DNA from: Phycisphaerales bacterium
GTDB lineage: Bacteria; Planctomycetota; Phycisphaerae; Phycisphaerales; SM1A02
NCBI GenBank assembly: GCA_029245245.1
Contig: JAQWPT010000028.1
Location: 1 to 64,000 of the forward strand
DNA length: 64,000 nucleotides
Direction of reading: 5' to 3'
The notes under the pieces were generated by a model. It made no database searches. It saw only the letters and a program-made list of their open reading frames with translations, and was not told the DNA's origin. Every line of letters starts with the position of its first letter. Within the stretch, counting starts at the first letter, position 1. Positions 1 to 64,000 of the stretch are shown here, piece after piece. Both the position numbers and the translations under genes were made by a program.

Positions 1-302
1 CCCAGGGGATCGAGCTGATCCATCGGAACCTTCGGTGCTTCTGCCACGGGCGGCTCGGGTGTGGCGGGGGCTTGCGCAGGCATGGCCGCTGCGAGCATCT
101 CCTTGCGACTGGAATCATCCAACGCATTCCACTTTCGAACGCAGCGACCGCAGCAGAACGCGACCTCCTGGCCGTCGTACTCGATGACGTTGTCCGTATC
201 CGTGATCTCCTCATCGGGCATCATCGGGCAGACGGTGTTTACGGGAGCCGCCATTGCGGTGACCGCGAAGGCGAAACTGGCAAGCAGGCTTCTCAGGGGC
301 AT
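1..302 (-). CDS. Secreted YHS/TRASH-like metal-binding protein (partial, runs off left edge)
   Basis: Only the N-terminal 100 residues are in the window; the gene continues beyond base 1. It opens with a signal peptide (MPLRSLLASFAFAVTAMA), followed by C-P-M-M-P-D-E-E-I and then Y-D-G-Q-E-V-A-F-C-C-G-R-C. A CP motif followed by a hydrophobic strand and F-C-C-x-x-C is the pattern of YHS/TRASH-type heavy-metal-binding domains, so a periplasmic metal-binding role is a family-level inference. After the domain the chain becomes Ala/Pro-rich. The start at 302 is chosen because GGAG lies 7 bases upstream. An in-frame ATG at 320 overlaps the stop of the upstream gene (ATGA), so the two genes are probably translationally coupled. 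Confidence 0.6.
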   Translation of the reverse strand, partial: MPLRSLLASFAFAVTAMAAPVNTVCPMMPDEEITDTDNVIEYDGQEVAFCCGRCVRKWNALDDSSRKEMLAAAMPAQAPATPEPPVAEAPKVPMDQLDPL

Positions 303-316
303 CGTGCATCTCCGTG

Positions 317-1207
317 TCATGGCTTCGGTTCCTTGGTTTGCTTCTTCGGTTCCAGCGACGTCGTCTCCGGCGTCATCTTCTCCAGCACCAACGCGTGCTG
401 TGTCGTCTTGTTGTACACAAGATAGGCCGACACATGGCGTCGGGCCACGAACGCGACCCGGCCGACATCCTTGGCATAGAACACGAGGTACCCCGACCGG
501 ATGTTTCCCGGCCCGATCTTGCCCTCGGCCGTCACCACGATCAACCGGGCATCGAACGTCCCAGCCGGCACCGTGACCCGCCAGGCACCCTTGTCCGCGT
601 AGATGAATTTCAGGGTGCCCGTGTATTTCTTGTCTTTCGGCTTGTGCAGATCGTAGACCGCGATCTTGGACTCCACGGTGCGTGACTCTCCGGTCTTGAG
701 TCCCGCAAGCAGGACCGGCTCGGGCGGATCGAAGATCGTGGCCACGCCCTGGTTGATGTTGACCTCGGTCGGCAGCATCAAGTCTCCATCCTTCAACAGG
801 AAGTACTTGATGTCTCGATTCGTCGTGTTGAGTGTCCACGCGCCTGCCGAGGACCCTGGTGGGTCATGGGGGTATCGATCCACGTGGGTCAGCAGGACCG
901 TGACGGACTTGCTGGACTGACCAGAGATCGTCCGCTGGTAGGAACCCTTCTGGTTCTGCAGTGGGTACCAGGGGGCGATGTCCTCGATGCCCGGCTGATC
1001 CAGCGGCCCTACGACCACCCCGGGCCCGAGCAGGTCCAGCATTGTTCGATCCTCATCCGTCAGCAGCGGCGACGTCTCGATCGGGTTGGCTGCGATGGCC
1101 TGACTCACACCCAGCCAGTCCAGCAGGATTGCCAGCACGAGAACGAGACAAGCCAGGATGAGCAGCGGAAGGCTCAGGCCATGGCGAGTCGGCGGCTGGT
1201 TGGGCAT
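317..1207 (-). CDS. Membrane-anchored protein of unknown function
   Basis: This 296-residue protein has one N-terminal hydrophobic segment (about residues 10-33) and an otherwise soluble, probably periplasmic body. The start at 1207 is supported by AAGGAG six bases upstream; the longer open frame to 1453 has no such signal. The C-terminal half contains V-P-A-G-T-F-D-A-R-L and later V-F-Y-A-K-D-V-G, a pattern that recalls DUF3108-type periplasmic proteins, but I do not recognise the family with certainty. Its stop overlaps the first possible ATG of the metal-binding-like gene to the left, which suggests a two-gene operon. The last 20 residues are rich in Lys, Pro and Glu. Confidence 0.6.
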   Translation of the reverse strand: MPNQPPTRHGLSLPLLILACLVLVLAILLDWLGVSQAIAANPIETSPLLTDEDRTMLDLLGPGVVVGPLDQPGIEDIAPWYPLQNQKGSYQRTISGQSSKSVTVLLTHVDRYPHDPPGSSAGAWTLNTTNRDIKYFLLKDGDLMLPTEVNINQGVATIFDPPEPVLLAGLKTGESRTVESKIAVYDLHKPKDKKYTGTLKFIYADKGAWRVTVPAGTFDARLIVVTAEGKIGPGNIRSGYLVFYAKDVGRVAFVARRHVSAYLVYNKTTQHALVLEKMTPETTSLEPKKQTKEPKP

Positions 1208-1380
1208 TGCGTGCTCCTTGAATCTCAATACAGGGTACCGATTTGGAAGCCGGCAGGTCCTGCGAATCCCCCATGCCGCCCAGATCCACCCACGGAAATC
1301 CGAATGCCTCAGGTCATGCGAAAGAACACTGGAACCCGGGGATTGTCCCAGCGAGACGACACTCTCATGGAGATGACCGA

Positions 1381-1557
1381 ATGCACCAGGATACGACTCG
1401 CAACACTCCCCGAACCGGCTGGTACCGAGCCATGAATCGGTCCAACGGGGCAACGGCGACCTTGAGTGGGGAGGCCGCCGCGGTGCCTCGCGTGAACCTG
1501 GTCGACATGGCCATCTATCTCACCTGGATCGGGATCGTGGCGACCATCTTCATCTGA
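1381..1557 (+). CDS. Possible small membrane protein (58 aa)
   Basis: A short open frame reads rightward between two leftward genes. It has GGAG eight bases before the ATG at 1381; another in-frame ATG lies at 1432. The C-terminus forms one hydrophobic helix (D-M-A-I-Y-L-T-W-I-G-I-V-A-T-I-F-I) that ends at the stop codon, the layout of a tail-anchored miniprotein. The first 20 residues are Arg/Thr-rich and unconvincing. I know no homologue. It could be a chance frame, because GC-rich DNA gives many. Confidence 0.35.
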   Translation: MHQDTTRNTPRTGWYRAMNRSNGATATLSGEAAAVPRVNLVDMAIYLTWIGIVATIFI

Positions 1558-1591
1558 TGCCGAAGACTTGAATCCAGGAAGAATGATGCAT

Positions 1592-1610
1592 CGCCCGCTG
1601 CCAGCGGGCG
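1592..1610. terminator. Perfect 8-bp hairpin between convergent frames
   Basis: CGCCCGCT and AGCGGGCG are perfect inverted arms separated by a 3-base loop. The hairpin lies just downstream of the A-type carrier gene on the minus strand and just after the small rightward frame. There is no clean T-run on either side; on the minus strand the following bases are mildly T-rich. It could act as a weak bidirectional terminator. Confidence 0.45.
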
Positions 1611-1653
1611 GTGCCCATGTCGTGATTTGAATGTTGCCCGAGGAGCAGTGCGA

Positions 1654-2028
1654 TCAGGCGCTGAAACTGCTGCCGCAGCCACAGGTATTGGTGGCGTTGG
1701 GGTTGTTGAAGACGAATCCACGTCCCATGACCTCGTCCTTGAAATCGATCTCGGTGCCATTGAGGTAGAGATAACTCTTGGGATCGCAGACTACGGTGAT
1801 GACCCGGCTGTCTTCGGACGCGTCATCCGTCTCACTCTCCGGATACGGGTATTCCCAACTCTCGTCACTGTCCTTGCTGTTCTCAGTGAGATCCAGCAGG
1901 TAACTGAAGCCACTGCAGCCACCACCCTTGACACCGACTCGAAGCCGGATGACTGCGGGATCGAGATCCTGCTGCTTGATGATCGAAGCGATCTCCCTGG
2001 CGGCGGTATTGGTCACTGTGACTGGCAT
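1654..2028 (-). CDS. erpA: A-type iron-sulfur carrier (HesB/IscA/SufA/ErpA family)
   Basis: This 124-residue protein carries Fe-S clusters to target proteins. The three conserved cysteines are present: Cys38 in G-G-G-C-S-G-F, and Cys116 and Cys118 in T-C-G-C-G-S-S-F near the C-terminus. The start at 2028 has GGAGAAG upstream, and the protein then begins directly with the family's N-terminal helix. Residues about 50-75 form an acidic, Ser/Glu/Asp-rich stretch longer than in typical members of about 107-115 residues. It is divergent from sufB, so it probably works with that operon. Choosing between the names sufA, erpA and iscA is not possible from sequence alone. Confidence 0.9.
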   Translation of the reverse strand: MPVTVTNTAAREIASIIKQQDLDPAVIRLRVGVKGGGCSGFSYLLDLTENSKDSDESWEYPYPESETDDASEDSRVITVVCDPKSYLYLNGTEIDFKDEVMGRGFVFNNPNATNTCGCGSSFSA

Positions 2029-2238
2029 TGAATCTTCTCCGGAAATCGTGGGGGGGGGCCCAACATGGGACACCCAGTGCAAGCACCTCATTCTAGACCT
2101 AATGAAGGTCATATGAAACCCGATTGGTCCCTAGAATCATTCCAGAAATGGCATTACAATGCCCGAACTGCCCATACGGCGTAGACCGCTGCGGCTCCTG
2201 GCCATGTATCCACCAACGCAATCCTTGAGGAAGCAGTT
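2029..2238. promoter_or_regulatory. Divergent control region between the A-type carrier and the SUF operon
   Basis: The 210-base region holds two outward-facing copies of the hexamer TAGAAT, a good -10 match: one on the plus strand at 2132-2137 and one on the minus strand at 2095-2090. They are part of a 7-base inverted pair (ATTCTAG at 2090-2096, CTAGAAT at 2131-2137). Between them lies a short perfect inverted repeat, GACCT at 2096-2100 and AGGTC at 2106-2110. A run of nine G residues sits at about 2050. No clear -35 boxes are visible. The symmetry suggests joint control of both directions, for example by an Fe-S responsive regulator, but no regulator gene is nearby. Confidence 0.4.
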
Positions 2239-3702
2239 ATGGCCAACGACTCAAACCAGATGCTCGATGCCTGGGCTGAGCAGAACGACTACAAGTGGGG
2301 GTTCGTTACCGACATCGAGTCGGAAACACTGCCACCTGGTCTGGATGAGGATGTCGTTCGTGCCATCTCCGCCCGGAAGAAGGAACCGCAGTGGCTGCTG
2401 GAGTGGCGACTCAAGGCCTACCGGCACTGGCTGACCATGGATGAGCCGGACTGGGCCCACTTCCCGGATCACGACTGGCGACCCATCGACTACAACGGCA
2501 TCAGCTACTACTCGGCTCCCAAGAGCGACGACGATCGGCCCAAGAGCCTTGACGAGGTCGATCCCAAGTTGCTGGAGACCTACGAGAAACTCGGCATCCC
2601 GCTGGAGGAACGCGCCGCCCTGGCCGGAGTCGCGGTGGACGCCGTCTTCGACAGCGTCTCCGTGGCCACGACCTACCGTGAAAAACTGGCCGAGGTAGGC
2701 GTGATCTTCTGCCCCATCTCAGAGGCCGTGCACGATCATCCCGAACTGGTTCAGCAGTACCTCGGACGGATCGTCCCACCCAACGACAACTTCTTCGCAG
2801 CCCTGAACTCGGCCGTCTTCACGGACGGCTCATTCGTCTTCATTCCCAAGGGCGTCACCTGCCCGATGGAACTGAGCACATACTTCCGGATCAACTCCCT
2901 GAACACCGGGCAGTTCGAGCGGACGCTCATCATCGCCGAAGAAGGCGCCTCGGTGAGCTACCTCGAGGGCTGTACCGCCCCGATGCGGGACGAGAACCAG
3001 CTGCACGCGGCGGTGGTCGAACTGATCGCCCTCGACGACGCTTCCATCAAGTACTCGACCATCCAGAACTGGTACCCCGGCGACGAGAACGGCAAGGGTG
3101 GCATCTACAACTTCGTGACCAAGCGTGGACTCTGCGAAGGCGACCGAAGCCACATCTCGTGGACGCAGGTGGAAACCGGCTCGGCCATCACCTGGAAGTA
3201 TCCCTCCTGCATTCTCAAGGGCCACGACTCCATCGGTGAGTTCTACTCGGTCGCCCTGACCAACATGAAGCAGCAGGCGGATACCGGGACGAAGATGATC
3301 CACATCGGCCGCAACACGCGAAGCAACATCGTCTCCAAGGGCATCTCGGCCGGCAACGGCCAGAACACCTACCGTGGCCAGGTGAAGATCCGGCCCAAGG
3401 CGACCAACGCCCGCAACTACACCCAGTGCGACTCCATGCTCATGGGCGACCGCTGCGGAGCCCACACTTTCCCCTACATCGAGGCGGACAACGACACCGC
3501 CATCGTCGAGCACGAAGCCTCGACCTCCAAGATCGGGGAAGACCAGATCTTCTACTGCAACCAGCGCGGCATCTCCTCGGAGGACGCCGTATCCATGATC
3601 GTCAACGGGTTCTGCCGCGAGGTCCTCGCGGAACTGCCCATGGAATTCGCCGTCGAGGCGAAGAAACTCCTCGAGGTCAGCCTCGAGGGAAGCGTGGGCT
3701 GA
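2239..3702 (+). CDS. sufB: Fe-S cluster assembly scaffold protein SufB
   Basis: This 487-residue protein matches SufB along its length, including the segments N-A-V-F-T-D-G-S-F and Y-F-R-I-N near residues 190-225 and the C-terminal [15 protein letters not shown]. SufB forms the SufBCD scaffold in the cytoplasm, where sulfur and iron are assembled into clusters. The start at 2239 has GAGGA nearby upstream. It is the first gene of a tightly packed operon in the order sufB-C-D-S, followed by sufT-like, Rieske and sulfotransferase genes. No anomaly is visible. Confidence 0.97.
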
Positions 3703-3723
3703 CCCCCCCGACAGGAACGAGAC

Positions 3724-4488
3724 ATGCTCCAGATCACCAACCTCCATGCATCCGTCGAAGGCACCGAGATTCTCCGTGGCATCGACCTGACCATTCCCTC
3801 CGGCGAGGTGCACTCCATCATGGGCCCCAACGGCTCCGGCAAGTCCACCCTCGCCCGTGTGCTCGCCGGCGAGGAGACCTACGAGGTCACCGAGGGCTCG
3901 ATCACGCTCGACGGCGAAGATCTGCTGGACATGGATCCCGACGAGCGTGCCTGCGAAGGCCTGTTCATGGCCTTCCAGTACCCGGTGGAGATCCCCGGGG
4001 TCAGCACGAAGTACTTCCTTCGCGCCGCGGTCAACGCCGTGCGGGCGCACCGTGAACTGAGTGAGCTCGATGCCTACGAGTTCCTGCAGCTGGTCAAGGA
4101 GAAGGCCCAGGCCCTGGCACTGGACACCTCCCTGCTGGATCGCTCCGTCAACGAAGGGTTCTCCGGCGGCGAGAAGAAGCGAGCCGAGATCTTCCAGATG
4201 GCGATGCTCGACCCGAAGATGTGCGTGCTGGACGAGACCGACTCCGGCCTCGACATCGACGCATTGAAGGTCGTCTCCGACGGCGTCAACGCCCTGCGTG
4301 ACGGCAACCGCAGCTTCCTGGTGATCACCCACTACCAGCGCCTGCTCAACTACATCGTTCCCGACGTCGTGCACGTACTCGTCAACGGACGAATCGCCCG
4401 CACCGGCGGCAAGGAACTCGCCCAGCTGCTGGAAGCCGAAGGCTACGCCGGCATCGAAGCCGAGAGCGGAGTCGCCAACGGCGCCTGA
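3724..4488 (+). CDS. sufC: Fe-S assembly ATPase SufC
   Basis: This 254-residue ABC-type ATPase energises the SufBCD scaffold. Walker A is G-P-N-G-S-G-K-S-T at residues 34-42, the Q-loop Gln is residue 85, the signature S-G-G-E-K is at 147-151, Walker B with its catalytic Glu is C-V-L-D-E at 167-171, the D-loop is at 174-177 and the switch His is residue 203. The signature ending in K-K-R is characteristic of SufC rather than transport ATPases. It starts 21 bases after sufB and is followed 11 bases later by sufD. Confidence 0.97.
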   Translation: MLQITNLHASVEGTEILRGIDLTIPSGEVHSIMGPNGSGKSTLARVLAGEETYEVTEGSITLDGEDLLDMDPDERACEGLFMAFQYPVEIPGVSTKYFLRAAVNAVRAHRELSELDAYEFLQLVKEKAQALALDTSLLDRSVNEGFSGGEKKRAEIFQMAMLDPKMCVLDETDSGLDIDALKVVSDGVNALRDGNRSFLVITHYQRLLNYIVPDVVHVLVNGRIARTGGKELAQLLEAEGYAGIEAESGVANGA

Positions 4489-4499
4489 ACGGAACACCG

Positions 4500-5837
4500 A
4501 TGACCACCGACACCATGAACGATCAACACCTGTTCGAATCCGAGTTCACCCGCCTCGTGGACCTCGGCGGCCCGCTTGCGGGCCTGCGCCGAGAAGCCTA
4601 CGACCGGTTCATCGAACTGGGATGGCCGACGATGCGGGGCGAAGCCTACCGCTACACCGACTGCCGACCCATCGCCGAGGCCGACCTGCAACTGGCTTCC
4701 CCCGATGTCGAGGTCGCGATGGACGAACTGCGATCCCACCTGCTCGAGGGCGTACCGACGCACCGGCTGGTCTTCGTCAACGGCGTGTACAACGACACCC
4801 TCTCCGACATCGGCACGGTGCCCGGTGGCGTCACCGTCACCCGGCTGGCCAGCGCGATCGAGGACCAGGAAGACCTGGTCACCCGGCACCTGGGCACGAC
4901 CATCGACTGGAAGAGCGATGCGTTCGACGCCTTGAACACCGCCTTCGTCGAAGACGGCCTGTTCATGCACGTCCCTGCCGGCGTGCACCTGGAACACCCC
5001 GTACACGTACTGCACGTGACCCGGCCCGGCGCGAAGCCGATCGTCTCGCACCCACGAGCCCTGATCGTGGTCGAGGACGGCGGCCGAGCGACCTGCGTCG
5101 AAACCTGCTGCGGCCTCGGTGACGAGCCGTGCCTCGTGAATCCGGTGACCGAGATCGTCGCCGGACACGACGTGCACGTCGACCACTACCGCATCGTCCG
5201 CGAAGGCGCCGGCACCTGGCACATCGGCGGCCTCGGGCTCATCCAGGGCAATGGAACCAACGTCAACTCCTGCTGCATGGCACTCGATGGCGCGCTGATT
5301 CGCAACGGCATGACGGCCACGCTCGACGGCACTGATGGCATGGCCAACCTCCGCGGCCTGGCCCTGGTCGACGGCACCCGGCACGTGGACAACTTCCTCC
5401 GCGTCAACCACATGAAGCCCGACTGCAACAGTCGTGAGTACTTCAAGCACATCCTCAGCGACAAGGGATCCACCTCCTTCACCGGCCGGATCTACGTGGA
5501 GCAGGATGCCCAGAAGACCGACGCCGTGCAGACGAACATGAACCTGCTGCTCTCGGAACAGGCCCGCGTCCGCACCCGACCCCAGTTGGAGATCTTCGCC
5601 GACGACGTCAAGTGCACCCACGGTGCGACCATCGGCCGACTCGACGAGCAGGCCGCCTTCTACCTGCACGCCAGGGGCATCGGCCGCGAGGCAGCCCGCA
5701 GCCTGCTCACCTTCGCCTTCGCCAACGAGGTGATCGAGGACATCGAGCTGCTGCCCCTGCGTCGCAAGATGGAAACCCTGATCCTGGAACGTCTCCCCCA
5801 CGGCGACCTGCTCCAGTCGATGGACAGCGTAGACTGA
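4500..5837 (+). CDS. sufD: Fe-S cluster assembly protein SufD
   Basis: This 445-residue paralogue of SufB pairs with it in the SufBC2D complex. Typical segments are visible: D-A-F-D-A-L-N-T-A-F-V-E-D-G in the middle, T-R-P-Q-L-E-I-F-A-D-D-V-K-C-T-H-G-A-T-I-G near the C-terminus, and the following A-F-Y-L-H-A-R-G-I. The last two are hallmark SufD stretches containing the cluster-related Cys and His. The exact start is uncertain because a second in-frame ATG lies five codons downstream and neither has a strong ribosome-binding site. Confidence 0.96.
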   Translation: MTTDTMNDQHLFESEFTRLVDLGGPLAGLRREAYDRFIELGWPTMRGEAYRYTDCRPIAEADLQLASPDVEVAMDELRSHLLEGVPTHRLVFVNGVYNDTLSDIGTVPGGVTVTRLASAIEDQEDLVTRHLGTTIDWKSDAFDALNTAFVEDGLFMHVPAGVHLEHPVHVLHVTRPGAKPIVSHPRALIVVEDGGRATCVETCCGLGDEPCLVNPVTEIVAGHDVHVDHYRIVREGAGTWHIGGLGLIQGNGTNVNSCCMALDGALIRNGMTATLDGTDGMANLRGLALVDGTRHVDNFLRVNHMKPDCNSREYFKHILSDKGSTSFTGRIYVEQDAQKTDAVQTNMNLLLSEQARVRTRPQLEIFADDVKCTHGATIGRLDEQAAFYLHARGIGREAARSLLTFAFANEVIEDIELLPLRRKMETLILERLPHGDLLQSMDSVD

Positions 5838-5847
5838 TGGGGCACCC

Positions 5848-7086
5848 ATGAGCGCCTCGACCGGACAAGCACTGGACCTCGATCGAATCCGCAGGGACTT
5901 CCCCCTGCTGGATCGACGCGTGCACGACCAGCCGCTGATCTACCTGGACAACGCCGCGACCACCCCTCGGCCGCAACCGGTGATCGACGCGGTACTCGGT
6001 TTTGAAACCTCCTACACGGCCAACGTGCACCGGGCAGTGCATGAACTCAGTGCCGAGGCGACCGATGCCTACGAGGGGGCGAGGAAGACAATCGCTTCGT
6101 TCATCAACGCCCCGCGACACGAGGAAGTGATCTGGACCCGGGGCACCACCGAAGCCATCAATCTCTTCGCCAACTCCTGGGGCGTGGCCAACCTGGGCGA
6201 GGGCGACGAGGTCCTGCTCACGGGCATGGAGCACCATGCCAACATCGTTCCCTGGCAGATGCTGCGGGATCGACTGGGCATCGTGCTCAACGTGGTCCCG
6301 GTCGAAGATGACGGCACCATCACGCTGGACACCTTCGTCGAGCACATGAACGAGCGTACGAAACTGGTGGCGATCACCTGGACCAGCAACGTGCTGGGTA
6401 CGGTCAACGACGTGACGGCGATCTGCGCCGCGGCCCGCGAGCAGGGCATCACCACCATGCTCGATGCGGCCCAGGCGCTGCCGCACACCCCGGTGGATGT
6501 CCAGGCCGTCGGCTGCGATGCCCTGGCCTTCTCCGGGCACAAGATGTACGGCCCCACGGGCATCGGCTGTCTCTGGGCGCGGCACGAACTGCTGGAGTCG
6601 ATGCCCCCGTGGCAGGGTGGCGGCGACATGATCGAGAAGGTCACCTTCGAGCAGACCACCTACAACGACGTGCCGTGGAAGTTCGAGGCGGGCACGCCCA
6701 ACATCTCCGGTGCCATCGGGCTCGGGGCCGCGGTCACCTGGCTGAAGAACCTCGGCATGGAAGCGGTCGCCGCCCACGAGCGTCACCTGCTGGTGCACGC
6801 GCTGGAGCGACTGCAGGCCATCGACCGCGTTCGCATGATCGGCAATGCCCCGCACCGCGCCGCGGTGATCTCGTTCCTGGTCGACGGCATCCACCCCCAC
6901 GACCTGGGAACGTTCCTGGATCGCCACGGGGTCGCCATTCGCACCGGCCACCACTGTGCATGGCCCTTGATGGACCGCTTCGAGGTTCCCGCCACGGCGA
7001 GGATCTCCATGGGCGTCTACAACACCACACATGAACTCGACGAGTTCGCCGACCGGCTGCTGCGGGTCATCGAAGTCTTCGGCTGA
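5848..7086 (+). CDS. sufS: Cysteine desulfurase SufS (class V, PLP-dependent)
   Basis: This 412-residue enzyme takes sulfur from L-cysteine as a persulfide for cluster assembly. The PLP-binding Lys is residue 232 in F-S-G-H-K-M-Y-G-P, the active-site Cys is residue 370 in R-T-G-H-H-C-A-W-P, and His129 in M-E-H-H-A-N sits where the cofactor-stacking His is expected. All three are offset by the same six residues from the E. coli SufS positions, so the assignment is firm. No sufE or sufU gene is present nearby, so the sulfur acceptor is unknown in this window. Confidence 0.97.
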   Translation: MSASTGQALDLDRIRRDFPLLDRRVHDQPLIYLDNAATTPRPQPVIDAVLGFETSYTANVHRAVHELSAEATDAYEGARKTIASFINAPRHEEVIWTRGTTEAINLFANSWGVANLGEGDEVLLTGMEHHANIVPWQMLRDRLGIVLNVVPVEDDGTITLDTFVEHMNERTKLVAITWTSNVLGTVNDVTAICAAAREQGITTMLDAAQALPHTPVDVQAVGCDALAFSGHKMYGPTGIGCLWARHELLESMPPWQGGGDMIEKVTFEQTTYNDVPWKFEAGTPNISGAIGLGAAVTWLKNLGMEAVAAHERHLLVHALERLQAIDRVRMIGNAPHRAAVISFLVDGIHPHDLGTFLDRHGVAIRTGHHCAWPLMDRFEVPATARISMGVYNTTHELDEFADRLLRVIEVFG

Positions 7087-7100
7087 GAACGAGCACACGC

Positions 7101-7505
7101 ATGTCCACCATCACCCCGGAAGATCATCCGCTGGCCAACGCCGTGCGCAAGGCGCTCAGCAGCGTGCGTGATCCGGAGATACCGGTGAACATCTTCGACC
7201 TCGGGCTCATCTACGAGGCCCGCATCGACGAGCACGCCGGGGTGCACGTGACGATGACGCTCACCACGCCCAACTGCCCCATGGCGGAAGTCATCCCCGG
7301 CCAGGTCGAGCAGGCCGTGGCCGCGGTCGAGGGTGTGACCGGCGCCGCGGTCGACCTCACGTGGGAACCGACGTGGGACCCGCAGATGATGAGCGAGGCC
7401 GCGAAACTCGAACTGGACTTCACCGGCAAGTTCGATCCGGCGAAGTTTGCCCAGAAGAAACCCACCCCCATGACCTTCAACCGCAAGGAGCGGCCACGCG
7501 ACTGA
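7101..7505 (+). CDS. sufT: SufT-like DUF59/MIP18-family protein
   Basis: This 134-residue protein has the DUF59 (MIP18) core: S-V-R-D-P-E-I-P-V-N-I-F-D-L-G-L-I-Y-E near residues 20-38 and T-L-T-T-P-N-C-P-M-A at about 50-60, with the conserved Cys. In other bacteria this family (SufT) helps mature Fe-S proteins, and its place between sufS and the Rieske gene supports that role. A basic tail of about 25 residues (K-K-P-T-P-M-T-F-N-R-K-E-R-P-R) extends past the domain. Confidence 0.9.
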   Translation: MSTITPEDHPLANAVRKALSSVRDPEIPVNIFDLGLIYEARIDEHAGVHVTMTLTTPNCPMAEVIPGQVEQAVAAVEGVTGAAVDLTWEPTWDPQMMSEAAKLELDFTGKFDPAKFAQKKPTPMTFNRKERPRD

Positions 7506-7520
7506 CGCGGCCGAAGCACC

Positions 7521-7832
7521 ATGTCCGATTTCAAGCGAGTGGCAATGCTCACCGACGTGCCGTCGGGCACCGTGTACGGGGTCGACATCGACGGCGATCG
7601 CATCGCCATCTGCAACGTCGATGGCGAGATCACGGCACTTTCAGGCACGTGCACCCACGCTGACGCGGACCTCTGCGACGGCGACATCGAGGACGGCTGC
7701 CTGGTGTGTCCGCTGCACTACGCGTCCTTCGACGCCCGCACCGGCCACCCCATCGAGCCGCCCGCGGACGAACCGCTTCGCGTCTACGAGGTCAAGATCG
7801 AGGGCGAGGACATTCTCGTCAGCGTCGGCTGA
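7521..7832 (+). CDS. Rieske-type [2Fe-2S] ferredoxin
   Basis: This 103-residue soluble protein has the two Rieske boxes, C44-T-H46 and C63-P-L-H66, which would bind a [2Fe-2S] cluster through two Cys and two His. Length and absence of a membrane segment fit the NirD/biphenyl-dioxygenase ferredoxin type rather than a bc1-complex Rieske protein. Rieske proteins of this kind are common at the end of SUF operons. Its stop codon shares a base with the start of the next gene (TGATG). Confidence 0.93.
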   Translation: MSDFKRVAMLTDVPSGTVYGVDIDGDRIAICNVDGEITALSGTCTHADADLCDGDIEDGCLVCPLHYASFDARTGHPIEPPADEPLRVYEVKIEGEDILVSVG

Positions 7833-8479
7833 TGGAACTCGATCGCACCAAGACCATCCTGGTGTCGCATCCCCGCAGCGGGCTGAACTGGCTTCGCTAC
7901 TGCATCGAACACTTCTCCGGTCGTCCTACGCCGGGCTTCGGCAAACTGGTCTCCGAGGGCGACCCGGTGCTCTACCGCACCCACGACGTACGCAAGACGA
8001 GCGGGCCGGAAACGAGTGACTGCATCTTCTACGAACAGGGCCGGTACCCGCTGTTCGTGCGGCAGGTGCTGTCGCTGTGCGGGCGGCGCTTCACACCGAT
8101 CTTTCCCCGCATGGTGCTGCTGGTGCGTGACTACCATGCCAACGCGGTCCGCAGCGAGTGGAACCCATCGCGGTACGCGGTGAATGTGCGGGCCTACGAC
8201 GCCTTCGAGGGCGAGAAGATGATCCTCTACTACGAGGACATGAAGGACGACTTCGCGCAGGTCGAGCGGTTGCTGGACTTCCTGGGCATCGCCCACGAGG
8301 AGCCCTTCGACGTGGAGGCGCACCGCGAGAAATCGCTGTCGTGGTACGACACCAAGGGCATCGGCCTCAGCGCCAAGCCCGGCACGCTTGACGATGACCA
8401 GCGGTCCCGGCTGCAGTCGGACATGCGCCGCCGCATCGGCCCGTGCATGGACACCCTGCTGGGACGCTACGCCCGCTGA
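7832..8479 (+). CDS. Sulfotransferase-family protein at the end of the SUF operon
   Basis: This 215-residue protein has the phosphosulfate-binding loop H-P-R-S-G-L-N-W at residues 13-20 and the 3'-phosphate-binding segment V-R-D ... V-R-S with Arg99 and Ser108, both typical of PAPS-dependent sulfotransferases. It would transfer a sulfonate group from PAPS to an unknown acceptor. The family's usual catalytic His is not certain. The ATG at 7832 overlaps the Rieske stop, so it is very likely co-translated with the SUF genes, an unusual neighbourhood. It is shorter than many bacterial sulfotransferases (250-300 residues). Confidence 0.8.
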   Translation: MELDRTKTILVSHPRSGLNWLRYCIEHFSGRPTPGFGKLVSEGDPVLYRTHDVRKTSGPETSDCIFYEQGRYPLFVRQVLSLCGRRFTPIFPRMVLLVRDYHANAVRSEWNPSRYAVNVRAYDAFEGEKMILYYEDMKDDFAQVERLLDFLGIAHEEPFDVEAHREKSLSWYDTKGIGLSAKPGTLDDDQRSRLQSDMRRRIGPCMDTLLGRYAR

Positions 8480-8621
8480 ATGCAACAACCCATGCGGGGA
8501 CGAGGCACCCTGCCCCTTCACCTGTCCAAGCGACTGGCTCCGGCCGGGTCGGCAAGGGTTTTGAAAGAAACCTGTTCTCAGGCGGCAGGAGGTCACACCG
8601 GGCCTCCGAAACCATGAAATG

Positions 8622-8633
8622 CGGTGATCACCG
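8622..8633. promoter_or_regulatory. 12-bp perfect palindrome next to a TATATT box
   Basis: CGGTGATCACCG reads the same on both strands and lies two bases before TATATT (8635-8640), which is 12 bases upstream of the ECF sigma factor ATG. This could be an operator on the sigma gene promoter. No convincing -35 box is seen, and if TATATT were the -10 the leader would be only a few bases long. The rest of 8480-8652 holds a GGAGG/CCTCC inverted pair and nothing else recognisable. Confidence 0.35.
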
Positions 8634-8652
8634 GTATATTCAGGGACCAACA

Positions 8653-9249
8653 ATGGCAGACCAACCCAAAGGAAATGTGACGATGTTGCTGCACTCGGCC
8701 GCCGAAGGCAATGACGCTGCGGCCGAAGCACTCTGGAGCACAGTCAATGACGAGCTTCGCCAGATGGCTGCCAACCAGTTGCGCCATCACAAGGGCGGAA
8801 TCACCCTCACCCCCACAGTCGTACTCCAGGAGGTCTACCTCCGAATCGTGGATGACCAGGGCACGATGCCCCAGTGGGACAACCGACGCCATTTCTTTGG
8901 AAGCGTCGCACGCGCAATGAGCCAGTTCCTCGTCGATCATGCCCGCCACCGAGGCCGCCTCAAACGGGGTGGCGATCGCCAGCGTGTCCCTCTGGACATC
9001 AATGCGGGAGAACTGGTCTCGACACGGACCCATGGTGGCGAGGAGTTGGCGATGGCGATGGTCGCATTTCAGCAACTGCAGACGCATTTTCCACAACAGG
9101 CCACAGTCGCATGGCTTCGATGGGTGCAGGGATGGACCATCGACCAGGTCGCCGAGGCCCTGGAGATCTCTGCTCGTACGGTGACCAATGAGTGGCGGCT
9201 GGCCCAGGCCTGGCTGCGTCGAGAGTTGAAAATAGACGAAGAAATATGA
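8653..9249 (+). CDS. ECF-type RNA polymerase sigma factor
   Basis: This 198-residue sigma factor has region 2 in its N-terminal half (H-S-A-A-E-G-N-D-A-A-A-E-A-L-W, then R-H-F-F-G-S-V-A-R-A-M) and region 4 at the C-terminus (W-T-I-D-Q-V-A-E-A-L-E-I-S-A-R-T-V). The T-P-T-V-V-L-Q-E-V-Y-L-R motif marks the planctomycete/acidobacterial ECF group that is routinely found beside Ser/Thr kinases, and the kinase gene follows after 55 bases. Start 8653 was chosen over the longer frame because AGGGA lies just upstream. It probably directs genes that respond to the neighbouring kinase, which is inference from the pairing. Confidence 0.92.
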   Translation: MADQPKGNVTMLLHSAAEGNDAAAEALWSTVNDELRQMAANQLRHHKGGITLTPTVVLQEVYLRIVDDQGTMPQWDNRRHFFGSVARAMSQFLVDHARHRGRLKRGGDRQRVPLDINAGELVSTRTHGGEELAMAMVAFQQLQTHFPQQATVAWLRWVQGWTIDQVAEALEISARTVTNEWRLAQAWLRRELKIDEEI

Positions 9250-9304
9250 TGCAGATCACGCAGGGCACCTTCTCGATGACGCATGGATTCAGTGGAGCCA
9301 ACCC

Positions 9305-12300
9305 ATGAACCACGATCCAGACCGTATCCAGGAACTCTTCGATGCTGCTGTACAGCTCACTGGTGAACAGAGAGCCAACTATCTCATGGAAGCCTGCGGC
9401 GACGACCTTGCCCTGCTCAAGGAACTCGAGTCGCTGCTGGACAACATGACCTCCGACGAGACGATGCCACATGCTCCACCTGGAAGTGAGAAGCACGTTG
9501 TCCACGATCGCATCGGGCCGTACACGATTCTCTCGACCCTCGGAGAAGGTGGCATGGGCGTGGTCTACCTGGCCCAGCAGGAGGAACCGATTCGGCGGAA
9601 GGTCGCGCTGAAGATCATCCAGGCCAGCAAGGATTCATCGAATTTCATTGCCCGCTTCGAGGCCGAACGACAAGTGCTGGCGATGATGGATCATCACTGC
9701 ATCGCCAAGGTGTATGAAGCGGGCATGACGGATGATGCCCACCCCTACTTCGTCATGGAGTACATCGAGGGGCGAACCATCACCGAGGCCTGCGACGAGG
9801 ACGAACTCGATATCAAGCAGCGACTGGAGTTGATGGCAGATGTCTGCGATGCCGTGCAGCATGCCCACTTGAAGGGCGTCATCCACCGCGACCTGAAGCC
9901 AGGCAACATCCTGGTCTACCGGGATGATGACGGGCGATTGCGCCCCAAGATCATCGACTTCGGTATTGCCAAGGCCACCAGCCAGGATCTCTTTGAATCA
10001 CCGGACATCACCCTGCAGGGGCAGATGCTTGGAACACCTGCCTACATGGCCCCGGAACAGGCCGACGCCAGGGCGAGCGACATCGATACCCGCAGCGACG
10101 TGTACGCCCTTGGCGTGATCATGTACGAGGTGATCGCCGGGCAGCCCCCGTTCACTGAACGATCGCTCCGGCAAGCTGGTTACGACGAGATGCGCCGAAT
10201 CATCTGCGAGGAGGACCCGCCGCGGCCGAGCACCTGGCTGGCGAGCACCGGGGGCGAGGATGCGTCACGAATCGCCCATGCCCGCCGTACGGAGGTCGCC
10301 CCGCTGTCGCGCATGCTCAGCCGGGAACTGGAGTGGATCCCGCTGAAGGCCCTTCGCAAGGAACGCAGCGAGCGGTACGGCTCGGCCAGTGACATGGGCG
10401 AGGACATCCGCCGGTACTTGACGGGTCAGCCACTTGAAGCAGGGCCAGAGTCCGCGATGTACCGATTCCGCAAGAAGGTTCGCCGCAACAAGGGTGCCTT
10501 TGCAGCCATTGCCATCATCATGCTGATCCTGATTGCGGGTGTCGTGGTGTCGTTGACCTTTGCGATTGAGGAAGATCGGCAACGACAGATTGCGCAGGAC
10601 AAGGAAAAGATCGCTCTTGAAATGGAACACGAGGCCGATGTAGCGAGAGAAAAGGCCGAAGCAGCTCTCGTAGATGCAGCTCGTGCCGCCTATGACGGCC
10701 GGATGTCCCTGGCCGCAATTCGACTGTCATCAGGCGATAGAACCAAGGCCCTCGAATACCTCAGGCATGCAGCATCGGTCGATGATGTCTTTGACCCTGC
10801 CGATCCCCCGATGCCCTGGCTGGCCATGCACTCGGCTGCTTCGAACAGCATCCTAGGCATGGATGACGTTGAGTTCACCCCCTACCACGGATCATCCGAC
10901 CTCTCGTATGTAGATGGAATGGGTCAGAGTTGGCCCAGCAACACTGACACGAATCTCATAGCGGCTTCCATGATCAAGTGGAATGAAAACAATTTTTCTC
11001 GCTCGGAACTCGTCATATACAACAAGGAGAACCAGGGCGACGGGAACCTGGGAATCATTCACACCTTGTTCAGCAGGCCTACTCGCGAAGGGGCATATTC
11101 GGCCTCCTGGACGAGTGATGACGCACTGTTGATGGTATTGAGAGACAAAGGAAGTGATGCGACAAGTTCAGTCATCGAGTGCTGGAACACCGCCACGGGC
11201 GAACTGGCATGGCAAAACGAGATCGGGAAGTTGACGTACAAGGATGTCAAGCGTTTCAGCGGTGATGGAACACTGCTTGCCGTCCTCGAAGGCGCAACCA
11301 TCGTGGTCTCTGATGTCACGAATGGAAACGTGCTGCATCGGCTGCACGCCGATGAAGACGTGGCAACCATCGCTTTTGATCCTTCAAGCAGTCATATTGC
11401 AAGTGGCGGCACGAATGGAATGGTGCGAATGTGGAATCTCTCGTCTGGAAATACACAGTGGGAACTCGAAGCACTCGGCGGGATAGGGACTGCCATGTTC
11501 AGCTCCGATGGCAGCATCCTGAAAACAAAAACCAATGACGTGGTACCGCATGACGAATACTGGACCGTGGGCATGCAGCAGTGGGATATGGACCAGGAGG
11601 ATGTGCTGGAGATCGCCGGTATCAAGCAGCGGAACACGGAACTCCAGCAGTTGGCGGTCGACAATATCATTCAGGCAATTGATGCCCAGGTGGGAATCAG
11701 ACCCGGATCACCAGCCCAGGTGTCCGAGTTGACCATGAGCCCATATTCATTTCACGTGGCGAGCATCGAGGTGGAAGAAATCGAGCCGGGGACCAGTCCA
11801 TCGCCCTGGTCCCTGGAGTCCAAGCCAGCACGACACGACAGCACGATCTCGATTCTAAACATCCTCGATGGATACCCCGTTGATGAACTGCAGTTCGTAA
11901 AATCGATGCAGAAAACGGTAGCCTTCAGCCCGGATGGCCGGCACATGGCTGTTGCCATGCCACCAAGGACCCATCTATCGGCGGGTGACAAGGTGTCACA
12001 ACGCCGAGGGCTGCCAGCGGCAGAAAAGCCACAGGGGCCATCTTCGATCAAGATCTGGGACCTGGAGAAGCGAATATGGGTCGAGACACACGAGATTCCA
12101 AAACCTGAACAGTACTACGGCGCACATCCCGCGGCCATTTCCTACAGCCCCGATGGATCTTCGATCGCGATGCTCAGCAATGCAGGTATAAAGAACCGCC
12201 GGGGCGATGGCTTCATCCATGTGATTGATGTCTCCACCGGAGAAATACAGCAACAGTTTTCGAAGCGGGAATGGCTTCTTCAACGCCCAGATGAAAGATA

Positions 12301-13285
12301 TACGTTCAGCAACCTTGCCTACAGCCCGGATGGCAGCACCCTGGCTGTCAGTGACAATTTCAATCGCATCCTGTTCATCGACCTTCTTGAAGGGCAAGGA
12401 ATATCACGCGAAATGGCGATCGTGGAGGATGACATCGAGCGATTCGGCTTTACAAAGGATGGCTCCATCCTGGTCGCGGTCACGGCCGAACGCTTCATTG
12501 GCTGGAACCCGGCCTGGGAATCGAAATGGGATACGAAAGAACGAGATCCCGTTCTCGACATGCCCCGGACGACCGAGCAGGCGGTCATCTTCACCCGGTC
12601 CAGGGGAGAGCGGTTTGTTCATTACGCGAAGGCCCGGCAGGAACTTGCAGACATGGTGAACGAGGCCGACGAATGGATGCCGAGCCACGATGGTGATGAT
12701 GTAAGCATCCTTGTTGATATGAAAGCAGCTGGCCGAGACGACACACACGTGGAGATCATGAAAAATCTCATCATGCTCAAGTTCATCGAGCGACTGGAAG
12801 AGCCAATCGATGCAGCGACCGAGATGCTGGATTCGATGCGAACAACGCATGGCCCTGAACACCCGAAAACACTTGAAGCAATGTATCGACTTGGCTATGC
12901 CTTCTATAAACAAGGCAGGTACAAGGAGGCGTTGCCGTACTACACGGAGGCCCTTGAAAGCCGACGCCGTGTCCTTGGCGATGAAGATCCCGACACTCTC
13001 AACTCGATCTTCATGGTAGGCACCGTGCTCCGCATGCAAGGAAAGCACGATGAAGCCATGGTGTACTACATCCAAGTTCTTGAAGGGCGTCGCAGCGTCC
13101 TGGGAATGGAGCACCCCGAGACACGTGCTGCCCTCAAGCCAATCACGGATTTGATCAAGCTCTACAGGCAACAGAAGAATTACGACAAGGCGGCAGAGTA
13201 CATCAGGCTGCTGGGCAGCGAGGATGAGCCGGCGCCATCGCCAGGCGAACCCTCCGCTGAGGAGACCGCAAACGCGTCACCCTGA
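9305..13285 (+). CDS. Membrane Ser/Thr protein kinase with WD40-like propeller and TPRs
   Basis: This 1326-residue protein is a receptor-like kinase. The Gly loop G-E-G-G-M-G is at residues 80-85, the ATP-binding Lys at 103, the catalytic H-R-D-L-K-P-G-N at 194-201, D-F-G at 218-220 and A-P-E at 249-251, so the kinase should be active. One transmembrane helix spans about 399-421, followed by a charged coiled-coil. Residues about 490-1120 contain WD40-like repeats with F/Y-S-P-D-G turns. The last 130 residues hold kinesin-light-chain-type TPRs (Y-K-E-A-L-P-Y-Y-T-E-A-L-E). GGAG lies seven bases before the start. It is paired with the ECF sigma factor upstream. Confidence 0.95.
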   Translation: MNHDPDRIQELFDAAVQLTGEQRANYLMEACGDDLALLKELESLLDNMTSDETMPHAPPGSEKHVVHDRIGPYTILSTLGEGGMGVVYLAQQEEPIRRKVALKIIQASKDSSNFIARFEAERQVLAMMDHHCIAKVYEAGMTDDAHPYFVMEYIEGRTITEACDEDELDIKQRLELMADVCDAVQHAHLKGVIHRDLKPGNILVYRDDDGRLRPKIIDFGIAKATSQDLFESPDITLQGQMLGTPAYMAPEQADARASDIDTRSDVYALGVIMYEVIAGQPPFTERSLRQAGYDEMRRIICEEDPPRPSTWLASTGGEDASRIAHARRTEVAPLSRMLSRELEWIPLKALRKERSERYGSASDMGEDIRRYLTGQPLEAGPESAMYRFRKKVRRNKGAFAAIAIIMLILIAGVVVSLTFAIEEDRQRQIAQDKEKIALEMEHEADVAREKAEAALVDAARAAYDGRMSLAAIRLSSGDRTKALEYLRHAASVDDVFDPADPPMPWLAMHSAASNSILGMDDVEFTPYHGSSDLSYVDGMGQSWPSNTDTNLIAASMIKWNENNFSRSELVIYNKENQGDGNLGIIHTLFSRPTREGAYSASWTSDDALLMVLRDKGSDATSSVIECWNTATGELAWQNEIGKLTYKDVKRFSGDGTLLAVLEGATIVVSDVTNGNVLHRLHADEDVATIAFDPSSSHIASGGTNGMVRMWNLSSGNTQWELEALGGIGTAMFSSDGSILKTKTNDVVPHDEYWTVGMQQWDMDQEDVLEIAGIKQRNTELQQLAVDNIIQAIDAQVGIRPGSPAQVSELTMSPYSFHVASIEVEEIEPGTSPSPWSLESKPARHDSTISILNILDGYPVDELQFVKSMQKTVAFSPDGRHMAVAMPPRTHLSAGDKVSQRRGLPAAEKPQGPSSIKIWDLEKRIWVETHEIPKPEQYYGAHPAAISYSPDGSSIAMLSNAGIKNRRGDGFIHVIDVSTGEIQQQFSKREWLLQRPDERYTFSNLAYSPDGSTLAVSDNFNRILFIDLLEGQGISREMAIVEDDIERFGFTKDGSILVAVTAERFIGWNPAWESKWDTKERDPVLDMPRTTEQAVIFTRSRGERFVHYAKARQELADMVNEADEWMPSHDGDDVSILVDMKAAGRDDTHVEIMKNLIMLKFIERLEEPIDAATEMLDSMRTTHGPEHPKTLEAMYRLGYAFYKQGRYKEALPYYTEALESRRRVLGDEDPDTLNSIFMVGTVLRMQGKHDEAMVYYIQVLEGRRSVLGMEHPETRAALKPITDLIKLYRQQKNYDKAAEYIRLLGSEDEPAPSPGEPSAEETANASP

Positions 13286-13291
13286 ACAGGT

Positions 13292-14191
13292 TCATCGATC
13301 GCGGTCTCCACACCATCCCCAGGCATCAAGCACCTGCAGCAGGTCGGTCGTATTGACCACCCCGTCGCCGGTGGCGTCGGCGGGACAGGGCGGGGGGCAC
13401 GTGTCGCCCGCACACGCCACGTGCTCACCCCGCCACTGTCCACCAGCGTCTTCACAGGCATCGATCGTCGTCATGACGCAGTACCCGTGAAGACAACACG
13501 CCCCGGCCGGTCCGCAGTCATCGCGGACCGTGATCATTCCCACATCGCTCCAGCCGATGCCGTCGCCCTCGAACCCGCAGCGGATCACCCGCGGCTCGGC
13601 CCCGTCGCAGTCGATCTCCGGACTGCCCGCGTTGCGATAGAACCAGCAGTCACGCAGCGTCGGGGATCCGCCGGCGATGTACATCGCCGAACCCGTGTCC
13701 GCCTCGTTGCCCGTGACCAGGCACCGGCTGATGCGGGGCGATCCCCCGAGAATGCGAATCGCTCCCCCGCGTCGCACTCCCGAGGAATCAAGATCCCCGC
13801 TTCCCCCGGTGATCGTGAACCCTTCGACAAGCGTTGAAGGGCCTTCCCCATTCTCCATGCACACCACCGAACCGCAGCCATCGGCCGCCAGCGTCGTGTA
13901 CTCCGGACCTCGCTCGCTGCGAAGCGTGATGGCCTTGCCCAGCAGGTCGATGCACTGCACGTACCGGCCGATGCCCACAAGCACCTCGTCACCGTCGCGC
14001 GCCGCGTCGATGGCGGCCTGCACCGTGGCGTATTCAAGTGGAACGCGCAACACCTGCGCGTCGACTCCCCCCGGGGCCCCACCCCCGGCCAGCAAACACA
14101 CCATTGACAATGACTGCAGCACCATTCGAGGCACCGTAGTGCCGGCCCTTTCCACTCCCGCGGGAATTGGTGAAAAGCCGATGATCGACAT
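13292..14191 (-). CDS. Secreted beta-helix protein with one dockerin-like calcium loop
   Basis: This protein of about 299 residues has an N-terminal hydrophobic signal (M-V-L-Q-S-L-S-M-V-C-L-L-A), a right-handed beta-helix region beginning with V-P-L-E-Y-A-T-V-Q-A-A-I-D-A-A-R-D-G-D-E, a Cys-rich insert, and a C-terminal A-T-G-D-G-V-V-N-T-T-D-L-L-Q-V-L-D-A-W-G. That is a single dockerin-like loop, where two are usual. The start is uncertain: 14191 gives an N-region with Arg before the hydrophobic core, while 14125 lacks positive charge. It lies 6 bases from the kinase stop (convergent). Function is unknown; the architecture suggests surface or extracellular display. Confidence 0.7.
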   Translation of the reverse strand: MSIIGFSPIPAGVERAGTTVPRMVLQSLSMVCLLAGGGAPGGVDAQVLRVPLEYATVQAAIDAARDGDEVLVGIGRYVQCIDLLGKAITLRSERGPEYTTLAADGCGSVVCMENGEGPSTLVEGFTITGGSGDLDSSGVRRGGAIRILGGSPRISRCLVTGNEADTGSAMYIAGGSPTLRDCWFYRNAGSPEIDCDGAEPRVIRCGFEGDGIGWSDVGMITVRDDCGPAGACCLHGYCVMTTIDACEDAGGQWRGEHVACAGDTCPPPCPADATGDGVVNTTDLLQVLDAWGWCGDRDR

Positions 14192-14270
14192 GAAGGCAGT
14201 CGCCTGCTCTTGCGCAGTACGGCCGCGCCATTCCGAGTTAATTCCAAGGGGATTTCCGGCTTTCGGGGCC

Positions 14271-15290
14271 ATGATCAAGTACCTGGGATCAAAGCGCACG
14301 CTCATTCCCTCGATCCTTGAACAGATCGAGCGCGTACCCACATGCACCAGCGTGCTTGATCTCTTCTCAGGGACCTCTCGTGTCGGCCACGCGCTCAAGC
14401 AACGTGGCTACCGCGTGATCTCCAACGATCACAACGAGTACGCACATGCCCTGGCCACCTGCTACGTGCAGGCTGATCGCGGTCGGCTGCTGGCCGACGT
14501 CGAGCGCCTCGTGGACGAGTGCAACCACATCGCCCCCGATCCAGGCTGGTTCACCGATACCTTCTGCATCCAGAGTCGATTCATTCACCCTCGAAACGGG
14601 GCTCGGATCGACGCGATTCGCGAGCACCTGGAAGGCCTGGACCTGGAACCCGAACTCAAATCCGTCATGCTCGTCTCCCTCATGGAGGCCTCCGACCGGG
14701 TCGACTCGACCACCGGCGTGCAGATGGCCTACCTCAAGAAGTGGGCGGCCCGGGCCCTCAAGGACCTGCAACTGCGGATTCCCGATTTCCTGCCGCAGGC
14801 GGAGGCCGGAAAGGGCGAAGCCCACTGCCTCGATGCCGCTGAGGCCGCCAGCCAATTCACGGTGGACGTCGCCTACCTCGATCCTCCCTACAACCAGCAC
14901 TCCTACCTGGGCAATTACCACGTCTGGGAGAGCCTCGTTCGCTGGGACAAGCCCGACGTCTACGGCATTGCCTGCAAGCGGACCGACTGCCGGACCCGCA
15001 AGAGCCCGTTCAATCGCAAGCGGGAGATCCGCGACGCCCTCCAGCTGGTCATCGATTCGGTCAATGCCCGCTCGATGGTCGTCTCATTCAGCAATGAGGG
15101 GTACCTGCCACGCGAGGAGCTAGAGGCCATGCTCGCCAATCGCGGTGATGTCACCGTCCTGGAGCATGACTACAAGCGGTACGTGGGAGCCCAGATCGGC
15201 ATCCACAACCCCAAGGGCCGCAAGGTCGGCACCGTCAGCCACACCAGGAACAAGGAGTTCCTCTTCGTGGTTGACCAGATGGCCGCCTGA
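14271..15290 (+). CDS. DNA adenine N6-methyltransferase (D12 class), orphan
   Basis: This 339-residue protein has the D12-class layout: K-Y-L-G-S-K-R-T at residues 3-10, the S-adenosylmethionine loop D-L-F-S-G-T-S-R-V-G at 30-39, and the catalytic D-P-P-Y at 204-207 followed by N-Q-H-S-Y-L-G-N-Y-H-V-W-E. This combination methylates adenine at N6; the target sequence cannot be read from the protein. No restriction endonuclease lies on either side, so it may have a regulatory or housekeeping role. Its start codon lies 80 bases from the divergent beta-helix gene. Confidence 0.92.
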   Translation: MIKYLGSKRTLIPSILEQIERVPTCTSVLDLFSGTSRVGHALKQRGYRVISNDHNEYAHALATCYVQADRGRLLADVERLVDECNHIAPDPGWFTDTFCIQSRFIHPRNGARIDAIREHLEGLDLEPELKSVMLVSLMEASDRVDSTTGVQMAYLKKWAARALKDLQLRIPDFLPQAEAGKGEAHCLDAAEAASQFTVDVAYLDPPYNQHSYLGNYHVWESLVRWDKPDVYGIACKRTDCRTRKSPFNRKREIRDALQLVIDSVNARSMVVSFSNEGYLPREELEAMLANRGDVTVLEHDYKRYVGAQIGIHNPKGRKVGTVSHTRNKEFLFVVDQMAA

Positions 15291-15324
15291 CATTCCACGA
15301 ATCATCATTTCAACGGCTTCAGGG

Positions 15325-15339
15325 CTGCTTTTTTAGCAG
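15325..15339 (+). terminator. Short hairpin downstream of the methyltransferase
   Basis: CTGCT and AGCAG are inverted arms with a TTTTT loop, 35 bases after the methyltransferase stop. The T-run is in the loop rather than after the stem, so this is at best a weak terminator. Confidence 0.25.
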
Positions 15340-15357
15340 ACTTGACCATTTGAAGCC

Positions 15358-15406
15358 ATTTTAGACTACTTCATGTCGCTAACGCACGCGAACATGCGTC
15401 TAAAAT
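15358..15406. repeat. 49-base two-part palindrome in a gene-free stretch
   Basis: The outer arms ATTTTAGAC (15358-15366) and GTCTAAAAT (15398-15406) are perfect inverted repeats. Inside them, CATGTCGC (15372-15379) pairs with GCGAACATG (15388-15396) with one bulged base. The whole could fold into a long interrupted hairpin or serve as a large operator. It is far more AT-rich than the flanking genes, and no T-run follows it. Confidence 0.55.
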
Positions 15407-15613
15407 ACGCGATCGTGCAGCGATCTCCATTAGTTTCATGAATGTGCAACCGAGTTCACAAATCGATGCGAAATGAACAAGACCGATCACATAAATCTCT
15501 TCCAACGAAGTAGATGGAGAGCAAGCGGTGAAAGGATCCATGACTGATCTGGTTCGAAACCCGAACTCCCCACTGCGTCATTCCGGTCAAACGACCGCAC
15601 CCTGTTATTCCGT
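15407..15613 (+). other. Gene-free stretch ending in a terminator; possible small RNA
   Basis: From 15291 to 15716 I find no convincing gene. A frame starting at GTG 15528 with GGAGAG upstream would read straight through the strong terminator at 15614-15652, so it is probably not translated in full. The stretch contains GGTTCGAAACC at 15551-15561, which forms a small hairpin and resembles a tRNA T-arm, but no acceptor stem or other arms exist. An AT-rich start, a folded middle and a textbook terminator together are what an independently transcribed small RNA would look like. Confidence 0.35.
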
Positions 15614-15652
15614 CCCTGGCGTGCCGTGCCGCACGCCAGGGGCGATTTTTTT
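15614..15652 (+). terminator. Strong intrinsic terminator
   Basis: An 11-base perfect stem (CCCTGGCGTGC at 15614-15624, GCACGCCAGGG at 15631-15641) with a 6-base loop is followed by GCGA and seven T residues at 15646-15652. It acts on rightward transcripts. The nearest annotated rightward gene, the methyltransferase, ends 323 bases upstream, so the terminator may belong to an unannotated transcript. Confidence 0.85.
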
Positions 15653-15716
15653 GGCGAACATGATGGCTTCAGTCGCTAAATGTTGCGATCATGCCGGCTT
15701 CTTGCTGGCTTCTTGG

Positions 15717-16790
15717 TCAATCTGACTCGATGATCTGGCAGTGTGGCCCAAGTGTCCACACTCGAGCACTGTCACCTGAACCCGCCTCCCTGACCTCCAC
15801 GACCCAGCCCGCGGGCTCAACGCTCAAAACCGGGGCCAGGAGGGCGGGATCACCCAAGGGGGTCCAGAGTCCATCGAGGTCATCCATCGACGCGGGCGAG
15901 GCTCCATTGGCAGCCGAGTAGGCCACGATTGCCGCGTGCACCCTTCGAAGGGTAGTTCGGGCCGACTCGTCACCGGCAGGCACGTACCCCCGGGTCCCCG
16001 GCGGTGCATTCACGAAGAGCACCCGGCCCCAGTACTGGGGCCGGTGCATGTCGATGGCATCCTGCTGGGACCAGACCCAGTTGTCCTCGCGTACACCCGG
16101 CATCCGGGCATACACCCCGTCGTTCAACACGTGCTGCCACTGCACCCGGGAGAAGTTCACCCACCACTGGTCACCTCCCTCGGGAGGAACGACCCTGTTG
16201 GCATGCGACGCCAATGAGGCCCAGGGAATCGCGATCTCCATCGTCCAGGCCCGGTCGCGGTCCGCCGGGTCGTTGAGCGTCCCATCAATGTCCACCGCCG
16301 TCTGCAGGCCGCCAATGTCCCAGCCGATGTCATACGTCCCCCCGCAGCGGTATGGCCGCGTGAGCATCAGGTCGAACTGCGTGTTCAGCGCGTTGACCTC
16401 AAGTTCGTAGTAGTCATGAGCATCCCCGTCAGGATCGATGAACACCTCGAAATCGTTGTCGTTGTAGATGATCGAATCACGGGCCTCGAGGGTGCCCCAG
16501 ACATCGGGCTCCTCCATCCATGCCGCCACGTAGAAGTTGGCATCGTCCCAGGTCATCTTGGCCCGGGTCCGGAACCGGGGAGCCGGCTTCCCTGGCCCCT
16601 CGATGTCCTGGAAGTCCGCCGTCCACGGGGCGGCGGCCCAGGCCCCGTCGTCAAGGCGACCGTCGATGACAGGTGGCTGGGCGACCTTCCCCGCCACGTA
16701 GGTCCGGGGCAGGTCGCTCGTGGCGCAGCCCGTACCCGGGATCAGGATCAGCAGCAGGATGCACCAGCGAACCATCATCGCCGGCAGCAT
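15717..16790 (-). CDS. Lipoprotein with CBM9-like domain
   Basis: This protein of about 357 residues starts with a lipoprotein signal: M-M-V-R-W-C-I-L-L-L-I-L-I-P-G-T-G-C, with Cys as the lipidated residue. The following P-V-I-D-G-R-L-D-D-G-A-W, later W-D-D-A-N-F-Y-V-A-A-W and D-N-D-F-E-V-F-I-D-P-D-G-D match the carbohydrate-binding module family 9-like fold seen in surface proteins. The C-terminal 90 residues carry a separate segment with a helix like those at the start of pseudopilin-type domains. It probably binds glycans at the envelope. The start codon lies only 16-28 bases from that of divergent moaA, so regulatory signals must sit inside the coding sequences. Confidence 0.8.
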   Translation of the reverse strand: MLPAMMVRWCILLLILIPGTGCATSDLPRTYVAGKVAQPPVIDGRLDDGAWAAAPWTADFQDIEGPGKPAPRFRTRAKMTWDDANFYVAAWMEEPDVWGTLEARDSIIYNDNDFEVFIDPDGDAHDYYELEVNALNTQFDLMLTRPYRCGGTYDIGWDIGGLQTAVDIDGTLNDPADRDRAWTMEIAIPWASLASHANRVVPPEGGDQWWVNFSRVQWQHVLNDGVYARMPGVREDNWVWSQQDAIDMHRPQYWGRVLFVNAPPGTRGYVPAGDESARTTLRRVHAAIVAYSAANGASPASMDDLDGLWTPLGDPALLAPVLSVEPAGWVVEVREAGSGDSARVWTLGPHCQIIESD

Positions 16791-16818
16791 ACCGCCACCG
16801 CCTATCATGCACCCGCCC

Positions 16819-17889
16819 ATGACCACCGCGCTGCCAGTTCTTCGTCCCGACCTCGACCCGCCCCGGGCCCCCCACGCCCCGGCCCACGCCCGTCGATCCG
16901 GACACCTTCTGGACAGCCACGGGCGGCGGATCCAGGACGTGCGGCTGAGCATCACCGACCGCTGCAACTTCCGCTGTGTCTACTGCATGGAACCCGGGGA
17001 CCGCTTTCTTCCCAAGATGGAGCTGCTGGACCTCGGCGAATACCTCAGGCTCGTGGACGTACTCCTCGAGCTTGGCATTCGCACCCTCCGACTCACCGGC
17101 GGCGAACCCACGCTTTATCCCCAGCTGGACGAACTGATCGAGGGCATCGGCCAACGCGATCTCGACGACGTGGCGATGACCACCAACGGCTCGCAACTGG
17201 ATCCCGAGCGACTCGCACACTGGCGGGCGCACGGACTGCGGCGACTGACGTTCAGCCTCGACACCCTGCGCGAAGACCGCATGGCGAACATCACCCGATC
17301 CCGCACCACCGTTGCCCACGTGCTTGAGGCGATCGAGCAGGCGAGGAATGCAGGCTTCCCTCGCCCCAAGGTCAACGCGGTGATCATCCGCGGCGTCAAC
17401 GACGACGAGGTCGCCGACTTCGCCGAACTGGCCCGCCGCCGGGATCTGGACGTCCGATTCATCGAGTTCATGCCGCTTGATTCCAATCGGGCCTGGAACC
17501 GCGATCACGTGGTGGACGCCGACGAAATGCTTGCAAGCATCCAGCAACGGTTCGAGCTGCAGGCCGATGCGCACACCGGCCCGCATTCGACCTCGATGAA
17601 CTGGACCTTTGCCGACGACGCGCCGGGTCGCATCGGCATGATCGCCCCGGTCAGCCGCCCCTTCTGCGGCGCCTGCAACCGACTGCGCATCACCGCGGAG
17701 GGACGAATCCGCCCCTGCCTCTTCAGCCACGAGGAATGGGATATCCGGGCCCTGCTTCGGGATGATTTGGACGATGCCGCGGTCGCCGCAGCCATCGTCG
17801 ACATGGCGTGGACCAAGCAGGCCGGCCACGGAATCGACCAGACGGACTTCATCCAGCCAGCGAGAACCATGTCGGCCATCGGCGGATGA
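16819..17889 (+). CDS. moaA: GTP 3',8-cyclase MoaA (molybdenum cofactor biosynthesis)
   Basis: This 356-residue radical SAM enzyme makes the first intermediate of molybdopterin synthesis from GTP. The N-terminal cluster motif is C49-x3-C53-x2-C56 (C-N-F-R-C-V-Y-C). The second cluster is C-G-A-C-N-R-L-R followed by a third Cys 13 residues later, and the protein ends with the diagnostic G-G. The first 30 residues are Pro/Arg-rich and longer than usual; an alternative ATG at 16807 would add four residues. No other moa gene is in the window. Its stop abuts the stop of the next, convergent gene without a spacer. Confidence 0.96.
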   Translation: MTTALPVLRPDLDPPRAPHAPAHARRSGHLLDSHGRRIQDVRLSITDRCNFRCVYCMEPGDRFLPKMELLDLGEYLRLVDVLLELGIRTLRLTGGEPTLYPQLDELIEGIGQRDLDDVAMTTNGSQLDPERLAHWRAHGLRRLTFSLDTLREDRMANITRSRTTVAHVLEAIEQARNAGFPRPKVNAVIIRGVNDDEVADFAELARRRDLDVRFIEFMPLDSNRAWNRDHVVDADEMLASIQQRFELQADAHTGPHSTSMNWTFADDAPGRIGMIAPVSRPFCGACNRLRITAEGRIRPCLFSHEEWDIRALLRDDLDDAAVAAAIVDMAWTKQAGHGIDQTDFIQPARTMSAIGG

Positions 17890-19716
17890 TCAGAGCGTGC
17901 AGTTCCAGTTGGCGATGACGATCAGCAGATCGCTGACGTTCACGATGCCATCACCGTTGACATCTTCCGTGCAGCCTCCGGGCTCGATCGAACAGTCGGT
18001 GTTCCAGGCCGCAATCACCGACAGCAGGTCGGCCACGTTGGTCGTGCCGTCGCCGTTGGTGTCACCCGGGCAACCCGGGGGTGTGATCTGGAAACTGCCG
18101 ATCCAGGTCTGCCAGCCGCTGCTGGACGCCCACTCGCCGATGTACCAGAAAGTCGTGTCGTCGACGGGGTCGATCACCATGTCGAAGTAGTCGCCCCAGC
18201 GGCCATCGGCCCCCGAGGGACTTTCGACCACGATCTCGGGAGTGCCCATCGTCCCAGGCGGATCACTGGCGGCACGGCCGGTGATGCGCACACTCGGGTT
18301 CGTATTCGACTGGCAGTGCCCGAAGGCAAGCCCGATGTCACCGTGGACATTCATCGCCACTGCGGGATAGAACCCGTCCTCGGATCCGGGCAGATCGATG
18401 GCTCCGGCCTGGACGAGCGTGGGCTGCGCCGGCGCCGGACCGAACTCGCCCGGCCAGTCACCGGTATCGAGGTGGTACCAGCGGCACTCGCTCTCATTTC
18501 CGGATTCCACCGCGTGGGCGAAGACCAACTGCCCGTCGCGCCAGTAGACGTTCATCAACCGGCCGTCGAGGGTGTCGATGCTGCCCCCGGGGTTCGGTGC
18601 ATTGGGAGGCGAACCACTATTCGAGGGAACCGAGATGGATGCCGTGAAGAGTTGCGGCTGGACAAGGGGGCTTCGAATCGCCTGGATGCGCATCGAGGAC
18701 TGGCTTTCGACGGACACGAAGAACGGTCCGACCGGTTCCCCGTGGTGCACTGCGCACTGGGCGCTGCCCGCGTCGTACGTGAGATCGCTGAAGGTCACTG
18801 GATCACCGGAGAGCATCGGCGTCTTGTTGAGGACGCGGTACAGGATGCCTCCGAAGCCTGGTCCGCTGCCACCAAGTTGGAAGAGATTCGAGGTCACCGT
18901 GAAGGCACGATGGTCGAAGCCGAACCCGGGGTAGTCCACCCAGTAGGTCGCGTTGCCGATGCTGATGATCGCGGGAGTGCGGTACTTGTACCAGGAGCCG
19001 TTCGGGTCGCTGTCGTCGGATACCGCAATGGTGATCCAGGATTCATCCGGGTAGTACTCCAGTGCCAGGATCACGAATCGTTCCGAATCATGGTCGTAGA
19101 AGCACTTGGGATCGAAGGTGAAATCACCACCACCAATCTCCTCGAAGAAACCCGGGGAACCCGTGCTGTCGAGATTCGCGAAGAACTGCTCGTTGCCTTC
19201 CTTGTCGTAGAAGGCCACGGCCATGTTGACGGTGGAGATGATGTGATCCGGCCCCACGGCAAGCGTCGGGTCGGGTGGTGACCACGCCGTCTGTGAGATT
19301 CCCGGGAAACGCGGCGCGGCCTTGACCACCGCCTTGTTCGTGATGCCACCGAGAGGCAGGTCCTCGCGTGGTCCCTCCGCCAGTGACTTGTCCCGGCCAT
19401 GCTTGGGCAGCAGTTTCCCAGGCCGGGCGGTCGGGCCCTCCCAGGGCACGTTGGGCTGGCGCTGGACGGGAAACTCCCTGGTATCGATGACCACCGGAGT
19501 CACCGTGGTTCTCGTGACATCACCATGTTCGTCGATGCGGATTTCCGGCAACGGCTGCGTCCGCTCGTGGTGGTGGGATGGCGTCCAGCCCTGCGGCCAG
19601 TTCGGGCCGTGCGCTACCGGCTCAAGCAGGCGTGAATCCAGTGAAGAATGCGGCTGGCAGGCACCAATGGCGAGCACGACCGGGAACAGTGTCACGAACA
19701 GGGAGCGAGCGTGCAT
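17890..19716 (-). CDS. Large lipoprotein with C-terminal dockerin-like repeats
   Basis: This 608-residue protein has a lipoprotein signal with lipobox I-G-A-C (Cys20). A Pro/His-rich linker precedes a globular region with D-P-T-L-A-V-G-P-D-H-I-I and W-V-D-Y-P-G-F-G-F-D, likely a beta-propeller-like repeat fold, but I do not recognise the family. Two dockerin-type calcium loops close the protein: G-D-T-N-G-D-G-T-T-N-V-A-D-L-L and D-V-N-G-D-G-I-V-N-V-S-D-L-L. AAGGA lies upstream of the start at 19716. It groups with the three other dockerin proteins of this region; these modules may anchor proteins at the surface. Confidence 0.75.
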   Translation of the reverse strand: MHARSLFVTLFPVVLAIGACQPHSSLDSRLLEPVAHGPNWPQGWTPSHHHERTQPLPEIRIDEHGDVTRTTVTPVVIDTREFPVQRQPNVPWEGPTARPGKLLPKHGRDKSLAEGPREDLPLGGITNKAVVKAAPRFPGISQTAWSPPDPTLAVGPDHIISTVNMAVAFYDKEGNEQFFANLDSTGSPGFFEEIGGGDFTFDPKCFYDHDSERFVILALEYYPDESWITIAVSDDSDPNGSWYKYRTPAIISIGNATYWVDYPGFGFDHRAFTVTSNLFQLGGSGPGFGGILYRVLNKTPMLSGDPVTFSDLTYDAGSAQCAVHHGEPVGPFFVSVESQSSMRIQAIRSPLVQPQLFTASISVPSNSGSPPNAPNPGGSIDTLDGRLMNVYWRDGQLVFAHAVESGNESECRWYHLDTGDWPGEFGPAPAQPTLVQAGAIDLPGSEDGFYPAVAMNVHGDIGLAFGHCQSNTNPSVRITGRAASDPPGTMGTPEIVVESPSGADGRWGDYFDMVIDPVDDTTFWYIGEWASSSGWQTWIGSFQITPPGCPGDTNGDGTTNVADLLSVIAAWNTDCSIEPGGCTEDVNGDGIVNVSDLLIVIANWNCTL

Positions 19717-19789
19717 GGAAATCGAGTCCTTTCCTGATCCCCACATCTTGCGATCACGTACCGATGGTCAGAGTCACTTTGCAGGCGTT

Positions 19790-21364
19790 CTAGGGACAGT
19801 CGAAGCTCGGACAGTCCCCATTCCACCACGAGAGTACTTCCAGCAGGTCTTCCACGTTGATCTCGCCGTCAAGGTAGAGATCCTCGTTGCAACCCAGGCA
19901 ACTCTGGCCCCACTTCTGGATCACCGCCAGCAGATCATCGACTGTCACGTACGTATCCCGATTGGCATCACCAGGGCATGAACACCAGGCGTTGAGCGTG
20001 CAGGTATTGTCCTGGTTGTTCCAGGTGCCGAAGGTGTTGGCACAGACGTTGGGGCCCAGGATGTTGTGGCAGAAGTCGACATTCGTGAGGGTCGGCCCGA
20101 AGGGGCTGGTGCTCATCATGCCACCAGCGAAACTCTGACCGACGTTCTCTCGAACGATGCAGTCGAGGATCACGGGCGTTCCATTGACCCGGATGCCGCC
20201 GCCCGCTGGCCCGTAGCCACGAATGATCGTGAATCCCTCGACAATCGAGTCCTCACCCTCTTCATTGAGCAGCTCGAGGCACGGTCGCGCCAGTTCGCCA
20301 TCGATGATGGTGACTGCGGGGCCACCACTGGAATGCAGCCAGATCGACTTGCCGGACATGTTGGCGACGGCATCACCCGTGTCCCGGTAGAGACCGGGAC
20401 TCACGAGAATCTCGTCACCATCGCGTGCGGCATCGATCGCCAACTGGATGGTTGGAAACTCCTTCGGCACCTCGATGATTCCGTCGCAGTCGAGGACGTC
20501 GCACGATGAATCCACGCCGAGGTAATCGCCACCGGAATCCTCACACGACCCCTCCGACACTCCATCGGTGCAGACGGAGTTGATGCAGCAGGCGCCGTAC
20601 CCGGGCGAACCATACATGTATTGCAGCGTCGCGATGTCGCCATCACTCAAGCCGTCCCGCTGTCCCATGACATCCTGGTATTCCTCGTATGGAGGCAGGC
20701 ACGTCATGGTCGGGCAGCCCGTGCTGAATCCCCACTGGCCGTAGTGCATGACCGATTCAAAATCGTACCCGCCGTGGTTGGGACATTGTTCGCACTTGTC
20801 ATAGTTGTAGGAGTTTTCGGGATCAATGCATTCATAGTTGACCGTGATGTAGTCATCGCGGTCCGATCTGCTCTGCTGGTGCAGGCGTCCCAATGCATGA
20901 ATGAGCTCGTGGCAGATGATGTACTGCTCACCCCAGTTGTACATGCTCAAATTCTGACTTCCACCCTGCATGCCGACGGCGGAAAAGTTGCCGCCACCTT
21001 CAAAGATGAAAATGTAGTTGGATTCGCTGGTCCAGGGGATGAAGAGCACCCCGATCTGGGCTTCGAGAACATTCATCGCTGCGCGGGTTCGATCCTGATT
21101 CGTCTGGCTGATGCCCTCGTCGAAGGTGTAATAGACGAGTCCATTGGGCCATTTCTGCCCTGCCATCGTGCCACGGTTGCCCGGTACACGACTCAGATCG
21201 CACTGCCTGATCTCACGCTCGACGCCGAGATCTCCACTGGAGCGAGCAACGTGACTCGTCTTCGAAGCCGACGTTTCCACCGGGGCCTGCTGCCCGACAG
21301 CCATTCCGCCGAACATTGCCATGACGAGGCTTGCCAGTGCCGTGATTTCAATCGATCGAAACAT
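19790..21364 (-). CDS. Secreted astacin-like (M12A) metalloprotease with beta-helix and dockerin module
   Basis: This 524-residue protein has a signal peptide, then an astacin-type catalytic domain. The zinc motif is H152-E-x2-H156-x2-G-x2-H162 followed by S-R-x-D-R-D, and the Met-turn S-V-M-H-Y is at 204-208, including the fifth zinc ligand Tyr. Two usual residues differ: the family Phe after Gly is Arg, and the Glu after the third His is Gln. From about residue 300 there is a beta-helix, then two dockerin-like loops and a C-D-C-P-like tail. GGAG precedes the start by seven bases. The C-terminal module is nearly repeated in the next protease. Confidence 0.9.
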   Translation of the reverse strand: MFRSIEITALASLVMAMFGGMAVGQQAPVETSASKTSHVARSSGDLGVEREIRQCDLSRVPGNRGTMAGQKWPNGLVYYTFDEGISQTNQDRTRAAMNVLEAQIGVLFIPWTSESNYIFIFEGGGNFSAVGMQGGSQNLSMYNWGEQYIICHELIHALGRLHQQSRSDRDDYITVNYECIDPENSYNYDKCEQCPNHGGYDFESVMHYGQWGFSTGCPTMTCLPPYEEYQDVMGQRDGLSDGDIATLQYMYGSPGYGACCINSVCTDGVSEGSCEDSGGDYLGVDSSCDVLDCDGIIEVPKEFPTIQLAIDAARDGDEILVSPGLYRDTGDAVANMSGKSIWLHSSGGPAVTIIDGELARPCLELLNEEGEDSIVEGFTIIRGYGPAGGGIRVNGTPVILDCIVRENVGQSFAGGMMSTSPFGPTLTNVDFCHNILGPNVCANTFGTWNNQDNTCTLNAWCSCPGDANRDTYVTVDDLLAVIQKWGQSCLGCNEDLYLDGEINVEDLLEVLSWWNGDCPSFDCP

Positions 21365-21400
21365 GATGAAACTCCATTACAGAACGCATATTCGTTGCAA

Positions 21401-21415
21401 GCAGGACTCGCCTGC
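21401..21415 (-). terminator. Weak hairpin between the two protease genes
   Basis: GCAGG and CCTGC arms around a 5-base loop, followed on the minus strand by TTGC. It could weakly separate the two leftward protease transcripts, or be chance. Confidence 0.2.
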
Positions 21416-21456
21416 CACACTGGATGTCGCACCCACTGCAGGGCGCACTTGGTCGG

Positions 21457-23646
21457 TCACGGACAATCGAAACTCGGACAATCTTCATTCCACCACGAAA
21501 GCACTTCCAACAGGTCATCCACGTTGATCTGGAAATCAAGATACAGATCCTCAGGGCAACCCTCGCATTCCTGTCCCCACAACTGGAGAACGCCAAGCAG
21601 GTCGTCGACCGTCACGGCCGAGTCCCGATTGACGTCACCCGGGCATGAGCACCACCCACTGAGGGTGCAGGTGCCATCGTCATCGACCCAGGTTCCGTAG
21701 GTATTGGCGCAACTGTTGAAACCCACGGTGTTATGACAGAATTCGACATTTGACAGAATCGGGCCGAACGGACCGGTGCACATCATGCCGGCGGTGAAGT
21801 TCTGGCCATAGTTGTCACGGATCACGCAGTCGAGGATCACGGGCGTTCCATTGACCCGGACGCCGCCGCCGGCCGGTGCGTAGCCGCGGACGATCGTGAA
21901 CCCCTGGACAACCGTTGACTGGTCCTCTTCGCCGAGCAGTTCGAGGCATGCCCGCTGCAGTTCGCCATCGATGAAGGTCACATCGGGCCCGTCACTGGAG
22001 TGCAGCCAGATCGACTTTCCTGAAACGTTGGCAACGGCCTCGCCCACGTCACGATAGATGCCGGGAGCCACGATGATCTCGTCCCCGCTGCCGGCAGCAT
22101 CGATCGCCAACTGGATGGTCGGATAGTCGGTCGGCACGATCAGGACATCGTCCGTGGAACCCACGTCGATGATGACCGTGGCCCCGTGACCAGATTCAAG
22201 TTCGTATTCGAACGTATCCACGGTCGAGAATCCCAGGGGGGGACTGTACCGAAGGCGATCACGCGGGTATTGAGGCGAAGACGGCACCAGTACGATCGTG
22301 CCTCCATTGTCCGTTTCGGTATCAAAGGTGCCCAGTGCAATCGAAGCGGGATCACAACTGGCACCCATGTCGTTCAGCAGCACGTCGCAGTCCACTGGCT
22401 GGTTCACGCTCGTGAAGATGTTGTCGTCCACAGCGGTCGTGGCCGCGCCGGTCTCGTCGCAGCTCACGGAATCAAGGTAGGAGTACATGTACTCCTCGAT
22501 GGCCGGATGGAACTGGAGCACCATATTGCCGATGCCACCGCTGCAGGTATGGCAGTAGCTCATCATGGTGGCACCAAAGGCGTCATCACAGTCGCCGCCT
22601 GCGCAATTGTCGATGCCGATGTCGTGGGTATGCGGGGCGCCGATGTTGTGGCCCAGTTCATGCGACATGACGACCAGGTCCCAGTTGCCGCCGTTGTTGT
22701 CTTCAAGCGGCACGGGGAAGGATCCCGAGAGGTAGCCGGAGACCGAATACCCCCAGTTGTTGCTGCAGGTCGTGCCGCCGAATGCAACGCCCCCGTACGG
22801 GAGGTTGTCACGGCCACTGAGGATGTGGGCGACATCGCGATCGACGAACCCCATGTCCGAGACCCAGTGGTCCCTGAACTGATCCAGCATGTCGATCCCG
22901 TTGGTGGGATCGTACGGATCATCGTTCTCTTCCCAGACCCGCACGAAGTTGATGATGTACTTCACCCCGATCTCGGAATAGTAGATGCTCGAAACCGCGG
23001 CACCAAGAGTGACCATGTACGAGGCCGACGCCACGGTGTCGCCACCAAAGGTGACGTTGCTGTACTCGAAATCCGACTCCAGGGCGATCTCGAGAACAAC
23101 GCATGTGCCTGAGGATCGATCCGAAGCAGCACCCTGAGGTGCGAGTTTCTCGATGTTGTTGGCGACGATTCCGCAGAACTCGACACCCTCGATATTCCAT
23201 GCCGGGATATCGCGGGAATGCGTCACGAGGAGTTCCAACTCCGCTTCGGATTGCGAGCGGGTGGTGGCCATCCAGTAGATGCCATCGTCGCGACTGATGA
23301 ATCCATTGAGTTTTGAATCCGTCACGGACACGAACACCTTGCTGTCGGGTTCACCGACGACCGAACCGCGGTAGGTGTGCACGATGTCCTCCGGCTGGAG
23401 GAAGCGACGCCCCTTGGATCCCTCGACGACGATCACCCCGTCATCAGCCATGGCCGTAAAGGGCACCAGCGACAGGTCAACCAAACGGGTGGCATCAAGC
23501 TCGATGCCCTTGAGCATGCAGGCCGTGCTCGCCTGTTGGAGATTCATGATGTCCTTCCACGTTGTGTCGACCGCTTGACCGGCAGCAAGTGGGGATATCA
23601 AGCCTGTGGCGAGAGCCACAGCACCAATGCAATGACGGATGTTCAT
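21457..23646 (-). CDS. Secreted reprolysin-like (M12B) metalloprotease with beta-helix and dockerin module
   Basis: This 729-residue protein has a signal peptide and a propeptide-like region, then a metzincin domain with the zinc motif H329-E-L-G-H333-N-I-G-A-P-H339 and the Met-turn M-M-S-Y-C-H. The context Y-I-I-N-F-V and W-D-L-V-V-M-S-H-E resembles ADAM/reprolysin-type bacterial proteases. A linker follows, then a beta-helix beginning P-T-I-Q-L-A-I-D-A-A, and two dockerin-like loops (G-D-V-N-R-D-S and D-L-Y-L-D-F-Q-I-N). The start at 23646 has GGAG 12 bases upstream. It probably degrades extracellular protein; attachment through the dockerin module is inference. Confidence 0.9.
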   Translation of the reverse strand: MNIRHCIGAVALATGLISPLAAGQAVDTTWKDIMNLQQASTACMLKGIELDATRLVDLSLVPFTAMADDGVIVVEGSKGRRFLQPEDIVHTYRGSVVGEPDSKVFVSVTDSKLNGFISRDDGIYWMATTRSQSEAELELLVTHSRDIPAWNIEGVEFCGIVANNIEKLAPQGAASDRSSGTCVVLEIALESDFEYSNVTFGGDTVASASYMVTLGAAVSSIYYSEIGVKYIINFVRVWEENDDPYDPTNGIDMLDQFRDHWVSDMGFVDRDVAHILSGRDNLPYGGVAFGGTTCSNNWGYSVSGYLSGSFPVPLEDNNGGNWDLVVMSHELGHNIGAPHTHDIGIDNCAGGDCDDAFGATMMSYCHTCSGGIGNMVLQFHPAIEEYMYSYLDSVSCDETGAATTAVDDNIFTSVNQPVDCDVLLNDMGASCDPASIALGTFDTETDNGGTIVLVPSSPQYPRDRLRYSPPLGFSTVDTFEYELESGHGATVIIDVGSTDDVLIVPTDYPTIQLAIDAAGSGDEIIVAPGIYRDVGEAVANVSGKSIWLHSSDGPDVTFIDGELQRACLELLGEEDQSTVVQGFTIVRGYAPAGGGVRVNGTPVILDCVIRDNYGQNFTAGMMCTGPFGPILSNVEFCHNTVGFNSCANTYGTWVDDDGTCTLSGWCSCPGDVNRDSAVTVDDLLGVLQLWGQECEGCPEDLYLDFQINVDDLLEVLSWWNEDCPSFDCP

Positions 23647-23760
23647 GTTCTTATTCTGCTCCAAAGTGCGCCCAAGTCGTGTACAGCCCTCCAATTGAGC
23701 ACGAGAACACACATTTCTCAAGCGAAATCAGTGGTTCTGGTCCGCAATTAACGGACCCAC

Positions 23761-24750
23761 TCATGCCGAAACGACCTTCAGGGCATCAAGAGCAAGGATT
23801 TCAGCCAGGAGGTGAGAGGCCAGCAGGGCCGTGGATCCGGTCGGATCGCGGTCCGGAAGCACCTCCACGAGGTCCGCTCCGGCCAGGCGGATGCCCGCGC
23901 AGCGACGAATGAGTTCGAGCGCCTCGTTGCTGGAGAATCCACCGGGGCACGGGGTGCCGGTCCCGGGAGCAAAGGCCGGGTCGACGCAGTCGATGTCGAA
24001 CGTCAGGTACACCTCATCGTCGCCCAGAGCAGCGAGAAAGGCATCCATTCGCTCGGGCCCCTCACCGGTCTCCCATTGACGACACGTGATGATGTTCACC
24101 CCGTGGGTGCGGCCATAGTCCAGATCGGAGGAAGTATTCAGCGGGCCGCGGATCCCCACACTGAGCATGCGCTGTGGATTGATCAGTCCATTCTCGATGG
24201 CGCGGATGAACGGAGACGCATGCGTCCACTTCTCATCCCAGACGGTATCCGCCGTATCGAGGTGGGCGTCGAAATGCAGCAGTGGCAATCCACCCTCGGG
24301 ACGACCACGTCGCTCCCAGGTCGCCTTGATGTTGGCGTAGGCAATGGAGTGGTCCCCTCCGATTGCGAAGAGTTTCGTTCTCGCAGGATTGCCGAGAGAT
24401 GACGCGAAGGCCGCCGCACCCTCGAGGGTTTCCCGGGTCGAGTAGGGACGAACCGGGGCGTCACCGGCATCGGCCATGTGCAGTCGAGCCGCGATGTCCA
24501 CGTCGAGTTCCAGGTGGTAGGGCTTGACGTACTGCGATGCGGCCCGGATCGCCCGGGGGCCGAACCTGGCGCCGGGCCGGAAGGTCACGCCCCCGTCGTA
24601 GGGGATCCCGTAGAGCACCCAGTCCAGCGCATCGACGTCGGTGGAATCATGCTCGAGCAGGGGGAATCGACAGAATGTCGTGACCCCGGCGAACCGCGGT
24701 GTTTCTCGAGCATTGGGAAGGCTGGTGCCCTGATAGTCGTCTGAAGCCAT
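23761..24750 (-). CDS. Ureohydrolase (arginase/agmatinase family)
   Basis: This 329-residue enzyme has the two-manganese site of the family: G-G-D-H-S, D-A-H-L-D-T-A-D, and D-I-D-C-V-D-P-A-F-A-P-G-T-G-T-P. It hydrolyses a guanidino compound to urea; agmatinase-like activity is most common for this sequence type, but guanidinobutyrase or similar is equally possible. The start at 24750 was chosen because the longer open frame has no ribosome-binding signal and poor sequence; no strong signal is seen here either. No polyamine genes lie nearby. Confidence 0.88.
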   Translation of the reverse strand: MASDDYQGTSLPNARETPRFAGVTTFCRFPLLEHDSTDVDALDWVLYGIPYDGGVTFRPGARFGPRAIRAASQYVKPYHLELDVDIAARLHMADAGDAPVRPYSTRETLEGAAAFASSLGNPARTKLFAIGGDHSIAYANIKATWERRGRPEGGLPLLHFDAHLDTADTVWDEKWTHASPFIRAIENGLINPQRMLSVGIRGPLNTSSDLDYGRTHGVNIITCRQWETGEGPERMDAFLAALGDDEVYLTFDIDCVDPAFAPGTGTPCPGGFSSNEALELIRRCAGIRLAGADLVEVLPDRDPTGSTALLASHLLAEILALDALKVVSA

Positions 24751-24794
24751 GCGACCATGTTCACGGGTCCGGGTCGGCTTGGCAAGGCCGACAA

Positions 24795-24829
24795 GAAGAC
24801 ACCCCGGATCGAGAGCCCGGGGCGTCTTC
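24795..24829 (-). terminator. Hairpin terminator downstream of galE
   Basis: A long stem with one mismatch pairs GAAGACACCCCGG (24795-24807) with CCGGGGCGTCTTC (24817-24829). On the minus strand it lies after galE and before the ureohydrolase gene and is followed by TTGT rather than a long T-run, so termination there is probable but not certain. Confidence 0.6.
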
Positions 24830-24922
24830 CTGACCTGGTGGAATGGCGACGAATCGCCATCATGACCAGATGGCTGCATCGGCATGACACCGGACCGGGC
24901 TCCAGTAGAACCAAACGGGGAT

Positions 24923-26005
24923 TCAGACGGCGGACCCATATCCCTCGGGGTGGGTGCACATCCAATTCCATGCGGTCTGGACGATCCCGTCGAGCTCGAC
25001 ATGCCGGGCCGACCAGCCCAGATCGTCGCGAATCCGCGATGGATCACAGAACAGGGACGGAGGATCACCCGGCCGCCGTTCACCCTGTATCTCGGACACA
25101 TCCACTCCCGTCACACGCCGGACCGAGTCGAGGATCTCACGCACACTCGTTCCATGGCCCGTGCCGACGTTCCAGACCCGGTCGTCGCCGTCCTCGAGGG
25201 CAGTCATGGCTGCCACGTGGGCATCCACCAGATCACTGACGTGCACGTAGTCACGGACGCATGTGCCGTCGGGTGTGTCATAGTCGGTGCCGAAGACGGT
25301 CACCGCATCACGACGCCCCGCCGCGGCCTGAAGGCAGATGGGAATCAGGTGCGTCTCGGGATCGTGGTCCTCCCCGACGCGACCGGCCGGATCAGCACCC
25401 GCGACGTTGAAGTAGCGGAGACGGGCACAGGCAAAGGGGCGATCAGCCTGCTGCCGCTGGCGGGCGACGGCTGACAGCGCCTGTTCCACCAGCAGTTTCG
25501 ATCGCCCGTAGGGATTGATCGGCTGCTGCGGGCAGGATTCCGTAATGGGCAGGTGATCGGGCCCCGGTTCACCGTAGGTCGAACAGGTGCTCGAGAAGAT
25601 GAAGCGGGAGACCGCCGAATCCGCCACCGCCATCAGCAGGTGCATCGACGCACCGGTGTTGTTGGCGTAGTAGCGAAGCGGCTCCTGCACGGATTCGCCC
25701 ACGTAGCAGTAGGCGGCGAAATGCAGGACGGTATCGACCGACTGTTCCTGGAGCAGGTGCCGAATCGCGTCCTGGTTCCCGCAGTCGGCCTGCACGAAGT
25801 GCAACTCGCCATGCCCTCGCAGTGCCTCGACCGCTGCGAGGTGGCCACGCGCAAGCGTGTCGACGATCGTCACCCGATGGCCCGCTTCCAAGAGGGACAG
25901 GACCGCGTGGGAACCGATGTACCCGGCTCCACCGGTGACAAGGACACTGGATGGTTCAGGAAGAGACGACACGTCGAATGCGGGGTATCGTACTGCAGAG
26001 CACAT
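24923..26005 (-). CDS. galE: UDP-glucose 4-epimerase
   Basis: This 360-residue short-chain dehydrogenase-type enzyme interconverts UDP-glucose and UDP-galactose. The NAD-binding G-G-A-G-Y-I-G is at residues 25-31, the catalytic triad is seen in S-S-T-C-S-T-Y-G and Y-G-R-S-K, and the GalE-typical R-Y-F-N-V-A-G-A and R-D-Y-V-H-V-S-D-L-V are present. The first 18 residues precede the domain and may not all be translated. The product would feed glycan synthesis together with the nucleotide-sugar genes of this window. Confidence 0.95.
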   Translation of the reverse strand: MCSAVRYPAFDVSSLPEPSSVLVTGGAGYIGSHAVLSLLEAGHRVTIVDTLARGHLAAVEALRGHGELHFVQADCGNQDAIRHLLQEQSVDTVLHFAAYCYVGESVQEPLRYYANNTGASMHLLMAVADSAVSRFIFSSTCSTYGEPGPDHLPITESCPQQPINPYGRSKLLVEQALSAVARQRQQADRPFACARLRYFNVAGADPAGRVGEDHDPETHLIPICLQAAAGRRDAVTVFGTDYDTPDGTCVRDYVHVSDLVDAHVAAMTALEDGDDRVWNVGTGHGTSVREILDSVRRVTGVDVSEIQGERRPGDPPSLFCDPSRIRDDLGWSARHVELDGIVQTAWNWMCTHPEGYGSAV

Positions 26006-26102
26006 CCACTACGGAATTGATGAACTTCTCGAACCCATGCCCCCTCCAGTCACCCCTCCACCGACACGCGGCATCGAGCCACCTCCCCTGGTCGGGAGCA
26101 CG

Positions 26103-27035
26103 ATGGCCCGGGGATGCTTCGGCGGCATTCTCATGGGACTGGCGAACCTCGTTCCCGGGGTCTCGGGGGGGACAATGCTCGTGGCCACCGGCGTCTACGG
26201 GCATTTCGTCAACGCCGTGGCTCACATCTCCACCCTCCGATTCCATCGGCGGTCCGTGGCCATGCTCGCGATCATCGTTGTCAGTGCCCTGCTGACCATC
26301 GTCATCGGGGCCGGCACCATGCGAACCCTGGTGGTGGAACATCGCTGGATGATGTACAGCCTCTTCATCGGACTGACACTCGGTGGCGTGCCGCTGCTGT
26401 GGTCGATGGTTCGCCCCATGAACGCCCCGGCCGTGCTCGGCGCCGCCGCGGGACTGGTCGCGATGATCGTGCTGGCCGGGCTCGAGTCAACCACTGGCGG
26501 GTCGGCCGTCGGCCAGGGCGGCGTCATCATGCTCGTGATCACCGGCATCGCCGCCGGCGCAGCCATGGTGCTTCCCGGTGTCTCCGGCATGTACCTGGTA
26601 CTCGTACTTGGCCAGTACGTGGTGATCCTCGATGCCCTCGACGGCATCCGCAACCGAGAGTTCGACTCCCTCCTGTCGGTGATCCTGCCCGTGGGCATCG
26701 GCGTCATCATCGGCGTGGTGGTGATCAGCAACATCGTCTCCAAACTGCTCGTCCATGCCCGCTCGGCCACGCTGGGCGTCCTGCTGGGACTGCTCGTGGG
26801 CGCCGTCTTCGGGCTCTGGCCCTTCCGGGCAACGCGCAGCCCGGTGGTTGGAGACATCGTGCGGGGCCAGCTGGTGGAAACGGATGCCCAGGCCCAGGCG
26901 ATCAAGCCCTCGAACTGGCCCATGGAATCCTTCGACCCGGGTCTCGGCATGTTCATCGGCGCTGTCGCGCTGCTGCTGGGCGGGTTCATCGCTTCACTGC
27001 TGATCACGCGACTTGGTCGACACGAAAAGATCTGA
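26103..27035 (+). CDS. DUF368 membrane protein (likely undecaprenyl-phosphate transporter)
   Basis: This protein of about 310 residues is almost all membrane helices. It has the DUF368 hallmark G-L-A-N-L-V-P-G-V-S-G-G-T near the N-terminus and a second copy of the motif, V-L-P-G-V-S-G-M-Y, in the middle, showing internal duplication. DUF368 proteins (PopT) have been linked to recycling of undecaprenyl phosphate across the membrane. The start at 26103 has GGGAG four bases upstream; an in-frame ATG at 26037 would add a Pro-rich 22-residue extension. It is divergent from galE. DedA proteins of the same proposed function are encoded about 6 kb away. Confidence 0.85.
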   Translation: MARGCFGGILMGLANLVPGVSGGTMLVATGVYGHFVNAVAHISTLRFHRRSVAMLAIIVVSALLTIVIGAGTMRTLVVEHRWMMYSLFIGLTLGGVPLLWSMVRPMNAPAVLGAAAGLVAMIVLAGLESTTGGSAVGQGGVIMLVITGIAAGAAMVLPGVSGMYLVLVLGQYVVILDALDGIRNREFDSLLSVILPVGIGVIIGVVVISNIVSKLLVHARSATLGVLLGLLVGAVFGLWPFRATRSPVVGDIVRGQLVETDAQAQAIKPSNWPMESFDPGLGMFIGAVALLLGGFIASLLITRLGRHEKI

Positions 27036-27064
27036 CGCCACGAGCCGACTTTCTATCGGACGTC

Positions 27065-27096
27065 GCCGCGCAAACATTGCCTGCAATGTCCGCGGC
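27065..27096 (+). terminator. Strong hairpin after the DUF368 gene
   Basis: GCCGCG (27065-27070) pairs with CGCGGC (27091-27096), and inside it ACATTGC (27074-27080) pairs with GCAATGT (27083-27089), with small internal loops and a 2-base loop. No T-run follows, so it may be a Rho-assisted terminator, an RNA stabiliser, or a regulatory element for the small gene downstream. Confidence 0.45.
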
Positions 27097-27182
27097 TCAT
27101 CTCCACCGACGAAAACGAAAGTCGGCATGTGAACTGGACCGAATTACATCTGTTCACACGGCTTGTTTCGCAAGGAGAAGGC

Positions 27183-27485
27183 GTGATCGCTCTCGACGAC
27201 ATTCGAACGGAAACCGACCTTGTCACCTGCCTGCGGATGCGTCGTCAAGCCGAAGCACTCCTGGACCGACTCATGAAGAACCGAACGCGAACCGAGCAGT
27301 ACCACCGGGATCATGGAACGATGGATCCAATGCGGACCGTCACTGGCCGGACCGCCATCGACAACGCGATCGACCATACGAAGGAGATCCTTCGAAACCT
27401 CGATCGCGTCATCCAGTCCGATCAGGAAGCAGACTCATTTGAAACGGATTGTGCCGGGCTGTCGCGACTTCGTCGACGAGCCTGA
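27183..27485 (+). CDS. Small hypothetical helical protein (100 aa)
   Basis: I do not recognise this protein. It starts with GTG at 27183, chosen because a near-consensus AAGGAG lies five bases upstream; an earlier GTG at 27129 has none. The protein is charged and almost certainly alpha-helical (L-R-M-R-R-Q-A-E-A-L-L-D-R-L-M-K-N and N-A-I-D-H-T-K-E-I-L-R-N-L-D-R-V-I), with no signal peptide or membrane segment. It ends one base before the convergent dut gene. Confidence 0.6.
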   Translation: MIALDDIRTETDLVTCLRMRRQAEALLDRLMKNRTRTEQYHRDHGTMDPMRTVTGRTAIDNAIDHTKEILRNLDRVIQSDQEADSFETDCAGLSRLRRRA

Positions 27486-27486
27486 G

Positions 27487-27930
27487 TCAGCGACCGGTCG
27501 AACCGAATCCGCCGGCCCCGCGATCCGTCGCATCCAACTCCTCGACGTCCTCGATCCCGACCCGGCTGACCGGGGCGATGACCATCTGCGCGATGCGCAT
27601 GCCGGGCTCGATGACGAAGACCTCGGCCCCGTGGTTGATCAGCGGCACGAGCACCTCCCCCCGGTAGTCCGAATCAATGGTTCCCGGAGCGTTGGGAAGC
27701 GTGACGCCATGCCGACTGGCCAGTCCGCTGCGGGGACGCACCTGCGCCTCGAACCCGTGGGGGACGGCCATGGCGAATCCGAGAGGGATCGGAACGATCG
27801 ACCCGGGCTCCAGTTCGACTGCCGACTCGATCGCGGCGTGAAGATCCATTCCCGCGGCACCCGCCGTCTGGTAGGCCGGCAACCGGGCATGCTCCGTCAG
27901 CCGCTTGATGAGAAGGTTCGGCATCGTCAT
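27487..27930 (-). CDS. dut: dUTP diphosphatase
   Basis: This 147-residue trimeric-type dUTPase converts dUTP to dUMP, keeping uracil out of DNA and feeding thymidylate synthesis. The conserved motifs are visible: A-G-M-D-L-H-A near residues 27-33, [20 protein letters not shown], and the C-terminal [10 protein letters not shown]. The start overlaps the stop of bshB1 (ATGA), so the two are co-translated; an alternative ATG lies two codons in. Confidence 0.97.
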
Positions 27931-28628
27931 GACTCCGTCTCACCAAGACCCACGATGGACGAGAGGTCGACCAGCCCGAGGGGTTCACGGGTGAAGAAAG
28001 GCTCACCGGCATCGGTTCGGATGCGGCTGCCGTAGAAGGTGGCCGATGACTTCATCCAGTCGATGATGCCACGGTTTCGTTCCGGTACGACGAACTGGCT
28101 CTCGTAGGCGAGTATGGCGTCCCACTTGCGCGAGGTCTGTCCGGTGATGTCCATGATGAACGACGGGTCGGGAACGTGCCGAAGGTGGGTGCAGTAGTAG
28201 TAGATGAACCACGTGGGATAGATCGGATCACCTGGCAGATCGCTCTTCGTCAACTTGGCATCGAACCTGGCGTCCTCGACGATGCGGGTCGTCGCGACGT
28301 GATCGGGGTGCGCGTCCTCGAAGTACGGCGCGAACACCACCTGGGCCTGGTGACGGCGAATGGCTCCCGCAGCAAGGTGTCGGGCCTGGACGGAGTGCAC
28401 GACTTCCCGGTTGGGCAGCCCAAGCTGTTCGCGGCGGACGCCGAGGATCTCCGCTGCATGCTGCGCTTCGCGAGCACGGGTCTCCCGATCACCATGTGGC
28501 GTCGGCTCGCCGTCGGTCATGTCCACGAGCAGGACATCGTGCCCCTGGTCGACGAGGCGGGCGATCGTCCCACCCATGCCGAGTTCCTGGTCGTCTGGAT
28601 GGGGTCCGAAGACGGCGATGCGTGTCAT
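27927..28628 (-). CDS. bshB1: LmbE-family deacetylase, BshB1-like (bacillithiol biosynthesis)
   Basis: This 233-residue PIG-L-type enzyme has the zinc motif P-H-P-D-D-Q-E-L-G at the N-terminus and A-H-P-D-H in the middle. The surrounding V-D-M-T-D-G-E-P-T and the C-terminal P-L-G-L-V-D-L fit BshB1, which deacetylates N-acetylglucosaminyl-malate in bacillithiol synthesis. The companion genes bshA and bshC are not in the window, so the pathway assignment is an inference. It is followed by dut with an overlapping start. Confidence 0.85.
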
Positions 28629-28661
28629 GAGGATGGAAAGGATACTCCACCGGACCGGACG

Positions 28662-30557
28662 TCACCCGGGGCCCAGCCGCCCACGCAGTCTGCGTGCATG
28701 ATTGGCGGCATCCCTCTCCATCGCATCCGCTTCATCGACGAATCCAGTACGACGGGCTGCTCCGAGTTCGAGAATGGTTCGGGCCATGACCGCCAGGTCT
28801 GCGCGGTGCTCGAGCATCCAGGCGTCCTCGGCCGGGGACTGGGCCAGTTGACCGACCAGTCGCATTCCCGCATCACCCTCCGGCGTGGTGCCGGGGCGTC
28901 GACTGCGAAGCATCGCCAGCAGCTCCAGGACCTCCAGGTCCTGTTCCGCGCGATCCAACTGGGCCGAGGCGATGCCGGGTTCGGATTCACGCAACGCCGT
29001 GGCCGCGATGCGCAGGCGAACCACCAGGCGCTCCTGCCATGCCCCCAGGACACCCGGGGTCGCATACCAGCCGGCCCAGTCGTTCAATGAATCGATTTCG
29101 TCATCGACTGCCAGCAGCACGGTCGTTCGCTGCACGGCGGACAGCAGTCGGCGCTGCAACGCCATTCGACTCGCGAAGCGCCCATCGAATCTGCCCGCAG
29201 AGGCCTCCTGCACCCACGCGATCCGAGCCGCCACGATCGCCTCGGCAAGGTCATTCTCCGTACCCGCCAGCAGTCGGGAACGGAGATCGTCTGCATCGCC
29301 CAGTTTCGATTCCAGCGGCATGGTGTGCATTCCATCAATGACCGCTCCCATCACTTCCAGCGCATCGATCGCTTCTTCACGCTTCTGCATGTCTCCGAGA
29401 TCCCGCTGCAGCACGGCCACCCGCCTGGACCAGCCTTCGGCCGAAGGCGGGTGGACACGACGAATCTGCTCATCCCATTGTGGAGAACGAGCCAGCAGTG
29501 CCAGCATCTCCAGTGGTTTCGACTGGCTCTGGATCGACGCCACGATGCCCGGATCGGAACGTGGTGATTCCGATTCAAGCATCGGCAGGATCTGCTGGAG
29601 CATGGCACGCTCGCCTTTCTCATACTGGCGTGAAAGGCTCGCGTACAACCGGCGACTGGCAAGGGACAACTCCCGCGGCATCACACTCGATCGGTATGCA
29701 TGCATCCGCTCGATGACCCGTGCAACCTCAATGAGTGCGGCTTCGGGAGGCAATCCACCAGGGTCGAACTCGAGCACTTCCATGAACCGATTACCAAGTC
29801 GGTCGGCGATGCCGCGCCCTCCCGGGAGTCCACGCACCGCATCGATGGCGATCACCACCTGCAGCAGGGACTTGATGCGTCGATTTGACGCGTCACGTTC
29901 TCCGGCCGCGGTGAGCCGCTCCGACAACCGCGCGCGATCCCGGTCACCGAGCCAGTCCGCCGTCGATGCCCGGGCCATGAGTTCGTTCAGGACATGCGGG
30001 TGCATCACCGGCCCCGGTGTTTCGATCATGGACCACCACCCCGATGAAGGAGTCGCCCCCCCGAGCCGGCGAACGGCCTGGACCAGCGGGCCCAGCAGTT
30101 CATGCATCTGCTCATCCAGTCGGTCCGGATCCGGAACGGCCAGGGTGCCCAGCTGCTGCCGGGCCTCACGCTGGAAAAGTCGCAGGGCATGCCGGGCCGC
30201 GGCCCGGTCTGCACGCGGGATGGAGCCGTCGGCCAGGCGCTGCAGCATCCGCTGGATGCGGTCGAGGCCGTCGGCCAGTTCAGCGCCGGCGATCGTGGCG
30301 TGGCTCGAGTCCGCACCACCTCGATCACCGCGGACCAGCAGGCTCGTGGCGACGAGCGACAGCGTCTGCATGGAATCGTAGACGAGTTCCGCATCCGGAT
30401 CGTCGGTGACAGGCAATGGAAGGGTGCTGCTGAAGTGATCGAGTTCCAATACCCGATTGTCCGCGAACGACGGCAACTCCACCGTCGGCTCCGCGGACGC
30501 CATGGCTGCACTCGAAGCCGTGATCAACGAACACAGAATGTACGAGCCGATGCGCAT
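28662..30557 (-). CDS. Secreted helical protein of unknown function
   Basis: This 631-residue protein has a signal peptide (M-R-I-G-S-Y-I-L-C-S-L-I-T-A-S-S-A-A-M-A) and then a long, almost entirely alpha-helical body rich in Leu, Ala, Arg and Glu, without a recognisable domain. I cannot assign a function. The ATG at 30557 is chosen because GGAAG lies seven bases upstream; a GTG two codons earlier is possible. It sits 21 bases after truA in a leftward series with bshB1 and dut. Such long helical periplasmic proteins can be scaffolds or TPR-like, but no repeat is clear. Confidence 0.6.
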   Translation of the reverse strand: MRIGSYILCSLITASSAAMASAEPTVELPSFADNRVLELDHFSSTLPLPVTDDPDAELVYDSMQTLSLVATSLLVRGDRGGADSSHATIAGAELADGLDRIQRMLQRLADGSIPRADRAAARHALRLFQREARQQLGTLAVPDPDRLDEQMHELLGPLVQAVRRLGGATPSSGWWSMIETPGPVMHPHVLNELMARASTADWLGDRDRARLSERLTAAGERDASNRRIKSLLQVVIAIDAVRGLPGGRGIADRLGNRFMEVLEFDPGGLPPEAALIEVARVIERMHAYRSSVMPRELSLASRRLYASLSRQYEKGERAMLQQILPMLESESPRSDPGIVASIQSQSKPLEMLALLARSPQWDEQIRRVHPPSAEGWSRRVAVLQRDLGDMQKREEAIDALEVMGAVIDGMHTMPLESKLGDADDLRSRLLAGTENDLAEAIVAARIAWVQEASAGRFDGRFASRMALQRRLLSAVQRTTVLLAVDDEIDSLNDWAGWYATPGVLGAWQERLVVRLRIAATALRESEPGIASAQLDRAEQDLEVLELLAMLRSRRPGTTPEGDAGMRLVGQLAQSPAEDAWMLEHRADLAVMARTILELGAARRTGFVDEADAMERDAANHARRLRGRLGPG

Positions 30558-30578
30558 CGCCACGCTTCCGGTCCGGCG

Positions 30579-31352
30579 TCAGGGTGCGCCGTAGTCGATC
30601 CACATCAGGCACAGGCCCTCCGGCGACAACGTCGGTCCCGCAACCGAGCGGTCGGCCCGCAGGAGAATGGTCGGAATCGCGTCGGGATCGATGCGTCCAC
30701 GACCGACCTCCAGAAGCGTACCCGCGATGATGCGTACCATGTTGTAGAGAAATCCGGTGCCACTGACATCGATCCTGCAGCAGTCCGTGCCATCCTCCTG
30801 CACGGCACAGGACGTGATGGTGCGAACCGTGCTCTCGCGGCCATGATTGACCCGCGTGAAACTTGCAAAGTCGTGTTCTCCCACCAGCAGGGCCGCGGCC
30901 TCGTGCATGCGAGGAATGTCCAGTTCGTACGGCGTCCAGGCCAGTACCCTTCGATCAAAGAGCGGTCGCGTCGCGGCCCGACGACGGGCGTACGCGAGGC
31001 GATACCGGTAACCCTTGTGCACGCAGTCCTGAATCGGGTCGAACGCCATCGGGACGATCTCGACGTTCAGAACCTGGACATCATCGGGGAGACGGGAACT
31101 GACGGCATCACGCATCCGCTCGGGTTCGAGCACCGCATCGCAGCTGAATGCCGCAACCTGGCCGTGCGCGTGCACGCCTGAATCGGTTCGGGACGCTCCG
31201 AGGACATGCACGTCCTCGCGCACGACGGTCTTGACGGCGATCTCGAGCACGCCCTGCACGGTACGCAATGGTTCCTCGCCGGGCGGGTGCTGCTTCTGCC
31301 ACCCGTGAAACTGCGTGCCTTCGTAGGCGAGCGTGAGCTTGTAGCGAGGCAT
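30579..31352 (-). CDS. truA: tRNA pseudouridine(38-40) synthase TruA
   Basis: This 257-residue enzyme converts uridines 38-40 in the tRNA anticodon arm to pseudouridine. The catalytic Asp57 is in G-A-S-R-T-D-S-G-V-H-A-H-G-Q, and the C-terminal half has G-T-G-F-L-Y-N-M-V-R-I-I-A-G-T. Length is normal for the family. It lies 12 bases after the nucleotide-kinase-like gene on the same strand. Confidence 0.96.
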   Translation of the reverse strand: MPRYKLTLAYEGTQFHGWQKQHPPGEEPLRTVQGVLEIAVKTVVREDVHVLGASRTDSGVHAHGQVAAFSCDAVLEPERMRDAVSSRLPDDVQVLNVEIVPMAFDPIQDCVHKGYRYRLAYARRRAATRPLFDRRVLAWTPYELDIPRMHEAAALLVGEHDFASFTRVNHGRESTVRTITSCAVQEDGTDCCRIDVSGTGFLYNMVRIIAGTLLEVGRGRIDPDAIPTILLRADRSVAGPTLSPEGLCLMWIDYGAP

Positions 31353-31364
31353 GGAACGTGCCCG

Positions 31365-32498
31365 TCAGTGGCCGAAGAGATTGCCGGGAGCGAACATGCC
31401 TTCGTCCTTGAAGTAGGCAAGCGCCTCGTCCACGCTCGAGAAGATCTTCGTCGCGGTCTCCGTGATGAACGGAGACGGGTTCTTCTTCGGCTTCCAGACC
31501 ACGTAGACTTCCTTGGTGTGTTCGAAGGCATGGTGCAGTTCACGCTCCACGCCGCTGGACAACCCGGGAATCCCACCGGCAAGTTCCGGCACCAGGGACA
31601 CGATCATGTCCGACTGGTCGACGAGCTTGAAGTCCCGCATGTAGATCTGTCCGTCGACGTCCCCGGCGATGTCGAGGATCTCGCGGACATTGACCCGGAT
31701 CATCTCGTCGGTGTCGCGACCGCCAAAGGCGTGCGGTTCCACTTCGATCCAGTCCCGTCCCTCCTTGGCCGCGGCGATCCCGTTGTCCAGCAGCAGCTTC
31801 TCATCCACGTCCGCAGGATCGAAGGTGATGAAGTGCTTGGCCAACTCGGCTCGGAAGGACTCGATCTCGGCCAGGACATCGGGCATGTCCATCACGTGGC
31901 TCATCGGGAAGCTCGGGTAGACCTTCCGCATCTCCGGCCTCGTCACGAGGCGAAGCGCCGTCTCGGCGGTGTCCTGGTGCCGGCCACGGCTGAGAATGTA
32001 GAAGTCGTTGTGGCATCCCATGGCATGGGCCAGGAGTTCGGTGACGATGATCTCTTCTTCCCTCCAGACCATGCAGTCCTTGAGGGTCGCCTCGATATCG
32101 TGCTCGCTGTGCAGTCGATGGTGCACGACCTCCACGTTGTCGAGCAGGCAGATGAACATGTTCGGCTGCAGAGCGTTCATCTGGTCGAAATCGAACGCGC
32201 TGAAGAGCCCATGCCGCCAGCGGAAGGTCGCGTGGGTGTTGACCACCAGGTCGGGGTGCTCCTCCACCGGCGTGGTCTGGGAGATGATGTCCTTGAACGC
32301 GGCCCGCCGAAGCGAGGACAGTCGACTCAGGGGCAGGTCGAGAATGCGGCCGGGCCGGATGTCCGGACCTTCCGTGTACATCATGTTGCCGACATGAAAC
32401 ATGTCGAAGCCCTTGCCACGCTGCCCGGCCAATTCAGCCACTGACTTCAGGTAGGGCTTCTTGTCGATTCCGATCTGTCCAGTGACAACCGCTCGCAT
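31365..32498 (-). CDS. Two-domain protein: nucleotide-kinase-like and deoxyribosyltransferase-like
   Basis: This 377-residue protein starts A-V-V-T-G-Q-I-G-I-D-K-K-P-Y-L, which lines up with the P-loop of archaeal-type adenylate kinases (G-x-x-G-x-G-K-S/T) but has Asp for Gly and Lys for Ser/Thr. The last 135 residues resemble nucleoside 2-deoxyribosyltransferase-like folds: D-Q-S-D-M-I-V-S-L-V-P-E and S-S-G-V-E-R-E-L-H-H-A. I infer a nucleotide-binding role; the reaction is unknown. GGAGG lies five bases before the start, which rules out the longer frame. It lies between a DedA gene and truA. Confidence 0.65.
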   Translation of the reverse strand: MRAVVTGQIGIDKKPYLKSVAELAGQRGKGFDMFHVGNMMYTEGPDIRPGRILDLPLSRLSSLRRAAFKDIISQTTPVEEHPDLVVNTHATFRWRHGLFSAFDFDQMNALQPNMFICLLDNVEVVHHRLHSEHDIEATLKDCMVWREEEIIVTELLAHAMGCHNDFYILSRGRHQDTAETALRLVTRPEMRKVYPSFPMSHVMDMPDVLAEIESFRAELAKHFITFDPADVDEKLLLDNGIAAAKEGRDWIEVEPHAFGGRDTDEMIRVNVREILDIAGDVDGQIYMRDFKLVDQSDMIVSLVPELAGGIPGLSSGVERELHHAFEHTKEVYVVWKPKKNPSPFITETATKIFSSVDEALAYFKDEGMFAPGNLFGH

Positions 32499-32595
32499 GG
32501 GTGCCTCCCACCTCGGCCCCGGTGAATCACGGGGCCCGGAAAGATGGAGAGTATACGGTGCAGGCCGGGCCACAGGCTCCCGCCCCTGTTTCCAG

Positions 32596-33249
32596 TCAGC
32601 GAGGGGGTGTACGGAACTGCCGCAGCCACCGAGCCTTGGCCCTGGGAGGCGGAGCTCCCTGCAACCGGCTCCGCCGCCACAACCACACCACCACGATGAT
32701 CACGCCCAACAGCAGGCCCAGGCCCACGAAGATCTGGATCATCTCGAACGTGCTTCGGGAAGCAAGCCCGAGGCCGATGAGGTAGCCGACGCCGACCTGG
32801 ATCGGTGCAGTGATCAATACGCAGACACCCGTGGCCAGGCCGAACTTCCAGAACGGCAGGTGCAGCATGCCCGCGACGGTGATGGCAGAGGTCCGACTGG
32901 CTGGAATGAACCTGGCCAGGACGATGAACCAGGCGCCACGACGATCGATCTGGTACTTGGCGCGCAGCAGTCGCCGTGGATGCATGATGCGCTTGAACCA
33001 CCGGATTCGAAACAGGCGGACACCATAGCGCGACACGAGCACGAACCAGAGGCAGTCACTGCAGACGACACCGAGGTATCCAGCCAGCAGCACCGACCAG
33101 AGCACCATGTCTCCCTCGGCCACGAGAATGCCCGCGGGGATGTTGACGATGTCCTCACCGATGGGAATGCCGACGCCACTGCCCATCAGCAGCAGGAACT
33201 GGATGATGGGGCCGTAGACCGGGCCGTATTGCAGGAGAAACTCGTGCAT
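32596..33249 (-). CDS. DedA-family membrane protein 2
   Basis: This 217-residue protein has the DedA/SNARE-associated fold: re-entrant G-S-G-V-G-I-P-I-G-E-D near residues 22-33, F-I-P-A-S-R-T-S-A-I-T-V-A-G in the middle, and C-terminal membrane helices. In other bacteria DedA proteins (UptA) return undecaprenyl phosphate to the inner leaflet and contribute to proton-driven homeostasis. It starts 9 bases after the stop of a second DedA gene, so the pair is in one operon. Confidence 0.88.
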   Translation of the reverse strand: MHEFLLQYGPVYGPIIQFLLLMGSGVGIPIGEDIVNIPAGILVAEGDMVLWSVLLAGYLGVVCSDCLWFVLVSRYGVRLFRIRWFKRIMHPRRLLRAKYQIDRRGAWFIVLARFIPASRTSAITVAGMLHLPFWKFGLATGVCVLITAPIQVGVGYLIGLGLASRSTFEMIQIFVGLGLLLGVIIVVVWLWRRSRLQGAPPPRAKARWLRQFRTPPR

Positions 33250-33257
33250 GGGTACGC

Positions 33258-34040
33258 TCAGTGATCGACTGACGGCTCCCTGCGCCCCGTCGCTTCCAGA
33301 AGCCAGGCCATCTTCGCCCGGGGCCGCCGCTTGGCGGCGTGGGTCGAACGGTACCACCACCAGAGTGCCGCGAGGACGAGCAGCACGATCATGCCGATCC
33401 AGATGGCATCACGGACGTGCCGCGCCTCGGGACCTGTCCCGGTCCCCTTGGCGGCCAGGTACCCGATCCCCAGCTGGCAGATCACGGTGGGAATCGCACT
33501 CATGGTTTCGGCCAGGAGAAACTTCCAGGTGCTCATCTGGGCGATGCCGGCAGCGGTGATCACCGTGGTTCGGCTGGCGGGAATGAATCGGCTGATCACG
33601 ATCACCCAGATTCCGTACTGGTCAAACTGGTGCTTGATCTCCAGGATCCGGCGTGGATGCATGAACCGGCGGAACCACCGGATGTTGAGAATCCGCTTCG
33701 ACAACTTCTTGCACACCATGAGCCAGAGGGTGTCGGCCATGATCACGCCGAAGTAGGCGGCCACGATGGTCCAGAAGGGATCCATGATCCCCTTCTCCAT
33801 CAGGTACCCGGCGGGAATGATGAAGATGTCTTCCCCGATGGCCACCCCGACCCCGGAAGCCATCAGCAGCAGGAACAGCAGGATCGGCCCGTACTGCTTC
33901 AGGGCCTCCTGGACGTACTGTTCGAAGGCATTGGCTTCTGCATGCCATGTACTCAGGGCCCACCAGATGCCGAGGCCAACGAGCAGCACGGCAAGGTAGA
34001 TCAGGAGTCGCCTGGGGCGGAGCATGCTCTTGTTCAGCAT
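33258..34040 (-). CDS. DedA-family membrane protein 1
   Basis: This protein of about 260 residues has an extra N-terminal membrane helix (L-L-I-Y-L-A-V-L-L-V-G-L-G-I-W-W), then the DedA core with A-S-G-V-G-V-A-I-G-E-D and R-F-I-P-A-S-R-T-T-V-I-T-A-A-G, and a basic tail. It is clearly a paralogue of the next gene, sharing R-W-F-x-R-x-M-H-P-R-R. The start is uncertain: ATGs at 34070, 34040 and 34025 are all in frame with weak ribosome-binding sites. The likely role is C55-lipid transport, by family. Confidence 0.88.
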   Translation of the reverse strand: MLNKSMLRPRRLLIYLAVLLVGLGIWWALSTWHAEANAFEQYVQEALKQYGPILLFLLLMASGVGVAIGEDIFIIPAGYLMEKGIMDPFWTIVAAYFGVIMADTLWLMVCKKLSKRILNIRWFRRFMHPRRILEIKHQFDQYGIWVIVISRFIPASRTTVITAAGIAQMSTWKFLLAETMSAIPTVICQLGIGYLAAKGTGTGPEARHVRDAIWIGMIVLLVLAALWWWYRSTHAAKRRPRAKMAWLLEATGRREPSVDH

Positions 34041-34075
34041 GCCCGGCAGTGTAGCGATTCCACTGCCCATGCCGC

Positions 34076-35506
34076 TCAGAGCAGGAGTGAACCACCTTGA
34101 TCCACGTGGCCGGGCAACTCGACGCCAGCAAGATCCTCGGATCGCATGGCGGTCAGGGGCCCGATCTCGATCGACGCCGCCACGTGCCCCGCTTCATCCC
34201 ACGGCAGGTCCACTCCCTGTTTCTTGAGCCAGCCTCCATAGAGGTCGCTCTGGATCTGCTGTGAACTGGCCGCTGAATCCTGCCCCGAGGCATTCTTGAT
34301 CGGAGCGAACTCGCACGCCCGGTGCGTCTGCAGGATGGCGGATCGCCGTGCCCGCGGCAGCACATCGAAGATGAACCGCTCCAGTTTCACCACATTGGGC
34401 TCAGCCGGATCGATGATGGAGCCGGTCGCGGGATCCCACCACGACGACTTCTTGCGTGCACGGTGCCAGGGCAGTTCGTCGGCGCCCGGATCCGTCAATG
34501 ACGCGACGAATTCCACCGAATAGAGATGGATGGCGATGTTCGCCGCCGCGAAGCGGAGGGCTCCGTCGACTTCGCTCGCCACAGCGAGTTCCTCGGAAAG
34601 GTCCGAATACTCGACGACCCTGGTTCGGCCATCGACCTGGCAGAACACCCCGACCGGCTCCGTCGGATCCACCTTGGCCACCATCTTGCTCGAAACCTCA
34701 CCCGAGGAGTGGTCCGGACTCTCGTGCAACCCGATGAAGCACTCATCGATCACCTGCACGAGGGGGTTGTCGACCTGGAATGCGCTGATGATCGTGATGC
34801 CCCGCGCCTGCATGTCGGCAAGGGCGCCGCTGCGGGCCATCGCCGTCAGGGCGCCGCCATGCCCGTCGGGGTTCTCCGCCACCCGCCCGGGATCCGAGAG
34901 CATGAGCATTCCGGTGTTGGCATCGAAGCTCGGCATCGTGCCCTGTGGAAACATCATGATGTTGCTTCGCTGAAGCCCGAAGCACTTGTTGTCCAGGAAA
35001 AAGGCCCGTGTCGCTGCATCATTGACCGGGCTGGTCATGATGTACCAGGGAATGGTCACTCCGTAGCGACGCTGGGCGGCAAGAATCTGCTCGGCAAAGA
35101 TCGCGAACAGCGGCTTGCCGCTCACCGGCGTGGCGGGATAGGTCCCCTTGGGGCCGTTCCAGCCGAGCCGGGTGCCCTGGCCACCGGCCACGGTGAAGGC
35201 GGCGACACGACCCGCCTTGATGGCGGCGATCCCGCGTTCGGCCATGGCCGCCGCTTCTTCCGGGGTTGGATCACAGACCACCGGCGGCTGCAGATCCTGC
35301 GGCGGCGGGTTCGAGTCGACCCGGTGCACGATCGACTCGCGTACCACGTCGATGGTGTCCCAGGGAAGCAGTTGGAGTTGATCGAGCAGGTCCGCCCGCG
35401 AGGACTCATCCAGTTGATCCCAGCCCGACAGCAGGTGGCCCTGCTCGTGGGCATCCAGGAGTTCACGGATCTTCGCGAGTCGTTCCGACATCACGGGTTC
35501 AGGCAT
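34076..35506 (-). CDS. UDPGP type 1 pyrophosphorylase (UDP-GlcNAc/UDP-sugar, eukaryote-like)
   Basis: This 476-residue enzyme belongs to the eukaryotic UAP/UGP-type family, not to bacterial GlmU or GalU. It has A-G-G-Q-G-T-R-L-G followed by P-K-G-T-Y near residues 107-122, and later E-F-A-P-I-K-N-A-S-G near the C-terminus. It would make UDP-GlcNAc or UDP-glucose from UTP and the sugar 1-phosphate. The start at 35506 overlaps the phoU stop by 8 bases (ATGCCTGA); a second ATG at 35491 is possible. The window also encodes a phosphohexomutase that could supply its substrate. Confidence 0.9.
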   Translation of the reverse strand: MPEPVMSERLAKIRELLDAHEQGHLLSGWDQLDESSRADLLDQLQLLPWDTIDVVRESIVHRVDSNPPPQDLQPPVVCDPTPEEAAAMAERGIAAIKAGRVAAFTVAGGQGTRLGWNGPKGTYPATPVSGKPLFAIFAEQILAAQRRYGVTIPWYIMTSPVNDAATRAFFLDNKCFGLQRSNIMMFPQGTMPSFDANTGMLMLSDPGRVAENPDGHGGALTAMARSGALADMQARGITIISAFQVDNPLVQVIDECFIGLHESPDHSSGEVSSKMVAKVDPTEPVGVFCQVDGRTRVVEYSDLSEELAVASEVDGALRFAAANIAIHLYSVEFVASLTDPGADELPWHRARKKSSWWDPATGSIIDPAEPNVVKLERFIFDVLPRARRSAILQTHRACEFAPIKNASGQDSAASSQQIQSDLYGGWLKKQGVDLPWDEAGHVAASIEIGPLTAMRSEDLAGVELPGHVDQGGSLLL

Positions 35507-36176
35507 CCGGCAAGGACGGCTCGGACCAGCCCGAGGACAGGTGCCGGACGACCTTTCCTGTTTCCAGGTAGATCAACTGCTCGCAGATGTTCGTGCAGTG
35601 ATCCGCCATGCGTTCAAGGACGCGGGTGAAGTCCAGGAGGCTCATCGCCAGTGGAACGCTGTAGTCGCCCGATGCGAGCTTGTTCTGCGCATCCTCCATC
35701 AACTGCAGTTTGAACTGGTCGACGGTGTCATCGAACGAGAGCACACGCTGTGCGAGGTCCGTTTCCCTGGTTCGCATCGCCTGGTTCGCGTCACGGACCA
35801 TGCCGATGACACTGTTGGCCATGACTCGATATGTCCCCACCACGGATGAGTCGATGCTGTCAGGCGAGAGGTGCTCTGCGATCGCCACCGCGCCGTCGGC
35901 GATGCGCTCCAGTTCGTTGTTGATCTTCACGATCGTCAGCACCGAACGAATGTCGTAGTCGGCCGAAGGCTGCAGGCCCAGCAACTTGATGGAGGCCCGC
36001 TCGATGTCAACGTCCACCTGGTCGATGACCGTGTCCTGCCTGATGACCACTGCCGCCTTTTCAGAGTCGCGTTCGAAAAAGGCGACGCAGGCCTGCATCG
36101 TCATTTCAACCACTCGATCTCCCTGAGTCAGGAGATCATCATGGAGTTGTGCGTACTTGCGTTCGAAGTCGTTCAT
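35499..36176 (-). CDS. phoU: Phosphate transport regulator PhoU
   Basis: This 225-residue protein has the PhoU duplicated three-helix bundle. Both metal-binding signatures are visible: N-N-E-L-E-R-I-A-D-G-A in the first half and R-V-L-E-R-M-A-D-H-C-T-N-I in the second (E-x3-D-x2-x-N type). PhoU represses phosphate uptake with the Pst transporter and PhoR. No pst or pho genes are within this window, so it stands apart from its usual operon. The start at 36176 is the only ATG fitting the family N-terminus. Confidence 0.95.
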   Translation of the reverse strand: MNDFERKYAQLHDDLLTQGDRVVEMTMQACVAFFERDSEKAAVVIRQDTVIDQVDVDIERASIKLLGLQPSADYDIRSVLTIVKINNELERIADGAVAIAEHLSPDSIDSSVVGTYRVMANSVIGMVRDANQAMRTRETDLAQRVLSFDDTVDQFKLQLMEDAQNKLASGDYSVPLAMSLLDFTRVLERMADHCTNICEQLIYLETGKVVRHLSSGWSEPSLPDA

Positions 36177-36208
36177 GCGTGGACTCGAATCAACGGGCTG
36201 GTCGGAGG

Positions 36209-36220
36209 GAGTATACTCCT
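36209..36220. promoter_or_regulatory. 12-bp palindrome between phoU and pdxJ
   Basis: GGAGTATACTCC is a perfect palindrome in the 114-base gap between two divergent genes. Its core gives TATACT on both strands, a good -10 box in each direction, so overlapping divergent promoters or an operator are possible. No clear -35 boxes are visible. Confidence 0.35.
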
Positions 36221-36290
36221 GCCCCTGCTCATCGGCATAAGGGGAAGCACCCCTTGCGTCACCTTTTCGACACAACCAAGGATGCGTGAG

Positions 36291-37043
36291 ATGGCCCGAC
36301 TCTGCGTGAACATCGACCACGTCGCCACCATCCGGGAGGCTCGGCGGATCGACGAGCCGGATCCGGTACTGGCCGCCCTGGCAGCGCAGCGAGGCGGAGC
36401 CTCCGGGATCACCGTCCACCTTCGTGAGGATCGCCGACACATCCAGGATCACGATCTCCAGCGACTGGCGGGCGTAGTCGAGCGACTGAATCTCGAAATG
36501 GCGGCAACGGAGGAGATGCTCGGCATCGCCCTGGCCACCGCCCCACAGATGGCCATGCTGGTGCCTGAGGGCCGAATGGAGGTCACGACCGAGGGGGGAC
36601 TGGACGTGGCGGGCCACCTCGAGCACCTCAAGGACCTGGTTGCCAGGCTCCGCAGTGGCGGTGTCCCTGCCAGCGCCTTCATCGATGCCGAACTCCACCA
36701 GGTCGCCGCAGCAGCAGAGTGTGGATTCGAAGTCTGCGAGATCCACACCGGCCCCTGGGCCCATGCCCATGCCGACGCTGATGGCCGACTCGATGATCCA
36801 GCCGTGACCGAGGCACTCGCAGCCGTCATCGAGGCCGGACGGGCGGTGCAGGCGGCCGGAATGCGGTTCAACGCCGGGCATGCCCTGAACTACACCAATG
36901 TCATCCCCATCGCCGAGATCGAGGGACTGGATGAACTGCACATCGGACACAGCATCGTGAGCCGCTCGGTCTTTACCGGATTCGAGGCCGCCGTTGCCGA
37001 GATGCATGACCTTGTACGCACTGCCGGAGCACCCGATGGCTGA
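36291..37043 (+). CDS. pdxJ: Pyridoxine 5'-phosphate synthase PdxJ
   Basis: This 250-residue TIM-barrel enzyme makes pyridoxine 5'-phosphate. The family signatures are visible: N-I-D-H-V-A-T-I-R-E-A-R near the start, D-P-V-L-A-A-L-A-A-Q-R-G-G-A, I-T-V-H-L-R-E-D-R-R-H-I, and H-A-L-N-Y-T-N-V near the C-terminus. AAGGA and GTGAG lie upstream; an in-frame ATG at 36282 would add three residues. Its last codons overlap the start of the Nudix gene (ATGGCTGA), so the two are co-translated. Confidence 0.97.
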   Translation: MARLCVNIDHVATIREARRIDEPDPVLAALAAQRGGASGITVHLREDRRHIQDHDLQRLAGVVERLNLEMAATEEMLGIALATAPQMAMLVPEGRMEVTTEGGLDVAGHLEHLKDLVARLRSGGVPASAFIDAELHQVAAAAECGFEVCEIHTGPWAHAHADADGRLDDPAVTEALAAVIEAGRAVQAAGMRFNAGHALNYTNVIPIAEIEGLDELHIGHSIVSRSVFTGFEAAVAEMHDLVRTAGAPDG

Positions 37044-37584
37044 ACATCGCGACCCCCAGACCGTTGTCAATGCCGCATCGAGCCAGCAGTTGCCCTACCG
37101 GATCGCGGTGCTGTGCTACCTCGAGGACACCGAGGGCCGGCTGTTGATGCTGCACCGGTCCAAGAACCCCAACGCGGGCATGCACTCGCCCATCGGTGGC
37201 AAGCTGGAAGTTGGCATCGGGGAAAGCCCCCACGAATGCGCACGACGGGAAATCCAGGAGGAAGCGGGGCTGGACATCGATCCGGACGACATCCGACTCA
37301 TTGGCATGGTCTCGGAAGCCGGGTACGAGGGCGATGGGCACTGGCTGCTGTTCTGCTTCCGCGTGACACGCCCCATCGGGACCTCGGAAATACCCGTCTA
37401 CGAGTTCGAGGAAGGCACGCTGGTCTGGGTGGAGCCGGATGCCATCGAGTCACTGAACCTGCCCGAGTCCGACCGCACCGTACTCTGGCCGATGGTGCGA
37501 GCGCATGCCGACACGGTCTTCGTCGCCCACATCGACTGCTCCCAGACTCCCATGCAGGCCACGATCCACGAACCAAAGGCCTAG
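37036..37584 (+). CDS. Nudix hydrolase
   Basis: This 182-residue protein carries a Nudix box at about residues 54-79, ending in R-E-I-Q-E-E-A-G-L, which coordinates the metals needed to cleave nucleoside-diphosphate-type substrates. Between the first Gly of the box and its first Glu there are two more residues than the consensus (G-x5-E becomes G-x7-E). The substrate cannot be predicted; an 8-oxo-dGTPase-like enzyme is one option. It shares an 8-base overlap with pdxJ, and its stop overlaps that of the convergent phosphohexomutase. Confidence 0.9.
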   Translation: MAEHRDPQTVVNAASSQQLPYRIAVLCYLEDTEGRLLMLHRSKNPNAGMHSPIGGKLEVGIGESPHECARREIQEEAGLDIDPDDIRLIGMVSEAGYEGDGHWLLFCFRVTRPIGTSEIPVYEFEEGTLVWVEPDAIESLNLPESDRTVLWPMVRAHADTVFVAHIDCSQTPMQATIHEPKA

Positions 37585-38969
37585 GCCATCGTCCAACCCG
37601 CCAGGTCCGCAACGGTGGCAATCAGTTCCTCCGCCACCTTCGCTTGAGGCGCCTCGGAAATGATCCTCGCAATCGGCTCGGTATTGCTCGCCCGTACGTG
37701 GACCCATGCATCGTCGAAATCTATGCGGACCCCGTCGCTGGCATCGATCGATGCGGAGGCGAAGTGAGATCGAACCGCCTCCAGAACCGGAGCGACCGCT
37801 CCGGGACCCCCGGATCCGGGCAGGGCGCAGGACCGCTTGATCATCGCGTAGGACGGGATGTCGTCGACCAGTTCCTCGAGCGATCGGCCCGTCTCGGCCA
37901 TCGAGGCGAGCACGAGTGCCATCGCCCCGAGGCTGTCACGGATGTGGCAGACGCCGGGAATGATCACACCGCCGTTGCCCTCCCCGCCGATCAATGCATC
38001 TTCGCGGCGCATCGCCTCGACCACGTTGGCTTCCCCCACCGGGGTCCGGACGACCCGCCCTCCGTACCGGGCCGCAATGTCGTCCACCATCCGGCTCGTG
38101 GACAGGTTCGTGACGACCACACCGCCCTCCCGCTGCCGCAGCATGTACTCGGTCGCCAGGGCAAGCGTGTATTCCTCGCCGATGTAGCGTCCGTGGCCGT
38201 CGACGATCGCCAGCCGGTCGGCATCAGGGTCCTGGGCGAACCCGATGACCACGTCCGACTCCGCGGCGACTTCCATGAGTGAACCGAGATTCGATTCCCT
38301 GGGTTCCGGAGTGTGGGCGAAGTCTCCGGTGGGATCTCCGTTGAGGTGCAGCACATCGCAGCCGAGCAACTCCAGGAGTTTCAAGCCGCTGCGGCACCCG
38401 GCACCGTTGACCGAGTCGAGTACCACCCCGTAGTTCTTCGCGCAGATGGGAGCCGGATCGATCTGACCGAGCACCCTCGCGATGTGGGTATCGTCACCAC
38501 GGGATTCCATCGACAGCGTTCGCTCAGGATCGATCGGAGGAAGATCGCCCTCGTGATCCCGAAAGCCGGCGATCACCTCCTCGGCCACCGCCGCCGGTGG
38601 TGCGGATCCTCCGGGCCCGATGCACTTGATGCCGTTCCACGGATTGGGATTGTGCGACGCGGTGATCATGATGCCACCGCCCGATGCCGTTGCGGTGACC
38701 ATCACTCCGATGGTCGGCGTGGCGACGACACCGAGATCGATCACGTTGCAGCCGGCGGCCATCAGTCCATTGGCAGCAGCCTGGGCGAGCAGTTCGCCGG
38801 ACACCCGGCTGTCACGGCCGAGGCAGGCGGTCGGGATGCCTCCGGACGTGGAGACCAACCGCGATCCGAAGACGCTGGCGAATCGCGCTGCGACTTCCGG
38901 GGTCATGCTTTCCCCGACGATGCCGCGGGCACCGGAGACCGAGAGCATCAATGGTGCGTGGTCCGTCAT
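37581..38969 (-). CDS. Phosphohexomutase (phosphoglucosamine/phosphomannomutase family)
   Basis: This 462-residue enzyme has the four loops of the alpha-D-phosphohexomutase family: the phosphorylated Ser105 in T-A-S-H-N-P, the metal loop D247-P-D249-A-D251-R, the sugar loop G-G-E-G-N-G-G-V, and the phosphate loop R-A-S-N-T-E-P near the C-terminus. GlmM-type activity is likely given the adjacent UDP-sugar and lipid A genes, but phosphomannomutase is not excluded. The start at 38969 overlaps the queD stop (ATGA). Confidence 0.92.
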   Translation of the reverse strand: MTDHAPLMLSVSGARGIVGESMTPEVAARFASVFGSRLVSTSGGIPTACLGRDSRVSGELLAQAAANGLMAAGCNVIDLGVVATPTIGVMVTATASGGGIMITASHNPNPWNGIKCIGPGGSAPPAAVAEEVIAGFRDHEGDLPPIDPERTLSMESRGDDTHIARVLGQIDPAPICAKNYGVVLDSVNGAGCRSGLKLLELLGCDVLHLNGDPTGDFAHTPEPRESNLGSLMEVAAESDVVIGFAQDPDADRLAIVDGHGRYIGEEYTLALATEYMLRQREGGVVVTNLSTSRMVDDIAARYGGRVVRTPVGEANVVEAMRREDALIGGEGNGGVIIPGVCHIRDSLGAMALVLASMAETGRSLEELVDDIPSYAMIKRSCALPGSGGPGAVAPVLEAVRSHFASASIDASDGVRIDFDDAWVHVRASNTEPIARIISEAPQAKVAEELIATVADLAGWTMA

Positions 38970-39376
38970 GCCTGGTTGGTGTCCGAGTAGTACGTGGCAT
39001 GGCAGCCGGGAGCCTCCTCGACGGTGGCTCGCCCGATCTCGATGCGTCGGCGTGCCTCCTCGGGCAACGACTCGTGCACGATGGTGGTGATGATGTGCCG
39101 GGCGATGTTCTCCGCCGACGGATTCCATTCATCGAACGGTGGTGTGCCGTTGAACGTGCTGTCCGTGAACGGCGACAGCACGTCCTCGAGCACCGCTTCC
39201 AGCAGGTGGAAATCGATCAGCAGTCCCTCGGCATCAAGGGCGCCGGCCACTTCAACCTGCACATGCCAGTCGTGCTCGTGGAGCAGTTCCTCCACGCCGC
39301 CGATGGTCACGGCGTGCCGTGCCTTGAATCTCCGCTGGACGGCGATGCTCGGAAAGTTCGAACCGAGGTGCTGCAT
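38966..39376 (-). CDS. queD: 6-pyruvoyltetrahydropterin synthase / QueD family protein
   Basis: This 136-residue protein has the zinc-binding His residues of the family in F-K-A-R-H-A and H-E-H-D-W-H, and a C-terminal E-E-A-P-G-C-H-A. QueD makes 6-carboxytetrahydropterin for queuosine; related enzymes make tetrahydropterins. No other queuosine gene is nearby, so the exact reaction is open. It is translationally coupled to the phosphohexomutase gene downstream. Confidence 0.85.
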   Translation of the reverse strand: MQHLGSNFPSIAVQRRFKARHAVTIGGVEELLHEHDWHVQVEVAGALDAEGLLIDFHLLEAVLEDVLSPFTDSTFNGTPPFDEWNPSAENIARHIITTIVHESLPEEARRRIEIGRATVEEAPGCHATYYSDTNQA

Positions 39377-39409
39377 ACCCGGATGGTAGCCGGGACAGGT
39401 CCGTGAAGG

Positions 39410-39967
39410 CTACTGCTCCCAGGCCGTGGCCCGTGGCATGGCCGAACCGACGAGGCGAAGAACAGGAACGGCCTGTCCCTCGATCTCCATGCCCTGGATG
39501 TCGTCGGGTACCACGCAGAGGTCGATCGTCGCTCGATGCAGGTGGCGACCGCGATGAAACTCCAGCGCAAACGGGGCGATGGGCGTACCCGATCCCGATG
39601 GCTGCTGGGTGACGCCTTCAAGCACGACCCAGTCCGAACCGTCTTCCTGCCAGTGCAGTGACTGCGTCGAGGGCACCCAGGCCAGCGTGATCCAGGTCCC
39701 GTCGGGTCGCTTGATGTCCAGTTCATTGCTTTCCACGACCGTACTCACAAGCGTGCCCGGGTAGGGAGCAAAGTCCACGCCGGTGCGGACCAGTCCCTGA
39801 ATACGATCCATCACGATCCGGCCGATCACGCCGGTGGACGCCGACTCGGTCGTCTGGCGATAGGCATGGAAGGATGCACTGAGCGCCACCATGACCGCGG
39901 TCAGAAGTACGGCGGTGATGGCGGTCGCGATCACCAGTTCCACCAGGTTGAATGCGCGGCGTGTCAC
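39410..39967 (-). CDS. Pilin-like protein (type IV pilus / type II secretion, PilW-like)
   Basis: This 185-residue protein begins with a short basic leader and a pilin helix: R-R-A-F-N-L-V-E-L-V-I-A-T-A-I-T-A-V-L-L. The residue before the cleavage Phe is Ala instead of the usual Gly, and Glu5 is present. It starts with GTG at 39967 overlapping the stop of the gene before it (GTGA), with GGAAGG upstream. The body has a beta-rich pseudopilin look. It is the last gene of the pilus block. Confidence 0.82.
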   Translation of the reverse strand: MTRRAFNLVELVIATAITAVLLTAVMVALSASFHAYRQTTESASTGVIGRIVMDRIQGLVRTGVDFAPYPGTLVSTVVESNELDIKRPDGTWITLAWVPSTQSLHWQEDGSDWVVLEGVTQQPSGSGTPIAPFALEFHRGRHLHRATIDLCVVPDDIQGMEIEGQAVPVLRLVGSAMPRATAWEQ

Positions 39968-42360
39968 AGGGAGCCACCTTCCCAGTAGGTGCCGGCTTCC
40001 GGCTTCAGGGTGACGGGCCATGGAATGCCGTCGGGCAGCTTCGCATTCTGGTCGTACCGGAGGACGATCTCGCCGAAACCGGGGAATTCCGGGCTGTTGG
40101 GATCGGACCCTTCACCGTCGCCGTCATCGGGACCGAAGTAGCCGATGGTGGTATTGAACGCGTCCGTCGAGCCGCCGTAGAACAACGGGCCGGTGCTCTC
40201 CGTGGCCCGGAAGGTCATCAGCAGCGTGCCGTCGACCAGGGCCGTGCCCCGGATGTCCATGACCCCGGTGACAATGGTGCCGGTGAGCTTGACCCGGGAG
40301 TCCGTGTCGTTGTCGAAGTTGCCGACGTCCACCGACCAGCCCGGCAGGAGCACCGAGCTCTTGGCCAGTTCTTCCAACGTCGACTGACCCATTCCCACCA
40401 GGTCCGCAGCCAGGCTCGTGGCATCGGGCTGCTCAAGCAGATCGACGTCCAGCGGATCCACGTAGAACCGGGAATTGCCGGTGAGCTGGATCTTGTTTCG
40501 CCAATGGGTGAACTCCACGGGCTTGTCGCCGCAGATGGAACCCAGGAAGGTGCAGTCGTGGAATCGCAGGTTGTTGGAGGCGGACCGGGTGTCCGTGAAC
40601 TGGTTGCCGCCGCTGGCCGCGGTCATCTCCGGGAATCGATCCTGGAATCCCCCGTTGCCGTCAGGCTCGATCGAGCCGGTGTAGTTCCAGTTTGGATCAC
40701 CGCAGACCTCCTCGGTCTCGATCCATGTCACCCCCAGGAAGCGGCAGTTCTCGAAGAGGGCGTTGGTCCCCATCGGGATCCGGACATTCTCGAACGTCAT
40801 GTTCCGGTAGATGGGTCGCTGGTACCAGTCGTACGCTCCACCGGATCCATACGGCACGCTCTCGTAGCTCTGGGTTGATCCATCGATGAACTCCGCGCCT
40901 TCGCCCTGGCCGATGTTGTCCGCAACCTGGCCGGAAGACGTGTCCCCGAAGGGATCACCGTCAAGCGACTGATCATGAAACCAGTTGGCGGCATTGAGGA
41001 ACATCTCGGTGGTGACTTCCACGAGTTCGGGCTCGGTCACCTCGAAACTTGCCGGAGCATGGTCGCCCCAGGTCTGGACCGGCCCCTGAACGATCGACTG
41101 CCAACCACTGCCGTTGGCCTCTTCCCAGCTTTCCTGGTCGACGGCGAAGGCCAGTCTCCCGTGCACCTTCCCGTAGAGATCGCGTGCATCCAGAATGCCG
41201 TCCTGGTAGCCCAGCGCGCGGTCGGTGCCCGTTGCCGTCACCACGCCATCACCGTCACGATCGGGCACCGTCCCATCGATGAGACTCGCCAACTGGTCGT
41301 CGATGTCGAACTCCACGACCAGCCCGGTGTGCCCGGACTCGATCGCCATGGCTTCGTTGTAGACAATCATGCCGTCGGCATCGGCGTCGAACACGCCAAG
41401 GAAGAGATCAAAGTCGTCGATGTACTCGTTGCCGTCCCAATCCTGGAGTTCGGGATGGCCCACGAGCCCGCCCGATTCCACGGGATGATTCGGGCGCAGC
41501 CGGTTGTCGCCATCGGCATCCCACGCCGCCAACTGCTCGTAGAGCGTGTCGAGCTGCTCATCCAGTTCATCCGGGTCCAGGTCGTAGAAGTCACTTCGAA
41601 GCACGAGCGGATCGCCGTTGTCTGAATCGAGTTCGCCCTCGACAAGGCCGTAGAGCGATCCGATCGGACCCTCCACCAGCACGTTCTTGCCGATCATGAT
41701 CCGGTTGGGACCCAGTACGGCGTACTCGATCCGCTTGTCCAGGAGGTAATCCATCTGGATCGTCCGGCGGATGGCGCCATCCACACCCTGGCTGGTCACA
41801 CGGACGTAGCGCCCATCCTCAAGCACTTCGTAGCGAAGCAGGAAGTAGGGATCCGTCTCGAGAATTCCAATGCGGATCGGGGGTGACACGATGGTGCCGG
41901 CGGTGGTATCGAGTTGGAGCGGAATGACCACGCCATCATCCAGGATCACCGGGTAGGTGTCCTGGTACTGGTGGGCATCATGGATCGCGTGCATCAATCC
42001 CTCACCCGACGGAGTGGGAACGCTGTAGCCGTCTGGATCGAGAATGGTGACCACGCCATCCGAGGGATTCGTGGTGCCGAACCAGAGATCTTCTCCGAAC
42101 GACTCGTCGATCTCACCCTTTTCCACGATGAAGCGTGCCGCTTCCCGTGCCAGGCGTCGGGTAGCGAACACGAGTCCACTTTCGGCAGCCGACAGGCTGC
42201 GTGACACCTGAAGCGATGAGTGGGCGGTTCGCATGTTGCCCTGGGCCACGACTGCCATGGTGGCGGCCAGGGCCCCGAAGATGACCAGGAACATCATCGC
42301 CAGCACCGAAGCGACACCGCGGCGGCGATTGGAAATAGATGATTGGTGATGCAATGCCAT
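39964..42360 (-). CDS. Large PilX-like pilus assembly protein with EF-hand loops
   Basis: This 798-residue protein starts R-R-R-G-V-A-S-V-L-A-M-M-F-L-V-I-F-G-A-L, the hydrophobic N-terminal helix of PilX-type minor pilins. Residues about 281-380 contain several Asp-rich calcium loops, including a canonical EF-hand loop at 325-336 (D-A-D-A-D-G-M-I-V-Y-N-E) and partial ones at 281, 307 and 367. The C-terminal part is beta-rich with a segment listing polar-aromatic repeats. The start at 42360 has AGGAG seven bases upstream; an ATG two codons earlier has worse spacing. It overlaps the next pilin gene by four bases. Confidence 0.8.
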   Translation of the reverse strand: MALHHQSSISNRRRGVASVLAMMFLVIFGALAATMAVVAQGNMRTAHSSLQVSRSLSAAESGLVFATRRLAREAARFIVEKGEIDESFGEDLWFGTTNPSDGVVTILDPDGYSVPTPSGEGLMHAIHDAHQYQDTYPVILDDGVVIPLQLDTTAGTIVSPPIRIGILETDPYFLLRYEVLEDGRYVRVTSQGVDGAIRRTIQMDYLLDKRIEYAVLGPNRIMIGKNVLVEGPIGSLYGLVEGELDSDNGDPLVLRSDFYDLDPDELDEQLDTLYEQLAAWDADGDNRLRPNHPVESGGLVGHPELQDWDGNEYIDDFDLFLGVFDADADGMIVYNEAMAIESGHTGLVVEFDIDDQLASLIDGTVPDRDGDGVVTATGTDRALGYQDGILDARDLYGKVHGRLAFAVDQESWEEANGSGWQSIVQGPVQTWGDHAPASFEVTEPELVEVTTEMFLNAANWFHDQSLDGDPFGDTSSGQVADNIGQGEGAEFIDGSTQSYESVPYGSGGAYDWYQRPIYRNMTFENVRIPMGTNALFENCRFLGVTWIETEEVCGDPNWNYTGSIEPDGNGGFQDRFPEMTAASGGNQFTDTRSASNNLRFHDCTFLGSICGDKPVEFTHWRNKIQLTGNSRFYVDPLDVDLLEQPDATSLAADLVGMGQSTLEELAKSSVLLPGWSVDVGNFDNDTDSRVKLTGTIVTGVMDIRGTALVDGTLLMTFRATESTGPLFYGGSTDAFNTTIGYFGPDDGDGEGSDPNSPEFPGFGEIVLRYDQNAKLPDGIPWPVTLKPEAGTYWEGGSL

Positions 42361-42374
42361 GGCCATGCTCCTGT

Positions 42375-42938
42375 TCAGTTCGGCGCGATCCAGTCGACGC
42401 GCGTGATGCTGACAGGCGCCGACTCCAATGGTCCCTGCCAGTACACGAGCACTTCCACCCGCATCATGTCGGAGGTTCCGTCATCGAGGTCGAGGTTCAC
42501 GTTCGTTGGATCGATGTTGTGGACGCGGACCTCCTGCGACCAGCCTTCCATGCCGGGAATGACTTCGCGCAGGGCGTTCAACGGCCCGTTGCCGAGGCTG
42601 TCCGAGAGAATCAGACCATTGCCGGCCACGCCATCGAAATCATCGAGATCGTCGTAATCCAGGACAGTAACCTCGTTGGGCTCCGGTCCCCACGTGCTGG
42701 CGCCGGTCACCGGGTCGTGCCGGACGATGTTGAACGTCATCTCGCGGATCTCGTTGCCCAGGCGGGTACCGATGGCCGCCCGCTCAGCCCAGGCGTTCTG
42801 CCGATGCCAGGCCTGCTGCGCCGCGACCATGCCGAGAATGCCCGTCCCCACGATGATGGTGGCCACTGCCGCCTCGATGAGGGTGAACCCCCCACGATGC
42901 GGTCGACGTGAACGTTGATGCGGTGATCCGTGATGCAT
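42375..42938 (-). CDS. Pilin-like protein (PilV-like)
   Basis: This 187-residue protein has a 16-residue basic leader followed by G-F-T-L-I-E-A-A-V-A-T-I-I-V-G-T-G-I-L-G, the canonical prepilin cleavage site (after Gly) and hydrophobic helix. Minor pilins of this type take part in assembling the pilus tip. GAGGAG lies six bases before the ATG. It is 10 bases downstream of the PilC gene and 14 bases upstream of the PilX-like gene. Confidence 0.88.
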   Translation of the reverse strand: MHHGSPHQRSRRPHRGGFTLIEAAVATIIVGTGILGMVAAQQAWHRQNAWAERAAIGTRLGNEIREMTFNIVRHDPVTGASTWGPEPNEVTVLDYDDLDDFDGVAGNGLILSDSLGNGPLNALREVIPGMEGWSQEVRVHNIDPTNVNLDLDDGTSDMMRVEVLVYWQGPLESAPVSITRVDWIAPN

Positions 42939-42948
42939 CGGTGACTCC

Positions 42949-44178
42949 TCAGCCCGAAACGATCGAGCTCATCTTGAAGATCGGAAGAATGATCGCCATC
43001 GCGATGAACCCCACGACACTGCCCATCACCACGATCAGCAGCGGTTCGATCATGCTTGTCAGTGTCTTCAGCGCGTTGCGAAGCACGCTGGCGTAGTACT
43101 CGGAGATCTCCTGCAGCACCTCCGAGAGCTTTCCGGATTCCTCGCCTGCACAGATCATCTGGTTGACGGACTTCGGCAGGAGGGATGAGCGATCAAGTTC
43201 GCTGTGCAGTTTCCTGCCCTGGCGGACCGAGCTGTGCACAGTCGTCCACAATCGCTTGTAGTGGATGTTCCCCGTGATGTCCGCCGTCACCGTAATACTG
43301 TCGAGAACCGGTACGCCTGCGTTGAGCAGTTCTCCCATCGTCTGGAGTGAACGGCTGACATACAGGGCACGGAACATGCCGCGGAACAATGGCGTCTTGA
43401 GCTTGAGGTGATCGATCCAGAAGCGACCCGTCTCCGTCCTTGCGTAGAAGGAGAGTCCGATGATGCCAAGCACACCGGCGACGATCAGGACCCACCAGTA
43501 ACTCACCATCCACGTGGACAGTCCCATCAGGAAGATCGTCGGCCAGGGGAGCACATCCTCCTTGCCCTCGAATACGCCGGCGAATCGCGGGAGCACGAAG
43601 GTCAGCAGGAAGATCGTGACCGAGATCGCCATCACCGCGATGATGCCCGGGTAGATGCTCGCGGAAACAACCATCTTTCTCGTTTCCATCTGCTGGCTCA
43701 TGAAAGCGGCGATGCGATCCAGCATCTTCGCAAAGGATCCGGACATCTCCGAGGCACGGACCATGTTGATGTACAGCGGGTTGAAGTAGCGTGGGTACTT
43801 GGCAATCGCTTCGGAAAACTGCTTGCCGGATTCGACATCGAGCTTGATCGCCTGAAGCATCTTCTGGAACTTGGCGTTGGTGACCTGGTCCGCAATGCCG
43901 TCCAGTGCCTGGCGCAGGCTGATGCCGGCACGGATCATGACGGCCAGCTGCGTGGTGAAGTCCAGGATGTCACGGGCGGTGGGACCCGAACTCCAGTTCA
44001 CCGCTCCCAGTACCTGGTGCAGCGAGGACTTGCCCGGCTCGCCCAGCGGTACCAGTTTGAGTACATGGCTGCCCTGGTTGCGCAGGATGGAAGCTGCCGC
44101 GGTCGCGTTTTCAGCGACGAGCAATCCACCCTTGATGCGACCCGACGTGTGTCGAGCCTGGTACCGATACTGTGGCAT
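42949..44178 (-). CDS. pilC: Type II secretion / type IV pilus inner membrane protein PilC (GspF family)
   Basis: This 409-residue membrane protein has two copies of the GspF/PilC domain, each ending in a hydrophobic hairpin. Typical segments are F-T-T-Q-L-A-V-M-I-R-A-G-I-S-L-R-Q-A-L near residue 80 and the repeat Y-V-S-R-S-L-Q-T-M-G-E-L-L-N-A-G-V-P-V-L. It forms the platform that the assembly ATPase drives. Start 44178 has GGGAGG seven bases upstream. Confidence 0.95.
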   Translation of the reverse strand: MPQYRYQARHTSGRIKGGLLVAENATAAASILRNQGSHVLKLVPLGEPGKSSLHQVLGAVNWSSGPTARDILDFTTQLAVMIRAGISLRQALDGIADQVTNAKFQKMLQAIKLDVESGKQFSEAIAKYPRYFNPLYINMVRASEMSGSFAKMLDRIAAFMSQQMETRKMVVSASIYPGIIAVMAISVTIFLLTFVLPRFAGVFEGKEDVLPWPTIFLMGLSTWMVSYWWVLIVAGVLGIIGLSFYARTETGRFWIDHLKLKTPLFRGMFRALYVSRSLQTMGELLNAGVPVLDSITVTADITGNIHYKRLWTTVHSSVRQGRKLHSELDRSSLLPKSVNQMICAGEESGKLSEVLQEISEYYASVLRNALKTLTSMIEPLLIVVMGSVVGFIAMAIILPIFKMSSIVSG

Positions 44179-44214
44179 GAACATGCCTCCCGGGGCAACG
44201 GGTTTCGAATCGAC

Positions 44215-45315
44215 TCATGCGGCGATCTGCCGCACCATCTGTTCCGGACAGGCCGACTGCGCGACCGCATCTTCCCGGCAGATGCATCCATTGAAGTAGA
44301 GCTCGCTGATCGATGAGTCGAGGGTGACCATCCCGATGGCTCGACTCGTCTCGATGACATTCGGGATTTCAAAGGTCCGCGATTCACGGATGATGTTCCG
44401 TACCGCCGGCGTGCAGAGCAGGATTTCGACTGCGGGAATCATGCCGTTGCGATCGACGCGTCGGAACAGGGTCTGTGACACGACCGCCTGCAGCGTGTTC
44501 CCGAGCATGGACCGCACCTGGTTCTGCTGCCCCGCCGGGTACATGTCGATGATGCGCTCCACGGTCTGGGCGGCATCCACGGTGTGCAGGGTCGAGAGGA
44601 CCAGGTGTCCGGTCTCCGCCGCCGAGAGTGCCAGAGACGTCGTTTCCAGGTCGCGCATTTCGCCGACGAAGATGATGTCCGGATCCTGCCGCAACGCGTG
44701 CTTGAGTCCGGAAGCGAAGGACGGCATGTCGGCACCGAGTTCACGCTGCTCGATGAGGCAGGCGTCGGACTCGAGGCTGTACTCGATTGGATCCTCGAGG
44801 GTGATGATGTGCCGTTTCGATCGACGATTCATCTCGTTGATCATCGAGGCCAGCGTTGTGGACTTGCCCGAACCCGTATCACCGGTCACCAGCACGAGGC
44901 CACGCGGCAGGCGGGCGAGACGAGCGATGGTCTCCGGGAGATTCAACGCTTCCAACGGCGGCACGATGGACTTCACGAGTCGCAACGTCAGGGCGATCTT
45001 GCCCCGCTGGCGATGTGCATTGACTCGGTACCGGCCCAGTCCCTCGACCTCGTAGGACAGATCGAGATCCTGCTCGACTTCAAACCGCTCCCGCTGCACC
45101 GGCGAGGTCATCAATTCGAATGCCTCCTGGACATCCGCCTCGACCAGCATCGGCTGCTCCACCGGCTCCATGAGGGTGTTGACCCGGAGCATCGGCGGGT
45201 GGTCGGGCACGAGATGAAGATCGGATGCCGACTCGGCATCAGCGATCCGGAGCATGTCGATGAGGTGCATCGGAATCTCCCGAGCGGTGGGCATCACCGC
45301 CGATGCAACGTTCAT
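44215..45315 (-). CDS. pilT: PilT-type twitching ATPase
   Basis: This 366-residue secretion/retraction ATPase has Walker A G-D-T-G-S-G-K-S-T, the Asp box I-T-L-E-D-P-I-E-Y, Walker B D-I-I-F-V-G-E-M-R-D and the His box T-G-H-L-V-L-S-T-L-H-T. The N-terminal S-A-S-D-L-H-L fits PilT rather than PilB, so retraction is likely. The start at 45315 has GGGAG seven bases upstream. The gap to the lipoprotein gene before it (45316-45433) holds no recognisable signal. Confidence 0.94.
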   Translation of the reverse strand: MNVASAVMPTAREIPMHLIDMLRIADAESASDLHLVPDHPPMLRVNTLMEPVEQPMLVEADVQEAFELMTSPVQRERFEVEQDLDLSYEVEGLGRYRVNAHRQRGKIALTLRLVKSIVPPLEALNLPETIARLARLPRGLVLVTGDTGSGKSTTLASMINEMNRRSKRHIITLEDPIEYSLESDACLIEQRELGADMPSFASGLKHALRQDPDIIFVGEMRDLETTSLALSAAETGHLVLSTLHTVDAAQTVERIIDMYPAGQQNQVRSMLGNTLQAVVSQTLFRRVDRNGMIPAVEILLCTPAVRNIIRESRTFEIPNVIETSRAIGMVTLDSSISELYFNGCICREDAVAQSACPEQMVRQIAA

Positions 45316-45433
45316 CGGCGGACTCCCGGGGCACCGTCAGTGCCTGTCGCCGGGTTTCAGTACCACGGTTCGGGCTGCAACGGTTGCGCAGGACGCCGCG
45401 ACCAAACGGTCCAGTCCATCTGTAGGATGTCGA

Positions 45434-45916
45434 TCAGTTCGGTGGCTCGAGCACCAGTTCCCCGGAAGCGGAGAAACCGACCGTTGGCCGGTACCCCATG
45501 TCCAGGAGCGTCTCGGCCAGCACACCCTCGCCGAGGTAGAGCAGGCTTCCGGACATCGACCAGTTCGAGGTGTCCGGCAGGGACTGGCTGTCCCAGCCGA
45601 GCTCGGTGAACGGGAAGGACGCGGGAAGCATGATCTCACGATTGGCACCGGGAATCAGGGTCATCTCGGCCGCATGCCGGCCCTGGTAGACGGATCGACC
45701 GGATATGGAAAGCCTGTAGTCAAACTCGAGCAGGCGTGTTTCTCCGCCATGTTCATTGGCCACCGTCCCGTGCAGGGCCACCGACATCGCATCCTTGTTG
45801 ACCCCGGTCACCTCGATGGACTTGATGACGACCGCGGGAGGATCCAGGGCCAGGCACCCCGGGAGCCCGAGCCCCATCAGGCCGAGAAACACCATGTTCA
45901 GCAGAATCCGCGTCAT
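45434..45916 (-). CDS. Small lipoprotein, LEA/WHy-like
   Basis: This 160-residue protein has a lipoprotein signal with lipobox L-P-G-C (Cys21). The body, with V-V-I-K-S-I-E-V-T-G-V-N, H-G-T-V-A-N-E-H and L-I-P-G-A-N-R-E-I-M-L-P-A-S-F, looks like a beta-sandwich of the late-embryogenesis-abundant type 2 (WHy) class, a guess from pattern. It is upstream of pilT on the same strand, with a 118-base gap, and divergent from the PQQ protein. Confidence 0.55.
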   Translation of the reverse strand: MTRILLNMVFLGLMGLGLPGCLALDPPAVVIKSIEVTGVNKDAMSVALHGTVANEHGGETRLLEFDYRLSISGRSVYQGRHAAEMTLIPGANREIMLPASFPFTELGWDSQSLPDTSNWSMSGSLLYLGEGVLAETLLDMGYRPTVGFSASGELVLEPPN

Positions 45917-46045
45917 GCCCGCACTCTACCATCGAGCCCCGGATCCCGATGGTTCCCCAAGGGGCGGATCCGGGATTCAGCACGCGATTCCTGTTGGATT
46001 CGAACGTAGAATCCGCTGGGGGACTGACACCATGAACGGGACGCC

Positions 46046-49000
46046 ATGAACGGTTCCATCACCAACCTGCTTCGACTGTTGTGCCTGGGCATGACCGCAA
46101 TCGCTGCGGGCCAGGACAACCCGGTCTACATCGATGAATCCCACGGGGCCCGACAGGTCCTCGAGCAGGCCGACGCAGCTGCGGCCAGCAATCCCGCGGA
46201 ATCCGTCCGACTGCTGCAGGAACTCCTGGCATCGTCCGGCCATCAACTCGTGGCCACCATCGAATCCCCGAACCCGACCCAGTTCCGGTCGGTCCGGGAG
46301 ATCGTCAACCAGCACTATCGATCCAATCCCATTTTGCTGGAGACCATGCGCCGACAGTACGACGAACCGGCTCAACGACTTCTGGAAGCTGGCATGCTGC
46401 AGGACGTGGTGCAACTCCACGCCCTGACCAGGCCGGGCCTCGAAGCACAACTGCGCCTTGGCCGCACGGACATCGAACTCGGTGCCCTGCAACAGGGCGT
46501 GCGGCGGCTGGAACTCGTCCTGGAACACCCTGATGTCGAACCGGCGTCACGCGCTGCAGCCCTGTATGGACTCGGCGTCGCATCGAGGCTCCTGGGCGAT
46601 CTGCCGATGCAGATCCAGGTGGATGCGGACCTGGAAGCACTCCCCGTGGAAGGAGCAGCATTCCGGGACGCACTGGCTTCCATGAAGGTCACCGAGGGTG
46701 CGTTTCGAAACCACACCGTCATGCGAACCGGACCGGAGGCCTCCATCGAGGATCTCGTCGTCCAGTCCATCTGGTCCGTGCCACTGGAACACAGTCTGCT
46801 GAACCAGCGGATGGACCACCCCAGCACCATCAACAACCTGACCAGGGGGGAGTTGGAAATCCAGTCGGAAGGCGGCTGGTATTCGACCGTCGTTCCAACC
46901 GTCCGCGACAACCTGGTCTTCATCAACCTCGGCGAAGTGGTCATCGCGATGGACGCCCTGACCGGTCACCCCGTATGGGCTTCGCATCAGCAGCAACCGG
47001 AGTTGCGCCTTGATCCCACCGAACGACCCTCGGGGGTGAACCTCATCGAGTTGGAGGGACGATACCTGGTGACCGCCACCGGTCATCTCTACGCGACGGA
47101 ACGCTCTGGTGACGGTCTTCTCCTCTGCTTCGATGCCCCCACCGGGCAGCTTCGGTGGGGAGTCCAGGTCAACGGACACCGGGACATCGACCAGTCCGAA
47201 GGCCTGTTCATCTGCAGCCCACCGACCATCCACGAGGGAACCGTATACGTCCAGGCACGCAAGATCAGCCCCCAGCAACTGGTCAGCGAGGTGCTGGTGG
47301 CCATCGACCTCGTCGAGGGCGACATCCTCTGGTCGAGTTGGATCTCATCCGCCGGCCGTCTCCGGCGCAGCATGACTCCGAACACGACCGCTCCGCTGGC
47401 CATCGGCAGTCGAATCTTCGTCGTGACCGCCACTGGAGCCATTGCAGCCATCGATTCCACCAATGGAGACCTGCTGTGGCTCCACCGGCTGCCGACTCCC
47501 AAAGCCACGAACACACCCTCCGGGGCAATCCGTCCATACACCCACCTGCAACCTGTAATGGCCGGTGGCTCCCTGATCTGCATCACGCCGGATGGAACCG
47601 AGGTCCTGGCGATCGACCCAGAAACCGGCGTGGTGCTGCAGTCGATTTCCGCAACCCAACCGGAACGATGGAATCACCCCGTGTACATGCTCAGCAGTGG
47701 AGACCGCATCGTCTCCGTGGGACGTGATGTTCGCTGCTTCGATGTCGACCAACTCGAGACGCCCCACTGGATTCTCGAGACTGCCGACCAGATCGCTTCT
47801 CCCGTTCCCGTCGGCCGTGTGCAACTGCTTGAAGACAGCCTGATCATTCCGGTCCGGGATCAAGTGCTCCAGGTCGACTTGGAATCGGGACGCATCCTTC
47901 GTTCACTCACGGTCGAACACGACGGAAATCCTCTCGTAGCCGGGCCCCAGTTGCTGGTGGCGTCCTCCACCCACCTCGACGCATACACCGCTTTCGACCG
48001 GGCCCGAGGCGTCCTTGAGGAGCGGATCGCAACACGTCCCGACATGGTCTCCTTACGGCTGGATCTCGTACGACTTGCTGCACGGTCCAACCAATCCGAA
48101 CTGCTCCATCAATCAACCCGAGATCTTCTGAACCTGCTTCCCACGGTCGATGAGCAGGCCTCCGAATCCGCTCGGGACCAGTTGATGCGATACCTGGTGA
48201 ACGCCATCAAGGCTCAACCCGGCATCGATGGCGAACACGGTGCAGCGCTGCGCGACCTGCTGGTCGAGACCGCGGATCGTCCACATCGTGAACTGGAAGC
48301 CCTGCTGGTGCTCGGAGACTGGATCCGTGCATCCGATCCCGAAGAGGCAGCCGGCCTGTGGCGACGCATCCTGACCCGGGAATCCCTGTCCAGGGCCTGG
48401 TACGAGCAAGACACGCTCCATGCACCGGGAGCCGACTGGGCTCGCCGCCGACTGGCGACGATCGATGTCGAACCGGATCCGTTGGACTCCGTGGCCTGGA
48501 GCGATCCGGTGGACTCCGGAGACATCGAGCATGTCCTGGGCAGCGCACGCGACAACCTCCGCACGAACCAGGACCCTGTGAAACTCGCCGCGATGTTTCC
48601 GGAAACCATTCACCGGCTTGTGAATGCCGATCGCATGGATGCTGCGATCGGCCTGCTTCATTCCTGGGACACACGCTTTCCGGGAGAACTCCTGCTCGAT
48701 GAAACCACGCTGCGATCCGCACGGAAGTGGGCGGATTCACTCCCCCCCATGACGGAACCAGCCATCGAGGAAATCCCCGCAGCCGATGGGATCATCGAAC
48801 CACCCAGCCGCATCAGCGGCACACTGCTGCCGCTGGCCCAGGGGAGCGTGATCAAACCCCCACCCATGTCTCCCCTGCTGATGCGACGTGATTCAATCGG
48901 AAAGTTCGATACCCGGACGATGGAGCAGGCATGGACTGCCAGGACCACCGGATTGAACAATGTGCTCCTGCAGCAGGATGAACAGCGAATCGCCATTCTC

Positions 49001-50089
49001 GTCGAACACGGGGATTTTCGACCCGACCTGATTTTCCTCGATGCCGGCACCGGCGAGGAACTGGCACCACCCATCGATCTCGCCTCCCTGTTCAAGGGCA
49101 TGGAGCCCGCCGACTTCGGACACCAGTCCATCCTGCCTGATGGAAGAATGATCGAGCTCGACGAACTGCTCATCTGCTCCAACCCGGAGTTCATCGCCCT
49201 GGTACGCCGTGACGGGCAACTCATCGGCCTCGGCGGAGACGAGGGAAGCGAGATCCAATGGCAGCAGAAACTGCCACTGCGCGTCGTGCACGGCATTCTG
49301 CCCTGGCCGGATGGCTTTGTCGTGATCGGACCGGATCCGGATGTCGATCAGCCACTGGCCGTCAGCAATGCCGATCCACTCCTGTTCCATGTCGATCACC
49401 GAACGGGCACGTCACGCCGATTGCAATGGCCCGATGCCATCGGTCGCTTCAACTGGATCACTCGATCCCCGCTGAACGACCTGGTACTCGGAGGCGAAGA
49501 GGGCATCGCCTGCATCACATGGCCGGACCACACTCCCCGCTGGATCACCACTGATCCCCTCTCCAAACAGACACGACAGGGGTGGGCAAGCTCCGAAGCC
49601 GTGCTCGTGATGGATGACAAGGAAGTCCTGCACCTGCTGGACATTGAAACCGGCGAGGACTCCGGCGACCTGGAACTCCCGGAATACCGGGACATGGCCA
49701 TGATCAGGGAACTGCAGGCGGATGGACGTGGATTCAGGATCCTCCGGGAAACCGGGGTGGCCATTCACGACCCGGTGGGCACTCTCGTCGGCACCGATGG
49801 CATCCCCCGTGAGTACCAGTTCGAACACCTGCTCTCCGATGGCGGCCTGCACGTGCTGCTGGCCCACCGGCAGACCGTAACGGGGCTGGCCGGAAGCAGC
49901 AGGGCCGGCGGCCGACGTCACCTGTACCGGATCTCGATCCTCGACGACAGCGGCCGGGTCCTTGATCTACTTGACCTCTTTCCGCTCACGAGTAGAATCC
50001 GCGCGGCACGCCTTCACGGGCGAACACTGATCATCGAGACGGACGAAGCCGTCGACATCATCACCCTCCCGCCTGTCGACACCAGGTGA
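46046..50089 (+). CDS. Large secreted PQQ-like propeller protein
   Basis: This 1347-residue protein has a signal peptide (N-L-L-R-L-L-C-L-G-M-T-A-I-A-A-G) and an N-terminal helical part of about 200 residues resembling TPRs. A PQQ-type propeller follows, with blades such as V-I-A-M-D-A-L-T-G-H-P-V-W-A and A-I-D-S-T-N-G-D-L-L-W-L-H-R, then a helical middle and a second propeller-like C-terminal part. It is probably periplasmic, of BamB-like fold but far longer. An overlapping five-codon frame, ATG-AAC-GGG-ACG-CCA-TGA at 46032, ends within the start codon. Confidence 0.75.
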   Translation: MNGSITNLLRLLCLGMTAIAAGQDNPVYIDESHGARQVLEQADAAAASNPAESVRLLQELLASSGHQLVATIESPNPTQFRSVREIVNQHYRSNPILLETMRRQYDEPAQRLLEAGMLQDVVQLHALTRPGLEAQLRLGRTDIELGALQQGVRRLELVLEHPDVEPASRAAALYGLGVASRLLGDLPMQIQVDADLEALPVEGAAFRDALASMKVTEGAFRNHTVMRTGPEASIEDLVVQSIWSVPLEHSLLNQRMDHPSTINNLTRGELEIQSEGGWYSTVVPTVRDNLVFINLGEVVIAMDALTGHPVWASHQQQPELRLDPTERPSGVNLIELEGRYLVTATGHLYATERSGDGLLLCFDAPTGQLRWGVQVNGHRDIDQSEGLFICSPPTIHEGTVYVQARKISPQQLVSEVLVAIDLVEGDILWSSWISSAGRLRRSMTPNTTAPLAIGSRIFVVTATGAIAAIDSTNGDLLWLHRLPTPKATNTPSGAIRPYTHLQPVMAGGSLICITPDGTEVLAIDPETGVVLQSISATQPERWNHPVYMLSSGDRIVSVGRDVRCFDVDQLETPHWILETADQIASPVPVGRVQLLEDSLIIPVRDQVLQVDLESGRILRSLTVEHDGNPLVAGPQLLVASSTHLDAYTAFDRARGVLEERIATRPDMVSLRLDLVRLAARSNQSELLHQSTRDLLNLLPTVDEQASESARDQLMRYLVNAIKAQPGIDGEHGAALRDLLVETADRPHRELEALLVLGDWIRASDPEEAAGLWRRILTRESLSRAWYEQDTLHAPGADWARRRLATIDVEPDPLDSVAWSDPVDSGDIEHVLGSARDNLRTNQDPVKLAAMFPETIHRLVNADRMDAAIGLLHSWDTRFPGELLLDETTLRSARKWADSLPPMTEPAIEEIPAADGIIEPPSRISGTLLPLAQGSVIKPPPMSPLLMRRDSIGKFDTRTMEQAWTARTTGLNNVLLQQDEQRIAILVEHGDFRPDLIFLDAGTGEELAPPIDLASLFKGMEPADFGHQSILPDGRMIELDELLICSNPEFIALVRRDGQLIGLGGDEGSEIQWQQKLPLRVVHGILPWPDGFVVIGPDPDVDQPLAVSNADPLLFHVDHRTGTSRRLQWPDAIGRFNWITRSPLNDLVLGGEEGIACITWPDHTPRWITTDPLSKQTRQGWASSEAVLVMDDKEVLHLLDIETGEDSGDLELPEYRDMAMIRELQADGRGFRILRETGVAIHDPVGTLVGTDGIPREYQFEHLLSDGGLHVLLAHRQTVTGLAGSSRAGGRRHLYRISILDDSGRVLDLLDLFPLTSRIRAARLHGRTLIIETDEAVDIITLPPVDTR

Positions 50090-50146
50090 CATCGGAATCC
50101 TCCCCTCGTCCGGAGTACGAGGGCCGCATCAACCGGACCAGTTCTC

Positions 50147-50413
50147 ATGCCTATCCTCGACATTCCCACGACAGACGAATCGCTCCCCACATGGCAGGAC
50201 GAGCAGTCCATCCTCGCTTCCAGGCCCATCGAGGATGATGACGACTACTACCGCGACGGCGAAGGCGATGACGAGGATGAGGATGAGGACGAGGACGACG
50301 ACTACAACAGCGACGATGGCGTCGACGCTGACGATGGCGACGACGATGGCGACCTCGACGACGACGACGATGATGACTTCGATGAAGATGACGACGAGGA
50401 TGACTTCGATTGA
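50147..50413 (+). CDS. Extremely acidic 88-residue protein
   Basis: After a normal-looking 30-residue N-terminus (M-P-I-L-D-I-P-T-T-D-E-S-L-P-T-W) the protein is mostly Asp and Glu with a few Gly, Tyr and Asn, ending D-D-E-D-D-F-D. It would be intrinsically disordered and strongly negative, perhaps metal- or protein-binding. The coding sequence is a chain of GAY/GAR codons, so simple-repeat origin is possible. No clear ribosome-binding site is seen. It follows the PQQ protein by 57 bases on the same strand; the gap holds nothing recognisable. Confidence 0.6.
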   Translation: MPILDIPTTDESLPTWQDEQSILASRPIEDDDDYYRDGEGDDEDEDEDEDDDYNSDDGVDADDGDDDGDLDDDDDDDFDEDDDEDDFD

Positions 50414-50441
50414 AACCGCCTGAGCGGTGCCGATCGTCGAA

Positions 50442-51266
50442 TCAACTCTCGATCTTGGCCCACTTGTCGTCGGCGCGACTCGCTTCAAGAGCCCGCCCAT
50501 GGGTCCCCTCGGCCGAGGCCACCAGAGATCTGCACAACACCAGCACCGCAGGCACCGAGGCGTGTTCCGTCTGCAGCAGTGGAATCTGCTCCGATGTCGA
50601 ACCGTTGCTTCGGAACAACCGTCGGAAGGCATCCTTGATGGCGTCGATGTGCAGTTCGTCGAAGCCACGGCGTGCAAGGGCCACCGTATTGACCGCTCGA
50701 ACCTCCGCTGGATGCCCTTCAACGATCATGTAGGGCGGCACATCCCGGGAAATCCGGGCCAGGCCTCCGACGAAGCAGCATGTGCCGATGGTCGCGAAGT
50801 GATGGATCCCAGCACCACCGCCGATGCTCGCCCCATCGTGAACGGCGACGTGTCCGGCCAACATGACCTGGTTGGCAATGACCGTATCGTCGTGCAGGTG
50901 GCAGTCGTGCGCGACGTGGGATCCGACCATGAGCAGGTTCCGGTGACCGATCCTCGTCACCCCGCCACCGCTTCCGGTGCCGCGATGAATGGTCACATGC
51001 TCCCGGATCTCGTTGTCGTCCCCGATTTCGCAGGTCGTCTTCTCACCTGCGTACTTGCGATCCTGCGGGTCGACGCCGACCACGGAGTACGGATAGAAGC
51101 GATTTCCCCGCCCGATGACGGTGTCCTTCTGGACCGTGACATGGTTCATCAGCTCCGACCCATCACCGATCTGTACACCTGGACCAACCATGCACCATGG
51201 CCCGATCGTCGCACTCTCGGCGACGGTGGCGGATGGATCGATGATGGCAGTGGGATGAATCGTCAT
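50442..51266 (-). CDS. lpxA: UDP-N-acetylglucosamine acyltransferase LpxA
   Basis: This 274-residue left-handed beta-helix enzyme adds the first acyl chain to UDP-GlcNAc in lipid A synthesis. The protein begins M-T-I-H-P-T-A-I-I-D, exactly the family N-terminus, and the catalytic His120 is in V-G-S-H-V-A-H-D-C. Hexapeptide repeats fill the middle. A TTG at 51278 with AGGA nearby would add four residues. It is the last gene of the leftward envelope cluster; no lpxB is in the window. Confidence 0.96.
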   Translation of the reverse strand: MTIHPTAIIDPSATVAESATIGPWCMVGPGVQIGDGSELMNHVTVQKDTVIGRGNRFYPYSVVGVDPQDRKYAGEKTTCEIGDDNEIREHVTIHRGTGSGGGVTRIGHRNLLMVGSHVAHDCHLHDDTVIANQVMLAGHVAVHDGASIGGGAGIHHFATIGTCCFVGGLARISRDVPPYMIVEGHPAEVRAVNTVALARRGFDELHIDAIKDAFRRLFRSNGSTSEQIPLLQTEHASVPAVLVLCRSLVASAEGTHGRALEASRADDKWAKIES

Positions 51267-51284
51267 GGTGTCGTCCAACTGATC

Positions 51285-52676
51285 CTAACGGGATTCCTGT
51301 TCTGAATCGATCATCATGAACCGGATGTTCGCTTCTGCAGCGAGGACACCGCCGACGGTTGCCGTGCCACGGATGGATGCGGTGCGGGAACTGGCACGGA
51401 TCGTCTCGACTTCCAATGTCATCTGGTCCCCGGGAGTCACCGGGTGTCGAAGCTTGACTCGATCAAGGCTCAGCAGAACCGCGATCTTGCCGGTGTGTTC
51501 GAGTTTCTGGCTCAGCAGCAGGCCGCCCAACTGGGCCATGGCCTCGACGATCAGGACGCCGGGCATGATCGGAGTGCCGGGGTAGTGTCCCTCGAAGAAG
51601 GGTTCGTTGATGGAGACATTCTTGACGCCCACCGCCCGGCGATCTCCCTCGAGCGTCAGCACCCGGTCCACCAGCAGCATGGGGTACCGGTGCGGCATGA
51701 TGCGCTGGATCGATCGAATGTCCATGGCGGCCCGGGCCGGGATGTCTTCGGACTGCGGCTGCGAGCGGTTCTGCTCGATGATGCGGCGGCACATCTGCCG
51801 GTTCAGGGCATGTCCCGAACGTGACGCGACGAATCGCCCCTGGATCTCTCCCCCGATGAGATAGAGATCGCCGATCATGTCGAGCACCTTGTGCCGCGAG
51901 GGTTCGTTGTCGTAGCGATAGGCGTTGTCGATGGGACCGTCTTCACCGATGACCAGTACTTCGCTCGGACTCAGATGTCGACACAGGCCCTGGTCCCAGA
52001 GCGCCTGGGCTTCCTCGTTGAGGCTGAAGGTCCGGGCGGGCGAGATGTCCTTGAGGTAATCGTCCCGACCGAGTGCGAACCCGTAGGCCTGCCGACCGAT
52101 GCGATCCGTATTCGGACCGTAGTCCAGTTCATAGAGCAGCTGCATCTGCCGGTGGTCGCAGGGAAACGCAGCGAGTACCGCCCCGTCTTCCTCGATCACG
52201 ATGGGCTCGTGCACCTTGAAGAGCCGCCGCTCCGCGTCCTGCTCCACGACACCTGCTTCCACGATGGGTTGCGTGTACGGACTGGCAGAACCATCACCAA
52301 GCGGGAGTTCGGGACCATTGATCCGAATCAACGCGTTGTCGATGCCCATGCCCGACAGGGCCGACATGCAATGCTCGACGGTTTCCACGACGCCAGAACC
52401 ATTCTGCAGGGTCGTCCGCCGATCTCGATCGATCGCCTGCTCCACGAGGGCCGGAATCCGTACCGGTGGATCAAGGTCGATTCGCTCGAAAACGATGCCG
52501 TGGCCCGGAGGTGCCGGCTCGATCGTCGCGGTCGCCAGCTGGCCGAGCATGAGCCCGGCCCCTGCGATGGATGCAGGAGCCTTGAGTGTGTGCTGGCGAG
52601 TGGATCGAAAACCCGATCCCAGCACGCTGCCGGAAGCGTGATCCACTACGCCTGACTCCACTGCATGTCCAGACAC
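51285..52676 (-). CDS. lpxC: Bifunctional LpxC-FabZ (deacetylase / 3-hydroxyacyl-ACP dehydratase)
   Basis: The N-terminal two thirds are LpxC (zinc deacetylase): the zinc His is in V-E-H-C-M-S-A-L and H-x3-D in H-K-V-L-D-M-I-G-D. The C-terminal 150 residues are FabZ: M-P-H-R-Y-P-M-L-L-V-D-R-V and H-Y-P-G-T-P-I-M-P-G-V-L. The natural fusion is known in other phyla and links lipid A deacetylation with fatty acid synthesis. The start is a GTG at 52676 with GGAGG seven bases upstream; the longer frame begins with TTG and lacks this. It lies 38 bases after lpxD. Confidence 0.95.
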   Translation of the reverse strand: MSGHAVESGVVDHASGSVLGSGFRSTRQHTLKAPASIAGAGLMLGQLATATIEPAPPGHGIVFERIDLDPPVRIPALVEQAIDRDRRTTLQNGSGVVETVEHCMSALSGMGIDNALIRINGPELPLGDGSASPYTQPIVEAGVVEQDAERRLFKVHEPIVIEEDGAVLAAFPCDHRQMQLLYELDYGPNTDRIGRQAYGFALGRDDYLKDISPARTFSLNEEAQALWDQGLCRHLSPSEVLVIGEDGPIDNAYRYDNEPSRHKVLDMIGDLYLIGGEIQGRFVASRSGHALNRQMCRRIIEQNRSQPQSEDIPARAAMDIRSIQRIMPHRYPMLLVDRVLTLEGDRRAVGVKNVSINEPFFEGHYPGTPIMPGVLIVEAMAQLGGLLLSQKLEHTGKIAVLLSLDRVKLRHPVTPGDQMTLEVETIRASSRTASIRGTATVGGVLAAEANIRFMMIDSEQESR

Positions 52677-52714
52677 GCCGTCGCCTCCACCCGAACCATG
52701 AGGTCCCCACCTCT

Positions 52715-53761
52715 TCAACGGCTCTGCGAACGATGCATCGCCATGAATTTCGGTAGTTTACGGAGACAGGAGAGTTGACGCAAAAAGATTCTGTCTTCAA
52801 AGGCTGGCGTGCCCAGAACGGAGGTTCCAGCCTCCACATCACGCATGACCCCGGTCTTGGCACCAACCCGCGCCCCCTCACCAATTCGCAGGTGGTCCGC
52901 GATCCCCGCCTGGGCCCCGATCTGGGCCCAGTCTCCCACCTGGACCGAGCCTGCCATGCCGGCCTGGGCTGCGATCACGCAATTGCGTCCGATACGGACG
53001 TTGTGTGCGACCTGCACCATGTTGTCCAATTTCGAACCGTCCCCGATGCTGGTCGCGCCGAACTTGCCCCGATCCACACAGGTATGTGCTCCGAGATCAA
53101 CGTCATCCCCGATGTGCACCGTCCCGTTCTGGGGGACCTTCTCCAAGGCGGAGCCATCGGCATTGGGGCGGTAACCGAACCCGTCGGCGCCGATGCTGAC
53201 GAACGGTTGCAACTGGCATCGCATGCCGAGCACGCATTCCCGCCCGATGACCGATTGGGCACCGATGATGGTGGCGTCACCGATCCGGGCACCTCGTCCG
53301 ATCTGAACCCCCGCAGCCAGGACAACGCCGTCGCCGATGACGGCTCCGGCCCCGACGATCACACTGGCTCCGATCCGCACGCCGCCTCCAATGGTGGCCG
53401 CGGCATCGATCATCGCCGTTGGATGCACTCCAACCTCGGGCCAGTCCGGCTCGGGAGCGAAGAAGTTCAGCACGGTGTTCATCGCCAGTTCGGCATCATC
53501 CACATGCACGAGTGCGCGGCTGCCGGCATCATGTCCGGGCACCTTGATGCCACACGACACCAGGGCGACACCAGCATCGGCTCCTGCCCACTGGTCGGCG
53601 TAGGCATCGCTGATGATGAAGCTCACCATCTCGCGTCCCGCGGACTGGAGCGTGTCGACGCCGCGGATGACCAGGTCGGCCGGTCCGTCGAGTTCACCGC
53701 CTACGAGCTCGGCGAGCGCCGAGGCCGTGAGGGTCCGAAGATCCTTGGCGTTGTGGCCCAT
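52715..53761 (-). CDS. lpxD: UDP-3-O-acylglucosamine N-acyltransferase LpxD (copy 1)
   Basis: This 348-residue hexapeptide-repeat enzyme adds the second acyl chain in lipid A synthesis. The N-terminal uridine-binding domain is followed by the beta-helix with [11 protein letters not shown] and the catalytic His in V-Q-V-A-H-N-V. The signature A-H-N is canonical. GAGG lies two bases before its start and the skp stop is five bases upstream, so it is in the bamA-skp operon. Confidence 0.96.
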
Positions 53762-53765
53762 GGCC

Positions 53766-54395
53766 TCAGTTCGCCGCCGTCGACTTCTGGTACATCGTGT
53801 TCATGGACTCGATGAGCTGGTCGGTCACGTTCATCTGCTCGCGAGCAAAGAGGACGCGGCGACTGGAGATCTGGGCGAGGATGTTTTCGGAGTTTTCCGG
53901 AATCTCGACCACCGAATCATCGACGAGGATGATGTCGTACCCCTGCTCATCGGCAAGAGTCCTGGCAGCAAGTTTGATCTTGTCATAGAGGGCGAAGATC
54001 GTCTGGTCGTTGAACCGCTGGTGCTTGCGCTGCTGGAACTGGACGTACCCCTGGAGCTCGATGGCCGCCATCTGGTACCGCTTCATGGCTTCCTTGAACT
54101 TGGCACTGCCCTGGGGGTAGTCCTCAAGGTCCGTTTCCAGGGATTCCAACTCATCCTGCCGACGCGTGATCTCTTCCTGCATCTGATCGGCACGCTGGGT
54201 GAGCGACACCTGAACCTGCGACCACTCTTCGAGCCCGTTGAACGTCGCCTCGAGATCGACCGTCCCGACGACCGTCGGGGAAAGAAGTGGCAGGGCGTGC
54301 ACGGCGACAGCCTGGACTCCCACCAGCAGTGCTGATGTCAGAAGCAGGCCGGCGGCGAAGAGGATGACACCTGGACGGAAAGGGGTACGGTTCAT
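53766..54395 (-). CDS. Skp/OmpH-like periplasmic chaperone 1
   Basis: This 209-residue protein has a signal-like N-terminus ([16 protein letters not shown]) and long charged coiled-coil helices ([17 protein letters not shown]), then a C-terminal core with [14 protein letters not shown]. Skp-type proteins hold unfolded outer-membrane proteins before BamA. It sits between a second skp-like gene and lpxD. Confidence 0.88.
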
Positions 54396-54445
54396 TGGCA
54401 GTGCTCCGACAGTGGGGCGGGTTTCTGGTTCGTACGACGGCGGGA

Positions 54446-55084
54446 TCAGCGGGATCCAGCCGAGGCGGCGTACTCGTTGTTCATGCGGATGATCAGGTCA
54501 TCACTGATGTCGATGGCCTTGGCCCGATACAGCACCCGACGCATGGCGATCTGCTCGCGGATCTGGTCCTGGCGGGTGATCTTGAGACCGCCGGACACCA
54601 CGAACTCGTCATCACCATCGTTGATGATGATCAGGTCGATGCCCTCGATCTCGGCCAGTTTCGCCGAGTTCTCCTGCATGCTGCGGTACAGGTTCTCAAG
54701 CATCAACGACTTTTCGATGTCGATCTCCTGCTGGATGAAGCGAATCCACGCCATCTCCTGCAGCAGCTTGAGATCAAGCTCCTCCTGCAACCGGGTCTGC
54801 TCGGGCCCCTCGACCATGTCCTCAAGCTCGGTGGCGAGTTGCTCGATCTCACCCTGGCGTTGATCACGCTCGGCAAGGATCTCCTGGCTCTGCGCGGTCA
54901 GGGCGGCCTCGAGATCGCCACGCTCCGCGAGGGAGTTCATGACCTTCTGGAGATCGATGGTCGCCACCACGGTGGGACCGAACGACGCCATGCGGTTGGC
55001 CTGTGCAGGCCAGGGCGCGACCAATGCGAGCACGAGAATGCTCAGGAGAAGAGGTAGTGTGCTTCGACGAAGGCACTCGGACAT
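54446..55084 (-). CDS. Skp/OmpH-like periplasmic chaperone 2
   Basis: This 212-residue protein has a signal peptide (L-P-L-L-L-S-I-L-V-L-A-L-V-A-P-W-P-A-Q-A) and the Skp layout: V-A-T-I-D-L-Q-K-V-M, a long coiled coil, and a C-terminal core I-D-L-I-I-I-N-D-G-D-D-E-F. It is a paralogue of the next gene with little identity outside the pattern. It lies 47 bases after bamA. Confidence 0.88.
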   Translation of the reverse strand: MSECLRRSTLPLLLSILVLALVAPWPAQANRMASFGPTVVATIDLQKVMNSLAERGDLEAALTAQSQEILAERDQRQGEIEQLATELEDMVEGPEQTRLQEELDLKLLQEMAWIRFIQQEIDIEKSLMLENLYRSMQENSAKLAEIEGIDLIIINDGDDEFVVSGGLKITRQDQIREQIAMRRVLYRAKAIDISDDLIIRMNNEYAASAGSR

Positions 55085-55131
55085 GGTGCGGCTCCTGGGA
55101 ACGTTCGGACAACGGAAGTCGGGAAGACCCG

Positions 55132-57513
55132 TCAGAAGGGCAGCTCCGCCGAGAAACTGAAGACCTCCGTCTTGTCATTCTCCTGCTTCATGAGCGGAAA
55201 GGCAAAATCGAAGGCCATCGGCGTGGGGCCGAGTTGGGGAATATACACGCGAACCCCCGCGCCGACCCCGATCCGGTACTGATCAAACCCGGGAGAATCG
55301 TTGACCGTGCCGGAATCGATGAAGAAGACCCCATCGATGAAGGTGGCGATCAGGGGGAACTGATACTGGGCTCCGAGGAACAGGAGGAAATTGCCGCCGA
55401 TGGGAATATCGGTGGGTCCACCCGGCTTGGAGGGGATGCCCTTGGGACTGACCTCGCGGTATGCGAAGCCACGGAGGTCCCGGCCACCCAGGTAGAAACG
55501 CTCGTAGGTCGGAGCGGTGCCGCTGAAGATCCAGCCCACGCTGGCGTCGAGACGGAGGGTCGAGGTCCGGCCCAGGAAGTCCCGGCTCATCGTCAGGTAG
55601 GTCGTGTAGTCCACCCGGGCCCGGTTGAAGTCCACATCACCGGCCACGGCCCCGTAGTTGGCGTAGTTGAACTCCAGGCGGCTGCCGCTGCCCGGCCGTG
55701 TCAGGGTGGTGATGGTCGTCCGGGTGATCTGTGTTTCAAATCCAACGAGGTTGTCCGGCCCCCGGTCCTGGAAGATCTCGATGGGCGCATCCGCCTCGAT
55801 GTCCTCCAGTTTCACGTTGGCGAGCACGAGCCCCCACTGCCCTCGCCAGATGTCTCCGAACCGGCGGCTCACCGACGCGTTGGCGTACAGGCGTCGCTCT
55901 GCGTAGTCGCGGTAGATGCGCCGGTAGTAGCCGGCATCACCACCGAGGGTGTAGACCGTCTCGAAGATGTTCGGCTCCGCCAACGAGATGTCGTAGGCGA
56001 AGATCTCGCTGCCCGGCTGGAAGTTGATCGCGAACCGCTGGCCCGCACCCCGGAAGGCTCGACCCTTGAACAGTTCACCGATGGTTTCCGGCACGTCCGC
56101 GACATCGAAGTTGTTCTGAACGAGCGAAATACTGCCGAGTACGCCGGAGTCGGAACCGAACCCCACACCGAAGTTGAACGAACCGGTGTTCTTCTCCTTG
56201 ACCTCCACGAGCACGTCGCGATAGCCGGGGTTCTCTTCATCTTCCTTCTGCACGGTGAGCTTCGCGTCGTTGAAGAGCTGGGTCTCCATGATCCGCTTCT
56301 TGGAGAGTCCGAGTTCGGTCACGTCGTATCGGCGACCGGACTGCAGCTTGATGTGGCGACGGATCACCTTGTCCTTGGTCAGGAAGTTACCGTTGATCTG
56401 CACCAGGCCCACGTCGGCGATGCGACCCTCGGTGATCTCGATGATCACGTTGACCTCGTTGGTGGACTTGCTGCGAACCGGCAGCAGTTGGACCCGTGCA
56501 TCCAGGTAGCCAAGCACCCCGTAGGCATTCTCAAGTTCGAGCCTCGACCGTTCCAGGATGTCCGATCGGAACACGTCGCCACTCTTGAGTTCCATCAACG
56601 AGGCGAGTTGCTCCCCGGAAAAGACCTTCAGGGGATCGTCTTCGTAGGGCGAAGCCGCGGAAATGGCACTGACGGTGAATGCCGGTCCCTCTTCGATCAG
56701 GAAGATGACCTTCGCTTCCTTCTGGTTGGGACTGATCTCGATCTCCCGATCGATGCGGATATCAAGGTAGCCCCGATCCTTGTAGTACTTGTCCAGTGAA
56801 GCGATGTCGCCCGTGAGCATCTCGGTATCGAGTTCGCCGCGGCGCAGGAACGGGAACCATGTCCGGGTCTTGATCCGGGGATACAGGAGCTTCGAAGAGA
56901 CGGCCTCGTTGCCGACAAACTGGATCTGGCGGACCCGAACCCGGGGCCCCTCGATGACCTCGAAGATCAGGATGTCGTTGTCCTTCAACTGGGCAACGTC
57001 CATGGAGATCTCGGCCAGGTAATAGCCACGCTTGGCATAGAGTTCCTTCATGTCGCGGATGGACCGCTCGATCAGGAAATCATCGCGAGGAGACCCTCGA
57101 CGCATCCCGGTGGGGCCAAGCAGTGCCTGGTCGCTGAGCACCCGGTTGCCGACCACCTGCACCTCGGCCAGCAGTTGCTGCTCCGAGAAGACGTAACTCA
57201 GTGCAACGGTACCGTCGGCTTCAAGCGTCGCCTCGACATCGATGCTCTTGAAGTCACCAAGTCTGGTCAATCGTTCGACGTCGCCCCGAGCCGTCTTTGG
57301 ATCGTAGGGGCTGCCTACAGTGGACCGGATGTTGTTCCAAACCTTCTGCTCGGACACTCGGCCGAGCCCCTCGAAGGTGATCGAGGACACCGGGCGATCG
57401 GCCAGTTGCTCATCCTGAACGGCGGCTGCCATCGCCACGGAGGCCCCAGGCAAGAGCCGAGGGACCGCAGCGACCGCGAAAATGGCCACGACGATGAAAA
57501 AGCACCTGGACAT
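55132..57513 (-). CDS. bamA: Outer membrane assembly factor BamA
   Basis: This 793-residue protein has a signal peptide, POTRA repeats (for example the V-S-S-I-T-F-E-G-L and V-R-Q-I-Q-F-V-G-N segments) and a C-terminal 16-strand beta-barrel. The barrel loop motif G-G-R-D-L-R-G-F and the terminal aromatic residue (A-E-L-P-F) are both present. BamA inserts beta-barrel proteins into the outer membrane. It is the first gene of the skp-lpx series, so the operon probably starts here. The upstream gap (57514-57637) faces the second lpxD. Confidence 0.97.
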   Translation of the reverse strand: MSRCFFIVVAIFAVAAVPRLLPGASVAMAAAVQDEQLADRPVSSITFEGLGRVSEQKVWNNIRSTVGSPYDPKTARGDVERLTRLGDFKSIDVEATLEADGTVALSYVFSEQQLLAEVQVVGNRVLSDQALLGPTGMRRGSPRDDFLIERSIRDMKELYAKRGYYLAEISMDVAQLKDNDILIFEVIEGPRVRVRQIQFVGNEAVSSKLLYPRIKTRTWFPFLRRGELDTEMLTGDIASLDKYYKDRGYLDIRIDREIEISPNQKEAKVIFLIEEGPAFTVSAISAASPYEDDPLKVFSGEQLASLMELKSGDVFRSDILERSRLELENAYGVLGYLDARVQLLPVRSKSTNEVNVIIEITEGRIADVGLVQINGNFLTKDKVIRRHIKLQSGRRYDVTELGLSKKRIMETQLFNDAKLTVQKEDEENPGYRDVLVEVKEKNTGSFNFGVGFGSDSGVLGSISLVQNNFDVADVPETIGELFKGRAFRGAGQRFAINFQPGSEIFAYDISLAEPNIFETVYTLGGDAGYYRRIYRDYAERRLYANASVSRRFGDIWRGQWGLVLANVKLEDIEADAPIEIFQDRGPDNLVGFETQITRTTITTLTRPGSGSRLEFNYANYGAVAGDVDFNRARVDYTTYLTMSRDFLGRTSTLRLDASVGWIFSGTAPTYERFYLGGRDLRGFAYREVSPKGIPSKPGGPTDIPIGGNFLLFLGAQYQFPLIATFIDGVFFIDSGTVNDSPGFDQYRIGVGAGVRVYIPQLGPTPMAFDFAFPLMKQENDKTEVFSFSAELPF

Positions 57514-57606
57514 GCGGTGACGGGAGGATACACCGAGGTCGAACCTCCTGCCCAGTCACGCCGGATTGACCGACATCGTAGGTGAAGATAGTGTCCCCAC
57601 GGCCCT

Positions 57607-57621
57607 CCCGGGAATCCCGGG
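57607..57621. promoter_or_regulatory. CCCGGG repeat before the second lpxD
   Basis: Two CCCGGG palindromes are separated by AAT (57607-57612, 57616-57621), forming an almost perfect 15-base palindrome in the divergent bamA-lpxD gap, 16 bases before the start codon of lpxD2. It could be an operator or an RNA hairpin; no other signal is visible there. Confidence 0.3.
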
Positions 57622-57637
57622 ATCGCCGGAGGTCCCC

Positions 57638-58672
57638 ATGTCCATGACACTTGCACAACTGGCAGAGCGATTGGGAGCGACCCTCGTTGGGGATGGCTCC
57701 CGGACCGTGAGCAGTTGTGCCGGAATCAACGAGGCCGGCGAGCACGATCTCACCTTCCTGGCCAACCCGAAGTACAGCAAGTATCTGGCGACCACCCAGG
57801 CTGCCGCGGTCCTGGTCCGGGCACTGGATGAGAACAGTGGCGACCTGATCCAACTGGTCTGCGACGACCCCTATTTCGCGTTCCGCAACGCGATGATGGA
57901 ACTCCATGGCTTCCGGGATCATCCCGACCCCATGGACGCCGGCGACGGAAACACCAGTGAGTCGGCCCGGATCCATCCGGGTGCCACCGTCGGGGAAGGC
58001 ACCCGGGTCCACCCCAACGTGACCATCGAACGCGGAGCACGGATCGGTTCCCGGTGCCACCTGTATCCCGGCGTCTTCATCGGCGAGGACGTGGTGATCG
58101 GAGACGACTGCATCCTCTTCCCGAACGTCGTGATCTACGACCGGTGTCGTCTCGGCAACCGGGTCGCCATCCACGCGAACACCACCATCGGACAGGACGG
58201 ATTCGGGTACGCGACCCACGCCGGCGCCCACCACAAGATTCCCCAGGCCGGAATCGTGGTGATCGAAGACGATGTCGAACTCGGCGCGGGATGCGCCATT
58301 GAACGGGCCACGATGGGGGAAACCCGCATCGGTGAAGGCACCAAGTTCGCCGACCTGATCTCGATCGGCCACGGCACGACCATCGGCAAGCACTGCCTCT
58401 TCGTGTCACTGGTCGGCATCGCCGGATCGGCGACCATCGGCAACTACGTCGTCCTCGGCGGCCAGACCGGCGTGTCCGGACACCTGACCATTGGTGACGG
58501 GGTACAGGCCCTTGGCAAGACTGCGATCGTCTCGGACATCGAGGCCGGTCGCAACATTGGTGGTGTTCCCGCAGTCGATGCCGACACCGCCAAGCGCAAC
58601 GCGCTGACCGCGGCGAACCTGCACGAACTCCACAAGCGGGTCAAGAAACTCGAACGCAAGCAGGCGGACTGA
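57638..58672 (+). CDS. lpxD: LpxD-like N-acyltransferase (copy 2)
   Basis: This 344-residue protein has the LpxD uridine-binding N-terminus and hexapeptide helix, with N-T-T-I-G-Q-D-G-F-G-Y. The catalytic His is retained in S-I-G-H-G-T, but the following residue is Gly where copy 1 and most LpxD have Asn. A C-terminal coiled-coil tail (L-H-K-R-V-K-K-L-E-R-K) replaces the tail of copy 1. GGAGG lies five bases before the start. It is divergent from bamA and ends immediately before the convergent gcvT stop. Whether it acts in lipid A synthesis or acylates something else is open. Confidence 0.88.
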   Translation: MSMTLAQLAERLGATLVGDGSRTVSSCAGINEAGEHDLTFLANPKYSKYLATTQAAAVLVRALDENSGDLIQLVCDDPYFAFRNAMMELHGFRDHPDPMDAGDGNTSESARIHPGATVGEGTRVHPNVTIERGARIGSRCHLYPGVFIGEDVVIGDDCILFPNVVIYDRCRLGNRVAIHANTTIGQDGFGYATHAGAHHKIPQAGIVVIEDDVELGAGCAIERATMGETRIGEGTKFADLISIGHGTTIGKHCLFVSLVGIAGSATIGNYVVLGGQTGVSGHLTIGDGVQALGKTAIVSDIEAGRNIGGVPAVDADTAKRNALTAANLHELHKRVKKLERKQAD

Positions 58673-59794
58673 TCAGGGCGACGTGTAGAAGGGCAGTTCG
58701 ACGACCTCGGCCTCATCCGTGGCCCGTCCAAGATCGACCGTCAACCTGCGACCGATCTCCGTTGCACCGCGATCGACGATCGCCATCGCAATGGAAGCAT
58801 CGAGCGTGGGGCTGAGGCAGCCACTGGTCACCGCACCGACTGCGGTTTCACCGTCGAGCACGCTCATCCCCTGGCGAGCCGACCGACGTCCGGAAAGCCT
58901 GAGGCCGATCAGGCGACGATCCGGGCCGTCCCCGGATGCGATGTCCTTGAGTGCCGACTGACCGATGAAGCCCTCGTCCTCTCCCTCCTTGTCCCCCTTG
59001 TCCAGGGCCACGGCGAAGTCGAGACCCGCCGTCAGCGGATCGGTCTCCTCATCGATCTCATGGCCGTAGAGCGCCATGCCTGCTTCCAGTCGCAGTGAAT
59101 CACGTGCTCCCAGACCACAGGGCGTGATCGCCCCCTCACCCATGTTCTTGAGAATCATCTCCACCGCCTTGCCGGCCATTGCCGCGGGCAGGATGACCTC
59201 GACCCCATTTTCGCCGGTATACCCGGTACGCGACACCATGAACTTGGCGATGAACAGGCTCTTCTCGGTGAACCGGTACCGCTTGAGCGTCGGAATCTCT
59301 CGCGAGAACCCGGCGAGTACATCCATCACGCCCGGCCCCTGCAATGCGACCATGGCTGTCTTCTCAGTGACATCGCCGAAGCGGTAGACGAGGTCGCCCT
59401 TGCACTGGGCGAAGTGTTCAATGAGTTTCTCACGGTTGGCGGCATTGCAGACCATCGAGAACTCGCTCTCGCCGTGCCGGTAGACAAGCACGTCGTCACG
59501 ACAGCCCCCCCGCTCGTTGCACACCAGCGAATAGCGGACCTGTCGCTCCTGCATGCCAGCGATCCGTCGGGTGCACACCCGGTCCAGGAAGCGAGCTGCA
59601 TCCTTTCCCTTGAAGGTGAATCGACCCATGTGGGAGACATCGAACAGGCCGCCGCGTTCGCGAACCTGCTTGTGCTCCTCGATGATCGAGGTGTACAGCA
59701 GCGGCATCTCCCAACCCGTGTAATCGACGAGTTTGGCGCCATGCTGGACGTGGTACTTGTAAAACGGTGTCTTGCGGAGTGTCATGGTGCTCAT
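58673..59794 (-). CDS. gcvT: Glycine cleavage system T protein (aminomethyltransferase)
   Basis: This 373-residue protein takes the aminomethyl group of glycine, carried on H protein, to tetrahydrofolate. The family signatures are F-D-V-S-H-M-G-R near residue 50, V-A-L-Q-G-P in the middle, and T-G-Y-T-G-E-N-G-V-E-V. The gcvH and gcvP genes are not nearby. The start is either 59794 or the ATG at 59785; neither has a strong ribosome-binding site. Confidence 0.96.
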   Translation of the reverse strand: MSTMTLRKTPFYKYHVQHGAKLVDYTGWEMPLLYTSIIEEHKQVRERGGLFDVSHMGRFTFKGKDAARFLDRVCTRRIAGMQERQVRYSLVCNERGGCRDDVLVYRHGESEFSMVCNAANREKLIEHFAQCKGDLVYRFGDVTEKTAMVALQGPGVMDVLAGFSREIPTLKRYRFTEKSLFIAKFMVSRTGYTGENGVEVILPAAMAGKAVEMILKNMGEGAITPCGLGARDSLRLEAGMALYGHEIDEETDPLTAGLDFAVALDKGDKEGEDEGFIGQSALKDIASGDGPDRRLIGLRLSGRRSARQGMSVLDGETAVGAVTSGCLSPTLDASIAMAIVDRGATEIGRRLTVDLGRATDEAEVVELPFYTSP

Positions 59795-59830
59795 GGGACG
59801 GCCATGGTACGCGAGCAGTGCGGAGCGTGC

Positions 59831-60556
59831 TCAGTCCTTCATCATCTTCAACTCATCGCGAAGGATCGCGGCAAGTTCGTAGTTCTCGGCATCCAGGGCG
59901 GCCTGCATGCGTTCCTCGAGTTCGACCCGCTGTGAAGACGGCAACTTCGGAACCAGCATCTCCCGCATGCCCCGCAGCAACTGGACCTCGTTGCTTCGCG
60001 GGGCTGCTTCGGAACCAAGCATGGATTCCAGTTCGACCAGCCCCTGGTCGATCGCGCTCATCGCCGCTCTCGGCTGACGATTGGCCATGGCAAGTTCTGC
60101 CGCGGCCCGCACCTTCATGGTGAAGATCTGGGGCCGAAGGTGCTCCAGGCGATGTCGATCCTGATCGCTCGAAGCATGATCACGACACAGGTTCAGGCAG
60201 GACAGCGCGTGATCCGCGTCCCGCATCACGGCCTCGAAGCGATTCAGGTTGAAGTAGGCCACGTAGCGGTGATAGAACTGGACCGCCTCGTCACGGATTG
60301 CCCGGCACTCTCCCTCGTCGAGGCAGAAGTCGGCCCCGCCCTGCTGCTTCTGCGCCAAGGCACATTCAAGCAGTGTTCCGTGCCCCCCGGGCCGCTGGCC
60401 ATCGGGTCTCCCCTCGGACTCCATCTGGATGGCCCCGAGGTCGATGCGGACCTGGATGATCAGGCGGCCATCATCGGCCTGCAGTTCGCGAACCTGGAAC
60501 TGGCCCCTGTTGCGGGGCCAACTGCTGAAGAAATGGGAGAGATCGGTAAATGTCAT
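59831..60556 (-). CDS. UvrB/UvrC-motif protein with helical middle
   Basis: This 241-residue protein ends in a UVR motif (E-E-R-M-Q-A-A-L-D-A-E-N-Y-E-L-A-A-I-L-R) as found in UvrB, UvrC and in McsA-like adaptor proteins. The middle is helical and TPR-like (H-R-Y-V-A-Y-F-N-L-N-R-F-E-A-V), and the N-terminus is a small beta domain. It lacks nuclease or helicase motifs, so it is not UvrB or UvrC, and probably acts as an adaptor. It is 37 bases downstream of the gcvT start on the same strand. Confidence 0.65.
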   Translation of the reverse strand: MTFTDLSHFFSSWPRNRGQFQVRELQADDGRLIIQVRIDLGAIQMESEGRPDGQRPGGHGTLLECALAQKQQGGADFCLDEGECRAIRDEAVQFYHRYVAYFNLNRFEAVMRDADHALSCLNLCRDHASSDQDRHRLEHLRPQIFTMKVRAAAELAMANRQPRAAMSAIDQGLVELESMLGSEAAPRSNEVQLLRGMREMLVPKLPSSQRVELEERMQAALDAENYELAAILRDELKMMKD

Positions 60557-60824
60557 GTCGTGGTGAACAGCCGGGTTGCCGACCCCACGGCATGAAACCG
60601 GGGGCCAAAGCCGCTACCCCACCATACCCCCATCCAGGGCCGGTTCCTCCTGGTTCCCCATCTTCACCCCATGGTCGCCAGGAATCCCGATTCCTCCCAT
60701 ACCGGACCTCCCCAGGTTCCAGTCCTGCCGTCTGCACCAATGATTTCGGGCCTCACGACACCATGCACCCCCGTTGGTGACTTCCCACTTGAACATGCCC
60801 TCGAAGGTGTCCGAATAGCGACAG

Positions 60825-60849
60825 GGCCCACGGTTGTTCCGTCGGGGCC
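60825..60849 (+). promoter_or_regulatory. Hairpin in the sigma factor leader region
   Basis: GGCCCACGG (60825-60833) pairs with CCGT (60839-60842) and GGGCC (60845-60849) around a 5-base loop with a 2-base bulge. It has no T-run, so it is not a classical terminator. Confidence 0.3.
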
Positions 60850-60880
60850 AAAGAGGCCATCCGTGAAGGGTCAAATGAAA

Positions 60881-60902
60881 GTCCGGAAATTGTCCGGAAA
60901 TT
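60881..60902 (+). repeat. Tandem 11-base direct repeat upstream of the sigma factor
   Basis: GTCCGGAAATT occurs twice head to tail without a spacer. Perfect short tandem repeats in control DNA often mark a binding site for a regulator. Confidence 0.5.
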
Positions 60903-61073
60903 CCAAGCGTCGTGCAACCAATCGGGGCAATGCCACGGATTCAAGCACGGGTAGAGAGGGGTGGTTCGCCGCCCTGCACATTACAAGGCATCGCTTCCGG
61001 AGTTCATTCGGACGATGCTGCAAGGAGCAGCGGTCCTGCCGGGCACACATGGCAGATCACTGGTAAGCAAACC

Positions 61074-61967
61074 ATGGCGAAGCGAACTTCGAACCGAGAT
61101 CTCGAACTCTACTTGAAGCAGATCAACCAGACCGCTCTGCTGACTCCCGCCGAAGAAAAGGAACTGGGCTGGCGAGTCATCAATGACAGCGACCTGGAAG
61201 CCAAGGATCGAATGATCCGGGCAAACCTTCGCCTCGTCGTCTCCATCTCCAAGCACTACACACACCGCGGACTGCCGCTGACCGACCTCATCGAGGAAGG
61301 CAACATCGGACTGATCCGTGCCGTGGAGGGTTTTGATCCGGCCCAGGGCGCGAGGTTCTCGACTTACGCCTCCTGGTGGATCAAGCAGGCCATCAAGCGA
61401 ACCCTCATCAACGCCCTCCAGCCGATTCACATCCCGGCCTACATGGTCGACCTGATCTCCCGCTGGAAGCAGACCCACCGTCGACTCGAGGAAGATCTCG
61501 GTCGCACCCCGAACAACTACGAGGTCGCCCACATGATGGGCCTCCCCGAGAAGAAGATCGGCGTCGTCTTCCGCGCCATGCGTGCCTACCAGTCAAGTGG
61601 CCAGGCTCCGCGTGGTGAAGATGGTGAAGCCATGGACTTCTCCGACATCGTCGAAGATCACCGCAACGAAGCACCGCAGCGAACCGCGGTGCGTCGCGAG
61701 GAGATGCAGGCCGTCCTCGGCATGCTCGACGAAATGGAGGAGCGTGACGCACGCGTCCTGAAGCTCCGCTACGGGCTTGAGGGACAGGAGCCGCTGACGC
61801 TCAAGCAGATCGGGGCGGAAGTCGGCCTGACCCGCGAGCGTGTTCGCCAGATCGAGGTCGACACCCTGCGCAAACTGCAGGCTCGACTCAAGGGCGACAG
61901 CCGCAGCCGTGCCCTGCTCCGCAACTTCCACATGCGGAACCCGGTCCCGGCCACCAAGGCCTCCTGA
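61074..61967 (+). CDS. sigA: RNA polymerase sigma factor of the primary (SigA/RpoD) type
   Basis: This 297-residue sigma-70 factor has region 1.2 ([12 protein letters not shown]), region 2 ([14 protein letters not shown] and [13 protein letters not shown]), region 3 and a full region 4 ([12 protein letters not shown]). It lacks region 1.1 and the long non-conserved insert of large RpoD proteins. It is either the main sigma factor in compact form or a close group 2 relative. The upstream frame extending to 60912 shows no sigma-like sequence. No strong ribosome-binding site is visible. Confidence 0.93.
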
Positions 61968-61980
61968 GTACGTTCCAGAC

Positions 61981-64000
61981 CTACTGGTACTTCACGAGCA
62001 GCCGCTCGAATGCGCGGCGGGTATCGACGCCTCCAAGCAACGGGTCCTGCTGCTGCAGGCGCCGGATGCGTGGAGCGATCTGATCGGTGTTTCGATCCAT
62101 CAGGTCGAGAATCTCCAGCATGCGAAGCTGGGAGATCCACCACCGCCGTGGATCCGATTCCACCCCCGCGGAAGCCAACCGCCGGTAGAGACTCATCGCC
62201 TCACCGAGACGTTCCGGCCCCCCCGCCGCCACGAGCGCCTCGCCCCGACCCGCAAGCAGTGAACCTGCGTTCGGATGCATGACCAGCAGGCGATCGTAGA
62301 TCACGATTGCGGCCTGGGGATCACTGCAGCGACGCCGGGCATCGGCAACGAGTGACCAGGCTGCAGCATCATCGACTTCCTGCAACTGCAGCCACTGCTC
62401 CAGGGCCTCAGCCAGCGGAAGCAGATCGCGTTGCAGTACCGCAGCATCGGGAATGGCCCCTTCCTCCCGGGCCGCCGCATCGAGACGAGACAACGCCGTA
62501 CGCAGCGCCGTCACCAGTGAGGAACCGCCGTCGGCGGAACCTCGCTTGGAAACCGCCACCGCAGCAGCAGCCAGTGCTCCCGCATCTCCCTGGGCGCTTC
62601 GAAGCATCAACTCGTCGTACCTGCCCTGCCCCGATGCATCGAGCTCGGCACGGACGATGCCCTCGATCACCGCCGACGCGTCCGAACTCCGCCCACCATC
62701 CAGGAGGAGCGCCGCGATGACCAGTCCGATCTCGCTGGAACGTGCCCCGCCCTGTTCCATCTGCAGCCGGCGCATGGTGGCCAGCGCGGACTCCGCGTCG
62801 CCCGTCGTACGGGCCTGGAGCCGAAGCACCTCGGCCAGTTCCATGATCGCGGCCAGCCGGGGTTCGACACCAGGGGTGATCGATTCAAGAAAGACGCGTG
62901 CCGCTTCAAGATCATCGTCCTGGCGGGCCACACGGGCCGCAGCAAGACGCCAGTCGTCGATGCCCTGGAGTTCCGGGTACTGCTCGCAGAGGAGTGCCAG
63001 TGCCGAGCGGGCCCGGGCGCGGGCCGCCGGGGACGATGCGGATTCACCCAGCAGCCGCATGGACAGCCGGGCCGCACGCTCACTGGCCAGGGCGCCTTCC
63101 ATGACACTGCCACCACTGGAGGCGGCCTCCAGGGCGATGTCGGCTGCACCGGGGAGCTGCCCCTGCATTTCAAGTTGTTCGCTCAGCAGCAGCATCGCCC
63201 GCACACGTGTTCGTGTTGACAGGCCCTCACGCCGAAGCAGGGACGTCAGCTCGCTGGAATCCGGCTGGCTCCGCATCTGCATGAGTACCAGTTCACCGGG
63301 CAGGTGCTCCGAATCGCCGCTCCCAACGGGCAGATCAAGCAGTCGCTGCTCGATGAAGGCCTCCACGATCGCGGGATCGACTCCCTCGGCCTCGAAGCTG
63401 CGGCCCATCTGCAACCACACCTCCACGGCTGCGGCTTCGTGCTCCAGTCGATTCGATGTTTCTGCCGCCTCCAGGTGCAACCGCGCCGACATGTCCGCAA
63501 TCAGGATCCGTTCGGGCCGCTCCCCGGGCTCGGTGTAGCGACGAGCAAGTGATTCCAGTCCCCGGATTCCCCGCTCCGGACCACCGGCGATGACACGATT
63601 CGAGACTCCACCAAGCCGGGCCGCCAGAAGATCACTGCGTGATGCGGCACTGTCGGTGGCCGCATCACGGAAGTGCGCCTCCGCGGCATCGAAGTGCCCC
63701 GAGTACGCCTCAGCGAGCCCATGCAGCCAGGCCGCCTTGACCCGAGCCGATCCATCCAGTTGTTCATGAAGATTGCCGAGTGCTTCAAGCGATTCCCCCA
63801 CCAGGCGTCGTCGCTCCTGCTCATCGGTCTCCATCACACCGGCATGCACGAGGGCCATGCTGCGCAGCAGCGGAAGCCTCCGGTCCCGATACGTCTCTCG
63901 CAACTCGACAAGCTGGTTCCGCTGCGCAGCGGTGCGCTTGGATGCAGGCGTCTTCTCCAGTTCCCAGATGGCCTTCTCGATCGCGATCTCGGCCCGGGTC
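61981..64000 (-). CDS. Large TPR-like protein (partial, runs off right edge)
   Basis: The open frame reaches the right edge (at least 672 residues, start outside). It is Ala/Leu/Arg-rich and helical, with repeats of TPR character (H-L-E-A-A-E-T-S-N-R-L-E-H-E-A and D-P-Q-A-A-I-V-I-Y-D-R-L-L-V-M-H-P). I cannot assign a function. It is convergent with the sigma factor gene, 13 bases away. Confidence 0.65.
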   Translation of the reverse strand, partial: TRAEIAIEKAIWELEKTPASKRTAAQRNQLVELRETYRDRRLPLLRSMALVHAGVMETDEQERRRLVGESLEALGNLHEQLDGSARVKAAWLHGLAEAYSGHFDAAEAHFRDAATDSAASRSDLLAARLGGVSNRVIAGGPERGIRGLESLARRYTEPGERPERILIADMSARLHLEAAETSNRLEHEAAAVEVWLQMGRSFEAEGVDPAIVEAFIEQRLLDLPVGSGDSEHLPGELVLMQMRSQPDSSELTSLLRREGLSTRTRVRAMLLLSEQLEMQGQLPGAADIALEAASSGGSVMEGALASERAARLSMRLLGESASSPAARARARSALALLCEQYPELQGIDDWRLAAARVARQDDDLEAARVFLESITPGVEPRLAAIMELAEVLRLQARTTGDAESALATMRRLQMEQGGARSSEIGLVIAALLLDGGRSSDASAVIEGIVRAELDASGQGRYDELMLRSAQGDAGALAAAAVAVSKRGSADGGSSLVTALRTALSRLDAAAREEGAIPDAAVLQRDLLPLAEALEQWLQLQEVDDAAAWSLVADARRRCSDPQAAIVIYDRLLVMHPNAGSLLAGRGEALVAAGGPERLGEAMSLYRRLASAGVESDPRRWWISQLRMLEILDLMDRNTDQIAPRIRRLQQQDPLLGGVDTRRAFERLLVKYQ

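Follow-up and report, generated by a model that had tools for sequence, protein, structure and literature searches.

What occupies the 426 bases (15291–15716) that separate two converging genes in the window, by which we mean the whole stretch of 64,000 nucleotides analysed? The genes meet tail-to-tail, the methyltransferase stopping at 15290 and the CBM9-like lipoprotein gene at 15717. An earlier note, made from the letters of the window, had drawn the gap at these limits, and its coordinates and both stops were verified; it had proposed a structured small RNA or the relic of a lost gene. In our assessment the gap probably holds a lineage-restricted, independently transcribed small non-coding RNA.

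In what follows G000 is the window genome, G001 and G002 are two other genomes of the same genus, and g5 is a second genus, with loci in G006, G132 and G133. Counts over six genomes refer to the genomes of both genera that carry the methyltransferase at 79% identity or more. The relatives' copies of the locus are named L029–L033, and the five contigs are DBGM01000052, DEYK01000033, JAQWRC010000408, PBMX01000046 and JABABM010000018. Judged by the methyltransferase, the closest named relatives are uncultured Phycisphaerales and one Phycisphaerae genome. The features are:

14271–15290, + strand: D12-class N6-adenine DNA methyltransferase, left neighbour (Pfam PF02086, E 1.2e-34; PADLOC MTase_II, E 9e-149)
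15358–15406, no strand: 49-base two-part palindrome (sequence; fold z −5.1)
15364–15426, + strand: three consecutive repeat units of about 21 bp, at 15364, 15385 and 15406 (g5-only matrix)
15488–15513, + strand: promoter-like pair, CACA (15488–15491), 19 bases, TAG (15511–15513); same spacing in six of six genomes
15520–15652, + strand: predicted small RNA of about 130 nt with a putative 5′ end (fold, covariation in three sequences, matches of model R1)
15525–15576, + strand: predicted closing helix GCGGUG (15525–15530)/CACUGC (15571–15576), enclosing hairpins A and B (single-sequence folds)
15534–15550, + strand: hairpin A, GGAUC-CAUGACU-GAUCU; AUCCAUGACUGAUC is the same in all three genus genomes
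15551–15567, + strand: hairpin B; one pair, U-A in two genomes, is C-G in G001
15584–15597, + strand: hairpin C, CGGUC-AAAC-GACCG; one pair is C-G in G001, U-A in the other two
15611–15652, + strand: intrinsic terminator, 14-pair stem and run of seven T; 5 of the 14 pairs show double changes in one genome or more
15651–15702, + strand: two further repeat units, at 15651 and 15682, past the terminator (g5-only matrix)
15717–16778, − strand: CBM9-like lipoprotein gene, converging right neighbour (Pfam PF06452, E 2.3e-11)

Past the gap, the next gene on the + strand is moaA, which starts about 1.2 kb on. No nuclease was found among the four scanned proteins neighbouring the gap. Searched against its own 2.69 Mb assembly, the gap DNA returned only itself (E ≤ 0.001); a distant-mode search of a phage collection gave zero matches; and GC skew, examined for an origin or terminus, takes no sharp turn at the gap. 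Enrichment in GATC was rejected, 31% of the window's 426-base stretches having at least as many. The window as a whole is poor in the words TTAA (2), CTAG (6) and TATA (10). Further upstream, 9305–13285 encodes a protein of 1326 residues that combines a serine/threonine kinase domain with WD40-like propeller stretches and TPR repeats, and 13292–14242 one whose NosD-like and dockerin-like matches are weak and fall below cut-off; a frame similar to the latter adjoins the methyltransferase in G001, G002 and L033.

Fold and strand of the candidate RNA

How would this stretch fold, and from which strand would it be read? The predicted body with its three hairpins occupies 15520–15606 and the terminator follows. 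The terminator stem (15611–15624 with 15631–15644) has 14 pairs, one of them G-U, a loop of 6 and a T-run at 15646–15652. The earlier note had rightly called it strong; it had placed the start at 15614, and the stem begins three bases earlier. There are four terminator-like sites in 2 kb, against 1.4 expected, and this one is by far the longest. The window thus supplies the terminator of its own that a stand-alone intergenic small RNA should have; in the second genus the stem is followed by a poor T-run. The ‘T-arm-like’ hairpin of the earlier note, at 15551–15561, exists as the 5′ part of the larger hairpin B.

The predicted fold of the window RNA has a z of −4.4 with the terminator and −1.0 without it; the bodies of G001 and G002, likewise stripped of the terminator, give −1.6 and −2.7. 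The closing helix is the least certain: its register varies by genome, and it lies outside the model. In hairpin A a single cell is broken across the three sequences, and one pair changes from G-U to G-C. The broken pair is in G002, whose lowest-energy fold moves the stretch into another hairpin. Judged by eye, a pseudoknot AUGAC/GUCAU is possible in G000 and G002 and impossible in G001.

In an alignment of the three genus sequences fitted to the model, 98.8% of cells are paired, against at most 47% in slid versions. Seven of the 29 pairs are changed on both sides (five in the terminator, one in hairpin B and one in hairpin C), whereas shuffles average 2.4 and none of 500 reaches seven. Over five sequences the non-Watson–Crick pairs comprise 15 G-U, no A-C and one other; the excess of G-U over A-C implies that the RNA reads rightward. 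These few sequences indicate a structure under selection on one strand. As evidence from three related sequences in a model-fitted alignment, the covariation is good but not overwhelming.

Conservation in two genera

Is the candidate RNA kept in relatives? A DNA search of 61 genomes recovered both other genomes of the genus, with the same gene order (G002, 79% over 15533–15644, E 1.4e-20; G001, 81% over 15510–15556, E 2.4e-4), and three further matches of 24–30 bases, in G004, G056 and G023. When 9000–21500 of the window was compared with the relatives' loci, the RNA body gave the only wholly intergenic alignments within the genus at E < 1e-4 (the same two segments and identities, 3e-21 to G002 and 6e-5 to G001); longer gene alignments extend across short gaps. 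Covariance model R1, built from G000 and G002, detects the third genome, G001, at the same locus (E 2.3e-14). Lack of conservation in relatives, which the earlier note had named as grounds for giving up the RNA, was tested, and the RNA is kept, with compensatory changes, in two same-genus genomes.

The covariance search that the earlier note had suggested extends the RNA, in diverged form and at the same place, to three genomes of the other genus. A protein search of 181 family genomes found the methyltransferase in 14, six of them at 79% identity or above (the genus and g5), and the CBM9 gene adjoins it in all six. Scanned over 11 methyltransferase loci, R1 ranks the three second-genus loci top (27.9, 19.9 and 13.6 bits), in the syntenic place. 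Reciprocally, R2, built from two second-genus genomes, matches G002 at this same place with 28.3 bits (E 1.1e-5); its matches there in G001 and G000 are weak (E 0.02–0.03). These cross-model matches owe much to the terminator stem: read on its reverse strand and by itself, the G000 terminator still reaches 26.9 bits.

What remains when promoter and terminator are removed? In several pairs the body alone aligns across the genera better than its shuffles do, z reaching 4.9. Out of 1000 shuffles, 0–1 reach the score in four of the nine cross-genus pairs and 21–35 in three; the other two pairs have 58 and 90. All five weaker pairs include G001 (z 1.4 to 1.9) or G006 (1.4 to 2.2), for which the alignment is weak. 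The CACA-N19-TAG spacing is the same in six of six genomes of both genera; the distance from CACA to the stem is near-constant, at 122–129 bases in segments starting three bases before CACA; and the methyltransferase stop lies 222–231 bases from TAG in five genomes and 338 in G132. From position, promoter-like pair and CACA-to-stem distance we take the RNAs of both genera to be the same gene. In g5 the predicted folds of G132 and G006 combine the stem and hairpins with a closing helix, which in G132 is GGUGCAGG/CCUGCACC; G133 retains shorter helices with changed pairs, its own whole fold reaching a z of only −1.7. At the level of sequence, then, position, strand, a predicted structure maintained through double changes and the fixed promoter-like spacing are all kept.

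Does the RNA occur more widely? On the 181 family genomes R1 gave four matches at E ≤ 1, the three genus genomes and G115; on a sample of 400 genomes of the order, some of them from the family, it gave the same four only (E ≤ 0.001). G115 (32.6 bits) was rejected as a relative: its neighbours are different, and we read the match as terminator-driven because of the 26.9 bits noted above for a reversed terminator. R2 gave seven matches on the 181 genomes at E ≤ 0.1, a threshold at which it missed the window's genus: the three of the second genus, G151 (35.1 bits), G191 (32.3), G119 (22.3) and G125 (19.2). G151, G191 and G119 were rejected as well; their matches omit both inner hairpins and rest on a terminator stem, and those of G151 and G191 sit after other genes. 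Within 1.5 kb of the methyltransferase in eight family genomes where that protein is 60–65% identical, with filters off, R1 scored at most 8.5 and R2 at most 8.8 bits. In 14 of the 24 other-genus CBM9 loci, from 30 CBM9 loci fetched, R1 scored at most 7.4 bits. The 181 family and 400 sampled order genomes thus yield no convincing relative outside the two genera, an absence that is not firm, since such models lose weak relatives. The RNA accompanies the close methyltransferase in six of six genomes and has no match beside the more distant one in those eight; positional linkage alone would give the same pattern.

Two of the rejected loci deserve a word of their own. In G115, L014:6199–6337 (− strand) is an intergenic hairpin with a strong terminator and a weak model match, possibly another small RNA. 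In G151, L142 carries two near-copies of a hairpin plus terminator (527–609 and 1501–1585), each 3′ of a gene, and the two encoded proteins have similar tails.

Palindrome and 21-bp repeats

What role might be played by the palindrome upstream? Its existence at 15358–15406, claimed in the earlier note, is borne out: arms ATTTTAGAC and GTCTAAAAT flank an inner bulged helix, and the fold energy is −15.5 kcal/mol, where shuffles average −5.4 (sd 1.97) and none of 200 does as well. That note had joined palindrome and terminator in one possible small RNA; of the two, only the terminator belongs to the RNA predicted here. The palindrome is separate from the RNA and overlaps a repeat cluster starting about 155 bases before it; a 21-bp unit ends in what is the right arm, and the left arm repeats that end in inverted orientation. 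For the five relatives, no inverted pair of this kind was reported.

The units belong to a 23-nt repeat family with 21-nt spacing. Over the 64 kb window the g5-only matrix ranks 15385, 15406 and 15651 first to third and 15682 sixth, while the unit at 15364 is weak (score 9.8); chance gave one site of 15.4 in the reversed window and one of 16.2 in 75 other loci. A site elsewhere outranks the gap units in G001, where over 11 kb they take places two, three and six; in G002 they come no higher than third. Within the genus, support beyond G000 is therefore weak. The repeats past the terminator (15674–15703, 30 bases) match G001 at 86.7%. The stretch after the methyltransferase stop, meant as a negative control, gave z 4.6 to 5.0 for G000 against g5, equal to the RNA body, and 1.1 to 2.9 for G001 and 0.5 to 0.9 for G002; the likely reason for the G000 similarity is a run of such units.

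A genome-wide repeat was rejected: the 14-mer TAAAATACGCGATC, with at most one mismatch, gave five matches in four of nine genomes, all within this gap. A looser 22-mer (3 mismatches) gave 33 matches in seven of eight genomes against 11 for the control, so looser copies may exist elsewhere; five of the 33 are in this gap, none of these in G000. Clusters in relatives lie at L032:6093–6268, L031:2157–2207, L033:6107–6149 and L029:6403–6511. In G132 the repeat block is duplicated, and two 59-base copies lie 117 bases apart in one genome. Spacings of 21 or 31 bases are frequent among the units, which would suit binding sites on one face of the helix, and we regard the units as putative sites.

Competing readings, mechanism and known families

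Could the hairpins instead belong to the methyltransferase message, as a long 3′ untranslated part whose read-through ends at the terminator? Their role would then be to protect the message or tune it; alternatively, the RNA would be cut from it. The RNA does lie on the same strand as this methyltransferase and beside it in all six genomes, and directly past the methyltransferase stop there is a weak 5-pair stem (15314–15327) in place of a strong terminator. Yet the promoter-like pair stands at fixed spacing immediately 5′ of the body, and most of the roughly 200 bases before the pair are poorly conserved, with a duplication of the repeat block in one genome. We consider this reading unlikely.

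That the hairpins merely terminate converging genes, making no RNA of their own, would suit the convergence and the stem in G006 (L033), with about 15 bases between its end and the CBM9 stop; but compensated extra hairpins, a conserved body and promoter-like spacing are superfluous for termination and the window stem has no T-run on the − strand, which makes this very improbable. A small protein from the ATG at 15540 is scarcely credible: AAAGGA precedes the ATG in the window and the codon is conserved in five of six genomes, yet one genome has ACG, the frame crosses the terminator stem without a stop in all six and diverges past the first residues, that of G000 has no Pfam match, and the changes follow base pairs. 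None of the four small frames of the gap has a Pfam match at E ≤ 1, in agreement with the earlier note that no gene is supportable here; its lost protein gene gains no support.

We conclude that an independently transcribed, structured small RNA is the most probable occupant of the gap, as predicted from structure with compensatory changes, conservation and promoter-like spacing. The earlier note was right to propose a structured RNA; strand, extent, promoter-like element, spread and the palindrome's separate repeats are new.

How might such an RNA work? Its transcription, exact 5′ end and way of acting are what we infer. Transcription would run rightward from a start of its own near 15520, behind a promoter-like pair where no sigma-70-like site was reported on the + strand, to about 15652, and the product would fold into three hairpins and the terminator stem. 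Most likely the RNA would base-pair with messenger RNAs through its best-kept stretch, CAYGA, which forms the loop of hairpin A in the model for the window's genus, is single-stranded 3′ of a hairpin in the g5 folds and is paired in the lowest-energy fold of G002. Duplex tests against the start sites of four genes (the methyltransferase and three neighbours) in two genomes gave no consistent signal; at the methyltransferase start in six genomes, z was −2.2 in G000 and −1.0 to +0.9 in the other five. The upstream 21-bp units would be binding sites for a regulator of the RNA's promoter. It is a long shot that methyltransferase, phased repeats and RNA form one unit in which a repeat-bound protein, perhaps a dedicated regulator or the methyltransferase itself, switches the RNA and the methylation state is read out.

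Does the candidate belong to a known family? At gathering score, the search of RNA family models suggested by the earlier note (Rfam 15) gave no match in the window or the five relatives' loci. At E ≤ 5, 15150–15850 gave five sub-threshold matches, the best to NsiR1 (RF02399), a cyanobacterial family. The likeness is a short helix, a spacer, a strong terminator stem and a T-run; the candidate reaches 22.9 bits where the gathering score is 39, and the match is mostly terminator. ARAGORN found no tRNA or tmRNA in the window. The letters GGTTCGAAACC resemble the T-loop of a tRNA T-arm, but the hairpin here spans 15551–15567 and its loop letters are not conserved in relatives. A riboswitch or leader attenuator was rejected: no same-strand gene lies directly downstream, the next gene being on the − strand and ending at 15717. 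Sponge RNAs of the CsrB/RsmZ type, which bind protein, repeat GGA in hairpin loops. Such a sponge was rejected as well; by eye, the modelled loops of G000 and G002 contain no GGA, and since only G001 has it (hairpins B and C), GGA is not kept.

Among the papers that literature searches listed, no title or abstract opening describes this RNA. A passage in a 2022 review counts 8 distinct Rfam sRNAs in the PVC group against 345 in Proteobacteria (PMC9029176). Planctomycete small RNAs are hardly charted, and a candidate whose strand, structure, promoter-like element and end are defined in six genomes can be tested directly, the surrounding repeats offering a handle on its control. Bacteria often use small structured RNAs as regulators. 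Like other intergenic bacterial small RNAs, the candidate is intergenic, about 130 nt long, built of hairpins and a terminator, and fast-changing outside a short kept stretch; unlike them, it is predicted from sequence and found here in two uncultured planctomycete genera only. It would be ordinary in kind and new as a family.
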